Source: a virus. Taken from it: DNA of 32,905 nt. A program made the position numbers and the translations under genes. Below the pieces are notes generated by a model. That model ran no database searches. It had not been told where the DNA came from and saw nothing but the letters and a program-made list of their open reading frames with translations. Shown in pieces: positions 1 to 32,905 of this stretch (its first letter is position 1; every line of letters starts with the position of its first letter). The stretch is taken from IMG/VR virus record IMGVR_UViG_3300030090_003065, positions 1-32,905 of that record; one strand, written 5' to 3'.

Positions 1-492
1 TCCGTCAACAAAGTCGAGAATCCGAAGAGGAAGCGTGTTCGTGGTTGCGGGCGTGTCGCCGTCCAAAGCATTCTTGGACTTGCCGATTGCCGTGCTACCA
101 GCGGTTTGAACAACAGACGCATTAAGACCGCGATCTGTAGTGTTCAGTGCTTCATCAGCCTGCATTTGAAATACAACAAATGGGTCGTCAATAACGTAAG
201 CCATCGCATCAGAGGCGACCGTGGACGCAGGCCACTGCGTATTAAAGGTCTTCTGATTGGTCGTGCTTGGCGTGTATGAGCAACCCACAAAGATTCCGCA
301 AGTTGTTAGCGCAGTGGTGCCAGTATCCTTCTCAATGTCACCGTCTGCAACAATCTTTACGAAATCACCATTAAAGATGGCGGTACCGTACCCACTAGCA
401 ATCGGCAGTTGCCGAATCTTGGCCGTATATGAGCCAGAAGCGCTAAGGGTACCGATAGGCCGCGCACCATAAGGTGTCGCTGAAGTTGCCAT
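1..492 (-). CDS. Capsid-region structural protein, C-terminus cut by window edge
   Basis: The reading frame starts at the ATG complementary to 490-492 (MATSATPYGARPIG) and stays open to base 1, giving 164 residues without a stop. It is the last visible gene of the late operon, directly after the scaffold-like gene and a 156-aa gene, which is where the coat protein lies in P22-like head modules. The N-terminal pattern (a Pro-Gly/Arg-Pro start, then an Ile-Ala-Ser-Gly-Tyr segment and a Gly-rich beta region) resembles a small capsid-associated family I remember from marine phages. Whether it is the major coat protein or a decoration protein cannot be settled, because the C-terminus is missing and no HK97-fold signature is readable by eye. 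The virion role is inferred from position and composition. Confidence 0.6.
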   Translation of the reverse strand, partial: MATSATPYGARPIGTLSASGSYTAKIRQLPIASGYGTAIFNGDFVKIVADGDIEKDTGTTALTTCGIFVGCSYTPSTTNQKTFNTQWPASTVASDAMAYVIDDPFVVFQMQADEALNTTDRGLNASVVQTAGSTAIGKSKNALDGDTPATTNTLPLRILDFVDG

Positions 493-536
493 TTGAATTA
501 TTACCTAAGTTGTTTGCGACCAATCAGGATACAACC

Positions 537-1007
537 TTAAGAGTTGCCGCCCCCGGTGGTCACAGTGGTTTTACGTTCGGGCGCGAAAAGCGGCATCCGA
601 GGATCGTTTTCACGCATGAAATTATTGTCTACTGCTTGCATCTGGTCCCGAGCGCGTTTGGCGTAATACTCTTGCCGTTGTTGCACAAACTCTTCAGGCG
701 CTTTGCAAAGAAGCAAGCCACCGACTTCGATGCCGCCCTTTGCTGCCCACTCAGAGCCGTGATCGCTCATAATTTGTAACTCGGGATGATCTTCTGCTCG
801 CACTGGTTCCCATCCTTCACGGAACCGTTTAGATGCGTTGGTATTGTCCACTTGTCCAACCATGGCTGTCCTTACCCAACGAAAAACCCAACCGTCCTGC
901 GGTTCGGGATCTGGTAGAATGGAAGCTGGCTCCCAGTTCTTTTGGCGCTCACCGCTTTCGCGAGTGTCGATCCCACTTTTTTCTCTTGGTGCGCGATCCT
1001 TACTCAT
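537..1007 (-). CDS. Head-module protein of unknown function (156 aa)
   Basis: The ATG at 1007 follows an AAGGAGAG Shine-Dalgarno that overlaps the stop of the scaffold-like gene (1009-1011), so translation is probably coupled. The protein is hydrophilic and has no signal or membrane segment. It has a Trp/Arg-rich middle (WVFRWVR near residue 40, REGWEPVRAEDHPE near 63-76) and a Gln/Arg-rich helical stretch near residues 107-130. It lies between scaffold and capsid-region genes. Proteins with the REGWEPV pattern occur beside capsid genes in other phages as far as I recall, but I know no function. A virion or head-assembly role is inferred from position only. Confidence 0.75.
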   Translation of the reverse strand: MSKDRAPREKSGIDTRESGERQKNWEPASILPDPEPQDGWVFRWVRTAMVGQVDNTNASKRFREGWEPVRAEDHPELQIMSDHGSEWAAKGGIEVGGLLLCKAPEEFVQQRQEYYAKRARDQMQAVDNNFMRENDPRMPLFAPERKTTVTTGGGNS

Positions 1008-1008
1008 G

Positions 1009-2025
1009 TCAACTCTCCTTGACTAGCTGTGCCGCATACTGCTGCGGACTGAGACCAAGACGCTTCGCGATGCGAACTTGGGTTTGCGTCAGCTTCACTG
1101 TGCGTGGTGCTCCTCCACCAGAACCTCTCTTAGCTGGAGCTACTACGGATTTTGCCTTTTGGCGTTGTGCAACGTCGGCGCCTTCACCTTCGTTGAAATA
1201 AGAGGGAAATACTTCTCTAACCCTCGAATCAATTAATTGATAATATTCGTCTGTATCTGGGTCAATACCTTCACTAACGATTTTATCGTGTACTCCATAC
1301 GCAAAGCTTGTCATTTCGTAGTCATTTCCAAACCACTCATTGCTTTGCTGCCACTCAATAGCCTTGGGGTCAGGTTGAGGCACTTGCTGGTCCTCAGCGT
1401 ACTGCTCAGCATACTGTTGTTGATACGCTTGAGCTTGGGCATCCATCTGTCGTTGTTGCTGCATGACCGCAGACTTCCAATCGTTTACAACAGCGCTTGA
1501 AACATTACCATGATTTGACTCAATCATTTTTGCTTCAATTAAGTTTTTCTGCGCGGTTGCAATTGCTTCAGTATCGCCTAACTCATTTGCACGCCGAAGC
1601 ATATCTTCAGCCATAGACACTGCTGCCCTAGCTCGACCCTCTGCCTGTGTATCAAGGGCGGACTGTGATCTTTTTACAAGCTCTAGCAAGCGTTGGTTTT
1701 CTGTATGCAACTGTTGGGTTGCCCGAATAGCCTCCTCTGACATGCGTTCAGCTTGTTCTTTTGCGCGGCGCTCTTCGTGGTATTCCCATTTTAACTTTTT
1801 AATCCGATCCTGTGCGCGGCGCCCAACCTTGGTGATTTCTTTTTCGTCGCCTTCGCTGCTTTCAGAATCATTTTCTGTATTTGTTTCTGCGTTTACATAT
1901 GGCCGATCTTCTTCAGGGGTGTCATCTACCACCTCGACTGCAAGATTATCTTCATCTTGAACCATATCAGCAGGATCTTCTACAGTATTCTTGACGCCAA
2001 AAAATGCCTCTTCTTTAGTTGTCAT
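1009..2025 (-). CDS. Putative capsid scaffolding protein (338 aa)
   Basis: Scaffolding proteins guide coat protein into a closed shell around the portal and then leave or are digested. This one has the expected composition: a strongly acidic N-terminal 60 residues, a long charged helical region with Gln, Glu, Arg and Ala (about 70-215) that should form a coiled coil, and a basic C-terminal end (about 295-338, with KSVVAPAKRGSGGG near 293-306) that could bind coat protein. It lies between the portal-side genes and the capsid-region gene, as in P22-type modules. The ATG at 2025 is 2 bases from the stop of the co-chaperonin gene. Scaffold sequences diverge quickly, so the call rests on order and composition, not on a motif. 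Confidence 0.65.
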   Translation of the reverse strand: MTTKEEAFFGVKNTVEDPADMVQDEDNLAVEVVDDTPEEDRPYVNAETNTENDSESSEGDEKEITKVGRRAQDRIKKLKWEYHEERRAKEQAERMSEEAIRATQQLHTENQRLLELVKRSQSALDTQAEGRARAAVSMAEDMLRRANELGDTEAIATAQKNLIEAKMIESNHGNVSSAVVNDWKSAVMQQQRQMDAQAQAYQQQYAEQYAEDQQVPQPDPKAIEWQQSNEWFGNDYEMTSFAYGVHDKIVSEGIDPDTDEYYQLIDSRVREVFPSYFNEGEGADVAQRQKAKSVVAPAKRGSGGGAPRTVKLTQTQVRIAKRLGLSPQQYAAQLVKES

Positions 2026-2027
2026 GG

Positions 2028-2432
2028 TTATGCCCTTTCAATGCCACGCGGATCTTCGACTACCGCCTCAACAGTGTCGTCATTTATAATGCGGAACTCT
2101 TTGCCATGGATCTTTAGACGAGTGCCGCTAAATGCGCGGAACACCACCCAGTCACCCACTTGGCAGTATGGTCCGTTAGGAAAACGATTTGGGTCAGAGT
2201 AAGCGTCTGGCCCCATGCTCATAACCCAGCCTACAACAGTTGCGATAGTTTCTTCGTGTTGATATTTGGCTGATTTAATAATGCCGCCTTCCGTTTTTTC
2301 ATCTACCTCTGGAAGGGCAATAAGCATTTTGTAGCCTTTCGGCTCAGGTAGCTGTGACGCTTTCCTTTGCGGTGCGTCTTCAGCTTCGACACTCTCAGTG
2401 TCTGTGGCCTCTTCGGCCTGAAGCGTGGTCAT
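2028..2432 (-). CDS. GroES-like co-chaperonin (134 aa)
   Basis: GroES-type proteins form a heptameric lid on GroEL; phage versions such as T4 gp31 replace the host lid so that coat protein can fold. After a 30-residue acidic extension, the sequence follows the Cpn10 pattern: GYKMLIALPEVDEKTEGGII (the conserved start and Gly-Gly-Ile), an ATVVGWVMSMGP strand, the VGDWVVFRAFSGTRLKIHGK core, and RIINDDTVEAVVE as the last strand. The middle carries an insertion (about 80-92) near the Gly-Pro step. The gene lies just upstream of scaffold and capsid genes, which fits a role in coat folding. Its start at 2432 has a CGGAGGT Shine-Dalgarno and follows an 86-base AT-rich gap. The fold call is strong; the partner is inferred. 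Confidence 0.85.
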   Translation of the reverse strand: MTTLQAEEATDTESVEAEDAPQRKASQLPEPKGYKMLIALPEVDEKTEGGIIKSAKYQHEETIATVVGWVMSMGPDAYSDPNRFPNGPYCQVGDWVVFRAFSGTRLKIHGKEFRIINDDTVEAVVEDPRGIERA

Positions 2433-2518
2433 TAAGACCTCCGTATTGTAAGTGCGCTACGAACTAGCGATGCGTCCTGCAACAACAAATAAATATATAA
2501 AAAAAATAAAATCAATAC
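2433..2518 (-). promoter_or_regulatory. AT-rich intergenic leader before the co-chaperonin gene
   Basis: This is the longest gap inside the late block. On the minus strand it reads as a T-rich and TATATATT-containing stretch, a small hairpin (CGCTA, loop GTTCG, TAGCG) and then the CGGAGGT Shine-Dalgarno. It may hold an internal promoter that raises expression of the co-chaperonin, scaffold and capsid genes, but no clean -35/-10 pair with normal spacing is visible. Confidence 0.3.
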
Positions 2519-2707
2519 TTAGGCATTTTTTTTCCTCGAAGACCTAGCTTTAACCTTTGCCTTGTCACTTAACTCACCAAAGTGGAACAAGCGCTGGCTT
2601 GTTTTTGTGTGAGTCTTGTTTGTATGCAAGTGACCGTTTGGCATTTTGTGCATTCCTTTGCGCCACACGGTGCCGTCCTTTAAGTAATGGTTTACGCCCT
2701 TAGCCAT
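2519..2707 (-). CDS. Small conserved basic phage protein (62 aa)
   Basis: I place the start at the ATG at 2707 (MAKGVNHYLKDG); a start ten codons upstream would overlap the preceding gene by 29 bases and lacks support. The protein is basic and His/Lys-rich (MHKMPNGHLHTNKTHT in the middle, KARSSRKKNA at the end), with no membrane segment. Very similar short proteins occur in head modules of other aquatic phages as far as I remember; function unknown. Its basic character would suit a minor DNA- or capsid-associated component, which is speculation. Confidence 0.75.
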   Translation of the reverse strand: MAKGVNHYLKDGTVWRKGMHKMPNGHLHTNKTHTKTSQRLFHFGELSDKAKVKARSSRKKNA

Positions 2708-2708
2708 T

Positions 2709-2948
2709 TTATCTATGCCTCTTAGTTTTTTTTGCAATACTTTTTGGTTGCTTTGAAAACTGTTTTCCTTTTTTTGTGTCTTCGCGTTTTTTAGCGCTTG
2801 TCCTATTGTACTCTTCAGCAGACAAAGCCATAATAGCGCCTTCGGGCAAATAACGTTCTCCAGTTTTTGCGCTAGGCTTACCGCTTTTGGTCCGCCACTT
2901 TTGTTTAGTCCAGCGGTCTAGGCTTGTTTGGCTTTTTTTCTTAGCCAT
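2709..2948 (-). CDS. Small conserved basic phage protein (79 aa)
   Basis: The sequence has the recognisable run SLDRWTKQKWRTKSGKPSA, then GERYLPEGAIMALSAEEYN, and ends in a Lys/Arg-rich tail (KQPKSIAKKTKRHR). This pattern recurs in many phages and some large DNA viruses, where it has no assigned function to my knowledge. It lies between two equally small basic proteins, and the stop and start codons are nearly adjacent on both sides. It is probably a minor structural or DNA-associated protein made with the head genes. Confidence 0.8.
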   Translation of the reverse strand: MAKKKSQTSLDRWTKQKWRTKSGKPSAKTGERYLPEGAIMALSAEEYNRTSAKKREDTKKGKQFSKQPKSIAKKTKRHR

Positions 2949-3155
2949 TTAATTTCTGTAGCCCCCGCCCTTAGCCTTGTATTCTTTAGCAAGCATTTGC
3001 GCTTTTCGGGCAGACCACTGACCAGCCTTTCCGCCCTTGGTGCCCGCTTTAATTTTGTTAAAAAGCCGCTTCCTCATCGTAGGCTTAGTGTAGTTACCGG
3101 CTTCGTTTACCCGTGACTTTGTCTTACGCTTTCGCGTTGGTTTTTTTGCAGGCAT
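2949..3155 (-). CDS. Small conserved basic phage protein (68 aa)
   Basis: The ATG at 3155 (MPAKKPTRKRK) overlaps the stop codon of the preceding gene in a TAATG junction, so I prefer it to a GTG three codons upstream. The N-terminus is very basic. The C-terminal two thirds read GNYTKPTMRKRLFNKIKAGT, a Gly-Lys run, QWSARKAQMLAKEYKAKGGG, a pattern I associate with short conserved phage proteins of unknown role. With its two neighbours it forms a run of three basic proteins downstream of the portal. Confidence 0.78.
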   Translation of the reverse strand: MPAKKPTRKRKTKSRVNEAGNYTKPTMRKRLFNKIKAGTKGGKAGQWSARKAQMLAKEYKAKGGGYRN

Positions 3156-3358
3156 TAATCCCACTTTGCGTTTGGGTCATTCATTTTTTCTTCAAGATCA
3201 AGGATTTCCCTTTCCGCCCAAGCTAGGCCCTCAATCATTCCTACCATCTGTCGGTACTGCTCGTAATCAGTGCATGAGCCAACCGACATTGCGTCGGCAA
3301 GATCGTTCATTTGTTTTCTAAGTTTTTTTCTTAGCGAGCCAAGAACACTGTCGGCCAC
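3155..3358 (-). CDS. Small helical protein downstream of portal (67 aa)
   Basis: Translation probably starts at the GTG at 3358, which has a GGAGAG Shine-Dalgarno overlapping the 3' end of the portal gene. The 67 residues are predicted helical and charged (SLRKKLRKQMNDLADAMSVG, then a Glu-rich C-terminal helix ending NDPNAKWD). Short helical proteins in this position are common in head modules; I cannot assign a function. Confidence 0.7.
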   Translation of the reverse strand: MADSVLGSLRKKLRKQMNDLADAMSVGSCTDYEQYRQMVGMIEGLAWAEREILDLEEKMNDPNAKWD

Positions 3359-3361
3359 TAG

Positions 3362-5848
3362 TTACTCTCCTTTTAGTTGATCCATTGCGTACTTGTAACC
3401 TTCTGCTTCAAGTTTGTCTTGTTCAATGCTTGTCTTTGCTTGCAGTTCTGCTTCCTCAAGTGAAAGCTCTGCCATGTCTACCATCTTATCGGTCTGGATT
3501 TTTTCCATTGCAATCTGGGCATCTACGGCATCCTTCTGTTGTTTTGCAGCAAGCTTTTGTTGTTCAAGGCCCATCTTCGCAGCGTCTGCTTGCGCTTTCC
3601 GCTGTACGTCTTGCTCACGGATTGCAAGCTCACGCTCACGCTGTTGGATGACCGGATCTTGTTGCTGCTGAGCCTGCTGTTCTGCCTGTGCTTGCTGTTG
3701 CTTCTTCCCGAGTAACTGATCTGCGGCGTCGGCAACAAGCACGCTTAAGCGCTTTTCAATATCTGCTGGTAGCGGATCGCCCATTGGCGGCAACGGTACC
3801 CCAAGCTCTTGCTCAATCTGGTCCCTTAGCTGGAACCCAAGATGCTCCCTAATGTGTGCATCAATAGCGGCCATTACAGCGCCACCCATTGGGGAGTTCT
3901 GTGTGTCTTGAGCAATCTGTGGATCATTCCTTAGCACCATGTGAACTCGAATGTGCGCTGTATGATCTTGATACTCGAACGCTTTAACAGGCTTAAGCGT
4001 AAGCATGTTTTGATTTTCAGAAACAGGATCTTCAGGCTTAATATCTTCTGGGTTTGGCACAATCTTATCTGCATTTGGTATGCCGATTAGTTCCATCATT
4101 TGCCTGTGCAGCAGTGGCATGTCATACAGGTCTGGCGACTGCGCTGCAAGCTGTAAGGCTGCTTGATACTGCATAATGCGCTGCGACAATGTCGATGCGT
4201 TCGGGTCTGAAACCGGAATAATGTCTACACGATTATCAAAGTCTTCGACCTTAATATTTTCGCCTTCTTCTGTTTCGTATGGATATGCAGGCGAAGTGTA
4301 TTTTTTAATAATTCGTGCAAGAATTTTAAATTCTTTCTTAAGGCTTGCGTGAACCCGCGCTTGAATGGCTGACTGCACCTTCATTGCACGCTCAAGAATA
4401 GCAAGCGTGGTTCCTACAGGTGCGTCCTGCCTCATGTCGTCAATCTTTACGTCAGCCATTGACGCAAACCTGCGACCCTCTTCTACAATGTTACCAAGCA
4501 GGTTGTATAAAACACCCGAAGGTTCTTTGTAAGGCAAGAACGTAATGTTGTCGCGAATAACACCGCCGGGCACATCTACGTCCCTAAACTCTCCGGGCAT
4601 AATTGGTGTGTCGTCACCCTTGATTCGCAGGCCACGGGTCTTCAAGCCGCCCGGCAAGTTCGACAATGTTCCTGCGTCAACCAGTTGACGAAGCAAGCTA
4701 GTAGCTGATTTTGCTAACCCACCAATCATGTGAATTAGACCAAGGTTATAGAACCCAATTCCGGGCACATATCCATAATCAACAAAATGATGAATCTTTT
4801 TCCGCATAGGATCGTCTTCGTCCCAGTTGCGGTAGACCGAAAGAATTTTATTTGTTGACTTATCAATTGTAATTACGTACGGCAGAGCAATTCCGTCCGG
4901 TGACTCAAAACCGGGTAGATCGTAATCAACATGCATTTCAAGGAGTTGGTGGCGGTCATCTTCCTGCCCGGAAAACGACACACCAGATATTTCATCGTAC
5001 TTGTCTTTTATTACGTCTACCGAGTGCTCTGGGTCTCCAAGGTCAACGTCACGATAAAAGCCACTGACCTGAAGCTTGCGAATATGATTCGAGCTTCTGG
5101 TCATTACATGTGTGTAACGCTCTGCACTATCCAGCGAGCTTTCGTCGTACGAAATAACAAAGTCTTCTGCTGGCACAAACATGGAGCACGGACGGTCCAT
5201 GGTTGGGTCATAGTAAATTTTTCTGAATGCGGCGCCGGAAAGCGGCAAGCTAAACAAAAGCTTTTCTGTTTCTGCGCGATACTCGGTCATTACTTCAAGG
5301 AGTTGGTAATTCATGTACTCCTTAACGCGCTCTGCCTGTGCAATTGTATCAGGGGTTGTAACGCCCCATATGCGTGCCTTTACCGGGCCGCGAGCAGGAA
5401 AAATTTCCTGAATGGTTTGTGCCTGAAAACGAACAACCGACTCGGACAATAACGGGTGGAAGACCCCGCAGGCACCGGGCCATGGTGTCGTCCGGTCTTC
5501 CATCTCAAGCCCAAGCAAGTCTAACCCCTCTTTGTAGGACTCCTCCCATTCTTTACGACTTGATTTGTCGTCCTCGTACATAGCAACAAGCTTTGACGCA
5601 CAATGCATCAAATCATCTTCTTCCATGTACTCAGAAAGATTGGCATCAAAAGGCGCATCCATTCCACCTAAAAGGGTGTCGGTGCCGCCAAAGTCAATTG
5701 TTACGCCGCCGTCGTCATCTTCAATGACTATAACTTCGTCATTGGTTTCCATTCCAAATGGGTCTACAACTTCAACACCCATTTCATCTGAGTTTCCAGA
5801 AGCACCAATTAGCTCCATCACTGCTTCTAAACTTTTATCAATAGCCAT
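3362..5848 (-). CDS. P22-like portal protein (828 aa)
   Basis: The portal is the dodecameric ring at one capsid vertex through which DNA is packaged and ejected. At 828 residues the protein is close to P22 gp1 (about 725) with an extended C-terminus. An acidic N-terminus (1-70) precedes the conserved core: a Ser-Arg-Lys-Glu-Trp region near residue 97, then PWPGACGVFHPLLSESVVRF near 122-141 and QTIQEIFPARGPVKARIWG near 144-162. Residues about 350-480 hold the Pro/Gly-rich clip-side region (DDTPIMPGEFRDVDVPGGVI). From about 680 a Gln/Ala-rich coiled coil corresponds to the barrel helices of P22-type portals. Order large terminase, three other genes, portal, scaffold-like supports the call. Start ATG at 5848; the Shine-Dalgarno is weak. 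Confidence 0.9.
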   Translation of the reverse strand: MAIDKSLEAVMELIGASGNSDEMGVEVVDPFGMETNDEVIVIEDDDGGVTIDFGGTDTLLGGMDAPFDANLSEYMEEDDLMHCASKLVAMYEDDKSSRKEWEESYKEGLDLLGLEMEDRTTPWPGACGVFHPLLSESVVRFQAQTIQEIFPARGPVKARIWGVTTPDTIAQAERVKEYMNYQLLEVMTEYRAETEKLLFSLPLSGAAFRKIYYDPTMDRPCSMFVPAEDFVISYDESSLDSAERYTHVMTRSSNHIRKLQVSGFYRDVDLGDPEHSVDVIKDKYDEISGVSFSGQEDDRHQLLEMHVDYDLPGFESPDGIALPYVITIDKSTNKILSVYRNWDEDDPMRKKIHHFVDYGYVPGIGFYNLGLIHMIGGLAKSATSLLRQLVDAGTLSNLPGGLKTRGLRIKGDDTPIMPGEFRDVDVPGGVIRDNITFLPYKEPSGVLYNLLGNIVEEGRRFASMADVKIDDMRQDAPVGTTLAILERAMKVQSAIQARVHASLKKEFKILARIIKKYTSPAYPYETEEGENIKVEDFDNRVDIIPVSDPNASTLSQRIMQYQAALQLAAQSPDLYDMPLLHRQMMELIGIPNADKIVPNPEDIKPEDPVSENQNMLTLKPVKAFEYQDHTAHIRVHMVLRNDPQIAQDTQNSPMGGAVMAAIDAHIREHLGFQLRDQIEQELGVPLPPMGDPLPADIEKRLSVLVADAADQLLGKKQQQAQAEQQAQQQQDPVIQQRERELAIREQDVQRKAQADAAKMGLEQQKLAAKQQKDAVDAQIAMEKIQTDKMVDMAELSLEEAELQAKTSIEQDKLEAEGYKYAMDQLKGE

Positions 5849-5859
5849 ATTTTATCTGC

Positions 5860-7827
5860 CTAGTAGCCAACGCGGCGCCGTATTATTTCTGGAAGATCTG
5901 GGTCTGGAAAACCAAACTCAAGTATTTTTCGTTTAAATAAATTTTTGTCATTAACTATAAGCTTTAGTTCTTTTAGCAACTCTTCTGCACGCAGAAAGTC
6001 GCTTTCTCCGACCGCTACGGCAACCTCTCTACCAAGCTTTTGCATTTCATTGTAGACAGGAATAACCTGATGTGCATGACTCATTCTTTTTAATTGCAAA
6101 GAAAGCCTCATTGAAAATGCTTCATCGTCGGATGCAGCATGTTTAGTCATAAACATTTTAGCCTTGTCAAGTAACTGTCGTTCATCTTTTGAGAGCGCAT
6201 GTGTGCCCTCTGCAAGGCCTTTTGCCCACCTTTTCTGAGCATTACCCATATCGTACCTGTCTGCCATTAGGTCCTGACCTAAATACTTCAGCATGTCGTC
6301 AATTGAAGCCTGCAACCCTTCTCTTGTAAACTCAAGATTGTCCTCCGCCCCGTCTGCTGATTTAAGGCCTACAAACAAAGGGCTCTCTGGGTCAAGGTTT
6401 TTTGTCATTTTGTTTGTAAGGTCAGCAGCACCCGTTATAAAGCGATGAAGACCCGTGCCTTCAAGAGCAAGGTCTAAGTCTGGAGCCGCAATAAACGGAT
6501 CGTCTGCAAAATAACGAGGATTCCTGACCGGCAACTCGTCACTAAAGGGCATCCCAGTTATATCAAGGCCCCCCTCGGGAATTTGTCCGGGCTCCCGCAT
6601 CCGTGACATAATTTTTAGTTCTAATTTTCTTGCTGGCCTAGATTTTAATAATCTTGGCTCATTTAAAAGAGAGTCTGGTGTTCGAACAACCTTGCGCCGT
6701 CCTAGTTGGCGAAGATCTGCCGCAGGAGGATCGTCTGCTCCTATTCTTGCGATAGCAGAATAATAATCTTCCAAGAACTCAAAATCATCTGAATCTATAA
6801 TTTCTTTGCGAGCGAGAGTATCACGCAGCGCCATTAACTCTTGCTCGCCTGTAAACCTTAACGTTGCTCCGACTTCATCAGCAAATCCCGGCAAATCAAG
6901 AACCACATCTTCTGGCTCAAGTTCAAATGTACGGATTCCGGGTTTACGGGCTTTGTACAATCCTTTCCCTGTTGTCCCTCCCCGCCTTGCCCAAAAATCT
7001 GCTGTGCTTTTCATTGGCGAAGTTCCAATAACTGGAGTGTCCAGTCTGTCGTCGCTCCGATACACTCTAAACTTTCGAGGACCACTAAAGGTTGGGTCTA
7101 CTTTTTGGGGACGCCCCGTGCCATAGTCGTAGGTCTTCATATAATCTTGAAGAATGCCTGCAACTCTTTGTGGAATTGTTTCGCGAGCAACAGCATTTAA
7201 GTGCCGAAAAACTTGCAAGGCTTCCTCAAAGTCAAGGTCTGTAATTGAATCTACAAGACCAGTTTCCTCCCATTGATCCATAAAAGCTCCTATATGAGCA
7301 CTTCTGTCATAGTCTCCCAATGTCGGATTCCAAAACATTTCTAAGTGTTCGCGCTCAAGCTCTGGAACGCTTGGGTCGTCTGACCTTGCTAATGCTCGGA
7401 GTATGAGGGGCAGTTCTCTTTCTCTTTCTCCTAAGCGTCTACGAGCCGTTTTGTACTGGACTTCTCCGGGATCTTTTGCAGGGAAGTCGGCAACCGTCAT
7501 GCTCAGCAACTCTTCTTCACTAAACGGTCCGTCCGGTAAGTCATCTTTTGGTGGTGTCTTTGGCACAGTAGAAGGGGGCGTATCCATGCCGCTACCGCCT
7601 GCAATCCTCCTAAGTGTGCCGCCAGCAACAAACGGCAACGCTAGACCTAGTGCCCCGAAGCCTATTCTTTGAGCATCCCGTTCCCGTAGACCCATAAGGA
7701 TGTCGGCAACGTCAATGCTTTCACCTATGCCGGGAAGCATAGACGCGCCAAGAAACGCGCCCATCTCTGCGGCGCCTTCGGGCCTAAGTATCCGGTTTAT
7801 CCGGTCAAAAAAATCGTCTTCGTCCAT
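5860..7827 (-). CDS. Late-operon protein with conserved end modules and ART-like middle (655 aa)
   Basis: This is the largest of three tandem paralogs between large terminase and portal. Residues 1-75 form the shared N-terminal module (MDEDDFFDRINRILRPEG, then an Ala/Gly/Leu-rich hydrophobic segment to GGTLRRIAGG). The last 70 residues form a shared C-terminal module (IPVYNEMQKLGREVAVAVGE, ending PDPDLPEIIRRRVGY). The middle differs from the paralogs. It contains FRVYR (R257), TSPMKSTADFWARR (269-282) and FTGEQELM (EQE at 328-330), in the order and spacing of the Arg, Ser-Thr-Ser and Glu-x-Glu motifs of arginine-type ADP-ribosyltransferases; this reading is tentative. The location suits an internal head or ejection protein with a variable effector domain. 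Confidence 0.65.
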   Translation of the reverse strand: MDEDDFFDRINRILRPEGAAEMGAFLGASMLPGIGESIDVADILMGLRERDAQRIGFGALGLALPFVAGGTLRRIAGGSGMDTPPSTVPKTPPKDDLPDGPFSEEELLSMTVADFPAKDPGEVQYKTARRRLGERERELPLILRALARSDDPSVPELEREHLEMFWNPTLGDYDRSAHIGAFMDQWEETGLVDSITDLDFEEALQVFRHLNAVARETIPQRVAGILQDYMKTYDYGTGRPQKVDPTFSGPRKFRVYRSDDRLDTPVIGTSPMKSTADFWARRGGTTGKGLYKARKPGIRTFELEPEDVVLDLPGFADEVGATLRFTGEQELMALRDTLARKEIIDSDDFEFLEDYYSAIARIGADDPPAADLRQLGRRKVVRTPDSLLNEPRLLKSRPARKLELKIMSRMREPGQIPEGGLDITGMPFSDELPVRNPRYFADDPFIAAPDLDLALEGTGLHRFITGAADLTNKMTKNLDPESPLFVGLKSADGAEDNLEFTREGLQASIDDMLKYLGQDLMADRYDMGNAQKRWAKGLAEGTHALSKDERQLLDKAKMFMTKHAASDDEAFSMRLSLQLKRMSHAHQVIPVYNEMQKLGREVAVAVGESDFLRAEELLKELKLIVNDKNLFKRKILEFGFPDPDLPEIIRRRVGY

Positions 7828-7840
7828 TACAATAATTTAG

Positions 7841-8062
7841 TTAGCGACTCCGCAAACTTTTTATGCCTCCACTAAAAACAGGATCTCTACTGATTATATC
7901 CAACACATCGTCGCCATAGGCAACAATTTGTTTTTCGTCGCCCATGAGTAGATCCTTAACTAAGGCGCCCGGAGTCATTGTTGCACCAAGAAGTGCTCCT
8001 GTTTCAGTGGCACCCTCCGGGTTTAGCAGTCGATCTATTCGGTCAAGAAATTCCTCGTCCAT
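7841..8062 (-). CDS. Short paralog with only the N-terminal module (73 aa)
   Basis: The ATG at 8062 (MDEEFLDRIDRLLNPEG) overlaps the stop of the upstream paralog in a TGATG junction. The first 45 residues match the N-terminal module of the two flanking genes (acidic start, DRIDRLL, Pro-Glu-Gly, then Glu-x-Gly-Ala-x-Leu-Gly-Ala-x-x-Thr-Pro). It then ends after about 30 unrelated residues (ISRDPVFSGGIKSLRSR). The central and C-terminal modules are absent. It may be a remnant of a third full-length gene after an internal deletion, or a free-standing targeting or assembly module. The intact frame and coupled start argue that it is still translated. Confidence 0.65.
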   Translation of the reverse strand: MDEEFLDRIDRLLNPEGATETGALLGATMTPGALVKDLLMGDEKQIVAYGDDVLDIISRDPVFSGGIKSLRSR

Positions 8063-9483
8063 CAATCAAACCCGATCTCGGTTATTTTTCTTAGAAAGAG
8101 TTTCTCATTATCAGAAATTTCTTTTAACCGCTCAAGCAATCTTCTTGCTTTATTAAAGTTTCTTTCTCCAACAGCTATTGCTGCATCCCTAGAAAGTTTT
8201 TGCAATTCGTTAAAAACAGGAATTTTTTTGTGCTCGTCTGCGTATTCTTGCAAGGCAGCGTAAGCCTGTTTTTTGTACTGATCTAACGGAATACCCGCAG
8301 ACCTAGCGTTACTTGCTAAATTTTCTGCAAATTCTCTTTCAAACCCATAAGGATCATTTAACCGCCTTAACATGTGGTCTAGTTTAGGTGCAACATCACC
8401 GTGCATTATCCTAAGAAAGGTTGGACGACTGTATCCAGCCCCCTTGCCCGCTCCTACCGCACGGCCTAGGTGATCTGTTAAGCGGTGAGTCAAATCACCA
8501 GTGTGCTCAACGACAGGGCTCATAACGCCCGAAACTAACCTTTGCGCTCTAAGCATTGCTTCTTCAGGGTCAGCACGTTGTATCGGTGCTATTTTGCGAA
8601 ACTCAAGCAATTCATCATCGGTCGCCTGCCGCGCTCCAGACAAAAATAAATCGCGTTGAGATATATTTATTTGAGGAGACCGAGGTGAAGGGTCAAGGGC
8701 CATTCTCATGTAAGCATCGGTTCTACGGCTTGCCTTTGGCTTTTTAAAGAAAAAGCTACGAGGCAGTTTCATTTCATGGGGATAGCCGTGCAAAAAATCA
8801 GCCGCGTGAACACCAGTCGCCCTATCGCCAGCAATCCCTGCCGCTCTGTATAGCCCAGCGTGTGCTTTTTCAAAATCTTCTATTACGGCTCTCCCTAAGC
8901 TTCTTATCCCCCTGTGACCAATATTGCGTGGCTTGCTTAAGTTCATCGCTTCTGCCACCAACTGTACTCTCGGAAACAAATCCAACTGACCCGTTTCTTC
9001 TATAAGTTCTGGGTAGAAAGTTGTCTCAAGGTCTAATTCACGGGGCTCTATTGCTACCTGTACTTTTGCCTCGCCACCAATAGGATAGTAACGCGCCCTT
9101 CGCATCCTATCATCTAATTGACCGGGATCTGCATGAAAAAGACGTGGCCCCCCCTGTGAGCCCATCCTTATAGCAAGGTCGTCCTGTATTTCATAAGTTG
9201 GTTTTATACCAAGAAATTTTGCCTTTGGCTTGCTTAGCTTGTCAGATACAGCCCCACCAACCTTCCTAAGCGTACCGGCCCCAACGAACGGCAGGAGTGC
9301 AGCAAGGGCGCCAGCCCCCGTTCTTACGGCATCTCTGTTGCGTAGGCCCATAAGAAAGTTTCCGATATCCATACCTGTTCCCAAGTAGGGAGTACGCTCA
9401 GCAGCAAGGGTGGCACCCATCTCTGCTGGAGTTTCCGGCGACAGAAGCCTGTCTATCCGATCAAGAAAACTTTCTTCGTCCAT
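8062..9483 (-). CDS. Late-operon paralog with conserved ends and a different middle (473 aa)
   Basis: The N-terminal module (MDEESFLDRIDRLLSPETPA through GAGTLRKVGGAV, about 1-78) and the C-terminal module (IPVFNELQKLSRDAAIAVGE to FLRKITEIGFD, about 405-473) match those of the 655-aa gene downstream. The middle is unrelated. It has a RLFHADPGQLDDRMRRARYY segment near 115-135, an IEPRELDLETTFYPEL segment near 147-162 and a basic helical region near 270-330; I recognise no catalytic motif with confidence. The ATG overlaps the stop of the large terminase gene (TAATG). Conserved ends with a swapped centre suggest a common packaging or injection route for different payload domains. That role is inferred. 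Confidence 0.6.
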   Translation of the reverse strand: MDEESFLDRIDRLLSPETPAEMGATLAAERTPYLGTGMDIGNFLMGLRNRDAVRTGAGALAALLPFVGAGTLRKVGGAVSDKLSKPKAKFLGIKPTYEIQDDLAIRMGSQGGPRLFHADPGQLDDRMRRARYYPIGGEAKVQVAIEPRELDLETTFYPELIEETGQLDLFPRVQLVAEAMNLSKPRNIGHRGIRSLGRAVIEDFEKAHAGLYRAAGIAGDRATGVHAADFLHGYPHEMKLPRSFFFKKPKASRRTDAYMRMALDPSPRSPQINISQRDLFLSGARQATDDELLEFRKIAPIQRADPEEAMLRAQRLVSGVMSPVVEHTGDLTHRLTDHLGRAVGAGKGAGYSRPTFLRIMHGDVAPKLDHMLRRLNDPYGFEREFAENLASNARSAGIPLDQYKKQAYAALQEYADEHKKIPVFNELQKLSRDAAIAVGERNFNKARRLLERLKEISDNEKLFLRKITEIGFD

Positions 9484-10976
9484 TAGTAATACGCTGCCCT
9501 ACGCTGTCGATAAAACTCTTCTTCTTTTTCGTCGCTCTCAATTGAAATAAAGCCACCCTGACGAAACCGAAGCAACGCCTGCGTGCCCGAGTCCACCAAG
9601 TCGTCGTGGTCTCCAGCAGGAAAGGCAGCGAATTGCTCAATGACTTCGTCTGCCCAGCGTGTTTTAGGTGCCCAAACCAATCCTGATGAAAATAAGTCAG
9701 AGACTGCGTTTACGCGAGCAACTTTGTCTCTTCCGCGACTAGGTGTGTACTCATTTACAGGAATGCCCATCCTCCGCAACTCAAAGATCAAGGGTGAACC
9801 AGACGCCTTAGCCTCAACAATAAACGCATCTGGCTCAAACTCCTTGTACATATCAAAGGCACGCGCTTTCAGATCTGGAAACTCCAAACGTTCCTGCAAT
9901 GCGTCCAGTAAAATTATGTTTGAGTTCCCATCTTCGTCGTAGAACACGCCCCATGTTGTGCAGGCGCTGTAATCTGCGGTTTCCTTAGCAAGGAACGCTG
10001 TATCCCACGACTGAATCACAAACTCACAGCGTGGTGGAGATTTTTTGTCCCACTCTTTCCACCATTCGCGCTTGATCAGCGCTCCTTCCTCTGATGTGGG
10101 GTCTTGTTGGTACTGTGCAGACCACTTCGGCACCGGAAGCTCTGACTTTAGTGCCTCCAACTGATCGATAGGCCAAAATCCGGGCCACAAGGGCTTGCCG
10201 CTGGGCAGGATTGCAGGAAGTTCTATGACTTCCCACTCATCAGAGCCGCCACGCTGGATTGATGACTTTAAAATCTGGCCAGTCAGGTCTTTTTTGGACC
10301 ATCTAGTCATTACAACGCAGATACTACCGCCCGGTTGCAGCCTCTGCCGTGGTCCAGAAGTGTACCACTCGTAGGTTTTGTCGTAAATCGACGGATCGTT
10401 GAGCGCCGCTTCTTGTTCGGAGTGCGGATCGTCAATAATCAGGATGTCGGCACCCTTACCTGTCACCGCACCGCCGACACCAATAGCAAAATACTCCCCG
10501 TTCTTGTTTGTACTCCAGCGACCTGCGGCCTTGGAGTCAGATGCAAGGGACACATCTTGGAAAACACCCTGATAATCATCGGACCCAACCAAGTTTCTAA
10601 CTTTTCTACCGAATCCTACGGCTAATTCAGCGGTGTGTGCCGTTTGAATCACCTTTCGGTCAGGAAATTTGCCTAAATACCACGCAGGAAACAGATGAGA
10701 GGCGAATTCAGACTTGGTATGACGCGGCGGCATGTTGATAATCAGGCGTTTTAACTCACCTTTTGCGATTTTATTGAACGCATCAGCCATTACACGGTGG
10801 TGATCGCCTTCAATAAACGCAGGCCACACATGTTTTACGAACCCCAAGAAGTCATCGTGGGACAATTCTTTGGTTTTTGCCGTCTCAAGCTCATCTAACA
10901 GCCCGAGGATCTCCATCTTCTCGGAATCTGGCAGTTGATCTAGCTTAGATTTAATAGACTGTATGTCAATTTGCAT
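9483..10976 (-). CDS. terL: Terminase large subunit (497 aa)
   Basis: The large terminase is the ATP-driven motor and nuclease that packages phage DNA into the prohead through the portal. Visible motifs: Walker A-like NMPPRHTKSE (81-90), Walker B ADILIIDDPHSE (176-187) and an RNase H-type nuclease domain with QSWDTAF (D324), FIVEAKASGSPLI (E387) and GDHDDLVDSG (D457/D458). Length and motif order match the terminase family whose C-terminal half is described by TIGR01630. Upstream lie a 105-aa gene and an HNH gene, a common arrangement in packaging modules. The small subunit is not adjacent but at 14026-14457. Start ATG at 10976. Confidence 0.95.
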   Translation of the reverse strand: MQIDIQSIKSKLDQLPDSEKMEILGLLDELETAKTKELSHDDFLGFVKHVWPAFIEGDHHRVMADAFNKIAKGELKRLIINMPPRHTKSEFASHLFPAWYLGKFPDRKVIQTAHTAELAVGFGRKVRNLVGSDDYQGVFQDVSLASDSKAAGRWSTNKNGEYFAIGVGGAVTGKGADILIIDDPHSEQEAALNDPSIYDKTYEWYTSGPRQRLQPGGSICVVMTRWSKKDLTGQILKSSIQRGGSDEWEVIELPAILPSGKPLWPGFWPIDQLEALKSELPVPKWSAQYQQDPTSEEGALIKREWWKEWDKKSPPRCEFVIQSWDTAFLAKETADYSACTTWGVFYDEDGNSNIILLDALQERLEFPDLKARAFDMYKEFEPDAFIVEAKASGSPLIFELRRMGIPVNEYTPSRGRDKVARVNAVSDLFSSGLVWAPKTRWADEVIEQFAAFPAGDHDDLVDSGTQALLRFRQGGFISIESDEKEEEFYRQRRAAYY

Positions 10977-10985
10977 GATTTATAT

Positions 10986-11303
10986 TTATAGTTCGTACTT
11001 TACTTTGTTGAGTGTACACCAATATTCAATTTCTGTTGGTGAAAAAACGCCAAGCTCTGCATAGTCCATGACAATTCTGCCCAAGTCATAGAACATTTGG
11101 CTTTCTCGTTTAAAGCCAAGCCCTGTCAAGTACTCTTCTAAAATGTCTGACGCAGAGTCCCCGGTGTAACGGACCTTGCCATCCGACCAAGATGCGTAGT
11201 CATCCATGTGAAGCGATGCTTTTGATCGCGTACCCCTCATGGAAGCGGTGGCAGAGCGATATGCTTCTACGGCCCTTTCAATAACCGACACAACGTCAGT
11301 CAT
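10986..11303 (-). CDS. Protein between HNH and large terminase (105 aa)
   Basis: I choose the ATG at 11303 (MTDVVSVIERAVEAYRS), 16 bases after the HNH stop; an ATG at 11363 would add 20 residues that overlap the HNH gene and look unlike the rest. Neither start has a strong Shine-Dalgarno. The protein is mixed helical, with GDSASDILEEYLTGLGFKRE near the middle and an aromatic C-terminal half (FYDLGRIVMDYAELGVFS). No domain is recognised. Its position suggests a packaging accessory factor, without direct evidence. Confidence 0.65.
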   Translation of the reverse strand: MTDVVSVIERAVEAYRSATASMRGTRSKASLHMDDYASWSDGKVRYTGDSASDILEEYLTGLGFKRESQMFYDLGRIVMDYAELGVFSPTEIEYWCTLNKVKYEL

Positions 11304-11319
11304 CTTTATAGGCAATGGC

Positions 11320-11649
11320 TCAGTAGAGGATGTCCTTGTCCCTATTCTGCCAGTAGTCTGCATAAAGCCACCTCTGGTGGTACCGCTCGGCTAACTCTAA
11401 TGTGTCAATGATACCATGTTTTGAAAAGAATGTCTTAATTCCTTTCGCATGCTGTTCGGTATGACACTGTCTACAGAGCGGCACTAGGTGGTCGCTGGTA
11501 CCCCCGGCGCCTCGGGACTTTATATGTGCGGGGTCACTGGGTCCATCACGCCCACAGGCGGCACATTCCAGTGTCCGTATCCAGTCTGCCTTGGGACCAA
11601 ACTGCCTTTCCCTGCGCTGTTCACGCTTTTCCTTTTTTGATAGCGCCAT
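11320..11649 (-). CDS. HNH endonuclease (109 aa)
   Basis: The protein has the HNH-type zinc arrangement: LECAACGRDG (first CxxC), DPAHIKSRGAGG (catalytic-type His), SDHLVPLCRQCHTEQH (His, second CxxC, final His). Such proteins cut DNA, and several phages carry one beside the terminase, where in HK97 it is required for DNA packaging. The basic N-terminus (MALSKKEKREQRRERQFGPK) would bind DNA. The ATG at 11649 overlaps the 3' end of the Cys-rich gene by 29 bases; an upstream alternative start would add three residues. Packaging function is inferred from position. Confidence 0.85.
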   Translation of the reverse strand: MALSKKEKREQRRERQFGPKADWIRTLECAACGRDGPSDPAHIKSRGAGGTSDHLVPLCRQCHTEQHAKGIKTFFSKHGIIDTLELAERYHQRWLYADYWQNRDKDILY

Positions 11650-11848
11650 CGTTACCAAGACTCTTGGCTATTGCCAGTAAAACTTTAGGATCTGACTTAG
11701 GGGTGGAGTAGGGGTCTACACCAAACTCCACTAACTCTTCGATTCCGGGGCAGATGCAGTCAAAGACATGGCTGTCATGGAGGCTGCACCACCACTCTTC
11801 ACACATGTCGCATTCAATCCAGAGGGGGGTGCTGGGGGGATATTCCAC
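11621..11848 (-). CDS. Cys-rich putative zinc-binding protein (75 aa)
   Basis: A GTG at 11848 with an upstream TGAGGAAC Shine-Dalgarno gives MEYPPSTPLWIECDMCEEWW and then CSLHDSHVFDCICPGIEEL. The Cys/His spacing (CxxC, Trp-Trp-Cys, His, His, Cys-x-Cys) suggests one or two zinc sites, and I recall similar short proteins in other aquatic phages. It overlaps the lipoprotein ORF by 118 bases in another frame and the HNH gene by 29. If only one of the overlapping pair is real, this one has the more conserved-looking sequence. Confidence 0.7.
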   Translation of the reverse strand: MEYPPSTPLWIECDMCEEWWCSLHDSHVFDCICPGIEELVEFGVDPYSTPKSDPKVLLAIAKSLGNDGAIKKGKA

Positions 11849-12000
11849 CGCCGTTCCTCATTCAGGTTTTCTGAGTCTTGGCAATATACGTTGTTCAGCC
11901 CAGACCAACACCCCGAGTTTACAACAGCACAGCTAGACAGCACAAAAAGCACTGCAAACAAAGCCACCTGACGGTAACTACTCCAAAACCAAGCTTTCAT
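11731..12000 (-). CDS. Small lipoprotein, Rz1-like in form (89 aa)
   Basis: The ATG at 12000 has an AGAGGCTG Shine-Dalgarno inside the preceding gene. The N-terminus is a lipoprotein signal: basic start, hydrophobic VALFAVLFVL, and lipobox LSSC with Cys near residue 24. The mature part is short and contains a Pro-rich IPPAPPSG. Small Pro-rich lipoproteins are typical outer spanins (Rz1), which act with an inner-membrane partner in lysis, but no partner with a membrane helix lies next to it. A surface role such as superinfection exclusion is another option. The C-terminal 39 residues are encoded in the same DNA as the Cys-rich gene. Confidence 0.5.
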   Translation of the reverse strand: MKAWFWSSYRQVALFAVLFVLSSCAVVNSGCWSGLNNVYCQDSENLNEERRWNIPPAPPSGLNATCVKSGGAASMTAMSLTASAPESKS

Positions 12001-12199
12001 ACTCAGCCTCTATCCAGACCTTGGCACCACAAGACAATGGCTTGTCCGGCGAGTAAACCACAACAGATGGACCGTTAATTGAAACAGACGAAGCATACTC
12101 ATTGCTCTTGTACGTCTTCACGGTAATCACCGGCTCACGCTCCCCTTCCTTTGTGTTGCGGCGAATTTTGTGCTGGTTGATGTGAATCTTCGCTTTCAT
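11978..12199 (-). CDS. Conserved hypothetical, first gene of the late block (73 aa)
   Basis: This ATG at 12199 follows a TAGGGGGGGGTT stretch that serves as Shine-Dalgarno. The sequence MKAKIHINQHKIRRNTKEGE, then EPVITVKTYKSN, then INGPSVVVYSPDKPLSCGAK is beta-rich and resembles short phage proteins I have seen with the same Lys-Ile-His-Ile-Asn-Gln-His opening and Pro-Leu-Ser-Cys-Gly-Ala-Lys close. Function is unknown. As the first gene after the control region it marks the start of the leftward transcript. Confidence 0.75.
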   Translation of the reverse strand: MKAKIHINQHKIRRNTKEGEREPVITVKTYKSNEYASSVSINGPSVVVYSPDKPLSCGAKVWIEAEYESLVLE

Positions 12200-12214
12200 T
12201 TTTTTAACCCCCCC

Positions 12215-12357
12215 CTATAGATAATATCTAGTATATAGATAAAAGCTAGTATTAACTAGTATATAATCTAAATAAGAAACTAGATTCATTATCTAGATAA
12301 TAACTAGCTAGTTATTTTCTATTTAGATAATAACTAGCTAGATAATAACTAGCAGCA
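12215..12357. repeat. AT-rich palindromic repeat cluster in the divergent control region
   Basis: The stretch is dominated by A, T and CTAG steps. TAGATAATAACTAGCTAG occurs at 12293-12310 and 12322-12339, followed by another GATAATAACTAGC. The palindrome ATAACTAGCTAGTTAT (12298-12313) has half-sites AACTA/TAGTT like those of the dispersed 15-bp palindrome. The cluster lies between the leftward late genes and the rightward genes. It could be a DNA-unwinding element, a regulator array or the leftward promoter region; no clean leftward -35/-10 pair is visible. Confidence 0.6.
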
Positions 12358-12500
12358 AAAGCACCAATAGAACCTACCAAGGTTAAGAGTTTCAATTTTT
12401 TTGTTGTAATTTTTTTCACAAAAGTACCCGACTTGTGCCAAAGACGAAAAGGTGGTTTAGGGAATTGTAACTCTTTCAGAAACTGTGCAAAACTGTACTT

Positions 12501-12600
12501 ACACGCGCGGGACGGCCCCGCGCTGTGTCGGCCTACCCCCCTGCACTGGGGGTCGAGCCTAGCCGGAACCCTAGAGCCTAGCCCATAGGGTAAAGTGGAG
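12501..12600. other. GC-rich hairpin cluster in the control region
   Basis: Within an AT-rich surrounding, two strong hairpins lie in a row: ACACGCGCGGG with CCCGCGC-t-GTGT (12501-12528, one bulge) and ACCCCC with GGGGGT around loop CTGCACT (12535-12553). A direct repeat GAGCCTAGCC follows (two copies within about 12555-12585). There is no T-run on either side, so simple termination is unlikely. It may be a leader RNA, an attenuator or a protein-binding site such as a packaging signal. Confidence 0.4.
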
Positions 12601-12611
12601 CGGATGGCCTC

Positions 12612-12626
12612 AACTAATAATTAGTT
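12612..12626. repeat. Dispersed palindrome copy 1 (AACTAATAATTAGTT)
   Basis: Perfect 15-bp inverted repeat with a single central A. It is the first of 22 copies found between here and 29917. Most copies sit between genes, either just after a promoter or directly after a stop codon, and just before a Shine-Dalgarno. As DNA it is a natural site for a dimeric regulator. As RNA it would form only a weak 5-bp hairpin. This copy lies in the non-coding control region 120 bp upstream of the first rightward promoter. Confidence 0.9.
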
Positions 12627-12738
12627 GGAAACTCTTGACATTGTCGGGCTAGAGTGTTGCGGGTGTCGGCTAATCCGGTTGGACATATCTTGACCTTGTC
12701 AACCTTTTATAGACATAAAAGAAATTTGCTGAGGGGTG

Positions 12739-12767
12739 TTGACGCTTGTTGCTGATCTTTATAGCTT
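12739..12767 (+). promoter_or_regulatory. Rightward promoter upstream of the 262-aa gene
   Basis: TTGACG, 17 bp, TAGCTT. It is preceded by GAGGGGTG, a run also found before other promoters of this family. It would give a leader of about 160 nt before the start codon at 12937. Confidence 0.6.
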
Positions 12768-12774
12768 ACCTTGT

Positions 12775-12936
12775 CGATTGGATACAGTGATTGCGGTCGC
12801 TGTCAGCAGACTCTCGAAACTGGCCAAGGTCCTGACGGGCTCCACTGGCGGGTATGATTCACGGGTAAGCGGAACCGTGGACGATTAAGATAGACCGCAA
12901 CTAATAATTAGTTAGGCGCACTGAGGCGCCACTATT
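12775..12936 (+). promoter_or_regulatory. Long structured leader of the 262-aa gene
   Basis: The leader contains a CACGG...CCGTG hairpin near 12859-12882, the palindrome at 12899, and GGCGC-actgag-GCGCC (12915-12930) ending seven bases before the ATG. The only Shine-Dalgarno-like bases (GAGG, 12923-12926) lie in the loop and stem of that last hairpin. This suggests translational control, possibly autoregulation. Confidence 0.45.
12899..12913. repeat. Dispersed palindrome copy 2 (AACTAATAATTAGTT)
   Basis: Perfect copy directly upstream of the hairpin that covers the ribosome-binding site of the 262-aa gene. Confidence 0.9.
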
Positions 12937-13725
12937 ATGAGCAACGGTAAGACTGGCGAGTCTAAACGCACAAGGAAGGGCGGAGCCAAGGCTCCGGTAG
13001 TAACCATGACCCAAGAGCAGTTTCAGGCTGCGATCTCTGAGGTCATGAGCAGAGGCGCGAAGACTGCTGAAACTGGCAAGCGTGCCGCTACCAAGGGCAA
13101 GCAAATTGCCAAGGATTTGTTTAGGGTCCTGAACGATGGCGTACAGGCTAAGCTGAGTGTTAAGGATGCTCACGAGGCCTGTATCAATCAGGCTCTGAAC
13201 GATGATACCGTGAGCGAGGAGGTGCGAGAATCTCGCGCCAACTATCTAGGCTCGCCGACTATGGCAGGGCACAAGATGTTTACGGCTCTGCATAACTACG
13301 GAAAGACCAAGGCAGTACGCGAGGAAATGGCTCGCATGGTCGCAGAGGATAAGATCTTTATCTCTGGTCCTAGAAGCATCGTGCAGTTTTGCGAGGACAT
13401 CCGTGACAACGTCGAGAACATTAAGACGACGACCGACGTTAGCAGAGCAGACTTTGAGGATCTTCTGGAGTCTCTACCTATCGGCGAGTCCGTCGATATT
13501 GTCGGCGACCTATTTCCTGATGAAGGTCCTGATGGCGTCGAGTCTCGCAATGCTCGCGAGTTCATGGCCACGCGCCTAACGGCGAGGGTCAAGCTTCAAG
13601 CTTGGCTCACGGCTCTGGATGAAATGGGAACTAGGGTCCACGAAAAGGCCAATCCCAAGGTGAAAAGCTACAAGCCACTGCCAACAATGGCAGAGTATGC
13701 TGAGGCGCGTGCTGCCAGTAGCTAA
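12937..13725 (+). CDS. Isolated gene of unknown function in the control region (262 aa)
   Basis: The ATG at 12937 opens a soluble, mostly helical protein with a basic Gly/Lys-rich N-terminus (SKRTRKGGAKAP), further basic helices (GKRAATKGKQIAKDLFRV near 47-64), and an acidic middle (GDLFPDEGPDGVES near 190-203). There is no signal, membrane segment or recognised domain. It has its own promoter, long leader and strong intrinsic terminator, unlike the genes around it, and lies between two minus-strand genes. That isolation suggests independent, perhaps high, expression. A DNA-binding or structural role would fit the basic N-terminus, but this is inference. Confidence 0.8.
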   Translation: MSNGKTGESKRTRKGGAKAPVVTMTQEQFQAAISEVMSRGAKTAETGKRAATKGKQIAKDLFRVLNDGVQAKLSVKDAHEACINQALNDDTVSEEVRESRANYLGSPTMAGHKMFTALHNYGKTKAVREEMARMVAEDKIFISGPRSIVQFCEDIRDNVENIKTTTDVSRADFEDLLESLPIGESVDIVGDLFPDEGPDGVESRNAREFMATRLTARVKLQAWLTALDEMGTRVHEKANPKVKSYKPLPTMAEYAEARAASS

Positions 13726-13743
13726 GCAGTAGCAGTACCCCAA

Positions 13744-13788
13744 GAGCGGGTCGACCCCTAACGGAGTCGGCCCGCTCTTTTTTTTTGT
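13744..13788 (+). terminator. Intrinsic terminator of the 262-aa gene
   Basis: GAGCGGGTCGAC pairs with GTCGGCCCGCTC (12 bp, one G-T wobble) around a 10-base loop, followed by nine T residues. It lies about 20 bases after the stop codon. Confidence 0.9.
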
Positions 13789-13792
13789 ACCT

Positions 13793-13807
13793 AACTAATT
13801 ATTAGTT
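13793..13807. repeat. Dispersed palindrome copy 3 (AACTAATTATTAGTT)
   Basis: Perfect copy immediately after the terminator; it forms the left border of the five-unit direct repeat array. Confidence 0.9.
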
Positions 13808-13815
13808 GGCCATAG

Positions 13816-13942
13816 GTAACCAAGAGGAGGGATCGAATAGGTAACCCGCAGGAGGGATCGATCAATAAGTAATCCAGAAGAGGGATCGAATAAGTAAATC
13901 AGAGGAGGGATCGACAGTAGGTAAATCATAGGAGGGATCGAC
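13816..13942 (+). repeat. Five iteron-like direct repeats (GTAA...AGGAGGGATCGA)
   Basis: Five units begin with GTAA at 13816, 13841, 13869, 13894 and 13921, a spacing of 25, 28, 25 and 27 bases. Each contains the core (G/A)GAGGGATCGA about ten bases in. The array is flanked on each side by a perfect copy of the 15-bp palindrome and lies just past the 3' end of the small terminase gene. Options are initiator-binding iterons, a packaging site bound by the small terminase, or an RNA with repeated GGA motifs. There is no open reading frame through the array. Confidence 0.8.
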
Positions 13943-13943
13943 C

Positions 13944-13958
13944 AACTAATTATTAGTT
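13944..13958. repeat. Dispersed palindrome copy 4 (AACTAATTATTAGTT)
   Basis: Perfect copy forming the right border of the direct repeat array. Confidence 0.9.
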
Positions 13959-14025
13959 GACTAGGTCTAGGATCTCGTATGCGAGGCTTCGAGAGGCCCT
14001 CTATGCTACCCTTTCTAGGCCTATA

Positions 14026-14457
14026 TCACGCCTCAGAAAAAAAGCCAGATAACCTATCCCGTAATTCCTTTTCGATTTCATCGGGGTTCCTATGCTCTAC
14101 CACTACGGTGGAAGACTCATCGAATACCCCTTCACTCTTACCTAGTAGTTCGAGTGCCCGTACCCGTGTGGATGGCGGATTGCTATCGTCCATCGCTTCA
14201 GACTTGAGGCGTTCGAGAATCCATTTAGCGTTTAGCTTTTCGTGGGTGCGCTTGGCTTCTTTTTTGTCAGCCTTCAGGTCATCGATAGCTTGGCGGACGT
14301 GGTTCTTTTTTGCGAGTCGTGACGCCAGTACGTTGACGGTCGCATCCTTGCCCTTGGTCTCATACGCTTTTTTGTAAGCGTCAGAATAGGACAAGCCGGA
14401 CGCCACAAATCCGGCGAATGCGCTCTGCTTAGGGGTTAGCCCTTTAGGTATAGTCAT
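14026..14457 (-). CDS. terS: Terminase small subunit (143 aa)
   Basis: Small terminases bind the packaging site and hand the DNA to the large subunit. The N-terminal half has the Terminase_2 pattern: GLTPKQSAFAGFVASGLSYS, then DAYKKAYETKG, then ASRLAKKNHVRQAIDDLKAD, a helix-turn-helix type DNA-binding domain. The C-terminal half is helical and charged, suited to ring assembly (LKSEAMDDSNPPSTRVRALE, LLGKSEGVFDES). It lies on the same strand as the large subunit but about 3 kb away, with the 262-aa gene and the direct repeats between them. Start ATG at 14457 with a weak GGGA Shine-Dalgarno. The nearby repeats are candidate binding sites. Confidence 0.85.
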   Translation of the reverse strand: MTIPKGLTPKQSAFAGFVASGLSYSDAYKKAYETKGKDATVNVLASRLAKKNHVRQAIDDLKADKKEAKRTHEKLNAKWILERLKSEAMDDSNPPSTRVRALELLGKSEGVFDESSTVVVEHRNPDEIEKELRDRLSGFFSEA

Positions 14458-14504
14458 ATCCCAAGATAAACGCTAAGACTTAGCCGTCAATATCTTGAAG
14501 AGTG

Positions 14505-14533
14505 TTGACACCTGTATTGACATCTCTTATATT
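14505..14533 (+). promoter_or_regulatory. Promoter before the 97-aa gene
   Basis: TTGACA, 17 bp, TATATT. A second TTGACA lies 12 bp after the first, a feature shared by the promoters at 15697 and 16533. The downstream part has the GTAGG motif common to this family. Confidence 0.7.
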
Positions 14534-14568
14534 AGTGCGTAGGTGTAGGGCTTGGGAGACACCAAGCC

Positions 14569-14583
14569 AACTAATAATTAGTT
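14569..14583. repeat. Dispersed palindrome copy 5 (AACTAATAATTAGTT)
   Basis: Perfect copy between the promoter at 14505 and the AAAAGGAG Shine-Dalgarno of the 97-aa gene. Confidence 0.9.
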
Positions 14584-14597
14584 AAAAGGAGAAAAAA

Positions 14598-14891
14598 ATG
14601 AGCAAATCACCCGCCGAAGAGCGATACTGGGCACTAGTGTCGCGGTTGGAGGAGGTCGAGGTTGAGGTCGAAGAACAGCGCGGACTACGCCGACACGACA
14701 TCTATCTCACAGACGGCGCTATTGATTGGGAGAACACCGCCGACAGCACGGATGCAGAAGGCAAGCCATTGGTCGAGGGTACTGACGCTTGGTGGCAAAT
14801 GATGTACGCACAAGCCGTGTCTATGGCCGGTGACGAAGCGAAAGAGCAGAACATTGATATCAACTCGTACTTCGCAAAACCGATCTACTAA
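14598..14891 (+). CDS. Accessory protein of unknown function (97 aa)
   Basis: First gene of the rightward accessory block. The ATG follows AAAAGGAGAAAAAA. The protein is acidic, with a Glu/Val-rich helix near residues 15-27 (LEEVEVEVEEQRG) and a Trp-containing second half (GTDAWWQMMYAQAVSMAG). It has no Cys pairs, signal or membrane segment. The stop codon lies within the next palindrome copy. No family recognised. Confidence 0.75.
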   Translation: MSKSPAEERYWALVSRLEEVEVEVEEQRGLRRHDIYLTDGAIDWENTADSTDAEGKPLVEGTDAWWQMMYAQAVSMAGDEAKEQNIDINSYFAKPIY

Positions 14892-14900
14892 TAATTAGTT
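14886..14900. repeat. Dispersed palindrome copy 6 (TACTAATAATTAGTT)
   Basis: One mismatch at the first base. The last codons of the 97-aa gene (TAC TAA) form its left arm, so the site and the stop codon overlap. Confidence 0.85.
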
Positions 14901-14907
14901 AAGTTGA

Positions 14908-14935
14908 CCCCCCTCTTGGTAACTCTTGAGGGGGG
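14908..14935. other. Strong C/G hairpin upstream of a promoter
   Basis: CCCCCCTC and GAGGGGGG form an 8-bp stem around a 12-base loop. GTTGAC flanks both arms (14903-14908 and 14935-14940), the right copy forming the -35 of the next promoter. No T-run follows, so it is either a weak terminator for the 97-aa gene or an operator over the -35 box. Confidence 0.5.
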
Positions 14936-14964
14936 TTGACGTTTGTATTGATATCTGTTAGCTT
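14936..14964 (+). promoter_or_regulatory. Promoter before the 85-aa gene
   Basis: TTGACG, 17 bp, TAGCTT. A second TTGATA lies 12 bp after the first hexamer start. Confidence 0.65.
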
Positions 14965-14996
14965 TAATATGTTAAAGAATGCCTAGTAACTAGCCC

Positions 14997-15011
14997 AACT
15001 AATAATTAGTT
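14997..15011. repeat. Dispersed palindrome copy 7 (AACTAATAATTAGTT)
   Basis: Perfect copy between promoter and Shine-Dalgarno of the 85-aa gene. Confidence 0.9.
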
Positions 15012-15034
15012 GGCTTCAAAAAAGGAAACGGATC

Positions 15035-15292
15035 ATGAAAACTTACAGACTCAGCAGTAACCCGCTCGTGTACACGCCGGGAATTCTGGTCTGGTGGCAG
15101 GGAATGGCTCAGGATGACATGGACCAAGCCATGCACCAGTTTGGCTCCGCGTTTCCTACCGTGCCCGAAGCGGTGCGGGAGGATGTATTGACGGGTGCGC
15201 TACCCGTAGAGGTTGAGGATGAAAGCGTGATCATAGCGGTGCCGGAAGATCATCGCTGTTGGAAAAATTGGGAATCCTTTAACCGGATGTAA
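15035..15292 (+). CDS. Accessory protein of unknown function (85 aa)
   Basis: The ATG at 15035 follows AAAAAAGGAAACGG. The protein starts MKTYRLSSNPLVYTPGILVW, has an acidic middle (VPEAVREDVLTGALPVEVED) and ends in an aromatic stretch (CWKNWESFNRM). It is a compact soluble protein with no known motif. It shares the promoter-palindrome-leader cassette with its neighbours. Confidence 0.75.
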   Translation: MKTYRLSSNPLVYTPGILVWWQGMAQDDMDQAMHQFGSAFPTVPEAVREDVLTGALPVEVEDESVIIAVPEDHRCWKNWESFNRM

Positions 15293-15295
15293 TCC

Positions 15296-15310
15296 AACTA
15301 ATAATTAGTT
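15296..15310. repeat. Dispersed palindrome copy 8 (AACTAATAATTAGTT)
   Basis: Perfect copy four bases after the stop of the 85-aa gene; no separate promoter precedes it. Confidence 0.9.
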
Positions 15311-15322
15311 GAAAGGGAGAAA

Positions 15323-15673
15323 ATGATGAAGACGACTTGGTGGACTCAGGCACGAAAGTTTATCGTGGTGTACGTTTGCAGGGAGCCGGATGAGAAAGCG
15401 CATTGGGCGCGACCGCACGCAAAAAAATTGCCGTGGCGTTACGTTGTTTTTGATGACTCTGAGATTAGTCTAGATATCATCGACCACATCAACAAGCATA
15501 TGGTCGATGGGAAGGGAGATGTCTTCAGGGTTGTGGGCACCTATGACACGCACGAGAGTGCTATTGATGGGGCTTGGGCTGACAATACCCTGCAACATCA
15601 ACAGGCTCGCGATGAGGCCGAGGCGCGTCTAGATGTGGGCCGATACATGGATGACAACTATGCATCGTGGTAG
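15323..15673 (+). CDS. Accessory protein of unknown function (116 aa)
   Basis: Two adjacent ATG codons at 15323 and 15326 follow AAAGGGAGAAA. The N-terminal half is basic and Trp-rich (TTWWTQARKFIVVYVCREPD, then KKLPWRYVVFDD). The second half is acidic with an Ala/Glu/Arg helix (QARDEAEARLDVGRYMDD). The beta-strand pattern followed by helices looks like a small alpha/beta fold. No family recognised. It is co-transcribed with the 85-aa gene. Confidence 0.75.
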   Translation: MMKTTWWTQARKFIVVYVCREPDEKAHWARPHAKKLPWRYVVFDDSEISLDIIDHINKHMVDGKGDVFRVVGTYDTHESAIDGAWADNTLQHQQARDEAEARLDVGRYMDDNYASW

Positions 15674-15696
15674 CCTTGTCGGATAGTTGATGGGTG

Positions 15697-15725
15697 TTGA
15701 CAAACATCTTGACATCTATTAGCTT
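15697..15725 (+). promoter_or_regulatory. Promoter directly upstream of the tmRNA-like RNA
   Basis: TTGACA, 17 bp, TAGCTT. The same segment also holds a second TTGACA (15709-15714) with TAGGAT (15733-15738) 18 bp later, whose start site would fall at about 15746, exactly the first G of the RNA's acceptor stem. Confidence 0.7.
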
Positions 15726-15745
15726 TAGTGTGTAGGATGAAGTAC

Positions 15746-15825
15746 GGGGGTGAGAACAGGTTTCGACATCTCGAAGGACCCGCAAGGGTACGGGATGGAC
15801 CTCGGTTCGAGTCCGAGCACCTCCA
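15746..15825 (+). ncRNA. tmRNA-like RNA with tRNA-like domain but no messenger part (about 80 nt)
   Basis: tmRNA frees stalled ribosomes by acting as alanyl-tRNA and then as a short message. Here the tRNA-like parts are complete. Acceptor stem GGGGGTG (15746-15752) pairs with CACCTCC (15818-15824), with a wobble at the third pair (G3-U70), and A15825 is the discriminator; both are alanine identity elements. CAGGTTTCGACAT matches the conserved D-loop segment of tmRNA. CATCTCG (15767-15773) pairs with CGGGATG (15791-15797) like helix P2 and is capped by ACCC-GCAA-GGGT. GGAC precedes a perfect T-arm (CTCGG, TTCGAGT, CCGAG). There is no anticodon arm, tag reading frame or pseudoknot. CCA is not encoded (CTA follows). 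The structure is seen; charging and function are inferred. Confidence 0.8.
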
Positions 15826-15838
15826 CTAATAATTAGTT
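15824..15838. repeat. Dispersed palindrome copy 9 (CACTAATAATTAGTT)
   Basis: One mismatch at the first base. It begins on the last base of the acceptor stem, so the 3' end of the tmRNA-like RNA and the palindrome touch. Confidence 0.85.
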
Positions 15839-15859
15839 CACCGCCAAAAAGGAGGCCTC

Positions 15860-16114
15860 ATGGCTTGGCGTAGAGATGTAGGGATGTATGTCGATCTCTT
15901 TAGTGAGATCAAAAGAGAACACTTGACCGTGTGGCTGAAGGCTAGACAAGCCAACAGCGTAAACTCAGCGTACTGGGCGTTGAAGCACGCGCTACCGGAC
16001 GCGCATATACCGCGCCCTGCCGTACGATTGAAGGCGCATCAAGAAAAGTTTCTCAGCACCACAGGGCAGTACACCTTGGGTTGTTCGGACCCAAGGGATC
16101 TTTCACACAACTAA
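15860..16114 (+). CDS. Accessory protein of unknown function (84 aa)
   Basis: The ATG follows AAAAAGGAGGCCTC. The protein is basic and helical in the first half (VDLFSEIKREHLTVWLKARQ) with a Trp/Ala helix (VNSAYWALKHALPDAHIPRP), and ends in a polar segment. It lies directly downstream of the tmRNA-like RNA and is probably on the same transcript, which makes a functional link with that RNA worth testing. No domain recognised. Confidence 0.75.
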   Translation: MAWRRDVGMYVDLFSEIKREHLTVWLKARQANSVNSAYWALKHALPDAHIPRPAVRLKAHQEKFLSTTGQYTLGCSDPRDLSHN

Positions 16115-16123
16115 TAATTAGTT
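16109..16123. repeat. Dispersed palindrome copy 10 (AACTAATAATTAGTT)
   Basis: Perfect copy; the stop codon of the 84-aa gene (AAC TAA) forms its left arm. Confidence 0.9.
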
Positions 16124-16138
16124 GAAAGGAAAAGAACC

Positions 16139-16519
16139 ATGAACCATACAGTACAGTATTGGGTTGGTTGGGTTAGTGGGCGCAATAGCAAGCCCAGTCC
16201 GGTCCACCGACCCGTCACCATTGATGTCGGGGACGGTGATCGTCCGAACGGTGTACGCATCACACTACCGAACGGACTAACAACGTCAATCCAGTGGGGA
16301 ACGGGCAATTACTGCTCTCGTAGGGGTCACGCGATGGCATATGAGGACCACTATGATGCAGCGGGTTCCGTTGACGCTGAGGTCGCAATCTGGAACAAAG
16401 ATGATGAGTGGTATCGTCTATCGGAACATCGCGAAGTTATCGGATGGCAGAGTGTTGCCGAGGTTGAAAAGCTGTTGGATAAAGCCAGTCTGGATATAAA
16501 TTTCGCTCCCCGCTGTTAA
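16139..16519 (+). CDS. Accessory protein of unknown function (126 aa)
   Basis: The ATG follows GAAAGGAAAAGAACC. The sequence is beta-rich at the start (MNHTVQYWVGWVSG, then GVRITLPNGLTTSIQWGTGN) and acidic later, with DDEWYRLSEHREVIGWQSVA near the end. There is no signal or membrane segment. No family recognised. It shares the palindrome leader with its neighbours and ends just before the next promoter. Confidence 0.75.
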   Translation: MNHTVQYWVGWVSGRNSKPSPVHRPVTIDVGDGDRPNGVRITLPNGLTTSIQWGTGNYCSRRGHAMAYEDHYDAAGSVDAEVAIWNKDDEWYRLSEHREVIGWQSVAEVEKLLDKASLDINFAPRC

Positions 16520-16532
16520 TGGTTGAGGGGTG

Positions 16533-16561
16533 TTGACATATATGTTGACATTCATTAGCTT
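16533..16561 (+). promoter_or_regulatory. Promoter before the zinc-ribbon gene
   Basis: TTGACA, 17 bp, TAGCTT, nearly identical to the promoter at 15697, including the inner TTGACA and the downstream TAGTGTGTAGGATGAA. Confidence 0.7.
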
Positions 16562-16583
16562 TAGTGTGTAGGATGAAACGCAT

Positions 16584-16598
16584 CACTAATTATTAGTT
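16584..16598. repeat. Dispersed palindrome copy 11 (CACTAATTATTAGTT)
   Basis: One mismatch at the first base; followed by GACTAAAAAAAGGAAA, the typical leader. Confidence 0.85.
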
Positions 16599-16620
16599 GA
16601 CTAAAAAAAGGAAAACCATC

Positions 16621-16821
16621 ATGGCCGGAACAATTAGTACCGAGCAAGTCATCGACGCTTACGAACGCTCAACGTATGGGCTAGAGAATATTGGAATCTG
16701 CACCGCTTGCGGTTATGAGCAAGACGGGTGTGAGCCTGACGCTGAAAACTATGAGTGCGAAGATTGTGGAGAGCGCAAGGTGCAGGGCACCATGAATTTG
16801 TTAATCGGAATTGCGTTCTAG
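16621..16821 (+). CDS. Zinc-ribbon protein (66 aa)
   Basis: I use the ATG at 16621, after AAAAAAAGGAAAACC; an upstream start would include the leader. The middle has two CxxC knuckles, ICTACGYEQDG and CEDCGE, separated by CEPDAENYE, which is a compact zinc ribbon. Similar short phage proteins with a Cys-Thr-x-Cys-Gly and Glu-Pro-Asp-Ala pattern are known to me only as hypothetical. It may bind nucleic acid or a host protein. Confidence 0.8.
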   Translation: MAGTISTEQVIDAYERSTYGLENIGICTACGYEQDGCEPDAENYECEDCGERKVQGTMNLLIGIAF

Positions 16822-16824
16822 CAT

Positions 16825-16839
16825 CACTAATTATTAGTT
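16825..16839. repeat. Dispersed palindrome copy 12 (CACTAATTATTAGTT)
   Basis: One mismatch at the first base, four bases after the zinc-ribbon stop codon. Confidence 0.85.
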
Positions 16840-16861
16840 GACCCAAAAGGGAGGGAACAAC

Positions 16862-17680
16862 GTGGAACACTTGTTCACGAAAACAGGACGGGCACGATAC
16901 AATTCGGTGGTGGCCTATGAAGGGCCATCTCGAATCGATGGCAAGCCAATTGTGGTATTTGTTACAGGGCTTCGAGCCTCTAACAATTCCAAGACTGGCA
17001 ATATGGTTCAGTCTCACATTGTCCGGTCGGACATGAGCCCGATGGAAGCGCTCAAGACTGGCGGTGATGCGTCGATTTGTGGTGCGTGTCCATTGCGCCC
17101 ACAAGGGTACGATGGCGTAAAGTACTGGGACCGTGGGTGTTACGTTAATGCCGGTCAGGCACCCCTTGCGCTCTATCGGGCATATGTAGCGGGTAACATT
17201 CCCAAGGTAACGCCATCCGAATTGTCGGCTCTGACTACGGGTAGGATGACTAGGCTTGGTAGCTACGGTGATCCGGCGGCGGTGCCCATGTGGGTATGGG
17301 AGGCGTTCACCCGCTACGCCAAGGGTCATACAGGATACACACACCAATGGCGTAGCCCTAAGCTAAGGGATGTCTTGAAGTGGTGTCAGGTGTCGGCAGA
17401 CTCGCCCGAGGATGCTATATCGGCCCGTCGTGCGGGTGTGGGTAGCTTCCGGGTCACGAGACCGAACGAAGAGGTGATGTCTTTCGAGACTGTGTGTCCT
17501 GCATCGGAAGAGGCCGGACGGGTGGCAACGTGTCAGGATTGCGGTATGTGCTCAGGCCTAGACGGTGCGTCGGTAGTGATCGCTCCGCATGGCATCGGTA
17601 AGGGTAGCGTTCGCAAGAACAATCGTAGGGCCGTGGATCTCCCCGTGTTGAATGAGGCACGGGCCGAGGCTCACAACTAA
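16862..17680 (+). CDS. Conserved Cys-rich phage protein (272 aa)
   Basis: Translation starts at the GTG at 16862, six bases after AAAAGGGAGGG. Recognisable pieces are GNMVQSHIVRSDMSPMEALK, then DASICGACPLRP, RGCYVNAGQAPL, then RLGSYGDPAAVPMWVW, TGYTHQW, FRVTRPNEEVM, CPASEEAG and CQDCGMCSGLD. This pattern defines a family common in phages and without an assigned function to my knowledge. Eight or more Cys in CxxC-type pairs suggest zinc or an iron-sulfur cluster. It is the longest gene of the accessory block and its stop codon lies in the next palindrome. Confidence 0.85.
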   Translation: MEHLFTKTGRARYNSVVAYEGPSRIDGKPIVVFVTGLRASNNSKTGNMVQSHIVRSDMSPMEALKTGGDASICGACPLRPQGYDGVKYWDRGCYVNAGQAPLALYRAYVAGNIPKVTPSELSALTTGRMTRLGSYGDPAAVPMWVWEAFTRYAKGHTGYTHQWRSPKLRDVLKWCQVSADSPEDAISARRAGVGSFRVTRPNEEVMSFETVCPASEEAGRVATCQDCGMCSGLDGASVVIAPHGIGKGSVRKNNRRAVDLPVLNEARAEAHN

Positions 17681-17689
17681 TTATTAGTT
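17675..17689. repeat. Dispersed palindrome copy 13 (AACTAATTATTAGTT)
   Basis: Perfect copy; the last codon and stop (AAC TAA) of the 272-aa gene form its left arm. Confidence 0.9.
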
Positions 17690-17710
17690 GACTTAAAAAA
17701 GGAAAGTAAA

Positions 17711-17881
17711 ATGCTTAACGCCGGAAAAGTAAAAAAGATAAGGGGGCCGTTCGGCATCAGGCTGATCATCGCCCCTCGCGAAGCGGTTCCACACATAGGC
17801 AGGTTCGGAGCAAGGAGGACACCGCTTATGGGTGGTTACGTTCGCAGAGTTGGACGCCTATTGATTCTTTCGAGTCATTAA
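17711..17881 (+). CDS. Small basic protein (56 aa)
   Basis: This short frame starts at an ATG after TTAAAAAAGGAAAGTAAA, the same leader as its neighbours, which is the main argument that it is real. It reads MLNAGKVKKIRGPFGIRLII, continues to a basic middle (GRFGARRTP) and ends VGRLLILSSH. Arg, Lys and Gly dominate. No family recognised; it could bind nucleic acid. Confidence 0.65.
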   Translation: MLNAGKVKKIRGPFGIRLIIAPREAVPHIGRFGARRTPLMGGYVRRVGRLLILSSH

Positions 17882-17903
17882 ACAATGTGATAGTTGATGG
17901 GGG

Positions 17904-17931
17904 TTGACACCATATTGATTCCTATTAGCTT
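17904..17931 (+). promoter_or_regulatory. Promoter before the 128-aa gene
   Basis: TTGACA, 16 bp, TAGCTT, followed by TTGGTATGTAGGATG as in the other family members. Confidence 0.65.
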
Positions 17932-17953
17932 TGGTATGTAGGATGCAGTGCTT

Positions 17954-17968
17954 CACTAATTATTAGTT
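17954..17968. repeat. Dispersed palindrome copy 14 (CACTAATTATTAGTT)
   Basis: One mismatch at the first base; followed by GACTTAAAAAAGGAAA. Confidence 0.85.
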
Positions 17969-17989
17969 GACTTAAAAAAGGAAAGAGGC

Positions 17990-18376
17990 ATGGCCAAGGT
18001 TACTTTCACGAAGCTCGACAACGGCGGAATGTGGGATGAGCCAAAGAATCAAGAGATTTACGTTGACGGGGTTTGGCTTGGGACCATCTCGCAAGAATTG
18101 GGCACGCTGTACGAGGAGTTATTCGTAATTGGATACAGTGTGGATCTATTTGGCTGCGAAGCCTTAGAGGATGAGTCTTTTAGTCTACGAGTAAGGGGTG
18201 TGTTTGTGAGAGGGAATTACCAACTCAACCGCCAACCGCCAAAAGGTTCTGCTAGGAAATTACACACAGACGCTAAGAACAGAGTGCGCGAGATCGTCGC
18301 AAACTTCGAGGGCCTCGACGAGTGGCTCGCCAGCGAGCGCAAGCTCATCGCAGACAGGGAGGTGGCAAGACCTTAA
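17990..18376 (+). CDS. Accessory protein of unknown function (128 aa)
   Basis: The ATG follows TTAAAAAAGGAAAGAGGC. The first half looks like a beta sheet (MAKVTFTKLDNGGMW, EIYVDGVWLGTISQE, VIGYSVDLFG), the second half is basic then helical (QPPKGSARKLHTDAKNRVRE, LDEWLASERKLIADRE). It ends about 20 bases before the next promoter. No family recognised. Confidence 0.75.
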   Translation: MAKVTFTKLDNGGMWDEPKNQEIYVDGVWLGTISQELGTLYEELFVIGYSVDLFGCEALEDESFSLRVRGVFVRGNYQLNRQPPKGSARKLHTDAKNRVREIVANFEGLDEWLASERKLIADREVARP

Positions 18377-18396
18377 AGGATGGTGATTGACAGGGG

Positions 18397-18425
18397 TTGA
18401 CACTATGTTGATCCTTAACTAATTA
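18397..18425 (+). promoter_or_regulatory. Promoter whose -10 overlaps the palindrome
   Basis: TTGACA, 17 bp, then TAATTA, which is the centre of the palindrome at 18417. Here the palindrome replaces the usual TAGCTT box, so a protein on the palindrome would compete directly with RNA polymerase. Confidence 0.5.
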
Positions 18426-18431
18426 TTAGTT
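18417..18431. repeat. Dispersed palindrome copy 15 (AACTAATTATTAGTT)
   Basis: Perfect copy overlapping the predicted -10 position of the promoter at 18397. Confidence 0.9.
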
Positions 18432-18453
18432 GACTTCAAAAAGGAAACGAAAA

Positions 18454-18849
18454 ATGAGAAGAGATCAGGAAATCAACGTGGCGGGGCCATCCACGATAAA
18501 CTTCGGCGTGGATGCCATGGCACTATGGGAGGCGGTGCTAGAGGCAGTTAATCACAGGGGCTTTGAGCGCGACGGGAACGCTGTCTGGATAAGTGCCAGC
18601 GTTACAACCCTTATATCCGATTGGATCGATAAGGACTCAAGACATGTACAAGAGTCGCTTTGCCATCTCATTCCAAACGCGAGACGGCTACATAGAACCC
18701 ACTCAATCTTCTATACTGATCAATCTTGGGACGTTGGCTTTTGCCCTTGGTTCATCGAACACGCTATTGACTGGACAGACATTACAATCAAGACCAAGTA
18801 CATAGACCTTATCGTGGAACAATACAACAGGGAGCAGAGCGATGGCTAA
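18454..18849 (+). CDS. Accessory protein of unknown function (131 aa)
   Basis: I start at the ATG at 18454, after CTTCAAAAAGGAAACGAAAA; upstream in-frame codons belong to the leader. The protein is mixed alpha/beta with a Trp-containing middle (GNAVWISASVTTLISDWIDK) and aromatic C-terminal half (DVGFCPWFIEHAIDWTDITI). No known motif. Its stop overlaps the start of the next gene by eight bases, so the two are probably coupled. Confidence 0.75.
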   Translation: MRRDQEINVAGPSTINFGVDAMALWEAVLEAVNHRGFERDGNAVWISASVTTLISDWIDKDSRHVQESLCHLIPNARRLHRTHSIFYTDQSWDVGFCPWFIEHAIDWTDITIKTKYIDLIVEQYNREQSDG

Positions 18850-19054
18850 GTTTACAGTTGAGGTTGTAACAAAAAATTACTGGACAGTGGAAGTTGAAGC
18901 TGACGACGAGCATATGGCAAACGACTTGGCGTGTGATATATGCCAAGTAGAACTCAGGGCTGTCAACGAAAAACTAAAGCTTCCTACTTTAAAATATATA
19001 GACAGTGAGTGGGAGTTTTATCCAAGTCTTACAAAGGAGAGCAACGATGGCTAA
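18842..19054 (+). CDS. Small paired accessory protein A (70 aa)
   Basis: It begins MAKFTVEVVTKNYWTVEVEA, closely matching the start of the next gene (MAKHTVKIIETHVWTVVVDA), so the two are tandem duplicates that have since diverged. A Cys pair lies in LACDICQVE and the C-terminus is acidic. The start follows GGGAGCAGAGCG inside the previous gene. Small beta-strand-first proteins of this type have no assigned role that I know. Confidence 0.72.
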   Translation: MAKFTVEVVTKNYWTVEVEADDEHMANDLACDICQVELRAVNEKLKLPTLKYIDSEWEFYPSLTKESNDG

Positions 19055-19352
19055 ACATACAGTGAAGATCATTGAGACCCATGTGTGGACAGTGGTAGTG
19101 GATGCTCCGACGCCCGAGGATGCCGAGGAGGCGGTGATGCAGAAGTTTGCTCATATCACCCTTAGCTATCCCGAAAACCCTGACACGGTTTACGAGAAGA
19201 TTGAGGAGAACGTCCCTCACGCTATATCGGCGGGGCTTCGTCCCCTAGTGTCCGAGGAGTCTCAACACTGGGAAGAGGTAGGGCTTGTCAAAGAGATCTC
19301 CGAGTCGTTGCAGTTCGGAGGCAGTGAACGAGAGTATGAACAAGCTAAGTAA
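19047..19352 (+). CDS. Small paired accessory protein B (101 aa)
   Basis: The ATG at 19047 follows AAAGGAGAGCAACG and overlaps the end of its paralog by eight bases. After the shared N-terminal strands, the sequence has an Ala/Glu-rich helix (PTPEDAEEAVMQKFAHI) and an acidic second half not present in the paralog. The stop codon lies at the foot of the long RNA stem that follows. Confidence 0.75.
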   Translation: MAKHTVKIIETHVWTVVVDAPTPEDAEEAVMQKFAHITLSYPENPDTVYEKIEENVPHAISAGLRPLVSEESQHWEEVGLVKEISESLQFGGSEREYEQAK

Positions 19353-19467
19353 AGCTTACGGTCTGTGATTATGGACGGAGAGAACAGGTGCGTCCAGCCC
19401 TGCGAAGTTAGGATCGCTTCGCAGTTTAAAGTAACAAGAAAACCCGTAATCACAGATTGTAAAGCTT
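19352..19467 (+). ncRNA. Candidate structured RNA, three-way junction (about 116 nt)
   Basis: A long outer stem closes the element: 19352-19372 pairs with 19446-19467 (about 20 bp with two G-T pairs and one bulged A, including TCTGTGATTA with TAATCACAGA). Inside it are two hairpins: GGACG/CGTCC (19373-19377, 19391-19395) and CTGCGAAG/CTTCGCAG (19400-19407, 19417-19424). A single-stranded A-rich run follows (19425-19443). No T-run follows, so it is not a simple terminator. Whether it is an independent RNA or a cis element of the surrounding genes is open. Confidence 0.65.
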
Positions 19468-19481
19468 ACTAATTATTAGTT
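19467..19481. repeat. Dispersed palindrome copy 16 (TACTAATTATTAGTT)
   Basis: One mismatch at the first base; directly abuts the 3' strand of the structured RNA stem. Confidence 0.85.
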
Positions 19482-19503
19482 GACTAAAAAAAAGGAGAGA
19501 GAC

Positions 19504-19752
19504 ATGGCGGGTACAATTGACTGCCTTGCATTCATGCAAAGCTCAACCGCAAGGCGTATGGGATACTTGAAAAGCCAGTATCTGGGGCCTAACAACACTG
19601 ACGACTGGCTGTCAGGTATGACAATAGAGCACAGGCTACCACAGACTGCGCGTCACGCACTAGCCAAGTATGTGCCGAGTGACGCTGAGATGAAAGCAAT
19701 TAGAAAGTTACGCATAGCTAAATACCCTAACAGGCAGAATCACAATGACTAA
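19504..19752 (+). CDS. Accessory protein of unknown function (82 aa)
   Basis: The ATG at 19504 follows AAAAAAAAGGAGAGAGAC. The protein is basic with a Met/Ser-rich start (MAGTIDCLAFMQSSTARRMG) and helical C-terminal half (RHALAKYVPSDAEMKAIRKL). Its stop overlaps the next start by eight bases. It lies directly downstream of the structured RNA and palindrome. No family recognised. Confidence 0.75.
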   Translation: MAGTIDCLAFMQSSTARRMGYLKSQYLGPNNTDDWLSGMTIEHRLPQTARHALAKYVPSDAEMKAIRKLRIAKYPNRQNHND

Positions 19753-19972
19753 GTCACGCCAAGAAATTCGTTCAGCGTCCATACGCTTGGACCAAGACAT
19801 CCTAGAAGTAAAAGAACAAATCCACGAACTAAACGAACTACTAATGACAGTCGATAAGTGGGACGTTCTGGACGCCAGATACGCCAACAGGGCCGAGGTC
19901 TACGATGAGAAACTAAGTAAACAGGAACTACTAGAAGAGCTTTTTGAAAGAAGGGACAGTAACAATGGCTAA
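19745..19972 (+). CDS. Coiled-coil accessory protein (75 aa)
   Basis: Nearly the whole protein is a charged helix with heptad-like Leu/Ile spacing (IRLDQDILEVKEQIHELNEL, then LLMTVDKWDVLDARYANRAE, KQELLEELFERRDS). It probably forms a coiled-coil dimer or binds a helical partner. The overlap with the previous stop suggests translational coupling. Confidence 0.72.
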   Translation: MTKSRQEIRSASIRLDQDILEVKEQIHELNELLMTVDKWDVLDARYANRAEVYDEKLSKQELLEELFERRDSNNG

Positions 19973-20009
19973 TCGTAAACCGCAACGGGTTCACTGTCAG
20001 GGTAACTAA
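19965..20009 (+). CDS. Possible very short peptide (14 aa)
   Basis: ATG at 19965 within the end of the previous gene encodes MANRKPQRVHCQGN. Only its position and basic composition support it; it may be a decayed gene start. Confidence 0.2.
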   Translation: MANRKPQRVHCQGN

Positions 20010-20018
20010 ATATTAATC

Positions 20019-20033
20019 AACTAATAATTAGTT
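20019..20033. repeat. Dispersed palindrome copy 17 (AACTAATAATTAGTT)
   Basis: Perfect copy before the Trp-rich gene; the only central-A copy to the right of 16.5 kb. Confidence 0.9.
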
Positions 20034-20058
20034 AACCCAAAAACAAAGGAGCATAAAC

Positions 20059-20670
20059 ATGGACATAAAAGACTTAACTGATACTTCAAGCTTAGGTAAG
20101 CGCATCTTGAGAGTAGCAAACGAGGTTCGCGAGCTAGAAGAGTTAGAGAAAAAAGACCCCGACTTTGAGTGGAGGAAGCGTTTCTACAAGGAGGAGCAAC
20201 TGAGACAGCTTATCCATGTTGCAGACTTAGGGAACGCTAACCTTCGTGTTGTTGATGCAGGGTTCATGGCGGTGGCAAAATTATTCTTCAAGGTTATGTG
20301 CATGAGGATTGAGTTTCGCGTCAAGCGGAGGCTCTGGCTCTTGTGGCACGGCAGGTTGCCGTATCTGTTTTCAGAACGGCACTATTGCTACCCAGAGTCC
20401 AGACCGTGGTGGCACATATGCTGTAATGGTGATGCCGGTGGATGGCGCCTGACGGTGTGCGACTGGCTAGAGTACAGGTGGCGGCACCTTGAGCACGTTC
20501 TTTATGAGGATCACGGCCTGAGCTTCCGCAACACCAACGAACTAAAAACAATTGCAAAGCGCTTCGATAGGTGGGGCTATTGGTTCGGAGGATACAAGTT
20601 TACATGGGTTCACTTAACATCTGACGCGGTAGAGGAGACTTCTTTGGACCGCGAGTGGGACACCCAATGA
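20059..20670 (+). CDS. Trp-rich protein of unknown function (203 aa)
   Basis: The ATG follows AAACAAAGGAGCATAAAC. After a helical charged N-terminus (about 1-60), the protein has a basic aromatic core (EFRVKRRLWLLWHGRLPYLF near 95-114) and many Trp residues (RPWWHICCNGDAGGWRLTVC, DWLEYRWRHLE, RWGYWFGGYKFTWVHL). A membrane segment is possible near 66-83 (MAVAKLFFKVM) but not strong. Its stop overlaps the start of the lipoprotein transglycosylase (ATGA). The coupling and aromatic content suggest a role at the cell envelope, which is inference. Confidence 0.7.
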   Translation: MDIKDLTDTSSLGKRILRVANEVRELEELEKKDPDFEWRKRFYKEEQLRQLIHVADLGNANLRVVDAGFMAVAKLFFKVMCMRIEFRVKRRLWLLWHGRLPYLFSERHYCYPESRPWWHICCNGDAGGWRLTVCDWLEYRWRHLEHVLYEDHGLSFRNTNELKTIAKRFDRWGYWFGGYKFTWVHLTSDAVEETSLDREWDTQ

Positions 20671-21203
20671 TGAAAAAAATAATTTTCTACGTTCTAATTT
20701 TTCTGGCGGGCTGTACTGATCCTGACATTCCCGTCGTGGAGATAACGCCCGTCTATGCAGAGCCTGATCCTATCGCACTGTTCTTGGGCCAGACTCGTTG
20801 GCCGTGTTCGAGTGATGGGTGTGCAGACGGCGAGGCTATCGACAGGATAGCGAACAGCATATGGGCTGCAAGCGAAAAGCATGACCTGTCTGTGCCGTTG
20901 CTTGTCGGTGTGCTGATGGTGGAGAACCCTTGGCTTGATACAACGGCGGTGAGTTACGCCGGAGCTATGGGCTTGTACCAAGTCATGCCACTCCACGAAG
21001 ACGAGTGGGGTTGCGAGGGCACCATGCAGAGCGTAGACGGCTCTGTATGCAGGGGTGCCTCTGTGCTGTCGGACATGATGCAAAGGTATGGCAACGAGCG
21101 CGATGCTTTGCTTGGATACAATGGATGCCGGAGCACCGGATGCCAGAGCTATCATGGCAAGGTTGTCGCAAGATCAGAGCAGTTCTCAGGACTCGACAGT
21201 TAG
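20667..21203 (+). CDS. Lipoprotein lytic transglycosylase (178 aa)
   Basis: Lytic transglycosylases cleave the glycan strands of peptidoglycan. MMKKIIFYVLIFLAGC is a lipoprotein signal with Cys16 as the modified residue, so the mature enzyme should be anchored to a membrane of a Gram-negative cell. The SLT pattern follows: SEKHDLSVPLLVGVLMVENP with catalytic-type E86, then VSYAGAMGLYQVMP (96-109) and LLGYNGC near 153. The rest is Cys-containing (C47, C52 and a C-terminal Cys pair), perhaps disulfide-linked. It could be the lysis enzyme, or modify the wall early in infection. Start at 20667 overlaps the previous stop; 20670 is also possible. Confidence 0.82.
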   Translation: MMKKIIFYVLIFLAGCTDPDIPVVEITPVYAEPDPIALFLGQTRWPCSSDGCADGEAIDRIANSIWAASEKHDLSVPLLVGVLMVENPWLDTTAVSYAGAMGLYQVMPLHEDEWGCEGTMQSVDGSVCRGASVLSDMMQRYGNERDALLGYNGCRSTGCQSYHGKVVARSEQFSGLDS

Positions 21204-21212
21204 TGAGGGGAG

Positions 21213-21240
21213 TTGACATAAATTTTACTTCAATTATCTT
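21213..21240 (+). promoter_or_regulatory. Promoter before the AAA+/VWA module
   Basis: TTGACA, 16 bp, TATCTT, followed by TATGTAGG. It lies right after the transglycosylase stop, so the three-gene module has its own start. Confidence 0.65.
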
Positions 21241-21260
21241 TATGTAGGTTCAGTAAACCG

Positions 21261-21275
21261 AACTAATTATTAGTT
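21261..21275. repeat. Dispersed palindrome copy 18 (AACTAATTATTAGTT)
   Basis: Perfect copy between promoter and Shine-Dalgarno of the AAA+ gene. Confidence 0.9.
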
Positions 21276-21293
21276 CACAAAAAGGAGAGCGTG

Positions 21294-22511
21294 ATGACAC
21301 GCATTGAGACACGACCGGACATTCCTCCGGCAGTAAGCGTCAAGCAGTACATCGACATCTTAAAGAGGGTTCTCTGGCCCGTACGATCCAAGCTGATGGG
21401 CTTGGTGCTAGGACCGCCGGGACAGGGCAAGACTCAGGCTACCGAGCAGTTTTCGGTACAGCAAGCCGAGCGATCTAATAGACGTTGGGTCAACATCCGT
21501 CACGGCAGAGCGCAGGACGGTGACCACATCTTCTTGCGGGTCAACTGTTCAGGCATGGCTCGTGAGGACTTCTTTATGCCATGGCTAAACCAGTCGGCGC
21601 AGTCGTTTCAAATGTACATCGTTGAAACGCTGAAGTACCTTGCCGAGTTGGACGACATTGAGGGAGTCATCTTGTTTGATGAGGCACCGAAGAACATTGA
21701 CCTGAATGCGATCTATGCAGAGATCGGACACGAGCGAACCCTTGGTTGGAACTGGTCGCTCCATTCTGGGATCTTGATTGTTATGACAGGCAACAGGGTT
21801 GAGGACAATGCCGGTGCTTACGAGATGACCGCTGACGTTCAGGACAGATCGCTAGTACTGAATGTCTTGGGCACCGCGCAGGACTTTGTTGACCACATGG
21901 GGACTCGCTTGAGCCCTCTGTTCAGCACGGCCTGTCTGTTCTTCCCCGAGAAAGAGTTGTTTGATTTCGGCTCACCTCCATCGTTGCCAAGCCAGACCAA
22001 CTCCTTTCGGTCAACCGAGGTGCTCAACGAGATCGTTGCCATCAAGGATTGGACAGCAGAGAACGGCGAGGTTGTCAAAGGTTGGAACTGGAGCGAGGGT
22101 CACCTGCGAACAGCGGGTGCAGGTGTCGTCGGTCGCACCGCCTTTCAAACCTTCTCTGCGACACAAGGGTTTGAGGGTGATATGTCGGTGGTGATACCAC
22201 TACTCGAAGACCCTAGTGGCAACGCCGATGAGATACGAAACATATTCATAGAGGACTCCATGAATATGCGTAAGGCACTTGAGGACTTCAAGTTCGCGGC
22301 GATGGCCCTCATGGTTGGCAGGGTTGTTGAAGACGGTCTAACCAAGGACCAGAGACGCACCGCTTGGTCAAATGCACATGAGTTCATGTCAATCATCTGC
22401 GACAATGAGATGACTGAAACCTTCCAGAGGATGGTTTTCCTGACGCACCCCGAACTCAAGAACACTGCCGAAGCCGGTGTCCACCGAGCCGGTGTTGGCG
22501 ACAACTACTAA
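21294..22511 (+). CDS. MoxR-type AAA+ ATPase (405 aa)
   Basis: MoxR ATPases act as chaperone-like remodelers, typically with a VWA-domain partner encoded beside them. Walker A is GPPGQGKT (40-47), Walker B is GVILFDEAPK (124-133) and sensor 1 lies in GILIVMTGN (159-167). A DRSLVLNVLG segment follows near the arginine-finger side. The C-terminal third is helical and less conserved. The ATG at 21294 lies six bases after AAAGGAG; a GTG one codon earlier is possible. The next two genes, including a VWA protein, support the MoxR reading. Target and step in infection are unknown. Confidence 0.8.
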   Translation: MTRIETRPDIPPAVSVKQYIDILKRVLWPVRSKLMGLVLGPPGQGKTQATEQFSVQQAERSNRRWVNIRHGRAQDGDHIFLRVNCSGMAREDFFMPWLNQSAQSFQMYIVETLKYLAELDDIEGVILFDEAPKNIDLNAIYAEIGHERTLGWNWSLHSGILIVMTGNRVEDNAGAYEMTADVQDRSLVLNVLGTAQDFVDHMGTRLSPLFSTACLFFPEKELFDFGSPPSLPSQTNSFRSTEVLNEIVAIKDWTAENGEVVKGWNWSEGHLRTAGAGVVGRTAFQTFSATQGFEGDMSVVIPLLEDPSGNADEIRNIFIEDSMNMRKALEDFKFAAMALMVGRVVEDGLTKDQRRTAWSNAHEFMSIICDNEMTETFQRMVFLTHPELKNTAEAGVHRAGVGDNY

Positions 22512-22520
22512 TTATTAGTT
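22506..22520. repeat. Dispersed palindrome copy 19 (TACTAATTATTAGTT)
   Basis: One mismatch at the first base; the TAC TAA end of the AAA+ gene forms the left arm. Confidence 0.85.
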
Positions 22521-22532
22521 AAGGAGGATTTT

Positions 22533-23579
22533 ATGAAGACCAGCATTTCCGATGAGCAGTGGGGCGAGATCCTTGAGCGCCATGCTGACGGCCACATCTT
22601 CGTGGCTCACTCATCAACCGTGTGGCAGAACAAGGGAAGCGACAAGACGTTGCGTGAGCAGATGATTGCTTCGGGGGCTGACCCCAAGCGAGCAAACGTC
22701 ACGTTCACACGCATGGAGAACCAGTACACCACCCGCTTCAACAAGGCTAGGCGTCAGGCCAAGGAGATCTTAGAGGAGAAGGGGATGGCGTGGTCTACCA
22801 AGAAGCGCGGCGAGGCGCGTAACAGCAACAACGTTGGTGGCTTCTTGATACGGATTGAAGACTGGCGCGAGATCAGTGAACAGATACAGAAAGCTTTCGA
22901 GGCTTGGGAGACCGCCATAATGCAAGACGTTATTCAGCGGTACCCTGACCACGTTAGGGATGGCATGAGAGCTTATCGGGCACTGACTAAGGGTCAGTAC
23001 GAAATGTCTGAGGCCCAACTGGCCAAGCACTACCCGCCAGTAGATGAAGTGCGTGCCAAGTTTACTTGGGATGTCTACAAGGAGGGCGTCAACACTGACA
23101 CGCCGAGCCACGAGCAACTCAAGGGAGAGCACAGCGAGTTGTTCCGTTCGATTGCCGAGGACGCCGTCGAGCGACAGAAGCAAGGCGTATGCAATGTCAT
23201 CGAAGACTTGGTTGGTGATGTCATGGCCTTAGCTGACAAGCAGTCGAACATGATTCGGCAGTACGATCCTGACACAGAAAACCAACGTGACGGCAACACC
23301 CTCCCGTACAAGAACGATTGGGAGAAGCTACCTCAGATGGCAAAGAAGTTGGAAGATTGGGAGAGAAGTTTTTACGGGGGCACTGGCCCCATGGCTGATC
23401 TTGCCGGAGAGGTACGATCACTGCACAAGCGTCTAACCAATATGTCGGGAGACGACATGGGCGAGATGCGCGGGATACTTGGCGGCGAGGATAGCTCCGC
23501 AAGAGACGAGGTGTCGGAACGACTTGATGATCTTGGTGACACCGCCTCGTCAGTGTTGGGCAAGATGCTACTGTCTTAA
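22533..23579 (+). CDS. Middle protein of the AAA+/VWA module (348 aa)
   Basis: The ATG follows AAGGAGGATTTT. The protein is helical and charged, with a basic N-terminal region (FTRMENQYTTRFNKARRQAK near 58-77) and an acidic C-terminal third (MGEMRGILGGEDSSARDEVS). It has no membrane segment or recognised domain. Its position between the ATPase and the VWA gene suggests an adaptor or the substrate-recognition part of the complex. That assignment rests on gene order alone. Confidence 0.78.
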   Translation: MKTSISDEQWGEILERHADGHIFVAHSSTVWQNKGSDKTLREQMIASGADPKRANVTFTRMENQYTTRFNKARRQAKEILEEKGMAWSTKKRGEARNSNNVGGFLIRIEDWREISEQIQKAFEAWETAIMQDVIQRYPDHVRDGMRAYRALTKGQYEMSEAQLAKHYPPVDEVRAKFTWDVYKEGVNTDTPSHEQLKGEHSELFRSIAEDAVERQKQGVCNVIEDLVGDVMALADKQSNMIRQYDPDTENQRDGNTLPYKNDWEKLPQMAKKLEDWERSFYGGTGPMADLAGEVRSLHKRLTNMSGDDMGEMRGILGGEDSSARDEVSERLDDLGDTASSVLGKMLLS

Positions 23580-23601
23580 ATAAAAAAAACAAGGAGGAAT
23601 T

Positions 23602-24993
23602 ATGACTGAGGAAGAGATTGTTGAGCGTGGTCTATCAATCGCTGAGGCGCTTGTAAGTGACGGCGCCCCAGAGTTGACAGACCTTGAGGAAAAGCAATTA
23701 AAGCGAGCCAAGTATCACAAGGCTGAACTGTGCGAGGAGATACCTCGCAACGCAATACTTGCAGGGCCGGTACCACTGGTTGTAGAACGCAGTCAGCCCA
23801 CATGGGCCACAGACGGTGAGACGCATTACATGAATCCCTCTTGGACAGCCAAGAGAACCTCTGCCGAAATCAGGGGCGTGCAACAGCACGAGATTAAGCA
23901 CGACCAGTCGCTCCACTCTGTAAGGTTTCCGATCTGGATGGAGCGGCACGAAGGCACGCTTCCTGTTGGGGAGTTGGCAAAGATATGGAACGTTGCTTGC
24001 GACTACATCATCAATGGCAGGCTCGTTGAGTCTCCGGGGTGGAAGAGCGGTTGGATCTCCCTACCAGAGGGGTTCCTTCTTCACCCGAAGTACTCTAAGG
24101 GTACATCGTGGACAGCCGAGAGGGTTGCTGACGAGCTTCTTACCGAGCGTGTGCTAAACCCCCCGCCCAAGGGGCCTGAGCCACAGCGTGGTCCACCCAC
24201 CAGTGGCGGCGACCCTGACGGCAGGAAACAACAGCAACAAGACATTACAGACTTTGATGAGAAGGGGCACAGCGCCGTGCTTCCATCCAAGAACATTGAC
24301 ATTCACGATCCCGAGCAGATACAAAAAGCTGTAGACGAGATGCAGGAGCGCATCGCTCGTGCAGAGATATTTGAGAAGTCGGTGGGCGTCGGAGCGGGTT
24401 CTGACATAAGTATGGTGGACAACTCAGACCTAACAGCAAACCTCGTCCCCGAGCGTCAGCTTGCACGGTTCATTCAAAACAACCTTCGCGGTGGCCGGTC
24501 ATGGCGCAGACCCAACAAAAGATTTATTCCAAATAATATTTATATGCCGGGGCGGAACAGGTTGCCCGGAACCGTGTGGGTTTGTTGGGACTCTTCGGCG
24601 TCTGTTGACGAGGTGGAGCAAGCGGGATTCCGACACAACCTTCTGACCCACTCTGCTAGGATGGGCATAGACCGGATCATGGTGTCGTATGTGGACAGCA
24701 GAGTTCACATCAATCCAGACACAAACAAGCCTTGGTTTGAGCACCGCACAAGCAGAGGCACGAATGCACACAACATAAACTTCTCTAGGCGAGGTGGAGG
24801 GGGTACATCGTTTGACCCAATCTTTAAGTACCTAGAGAAGAACAACGACGGCGTGAATGGTTTGATCTACCTAACCGATGGGTACGGATATGTTCACGTT
24901 GACGAGCCTAGCTTTCCTGTCCTGTGGGTAACGACTCACGTTGCCCCAACGTTTATGAACCAAGGGCAGTGGGGCGAGGTTGCATACATCTAA
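23602..24993 (+). CDS. Metallopeptidase-like protein with VWA domain (463 aa)
   Basis: The N-terminal domain carries QQHEIKHD with HEIKH at 96-100, a zinc-peptidase HExxH motif, and WNVACDYIINGRLV (129-142) with a likely third ligand region, as in the DUF2201-type putative metallopeptidases. A Pro/Gly/Gln-rich linker spans about 187-215. The C-terminal VWA domain shows a MIDAS: CWDSSASVDE (D330, S332, S334), GGTSFDPIF (from 400) and LIYLTDG (421-427). Together with the upstream AAA+ ATPase this matches MoxR-VWA modules, here with a possible protease activity. The ATG follows AAGGAGGAATT. Cellular target unknown. Confidence 0.82.
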   Translation: MTEEEIVERGLSIAEALVSDGAPELTDLEEKQLKRAKYHKAELCEEIPRNAILAGPVPLVVERSQPTWATDGETHYMNPSWTAKRTSAEIRGVQQHEIKHDQSLHSVRFPIWMERHEGTLPVGELAKIWNVACDYIINGRLVESPGWKSGWISLPEGFLLHPKYSKGTSWTAERVADELLTERVLNPPPKGPEPQRGPPTSGGDPDGRKQQQQDITDFDEKGHSAVLPSKNIDIHDPEQIQKAVDEMQERIARAEIFEKSVGVGAGSDISMVDNSDLTANLVPERQLARFIQNNLRGGRSWRRPNKRFIPNNIYMPGRNRLPGTVWVCWDSSASVDEVEQAGFRHNLLTHSARMGIDRIMVSYVDSRVHINPDTNKPWFEHRTSRGTNAHNINFSRRGGGGTSFDPIFKYLEKNNDGVNGLIYLTDGYGYVHVDEPSFPVLWVTTHVAPTFMNQGQWGEVAYI

Positions 24994-25002
24994 TTATTAG
25001 TT
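24988..25002. repeat. Dispersed palindrome copy 20 (ATCTAATTATTAGTT)
   Basis: Two mismatches in the left arm, where the last codon and stop (ATC TAA) of the VWA gene lie; leader GACTTAAAAAGGAGAA follows. Confidence 0.75.
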
Positions 25003-25023
25003 GACTTAAAAAGGAGAAGGACC

Positions 25024-25227
25024 ATGAGTATTGCCAATCAGGATCACAGCTTTCACAAGATCCTTGAACTAATGGAGGAGGCGGCAGACGAGCACGGCAC
25101 TCAGGTAGTTTATGTAGATGATTGTGACGGCATAAACTCAGAAGCGCCTCAGTTCTACGAAAAATTTATAATAGATAGTTACGGAAGATTTATGATTCCG
25201 GTAACGATAAACGGCGAGGAGTGGTGA
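25024..25227 (+). CDS. Accessory protein of unknown function (67 aa)
   Basis: The ATG follows AAAAAGGAGAAGGACC. The sequence is acidic with a helical start (FHKILELMEEAADEHGTQVV) and a beta-like C-terminal half (YEKFIIDSYGRFMIPVTING). It is the first of three short genes between the VWA gene and the zinc-ribbon gene. No family recognised. Confidence 0.72.
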   Translation: MSIANQDHSFHKILELMEEAADEHGTQVVYVDDCDGINSEAPQFYEKFIIDSYGRFMIPVTINGEEW

Positions 25228-25228
25228 C

Positions 25229-25609
25229 ATGAGCAAGGGCAATCTTGATACCGGACAGCCACTGCTAGAGCGAATCAGTGATGCGCTTGAGAATCTGGCA
25301 GACGATGCATCCACGATCCTTAATGAAGGAATGGCAGAGGTCAACTGGACCGCAATGGACGATCACGCAGGGGAGGCGGTTGACGCCGTAAACTTCTTGG
25401 ATCAATGGGCGGCTCACGCACAACAGTCGGTGTCGTCCCTGACAGAGGCTCTTATAAAGTTTCAAGACAGAGAGGCATGGTACCGAATGCATCCCGCAGA
25501 CCGGGCCTTGATACGATCAGCCTTGATCGATTTAAATTCTATATCCTTATGGACTAGGCCAAGAGAGCCTGAGTCCCCACTTTGTTTATGTAGGGAAGTT
25601 AATGAGTAG
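25229..25609 (+). CDS. Accessory protein of unknown function (126 aa)
   Basis: The ATG lies one base after the previous stop, preceded by GGCGAGGAGTGG. The protein is helical and acidic (ISDALENLADDASTILNEGM, HAQQSVSSLTEALIKFQDRE), without Cys pairs except at the extreme C-terminus (PLCLCREVNE). It overlaps the next gene by eight bases. No family recognised. Confidence 0.72.
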   Translation: MSKGNLDTGQPLLERISDALENLADDASTILNEGMAEVNWTAMDDHAGEAVDAVNFLDQWAAHAQQSVSSLTEALIKFQDREAWYRMHPADRALIRSALIDLNSISLWTRPREPESPLCLCREVNE

Positions 25610-25829
25610 ACAAGGCCTGAAGATGCAAGACCTAACAGACGACAAGGGATTAATTGAAACCGAAGAAATAATTTTATATTCAGTTCACGACATCCTTCAA
25701 GTTGTAAAAGCGTGGTGCGAGGCTGATGCAAAAAAGGATGACGCATACGAAGGCCGAGTTCATATGGTTAACTTCTGCCTTCAGCAACTAGAAAGATTGA
25801 TGGTACCCCCGCCCACTGACTTTAATTAG
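25602..25829 (+). CDS. Accessory protein of unknown function (75 aa)
   Basis: The ATG at 25602 lies inside the end of the previous gene; a Met eight codons later is an alternative. The sequence is helical (IILYSVHDILQVVKAWCEAD, then MVNFCLQQLERLMVPPPTDF). It may associate with the preceding helical protein, judging only by coupling. Confidence 0.68.
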   Translation: MSRQGLKMQDLTDDKGLIETEEIILYSVHDILQVVKAWCEADAKKDDAYEGRVHMVNFCLQQLERLMVPPPTDFN

Positions 25830-25858
25830 TGGGTTAACCCAAAAAACAGAGGTGTACA

Positions 25859-26143
25859 ATGAGAACGTCTAGCGCAAGAAGAGTAAGAAACAAGGCTTTA
25901 GTGAGGTCGGTTCTTAGTGGGCACGACCCCCTCTTGGTTACCAAATCTGGGGCTATGGAGTTGTGGGTTTGCCAAAACTGTGATGCGTTGATTGACTGTT
26001 GGGACAGCCCTGCTATTGTCAATGGCCCAATGCAGTTTACGACGTGTCCCGAGCGTAAACTTGGACGCTTGCGGAGCGCATGGGCGGCGGTTGCACTAAT
26101 TATTAGTAACGTTATCAGAAGGAGCGAGGACGATGCCGTATAA
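25859..26143 (+). CDS. Putative zinc-binding protein (94 aa)
   Basis: The ATG follows AAACAGAGGTGTACA. After a basic start (MRTSSARRVRNKALVRSVLS), the segment LWVCQNCDALIDCWDS and a later TTCPERKLGRLR give a CxxC pair with two further Cys, a probable zinc site. The palindrome copy at 26094 lies inside its coding region near the C-terminus (encoding ALIISN). No family recognised. Confidence 0.7.
   Translation: MRTSSARRVRNKALVRSVLSGHDPLLVTKSGAMELWVCQNCDALIDCWDSPAIVNGPMQFTTCPERKLGRLRSAWAAVALIISNVIRRSEDDAV
26094..26108. repeat. Dispersed palindrome copy 21 (CACTAATTATTAGTA), inside a gene
   Basis: Mismatches at both outermost bases. It lies within the zinc-binding gene, about 25 bases upstream of the next start codon. 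Confidence 0.75.
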
Positions 26144-26264
26144 GCGCGTTGGCAAAACTGTGTTTGTGAAGAAAAGTGGCAAGTGGAAGAAGCTTGCTAC
26201 TCACACCACCGAACGCAAAGCCCAAGGCCACTTAACCGCACTGCGAATCAATGTAAAAAAATAA
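26133..26264 (+). CDS. Short basic phage protein (43 aa)
   Basis: The ATG at 26133 follows GAAGGAGCGAGGACG and overlaps the end of the previous gene by 11 bases. MPYKRVGKTVFVKKSGKWKK and a second basic helix (THTTERKAQGHLTALRINVK) form a tiny basic protein of a type I recall from many phages (Met-Pro-Tyr-Lys start, Lys-Lys-x-Gly-Lys-Trp centre). Function unknown. Confidence 0.72.
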   Translation: MPYKRVGKTVFVKKSGKWKKLATHTTERKAQGHLTALRINVKK

Positions 26265-26282
26265 TGCTATAAAGGAGAAAGA

Positions 26283-28034
26283 TTGAAACAGACAGTTCCA
26301 ACAGAGATTCGTGACGCTTGCTCAACCATCGGTATCGGCCAAAGAAAGATACGTTGCCCCGTCTGTCAGGGGACACGGCGCAAGAACAATGCTGACCGAC
26401 CACTCTCTGTAAAAGTAGACGGCGTCGGCGTCCAATATAACTGCCACCACTGTGGCACTCATGGAGGATGGACGCACAGTCAGGCACAGTACACTAGACC
26501 CCCAGTAAAAAAGGAAAGGATTGTCATGGAAAAACCGAACGGCAAAAAGCCCAACGCAACAGCCAAGGAGTATATGCTTGGCAGGGGTATCTCCGAGGAT
26601 GTACTGGAGAAGCACGCTATACTTGACGAGTACAGCTTCTCTGGATCACGGCTTCCCGCTGTTGGCTTCCCTTATCGTGATCGCTCCGGTGACGTTACTT
26701 CGATCAAGTGGCGTAGCGCGGACAAGACCAAGCGGTTCAGTCAACAAAATGTTTGCGAAGATTTTTTTAATATTGAGCAGTACAAGAAGGGCAACGATCT
26801 GTTGATTTGCGAGGGCGAGGTTGACGCTTTGTCTTGGATGAGCGCCGATCTTCCATCGAATGTAACAGTCGTCTCTATACCCAACGGCGCCCCGCCCAAG
26901 GTGAGAGATGGCAAGATTGATCCGGCAGATGACAACAAGTTCCGTTACATCTGGCGAGCGAAGCAAAAGCTCGACTCAGCCAACAGGATCATGTTGAATA
27001 CGGATTCAGATGATCCGGGTGACGCGCTAAAGGAAGAGATGCTTCGGAGGATCGGACGTTCTAAGGTGTGGACGATCTCATTGAACGGCCACAAGGATGC
27101 GTCGGAGGCGCTGATGGCCGAAGGCTCCAACTTTCTACTGAACGCATTCGAGGGTGCAGAGCCACTCCCTGCTGTAGGGCTTCACAACGCCTCTGTGTAC
27201 GATCAGTCGTATACAGACCTGTATGAGAAGGGTCAGGCTCGCGGGGCTTCTACGGGCATTGCAAGCCTTGATAGGCTCATTCAGATACCTACGGGTATGC
27301 TAACCGTGGTTACGGGCTTTCCAAGTTCTGGTAAGTCAGACCTTGTGGATCAGATCTGCTTGAACTTGGCGAAGAGCAATGAATGGAAGACGGTGTACTG
27401 TTCGTTCGAGAAACCGCCCGAGCTTCACATGGCGCAGCTTGCACAAAAAATAATTGGTAAACCATTTTTTGATGGGCCGACACCCAAGATGGACACCGAA
27501 GAGCGAGACTTTGCCTTTCAGTGGATCAAGGATCACTTCTTGTTTATGGACTACCGACGAGAAGGACCGACTGACATTGGAGGCATATTGGATGTTGCCA
27601 GTGCCGCAGTCATGCGTATGGGGTGCCGAGTGCTGGTGATTGATCCGTACAACTACATTGATGTAGGCAGGAACCTAAGAGAGACAGATGCAATTAGTCA
27701 GATGCTTACACAGGTTCAGCTATGGGCCAAGGAGCACGATGCCCATGTGTTTTTCGTAGCGCATCCAACTAAGATCTCCCCCGACCGAAGAGCGGAGAGG
27801 AAGACTATTGTTACGGGGCACGACATTGCAGGATCTGCCGCATGGTTTGCTAAGGCTGACATCGGTCTTTCCGCATGGCGCCACCAGAGAGATGAGGAGC
27901 CACCGGAGGCTCATGTGTGGAAGGTGCGCTGGTCTTGGCTAGGCAAGAATGGGTTTACGCCGCTGTCCTTTGACAAGGTTACGGGGCGATGGAGAGACTA
28001 CGACTACGAGGATGACTATGACTGGGATTTTTAG
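26283..28034 (+). CDS. Primase-helicase, T7 gp4 type (583 aa)
   Basis: The enzyme makes RNA primers and unwinds the fork. The N-terminal zinc finger has CPVC (25-28) and CHHCG (54-58). A TOPRIM primase core follows: DLLICEGEVDALSW (172-185) with E178, and NTDSDDPGDAL (239-249) with metal-binding Asp. The C-terminal DnaB-type helicase has Walker A GFPSSGKS (345-352), Walker B RVLVIDPYNYID (449-460) and FFVAHPTK (490-497). Translation starts at a TTG at 26283 after AAAGGAGAAAGA; no ATG is available before the zinc finger. Domain order and length match T7 gene 4. It ends before two terminators. Confidence 0.93.
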   Translation: MKQTVPTEIRDACSTIGIGQRKIRCPVCQGTRRKNNADRPLSVKVDGVGVQYNCHHCGTHGGWTHSQAQYTRPPVKKERIVMEKPNGKKPNATAKEYMLGRGISEDVLEKHAILDEYSFSGSRLPAVGFPYRDRSGDVTSIKWRSADKTKRFSQQNVCEDFFNIEQYKKGNDLLICEGEVDALSWMSADLPSNVTVVSIPNGAPPKVRDGKIDPADDNKFRYIWRAKQKLDSANRIMLNTDSDDPGDALKEEMLRRIGRSKVWTISLNGHKDASEALMAEGSNFLLNAFEGAEPLPAVGLHNASVYDQSYTDLYEKGQARGASTGIASLDRLIQIPTGMLTVVTGFPSSGKSDLVDQICLNLAKSNEWKTVYCSFEKPPELHMAQLAQKIIGKPFFDGPTPKMDTEERDFAFQWIKDHFLFMDYRREGPTDIGGILDVASAAVMRMGCRVLVIDPYNYIDVGRNLRETDAISQMLTQVQLWAKEHDAHVFFVAHPTKISPDRRAERKTIVTGHDIAGSAAWFAKADIGLSAWRHQRDEEPPEAHVWKVRWSWLGKNGFTPLSFDKVTGRWRDYDYEDDYDWDF

Positions 28035-28103
28035 GGCCTTGCGCCAAGAAGGATGACGCATTTACTTATCAGAGGTTGAGTGGGTGTAGCAGGACAGTGC
28101 GCC

Positions 28104-28125
28104 GGAGGTTTTCTCCCTCCTTTTT
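28104..28125 (+). terminator. Intrinsic terminator after primase-helicase (first)
   Basis: GGAGG (28104-28108) pairs with CCTCC (28116-28120) and is followed by TTTTT. Confidence 0.6.
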
Positions 28126-28142
28126 CCTTCGTCGCGCCTTAG

Positions 28143-28186
28143 AGGGGTGTCACTCCTTCGGGATGTGGCGCCCCTCTTCTTTTTCT
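28143..28186 (+). terminator. Intrinsic terminator after primase-helicase (second)
   Basis: GAGGGG...CCCCTC stem with inner GTG/CAC-type pairing, then TTCTTTTTC. The hairpin is also the coding end of the RusA-like gene on the other strand. Confidence 0.65.
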
Positions 28187-28614
28187 AGGGTGCGATGCAA
28201 GGTCGAGATGACCAACTCTTTCTGATCAACCGGACCAACAACGATGACGGCTCGTGGGTTTTCTTTGTCTAAACCATGCTCAATATATTTAATTTTTACC
28301 TGTCTATCGTTTTTGTATATCTTCTCTTCCATCAAGTCTAGTATTAAGCTTTCATCTAAGTCTGGTCTTCTAGTTTTATAAAATACCTTAATAGCTACAC
28401 ATACATCATTATCTATTAGTTCTTTTCTACAGTTAATTTGCTTATTAAAACTAGAGGAATAACCTAATGCTTTTTTGCTTTTGATAAACCTAGGCTTGCC
28501 ACCCATCATAACTAGCCGTCTAGAATTAGCTTTTGACGCAGGCTCACCGTAAACAGTAATCGTACACGGTATTTGCTCAAGGGACTTGCGCTGCTTTTTC
28601 AGTTTGTTTATCAT
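28150..28614 (-). CDS. rusA: RusA-like Holliday junction resolvase (154 aa)
   Basis: RusA enzymes cut four-way DNA junctions made during recombination and replication. I start at the ATG at 28614, after GGAAGGGGGTG; the longer upstream frame is a non-coding extension through the divergent promoter. Family marks are VYGEPASKANSRRLVMMGG (21-39), the acidic site RRPDLDESLILD (D85, D87) and IYKNDRQVKIKYIEHG (D103 matches the third catalytic Asp of RusA). It is the only minus-strand gene in the right half and has its own promoter. Its coding sequence looks more AT-rich than neighbouring genes, so it may have been acquired separately. Activity inferred from the family. Confidence 0.85.
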   Translation of the reverse strand: MINKLKKQRKSLEQIPCTITVYGEPASKANSRRLVMMGGKPRFIKSKKALGYSSSFNKQINCRKELIDNDVCVAIKVFYKTRRPDLDESLILDLMEEKIYKNDRQVKIKYIEHGLDKENPRAVIVVGPVDQKELVISTLHRTLEKEEGRHIPKE

Positions 28615-28636
28615 TTGCACCCCCTTCCGGTCTAGG

Positions 28637-28665
28637 AGTATATAACCGGATTCACCAACCAACAA
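28637..28665 (-). promoter_or_regulatory. Putative leftward promoter of the RusA-like gene
   Basis: On the minus strand: TTGTTG (28665-28660), 17 bp, TATACT (28642-28637), about 22 bp before the start codon. Confidence 0.45.
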
Positions 28666-28679
28666 CAACAGGAGGAAAT

Positions 28680-28940
28680 GTGCCACAAGAACCACGGTTC
28701 CGCGTGCTCCAGAATGTCGGGGCACCTCCACAGACATCTGGTCGAAAGCGGCGATGGGGGCACCTGCCGCTAGACGACATTGATGTCGGTGACATGATTG
28801 AACTCCCCATGAGCGAGGAGCAATCAAGCCAGACGATCTCAGCTTTGAGTAGCTATGTCTGGAGGTTGTCGAAGAAGTCGAACAAGAAGTTTTCCGTAAA
28901 GAAAAACAACATTGGAATTGGCATCTGGAGGGTGTCGTAA
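28680..28940 (+). CDS. Small conserved phage protein, tandem copy A (86 aa)
   Basis: The GTG at 28680 follows ACAGGAGGAAAT. The first 30 residues are basic. The C-terminal part (LPLDDIDVGDMIELPMSE, then KKFSVKKNNIGIGIWRVS) matches the next gene in the order Leu-x-x-Val-Gly-Asp, basic strand, Ile-Trp-Arg-Val at the end. It is a small beta-rich family found in phages near replication genes, with no function known to me. Stop and next start overlap (TAATG). Confidence 0.75.
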   Translation: MPQEPRFRVLQNVGAPPQTSGRKRRWGHLPLDDIDVGDMIELPMSEEQSSQTISALSSYVWRLSKKSNKKFSVKKNNIGIGIWRVS

Positions 28941-29194
28941 TGACTATTGAAATTCACAAAGGTATCCCCGCCCCAACAAGAGGGTTGCATGGATACCCAA
29001 TCATGGAGCTAGAGGTTGGAGACTGCTTCTTCGTGGACGCTGAAGCCGACACAGAGGAGGGCACCACAGTTGGTAACACACTTCGTTCGTTTGTGTCTCG
29101 TCAGCACAGGCGTCTTCGTGATTCGGGTGACTCCCGTAGGTTCCGCGTTTCTCGTTACAACGATGAGACCATTGGAGTGTGGCGCGTACAATGA
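28940..29194 (+). CDS. Small conserved phage protein, tandem copy B (84 aa)
   Basis: Paralog of the preceding gene: YPIMELEVGDCFFVDAEADT, then RRFRVSRYNDETIGVWRVQ at the C-terminus. The middle (VGNTLRSFVSRQHRRLRDSG) is a basic helix. Coupled to the preceding gene by TAATG and to the next by ATGA. The spacing of strands and helix suggests a small DNA- or RNA-binding fold, but this is inference. Confidence 0.77.
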   Translation: MTIEIHKGIPAPTRGLHGYPIMELEVGDCFFVDAEADTEEGTTVGNTLRSFVSRQHRRLRDSGDSRRFRVSRYNDETIGVWRVQ

Positions 29195-29928
29195 ATGTGA
29201 CCAACCAGTACGGTGCGCCGGAACAGTTTGTTCGCGCTATTCAGAACGACGGCTACACCAAGGGGGAGGCAGACTTTAGTGCTACTGGCCTAATTCGCCC
29301 CCCACAAATCAGCCGACTCGAAGCTGAGCACGAAGACAAGCTGTCTACCGACGTTGCTGACAGCCTCTTTGCGCTGTTAGGTACTGGTGTTCACGCTGTA
29401 CTTGAAGGCCATGCACCGGAGGAAGCACTGGTGGAACAGCGATGGTTTGCGGAGATGGATGGCTACGTTGTGTCAGGGGCTATCGATCTCTACCACGAAG
29501 GCCATGTCACCGATTACAAAGTGACAGGCACCTACAGCACGATGGTAGGCAAGCCGGAGTGGGAACAGCAACTCAATATTTACGCTTGGCTATTGCGTCA
29601 AAACGACATGCCAGTTGAGTCGCTAACCATCTGTGCAGTGTGCCGGGACTGGTCTGCAAGAAAGAAGAACCCTCATCCAAAGAAGTCTAACCGTAAGTAT
29701 CCTGACTCGCCTATTGTGCAAATCGACATACCAATTTGGTTGCCGCGCCGTGCAGAGGACTTTGTGCGACAGCGTGTTGAGCTTCACTCAAGCGAGTCAG
29801 TGGTGCCTTGCAGTGATGAGGAGCGATGGAAAAGAGGTCCAAGCTACATACGATGTGAAACCTACTGTTCGGTTTCGGACTTCTGCCCACAGTACAACGA
29901 TCAACTAATTATTAGTGAAAGGAGGTAG
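29191..29928 (+). CDS. Cas4/RecB-like PD-(D/E)XK nuclease (245 aa)
   Basis: Phage Cas4/RecB-type exonucleases resect DNA ends for recombination. The motif order fits: LLGTGVHAVLEGH with H68, then VVSGAIDLYHEGHVTDYKVT with D99, D108 and K110 as the catalytic set, then EWEQQLNIYAWLL (Q127, Tyr131). C-terminal Cys residues (CETYCSVSDFCPQ) could hold an iron-sulfur cluster as in Cas4/AddB. I start at ATG 29191, overlapping the previous stop (ATGA). A palindrome copy lies in its last codons. It sits beside the annealing protein, making an exonuclease-annealase pair likely. Confidence 0.83.
   Translation: MNVTNQYGAPEQFVRAIQNDGYTKGEADFSATGLIRPPQISRLEAEHEDKLSTDVADSLFALLGTGVHAVLEGHAPEEALVEQRWFAEMDGYVVSGAIDLYHEGHVTDYKVTGTYSTMVGKPEWEQQLNIYAWLLRQNDMPVESLTICAVCRDWSARKKNPHPKKSNRKYPDSPIVQIDIPIWLPRRAEDFVRQRVELHSSESVVPCSDEERWKRGPSYIRCETYCSVSDFCPQYNDQLIISERR
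29903..29917. repeat. Dispersed palindrome copy 22 (AACTAATTATTAGTG), inside a gene
   Basis: One mismatch at the last base. It lies within the end of the nuclease gene (encoding QLIIS) and just before GAAAGGAGG, the Shine-Dalgarno of the annealing-protein gene. It is the rightmost copy seen. Confidence 0.8.
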
Positions 29929-29932
29929 TAGC

Positions 29933-30655
29933 GTGAGCAAAGAAGCAACAGCCGCAGAGATCTGGCAAACGTTGTCTAAGCTTAACGTAGACGAGCATAC
30001 GGAAGACAGGAACGGTCTGTCGTATCTGTCATGGGCTTGGGCTTGGGGCATAATGATGAACAACTTCCCCACCATGAAGGTTGCTTGGCACGGTGACGGC
30101 GAGCATCTCGACCACATCGTCTATCCCGGCGGCACAGCCGCTGTGTCTTGCACCGTATCGATTGGTTCGGTCAGCCAGCATATGTGGCTTCCGGTGATGG
30201 ACTACCGGCACAAGGCAATCGCCAATCCAGATGCTAGGTCGATCAGTGACGCAAAGATGAGATGCATGGTCAAGTGTTTCGCATTGTTTGGTCTTGGTCA
30301 CTACATCTATGCCGGTGAGGACTTGCCGCCCGGAGAAAACAAAAAGGCAGAGAAAAATAATTCTAAGGCTGCACCGAAGCCGAAGGCAAAAGCAAAGGCG
30401 AAGGCCAAGCCAAAGCCAAAGGCGACGGAGCCAACGAAGGAAAACGGCGATGAGGTTTACGCGCAGGAAATGCTTCGCACTGTGAAGTCTCTTGCAAACC
30501 GTCTGAACAAAGAGGGGTGGGAGCCTGACGCCGCATTCAAGAAGCGAGTCAAAGCCGCAGTACAGGCCGCTGACGTAGATGAACTCAAGGCGGTATTGCA
30601 CGACATGGAAGCAGTAGGAAACCCAGCACTTCAACTATCAGGAGAGATTCAGTAA
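29933..30655 (+). CDS. Sak3-type single-strand annealing protein (240 aa)
   Basis: Annealing proteins of the Sak3 (DUF1071) family pair complementary single strands in phage recombination. The N-terminal two thirds match the family: LSKLNVDEHTEDRNGLSYLS, WAWAWGIMMNNFPTM, MWLPVMDYRHKAIANPDARS, then ISDAKMRCMVKCFALFGLGH and YIYAGEDLPP. A Lys/Pro/Ala-rich linker (KPKAKAKAKAKPKPKA) separates a helical C-terminal part, as in other annealases with a flexible tail. The GTG at 29933 follows AAAGGAGGTAGTAGC. The next gene starts in its stop codon (TAATG). Function is well supported by family. Confidence 0.85.
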   Translation: MSKEATAAEIWQTLSKLNVDEHTEDRNGLSYLSWAWAWGIMMNNFPTMKVAWHGDGEHLDHIVYPGGTAAVSCTVSIGSVSQHMWLPVMDYRHKAIANPDARSISDAKMRCMVKCFALFGLGHYIYAGEDLPPGENKKAEKNNSKAAPKPKAKAKAKAKPKPKATEPTKENGDEVYAQEMLRTVKSLANRLNKEGWEPDAAFKKRVKAAVQAADVDELKAVLHDMEAVGNPALQLSGEIQ

Positions 30656-30975
30656 TGACAGGTTTTAAGGCAGGACCGAAGCAGGACTTTGCATTCTTTA
30701 AGAACAAGTATGCAAAGACCGAACGCCACCCCTCCGAGGTCGGTAGCATTGAGATCGAACGCGAGTTCCTCAAAGCGATGGTCGAGCAGGCAAAGACGGG
30801 CGTTATGCCAACCCTGAAGGCCGCGCTGTGGAACCGCACGTCACAGAAAGGCGTGGAGTACCGATACGTTCGACTTGAGGTTGCACCGCCGAAGGATGGG
30901 GCTGTTGTCCCCGACGAGCCTGAAGAGTCGAACACGGTGGCGCCGGATGACAACGGCGACGACATGCCGTGGTAG
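30655..30975 (+). CDS. Putative SSB-like protein with acidic tail (106 aa)
   Basis: The N-terminal part is basic and aromatic (GPKQDFAFFKNKYAKTERH), followed by TLKAALWNRTSQKGVEYRYV, which could be part of an OB-type strand set. The C-terminus is a flexible acidic tail ending DDNGDDMPW, similar to the acidic tip of bacterial SSB (ending in Asp-Ile-Pro-Phe), which recruits partner proteins. Its place directly after the annealing protein fits ssDNA binding. The OB fold is not proven by eye. Start coupled by TAATG. Confidence 0.6.
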   Translation: MTGFKAGPKQDFAFFKNKYAKTERHPSEVGSIEIEREFLKAMVEQAKTGVMPTLKAALWNRTSQKGVEYRYVRLEVAPPKDGAVVPDEPEESNTVAPDDNGDDMPW

Positions 30976-31145
30976 AGAGGAGGAGTATCCTTGTTCGTCT
31001 GCCCCCTGCGACAAAGCAGGGGGTGGATGAACACTCTGAACGCCTAGGGTTAAGCAGGAACCAGTTTATAGTCGATGCGGTTGAGCTATATCTGGAGCAC
31101 GTTGCAAAAGACCGCACACCAGTCAGGGATGTCTGGTGGAAGTAA
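30969..31145 (+). CDS. Ribbon-helix-helix regulator (58 aa)
   Basis: Starting at the GTG at 30969, within the last codons of the SSB-like gene (GTGGTAG), the frame reads VVERRSILVRLPPATKQGVD, then EHSERLGLSRNQFIVDAVEL, YLEHV. This is the Arc/CopG pattern: a beta strand ending in LP, a first helix, Gly-Leu-Ser-Arg turn and a second helix. Such proteins bind short palindromic operators as dimers. It is a candidate partner for the dispersed palindrome, which is inference. The AGGAGG inside its own start region lies in the wrong place for its start, so translation probably depends on coupling. Confidence 0.65.
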   Translation: MVERRSILVRLPPATKQGVDEHSERLGLSRNQFIVDAVELYLEHVAKDRTPVRDVWWK

Positions 31146-31167
31146 CACTCAACCAAAGGAAATTAAA

Positions 31168-32043
31168 ATGAAAGCTACCCCCGAAAGGGTTACGCCGGAG
31201 CAGTTCAAGAACTGGATCTTTGATCCTCCGGCAGGGCCGAAGCTCGTAAGCATCACCCCTGACATCGCCTACGAAGCGCTGATCTATAACGATGAAAACC
31301 ATCAGCGCCCATTGTCGCAGGGCACCATTAGTGAGTATGCTCGCAGGATGGCAACTGGGTGGCAGTTGGTACCGGCTCCGATTGTTTTTGATACCGAAGG
31401 CCGGACACAGGATGGTCAGCACCGCCTTAACGCTGTTGTAGAAAGCGGTAAGACGTTGGACGCTTGGTGCTTTTTTGGTGAGCCTGTCGAAAACTTTCCG
31501 TACTACGACATCGGCAAGAAGCGTAGTCCTAGTGACATCTTCGCGATTAACGGCATCAAGAACTACACACAAGCCGCCGCTGTGGTGCGTAAGGTGTATC
31601 GGTACTACGGAGGTACTAAGCAGGACCATCCTACGAATGGCTTAAGGAAGCCTTCAATCAGGACTCCGCAGGAAACGTACGAATACTACTTGGCCTTGGG
31701 TGCAGAGGAGGTTCAGGCCTCTCTTTCTCACTACTTTAGAGTGAAGAACGCAAAGGTTGCTTGCCCTTCGTCTTGTGCGGCGATGGCGTTTGTTGCAAAC
31801 AAGATTGACCCTGACATGACAAACGAGTTCTTCTACGGTCTTGCGACCGGAGCGAACTTGGGGCCACGCTCTGTCATTAAGAAGTTGCGCGACGAACTGT
31901 TGCGTGGTTCTGGTGTGCATACTTCTCACCATGTGAGTGAGCTTGTCGCTCGTGCGTGGAATGCACGCAGACTCAACCGCCGCAACTTTAGCACCGCCCC
32001 GTCAGAGGAAGAAGGTCGCGGCAATCTTACGAAGATGAGATAG
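31168..32043 (+). CDS. ParB-like protein with DGQHRL motif (291 aa)
   Basis: The ATG at 31168 follows CAAAGGAAATTAAA; upstream in-frame sequence overlaps the small regulator gene. The ParB/Srx-like core shows NDENHQRPLSQGTISEYARR, then TGWQLVPAPIVFDTEGRTQ and DGQHRLNAVVESGK, with the Gly-Gln-His-Arg catalytic-type turn. YYDIGKKRSPSDIFAINGIK follows. The C-terminal half is helical. Phage proteins of this kind are thought to be nucleotide-binding or nuclease-like; the exact role here is unknown. It is probably part of the recombination operon. Confidence 0.75.
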   Translation: MKATPERVTPEQFKNWIFDPPAGPKLVSITPDIAYEALIYNDENHQRPLSQGTISEYARRMATGWQLVPAPIVFDTEGRTQDGQHRLNAVVESGKTLDAWCFFGEPVENFPYYDIGKKRSPSDIFAINGIKNYTQAAAVVRKVYRYYGGTKQDHPTNGLRKPSIRTPQETYEYYLALGAEEVQASLSHYFRVKNAKVACPSSCAAMAFVANKIDPDMTNEFFYGLATGANLGPRSVIKKLRDELLRGSGVHTSHHVSELVARAWNARRLNRRNFSTAPSEEEGRGNLTKMR

Positions 32044-32074
32044 GATTGTGAAACCAAAACAGGAGGACAAAGAA

Positions 32075-32422
32075 ATGGAGTTGGTACCAGAGTGGTTAAA
32101 GGAGGCCCAGAGCGATCCCCTTCAAACGTCACTGTTTGAGGGGGAGTCCGCTCGGGACGAAGCGGTCGCAAATCTCGACTTGGCTTACGATGGCTGGATA
32201 GATTCGGTGATAAAAATAATTTTATCGATTCCAATTTATCAGACGTTCACCACGGACTATCTGTGGGAGCAAGTCGAGACCACGCCCAATGAACCACGCG
32301 CCATGGGCGCCGTGATGACGAGGGCAAAGAAGGAGGGCTTGGTGTCCTCTACTGGTAAGTACATCAAGAGCAGGCGCCCTGAGTGTCATGCTCGCCCTGT
32401 GATGATCTGGAGGCGCGTCTAA
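32075..32422 (+). CDS. Putative winged-helix protein (115 aa)
   Basis: The ATG at 32075 follows ACAGGAGGACAAAGAA. The segment YQTFTTDYLWEQVETTPNEP, then RAMGAVMTRAKKEGLVSSTG, looks like a small winged-helix domain, with a basic C-terminal end (YIKSRRPECHARPVMIWRRV). Similar short proteins occur in other phages as far as I recall. Possible DNA binding. Stop and next start overlap (TAATG). Confidence 0.7.
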   Translation: MELVPEWLKEAQSDPLQTSLFEGESARDEAVANLDLAYDGWIDSVIKIILSIPIYQTFTTDYLWEQVETTPNEPRAMGAVMTRAKKEGLVSSTGKYIKSRRPECHARPVMIWRRV

Positions 32423-32754
32423 TGGAAGGCAAGACCGATCTGGCAGAACGCCTAGCAAAGGCGCTCTTTAAGAGTGCAGTAGACGAGATGTATGTAGACA
32501 CAATCTATCACTTTCTTGGTGACGAAAGCAAAGCGCTAACGATGGACGGCTATGACGATTGTATAGCAGGCGTGTTGGAGCGGTTTGGCATGGAGCCAAT
32601 CGTTGTGTACGACAAACAGCGCGTCCTTGAAAAGCTCATACGGGACGGCGCCACTGAAGAAGAGGCTTACGAGTTTTTTGAGTACAATCAGTTGGGTGCG
32701 TGGATGGGTGATGGCACCCCCGGCTTCATTAACTTCGTAAGGAGGCCAGAGTGA
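32422..32754 (+). CDS. Protein of unknown function (110 aa)
   Basis: It starts at the ATG overlapping the previous stop. The protein is acidic and helical (MEGKTDLAERLAKALFKSAV, then a Val-Asp-Thr-Ile-Tyr region, GDESKALTMDGYDDC and GATEEEAYEFFEYNQLGAW). No domain recognised. Its stop overlaps the next ATG (TGATG). Confidence 0.72.
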   Translation: MEGKTDLAERLAKALFKSAVDEMYVDTIYHFLGDESKALTMDGYDDCIAGVLERFGMEPIVVYDKQRVLEKLIRDGATEEEAYEFFEYNQLGAWMGDGTPGFINFVRRPE

Positions 32755-32905
32755 TGTCGATCTTATGGAACTTGTTTGTAGTGTCCCTTACGGTCGCAGT
32801 GATCGCAAGAATTATTTTATTTGTATTTGATAAGGTTTACGACTGGGCCCGACGAGCTATAAAGAGCCCGATGTTCAACTCAAGCTTTGCGGGCAGGGCA
32901 ATTAT
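32754..32905 (+). CDS. Membrane protein, cut by window edge
   Basis: The ATG at 32754 follows AAGGAGGCCAGAG and overlaps the previous stop. The visible 50 residues start with a hydrophobic segment (LFVVSLTVAVIARIILFVF), a likely membrane helix, followed by a basic region (WARRAIKSPMF). The frame is open to the window end. Confidence 0.65.
   Translation, partial: MSILWNLFVVSLTVAVIARIILFVFDKVYDWARRAIKSPMFNSSFAGRAI

Follow-up and report, generated by a model that had tools for sequence, protein, structure and literature searches.

In trans-translation, the G3-U70 pair of tmRNA directs charging with alanine, EF-Tu binds the tRNA-like domain (TLD), SmpB stands in for the anticodon arm, and the chain is transferred to the TLD alanine before use of the message part begins (PMC8012679, PMC8363625). 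A solved structure shows a truncated tmRNA on the ribosome together with SmpB and EF-Tu (PMC8363625; PMC8012679), and G19 of tmRNA packs against SmpB, its change to C preventing binding (PMC8363625). The tmRNA of mycobacteriophage DS6A is given as "TLD only" (PMC4131195, PMC11915505), and a TLD-only RNA is reported as a strong inhibitor of E. coli tmRNA, perhaps through titration of SmpB (PMC4131195, PMC11915505). The RNA described here lies at positions 15746–15825 of a viral DNA of 32,905 bases, which was analysed at its full length and is the entire IMG/VR virus record (hereafter the window). It belongs to this already known, barely studied TLD-only kind, and the statement of the sequence-only reading that no message-less form was known has to be withdrawn in view of the DS6A entry in PMC4131195.

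Like the DS6A RNA as described, the window RNA is phage-encoded and little more than a TLD (80 nt); it comes from a different phage, and the present set adds many further phages and lineages. With the bacterial one-piece tmRNA (RF00023) it has in common the acceptor stem with G3-U70, the D-loop, the start of P2, the GGAC link and the T-arm, and it reaches the Rfam threshold, whereas the bacterial RNA is about 360 nt long, with a messenger, tag frame, resume codon and pseudoknots that the 80-nt RNA lacks. Complete and two-piece phage tmRNAs (cluster C mycobacteriophages, Kumao, Melnitz and Cellulophaga phage Calle_1) are also phage-encoded ssrA products, but they keep the messenger, in one or two pieces. 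The organellar tmRNAs without a CDS (mitochondrial, and that of Mallomonadaceae plastids, ~65 bp) have no tag reading frame either, and the plastid form is similar in size; they are, however, part of the organelle's own machinery (PMC11915505), whereas the window RNA is that of an invader.

All parts of the tRNA-like domain of tmRNA that the sequence-only reading had named within 80 nt (acceptor stem, G3-U70, A73, D-loop, P2, GGAC and T-arm) were found, each on the plus strand. From the transcript start to the discriminator A73, this mini-tmRNA opens with the 5' acceptor strand GGGGGTG (15746–15752), which holds the G3 of G3-U70 and pairs with 15818–15824, and continues with the tmRNA-type D region AGAACAGGT-TTCGAC (15753–15767), which contains the D-loop CAGGTTTCGAC and the equivalents of the SmpB-contacting residues U17 and G19 of E. 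coli. The P2 helix is formed by CATCTCG (15767–15773), supported by compensatory changes, and CGGGATG (15791–15797), supported by the fold and by covariation; between them, the fold and the Rfam alignment place an apical hairpin, ACCC-GCAA-GGGT (15778–15789), where the messenger and pseudoknots would be. The GGAC linker (15797–15800), whose first G is common to P2, leads to the T-arm CTCGG-TTCGAGT-CCGAG (15801–15817), with a 5-bp T-stem and a TTCGAGT loop borne out by pairing and compensatory changes, and the 3' acceptor strand CACCTCC with U70, together with A73 at 15825, completes the domain (15818–15825). CCA is absent from the gene; CTA follows A73.

The Rfam tmRNA covariance model RF00023, which the sequence-only reading had proposed as a check, matched 15746–15828 over model positions 1–374 with 59.5 bits, above the gathering threshold of 47 (E 4.8e-21), and covariance model R1, described below, gave 81.1 bits. 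In the RF00023 alignment, the 302 model positions of the messenger collapse to 9 nt at the hairpin, which makes up most of the 17 nt between the P2 strands. Thus, as had been supposed, the messenger region (resume codon, tag frame and stop) is missing, and pseudoknots PK1–PK4 are absent, 80 nt leaving no room for them. The folding energy of the element by itself is unremarkable (z −1.2); what supports the element is its match to the covariance model, together with its homologs. ARAGORN reported nothing at this locus. No other tmRNA, permuted-tmRNA or two-piece match was found in the window even at E ≤ 5, the permuted models (RF04321, RF01849–RF01851) included; the order within the element is 5' then 3', and a second tmRNA piece elsewhere was not found in what could be searched. 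Collectively, the Rfam match, the homologs and their covariation agree and strongly support the assignment of the window element as a phage tmRNA reduced to its TLD.

The position of the RNA at the expected start of a phage promoter was also borne out. A sigma-70-type promoter, TTGACA-18-TAGGAT (15709–15738, plus strand; 10 of 12 matches), is the sole promoter-like site in 15500–16200, where about 0.8 such sites are expected by chance per 700-nt region, and it places +1 at about 15746; the upstream DNA carrying it is the same in two relatives (L003 and L068). Because the start at about 15746 is set by the promoter, processing at the mature 5' end may be unnecessary. Directly 3' of the RNA lies one copy (15824–15838) of a 15-bp palindrome, consensus AACTAATWATTAGTT, of which 22 copies occur between 12613 and 29915 of the window, mostly between a stop codon and the following ribosome-binding site and several of them closely following TTGACA/TAGGAT-like promoters; the copies differ, in blocks, at their central base, and the palindromes are possibly operators or processing sites. 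A downstream ORF of 84 aa (15860–16114, plus strand), without a Pfam match, is probably the next gene in the mini-tmRNA transcription unit, and the upstream ORF of 116 aa (15323–15673, plus strand) has no PHROG or Pfam match. The window encodes a portal protein, a terminase, a DNA primase/helicase, an exonuclease, a single-strand annealing protein and an HNH protein; no direct terminal repeat was found in it. Its terminase is closest to those of the Pelagibacter phages HTVC027P and HTVC023P (55–57% identity), phage DSL-LC04 and cyanophages, and the mini-tmRNA is absent from the named terminase relatives HTVC027P, HTVC023P, 023Pt_psg01, DSL-LC04 and MinM2.

A TLD-based pattern that left out positions 70 and 73 found matches in 74 viral contigs in a first census, and 55 distinct true elements (pattern matches, two longer forms and one copy from a bacterial MAG) were obtained, all with G3-U70 and A73. 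Wider pattern scans of viral sequences matched at least 119 and at least 120 contigs, and pooling of the viral-contig scans gave at least 141 distinct mini-tmRNAs, which a similarity ratio of 0.8 divides into about 47 groups. The searches fixed GGAC and most of the T-loop, and some scans also GGGG or TTCGAC, so that conservation of these letters is no independent evidence. Applied to 257 Gb of genome sequence from bacteria and archaea, the same pattern gave three matches. The one true match (L076) is in an Acidimicrobiales MAG, on a contig of 14 kb, where the element adjoins a gene matching phage head proteins; the other two (L077 and L078) were chance matches whose stems fail to pair. Model R1, run on 396 actinobacterial genomes, found the same MAG copy alone, apart from eight weaker matches that proved to be the 3' ends of full host tmRNAs.

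The RF00023 cut-off was exceeded in 48 of the 50 records scanned. Seven cultured phages carry an unannotated mini-tmRNA, six of them above the Rfam threshold (Streptomyces phages Shaeky, LuckySocke, GiJojo, pSt2308 and BRock, and Stenotrophomonas phage Jojan60) and the seventh, phage Alone3, with a weaker copy. Hypothetical protein genes are annotated across the RNA in GiJojo (gp44; L235) and Jojan60 (UPU15879.1; L237), a probable misannotation in both. ARAGORN called a "tmRNA" in four records (L005, L014, L059 and L068) by taking the 5' half from remote upstream sequence, and on inspection of L005 the compact element reads better. Permuted (two-piece) tmRNA genes unlisted in the annotation were noted in phages CcrSC, Rb1, DLP_6, RpAliso, PA_L9 and S-CRM01 (L084, L086, L087, L089, L239 and L240), as was a RAGATH-22 RNA (155.6 bits) at 868–1034 of the crAss-like phage cr50_1 record (L091), a few hundred bases from an annotated tmRNA. 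No description of a wider family of TLD-only phage RNAs was found in the literature searched, which lay mostly outside subscription papers; the extent of the family, its near restriction to viruses and its invariant alanine determinant appear to be new.

Selection on the structure was assessed with 54 elements realigned to covariance model R1, for which 15 similarly laid-out sequences served as the basis because MAFFT on the full set misplaced the 5' acceptor strand. Standard pairs filled 96.8% of the paired cells in the 54 homologs versus 68.9% in shuffles, and the covariation score of 0.719, versus 0.170 in shuffled alignments, was reached by none of 500 shuffles, in an alignment that, being fitted to the model, is somewhat in its favour and in which the acceptor and T-stem pairs are set directly by fixed spacing. 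When the pairing partners were slid as a control, the covariation signal collapsed. Changes on both sides were seen in 13 of the 19 pairs, with covariation in the acceptor, P2 and T helices; compensatory changes occurred in six of the seven P2 pairs and in four of the five T-stem pairs, the T-stem having 99.3% of its cells paired. Thus, covariance support in homologs, the lack of which had been named beforehand as counting against the assignment, is present as compensatory changes in all three helices. Within the P2 loop, a motif AAR(N)CC...GG (window 15774–15790) recurs in 82 of the 141 collected elements, versus 2.6% of shuffled loops, and may reflect shared ancestry. The shortest forms, of 63–66 nt (L113, L121, L168 and similar ones), have P2 closed by a short loop, which indicates that the apical motif is not essential, and two longer forms (L079 and L080; 113 and 109 nt) stand between mini and full size.

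The alanine determinant was kept more strictly than its surroundings. G3-U70 is present in 54 of 54 aligned elements and, in a scan with no constraint on position 70 or the 5' acceptor strand, in all 113 accepted elements among the matches listed, acceptance having been decided by overall stem pairing and not by pair 3-70; one further candidate of that scan (L102) failed the pairing test. Beside the constant G3-U70, acceptor pairs 5-68 and 6-67 vary freely, and in Streptomyces phages LuckySocke and GiJojo pair 4-69 is U-A while 3-70 is still G-U. These results show that the alanine determinants G3-U70 and A73 are under strict selection. Such strict retention of a chargeable end would be expected neither of a passive remnant nor of a simple sponge for SmpB.

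The D-loop residues that putatively contact SmpB appear nearly invariant as well. The GAC of this loop is kept in 136 of 142 elements of a mixed set, and where TTCGAC was not demanded by the search, loops such as ATCGAC, CTCGAC, TTTGAC and TTAGAC were found, in which the U17 and G19 equivalents stay. The few exceptions that lose these equivalents comprise TTCTAC and matches resembling tRNAs or the 3' ends of full tmRNAs. The 49 viral records searched, many of which are fragments, yielded no SmpB gene, and the partner would accordingly be the SmpB of the host.

Mini-tmRNAs lie in intergenic gaps, mostly co-directional with their neighbours. A large group is located between the terminase and portal genes, and others are near exonuclease, helicase, capsid or tail genes or within tRNA clusters; no conserved partner gene was found beside them across the contexts inspected. 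In the Microbacterium phages Kaijohn and Loca, which are related to the terminase-portal group, the gap is at the same place and the mini-tmRNA is absent.

Beyond a folded RNA with intact alanine and SmpB determinants, everything said here of its action is what we infer. The activities that the sequence-only reading proposed (charging with alanine, SmpB binding and competition) would be in keeping with the observed pattern of conservation. Having the first half of the tmRNA equipment without the second, the RNA should enter the pathway, which would then be halted or diverted. We consider it somewhat more probable than not that the message-less tmRNA is an alanylated, SmpB-binding antagonist of host trans-translation. 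It would be transcribed from its own promoter, trimmed at the 3' end, provided with CCA and charged with alanine by the host; together with host SmpB and EF-Tu, it would take the place of host tmRNA in entering ribosomes that have stalled on broken mRNA. As it has no tag frame, the stalled chain would stay untagged and the ribosome would not be released normally, and the net effect would be antagonism of host trans-translation in infection, with SmpB and the A sites of stalled ribosomes occupied. This reading is preferred because entry proceeds without the message part and because inhibition by a TLD-only RNA has been reported; its main rival is rescue without a tag.

What points to a step after charging could fit productive rescue too. 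In such tag-free rescue, the charged RNA with SmpB would take the stalled chain and displace the broken mRNA, other factors would recycle the ribosome, and phage proteins would escape the degradation tag. The same conserved alanine and SmpB features fit this course of events, and mitochondrial tmRNAs without a tag frame are conserved together with a mitochondrion-targeted SmpB, a pattern read in the source as a sign of continued help on incomplete mRNAs (PMC11915505). We regard it as unlikely all the same, since no known step releases the chain from a message-less TLD and the sole reported effect of such an RNA in E. coli is inhibition.

The strict alanine identity and the lack of an anticodon would also suit an alanine donor, that is, a substrate of AlaRS for non-ribosomal use, as a tRNA-like RNA unable to decode. 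Aminoacyl-tRNA-dependent ligases exist. Such a donor would have no need of the tmRNA-type D-loop, which persists even in elements retrieved without asking for it, and no shared partner gene stands beside the elements; this explanation is quite improbable. The place of the window element between a promoter and the repeated leader palindrome, ahead of an ORF, would befit a 5' leader or processing element that mainly regulates or matures the downstream mRNA. Yet the downstream genes vary among lineages, the element is often in tRNA clusters, and alanine determinants would be needless there, which makes such a role highly improbable. There is only a very slight chance that the RNA is half of a two-piece (permuted) tmRNA with its message elsewhere, even though such tmRNAs occur in phages, for example Melnitz (PMC9004378), and permuted genes are present in several cultured phages. 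The two TLD halves form one continuous stretch, the P2 helix has a closing hairpin of its own, the window has no permuted or coding-piece match, and the RF00023 scan of 50 records, many of the viral ones being fragments, revealed no full-length partner in viral records. An attachment site would need the 3' segment only. Even though tmRNA genes are common integration sites (PMC11915505), a passive remnant (attachment site, decaying captured host gene or chance fold) is hardly credible, because covariation and an invariant G3-U70 over many distinct elements indicate purifying selection on the RNA, the compensatory changes found in all three helices contradict it, and one large group is placed between terminase and portal genes.

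Returning to the antagonist of trans-translation, we suggest, with somewhat less than even confidence, that phages of many lineages may possess a dedicated RNA weapon, an alanine-charged, SmpB-bound tRNA mimic that would enter stalled ribosomes and block tagging, possibly as a counter-defence against host responses that cut mRNA in the course of infection. If this is true, it would be one of the few phage inhibitors made of RNA. Such a weapon would have been overlooked because gene finders miss the mini-tmRNA: ARAGORN either passes over this RNA or fuses it with unrelated sequence lying upstream, and in two records protein genes are annotated across it, which amounts to an annotation gap. The cultured carriers Shaeky, BRock, GiJojo, LuckySocke, pSt2308 and Jojan60 make the question directly testable. 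Should this reading hold, phages would recurrently use an 80-nt RNA to block or reroute trans-translation, and the mini-tmRNA would be a natural, evolutionarily tuned inhibitor of a pathway present in nearly all bacteria.
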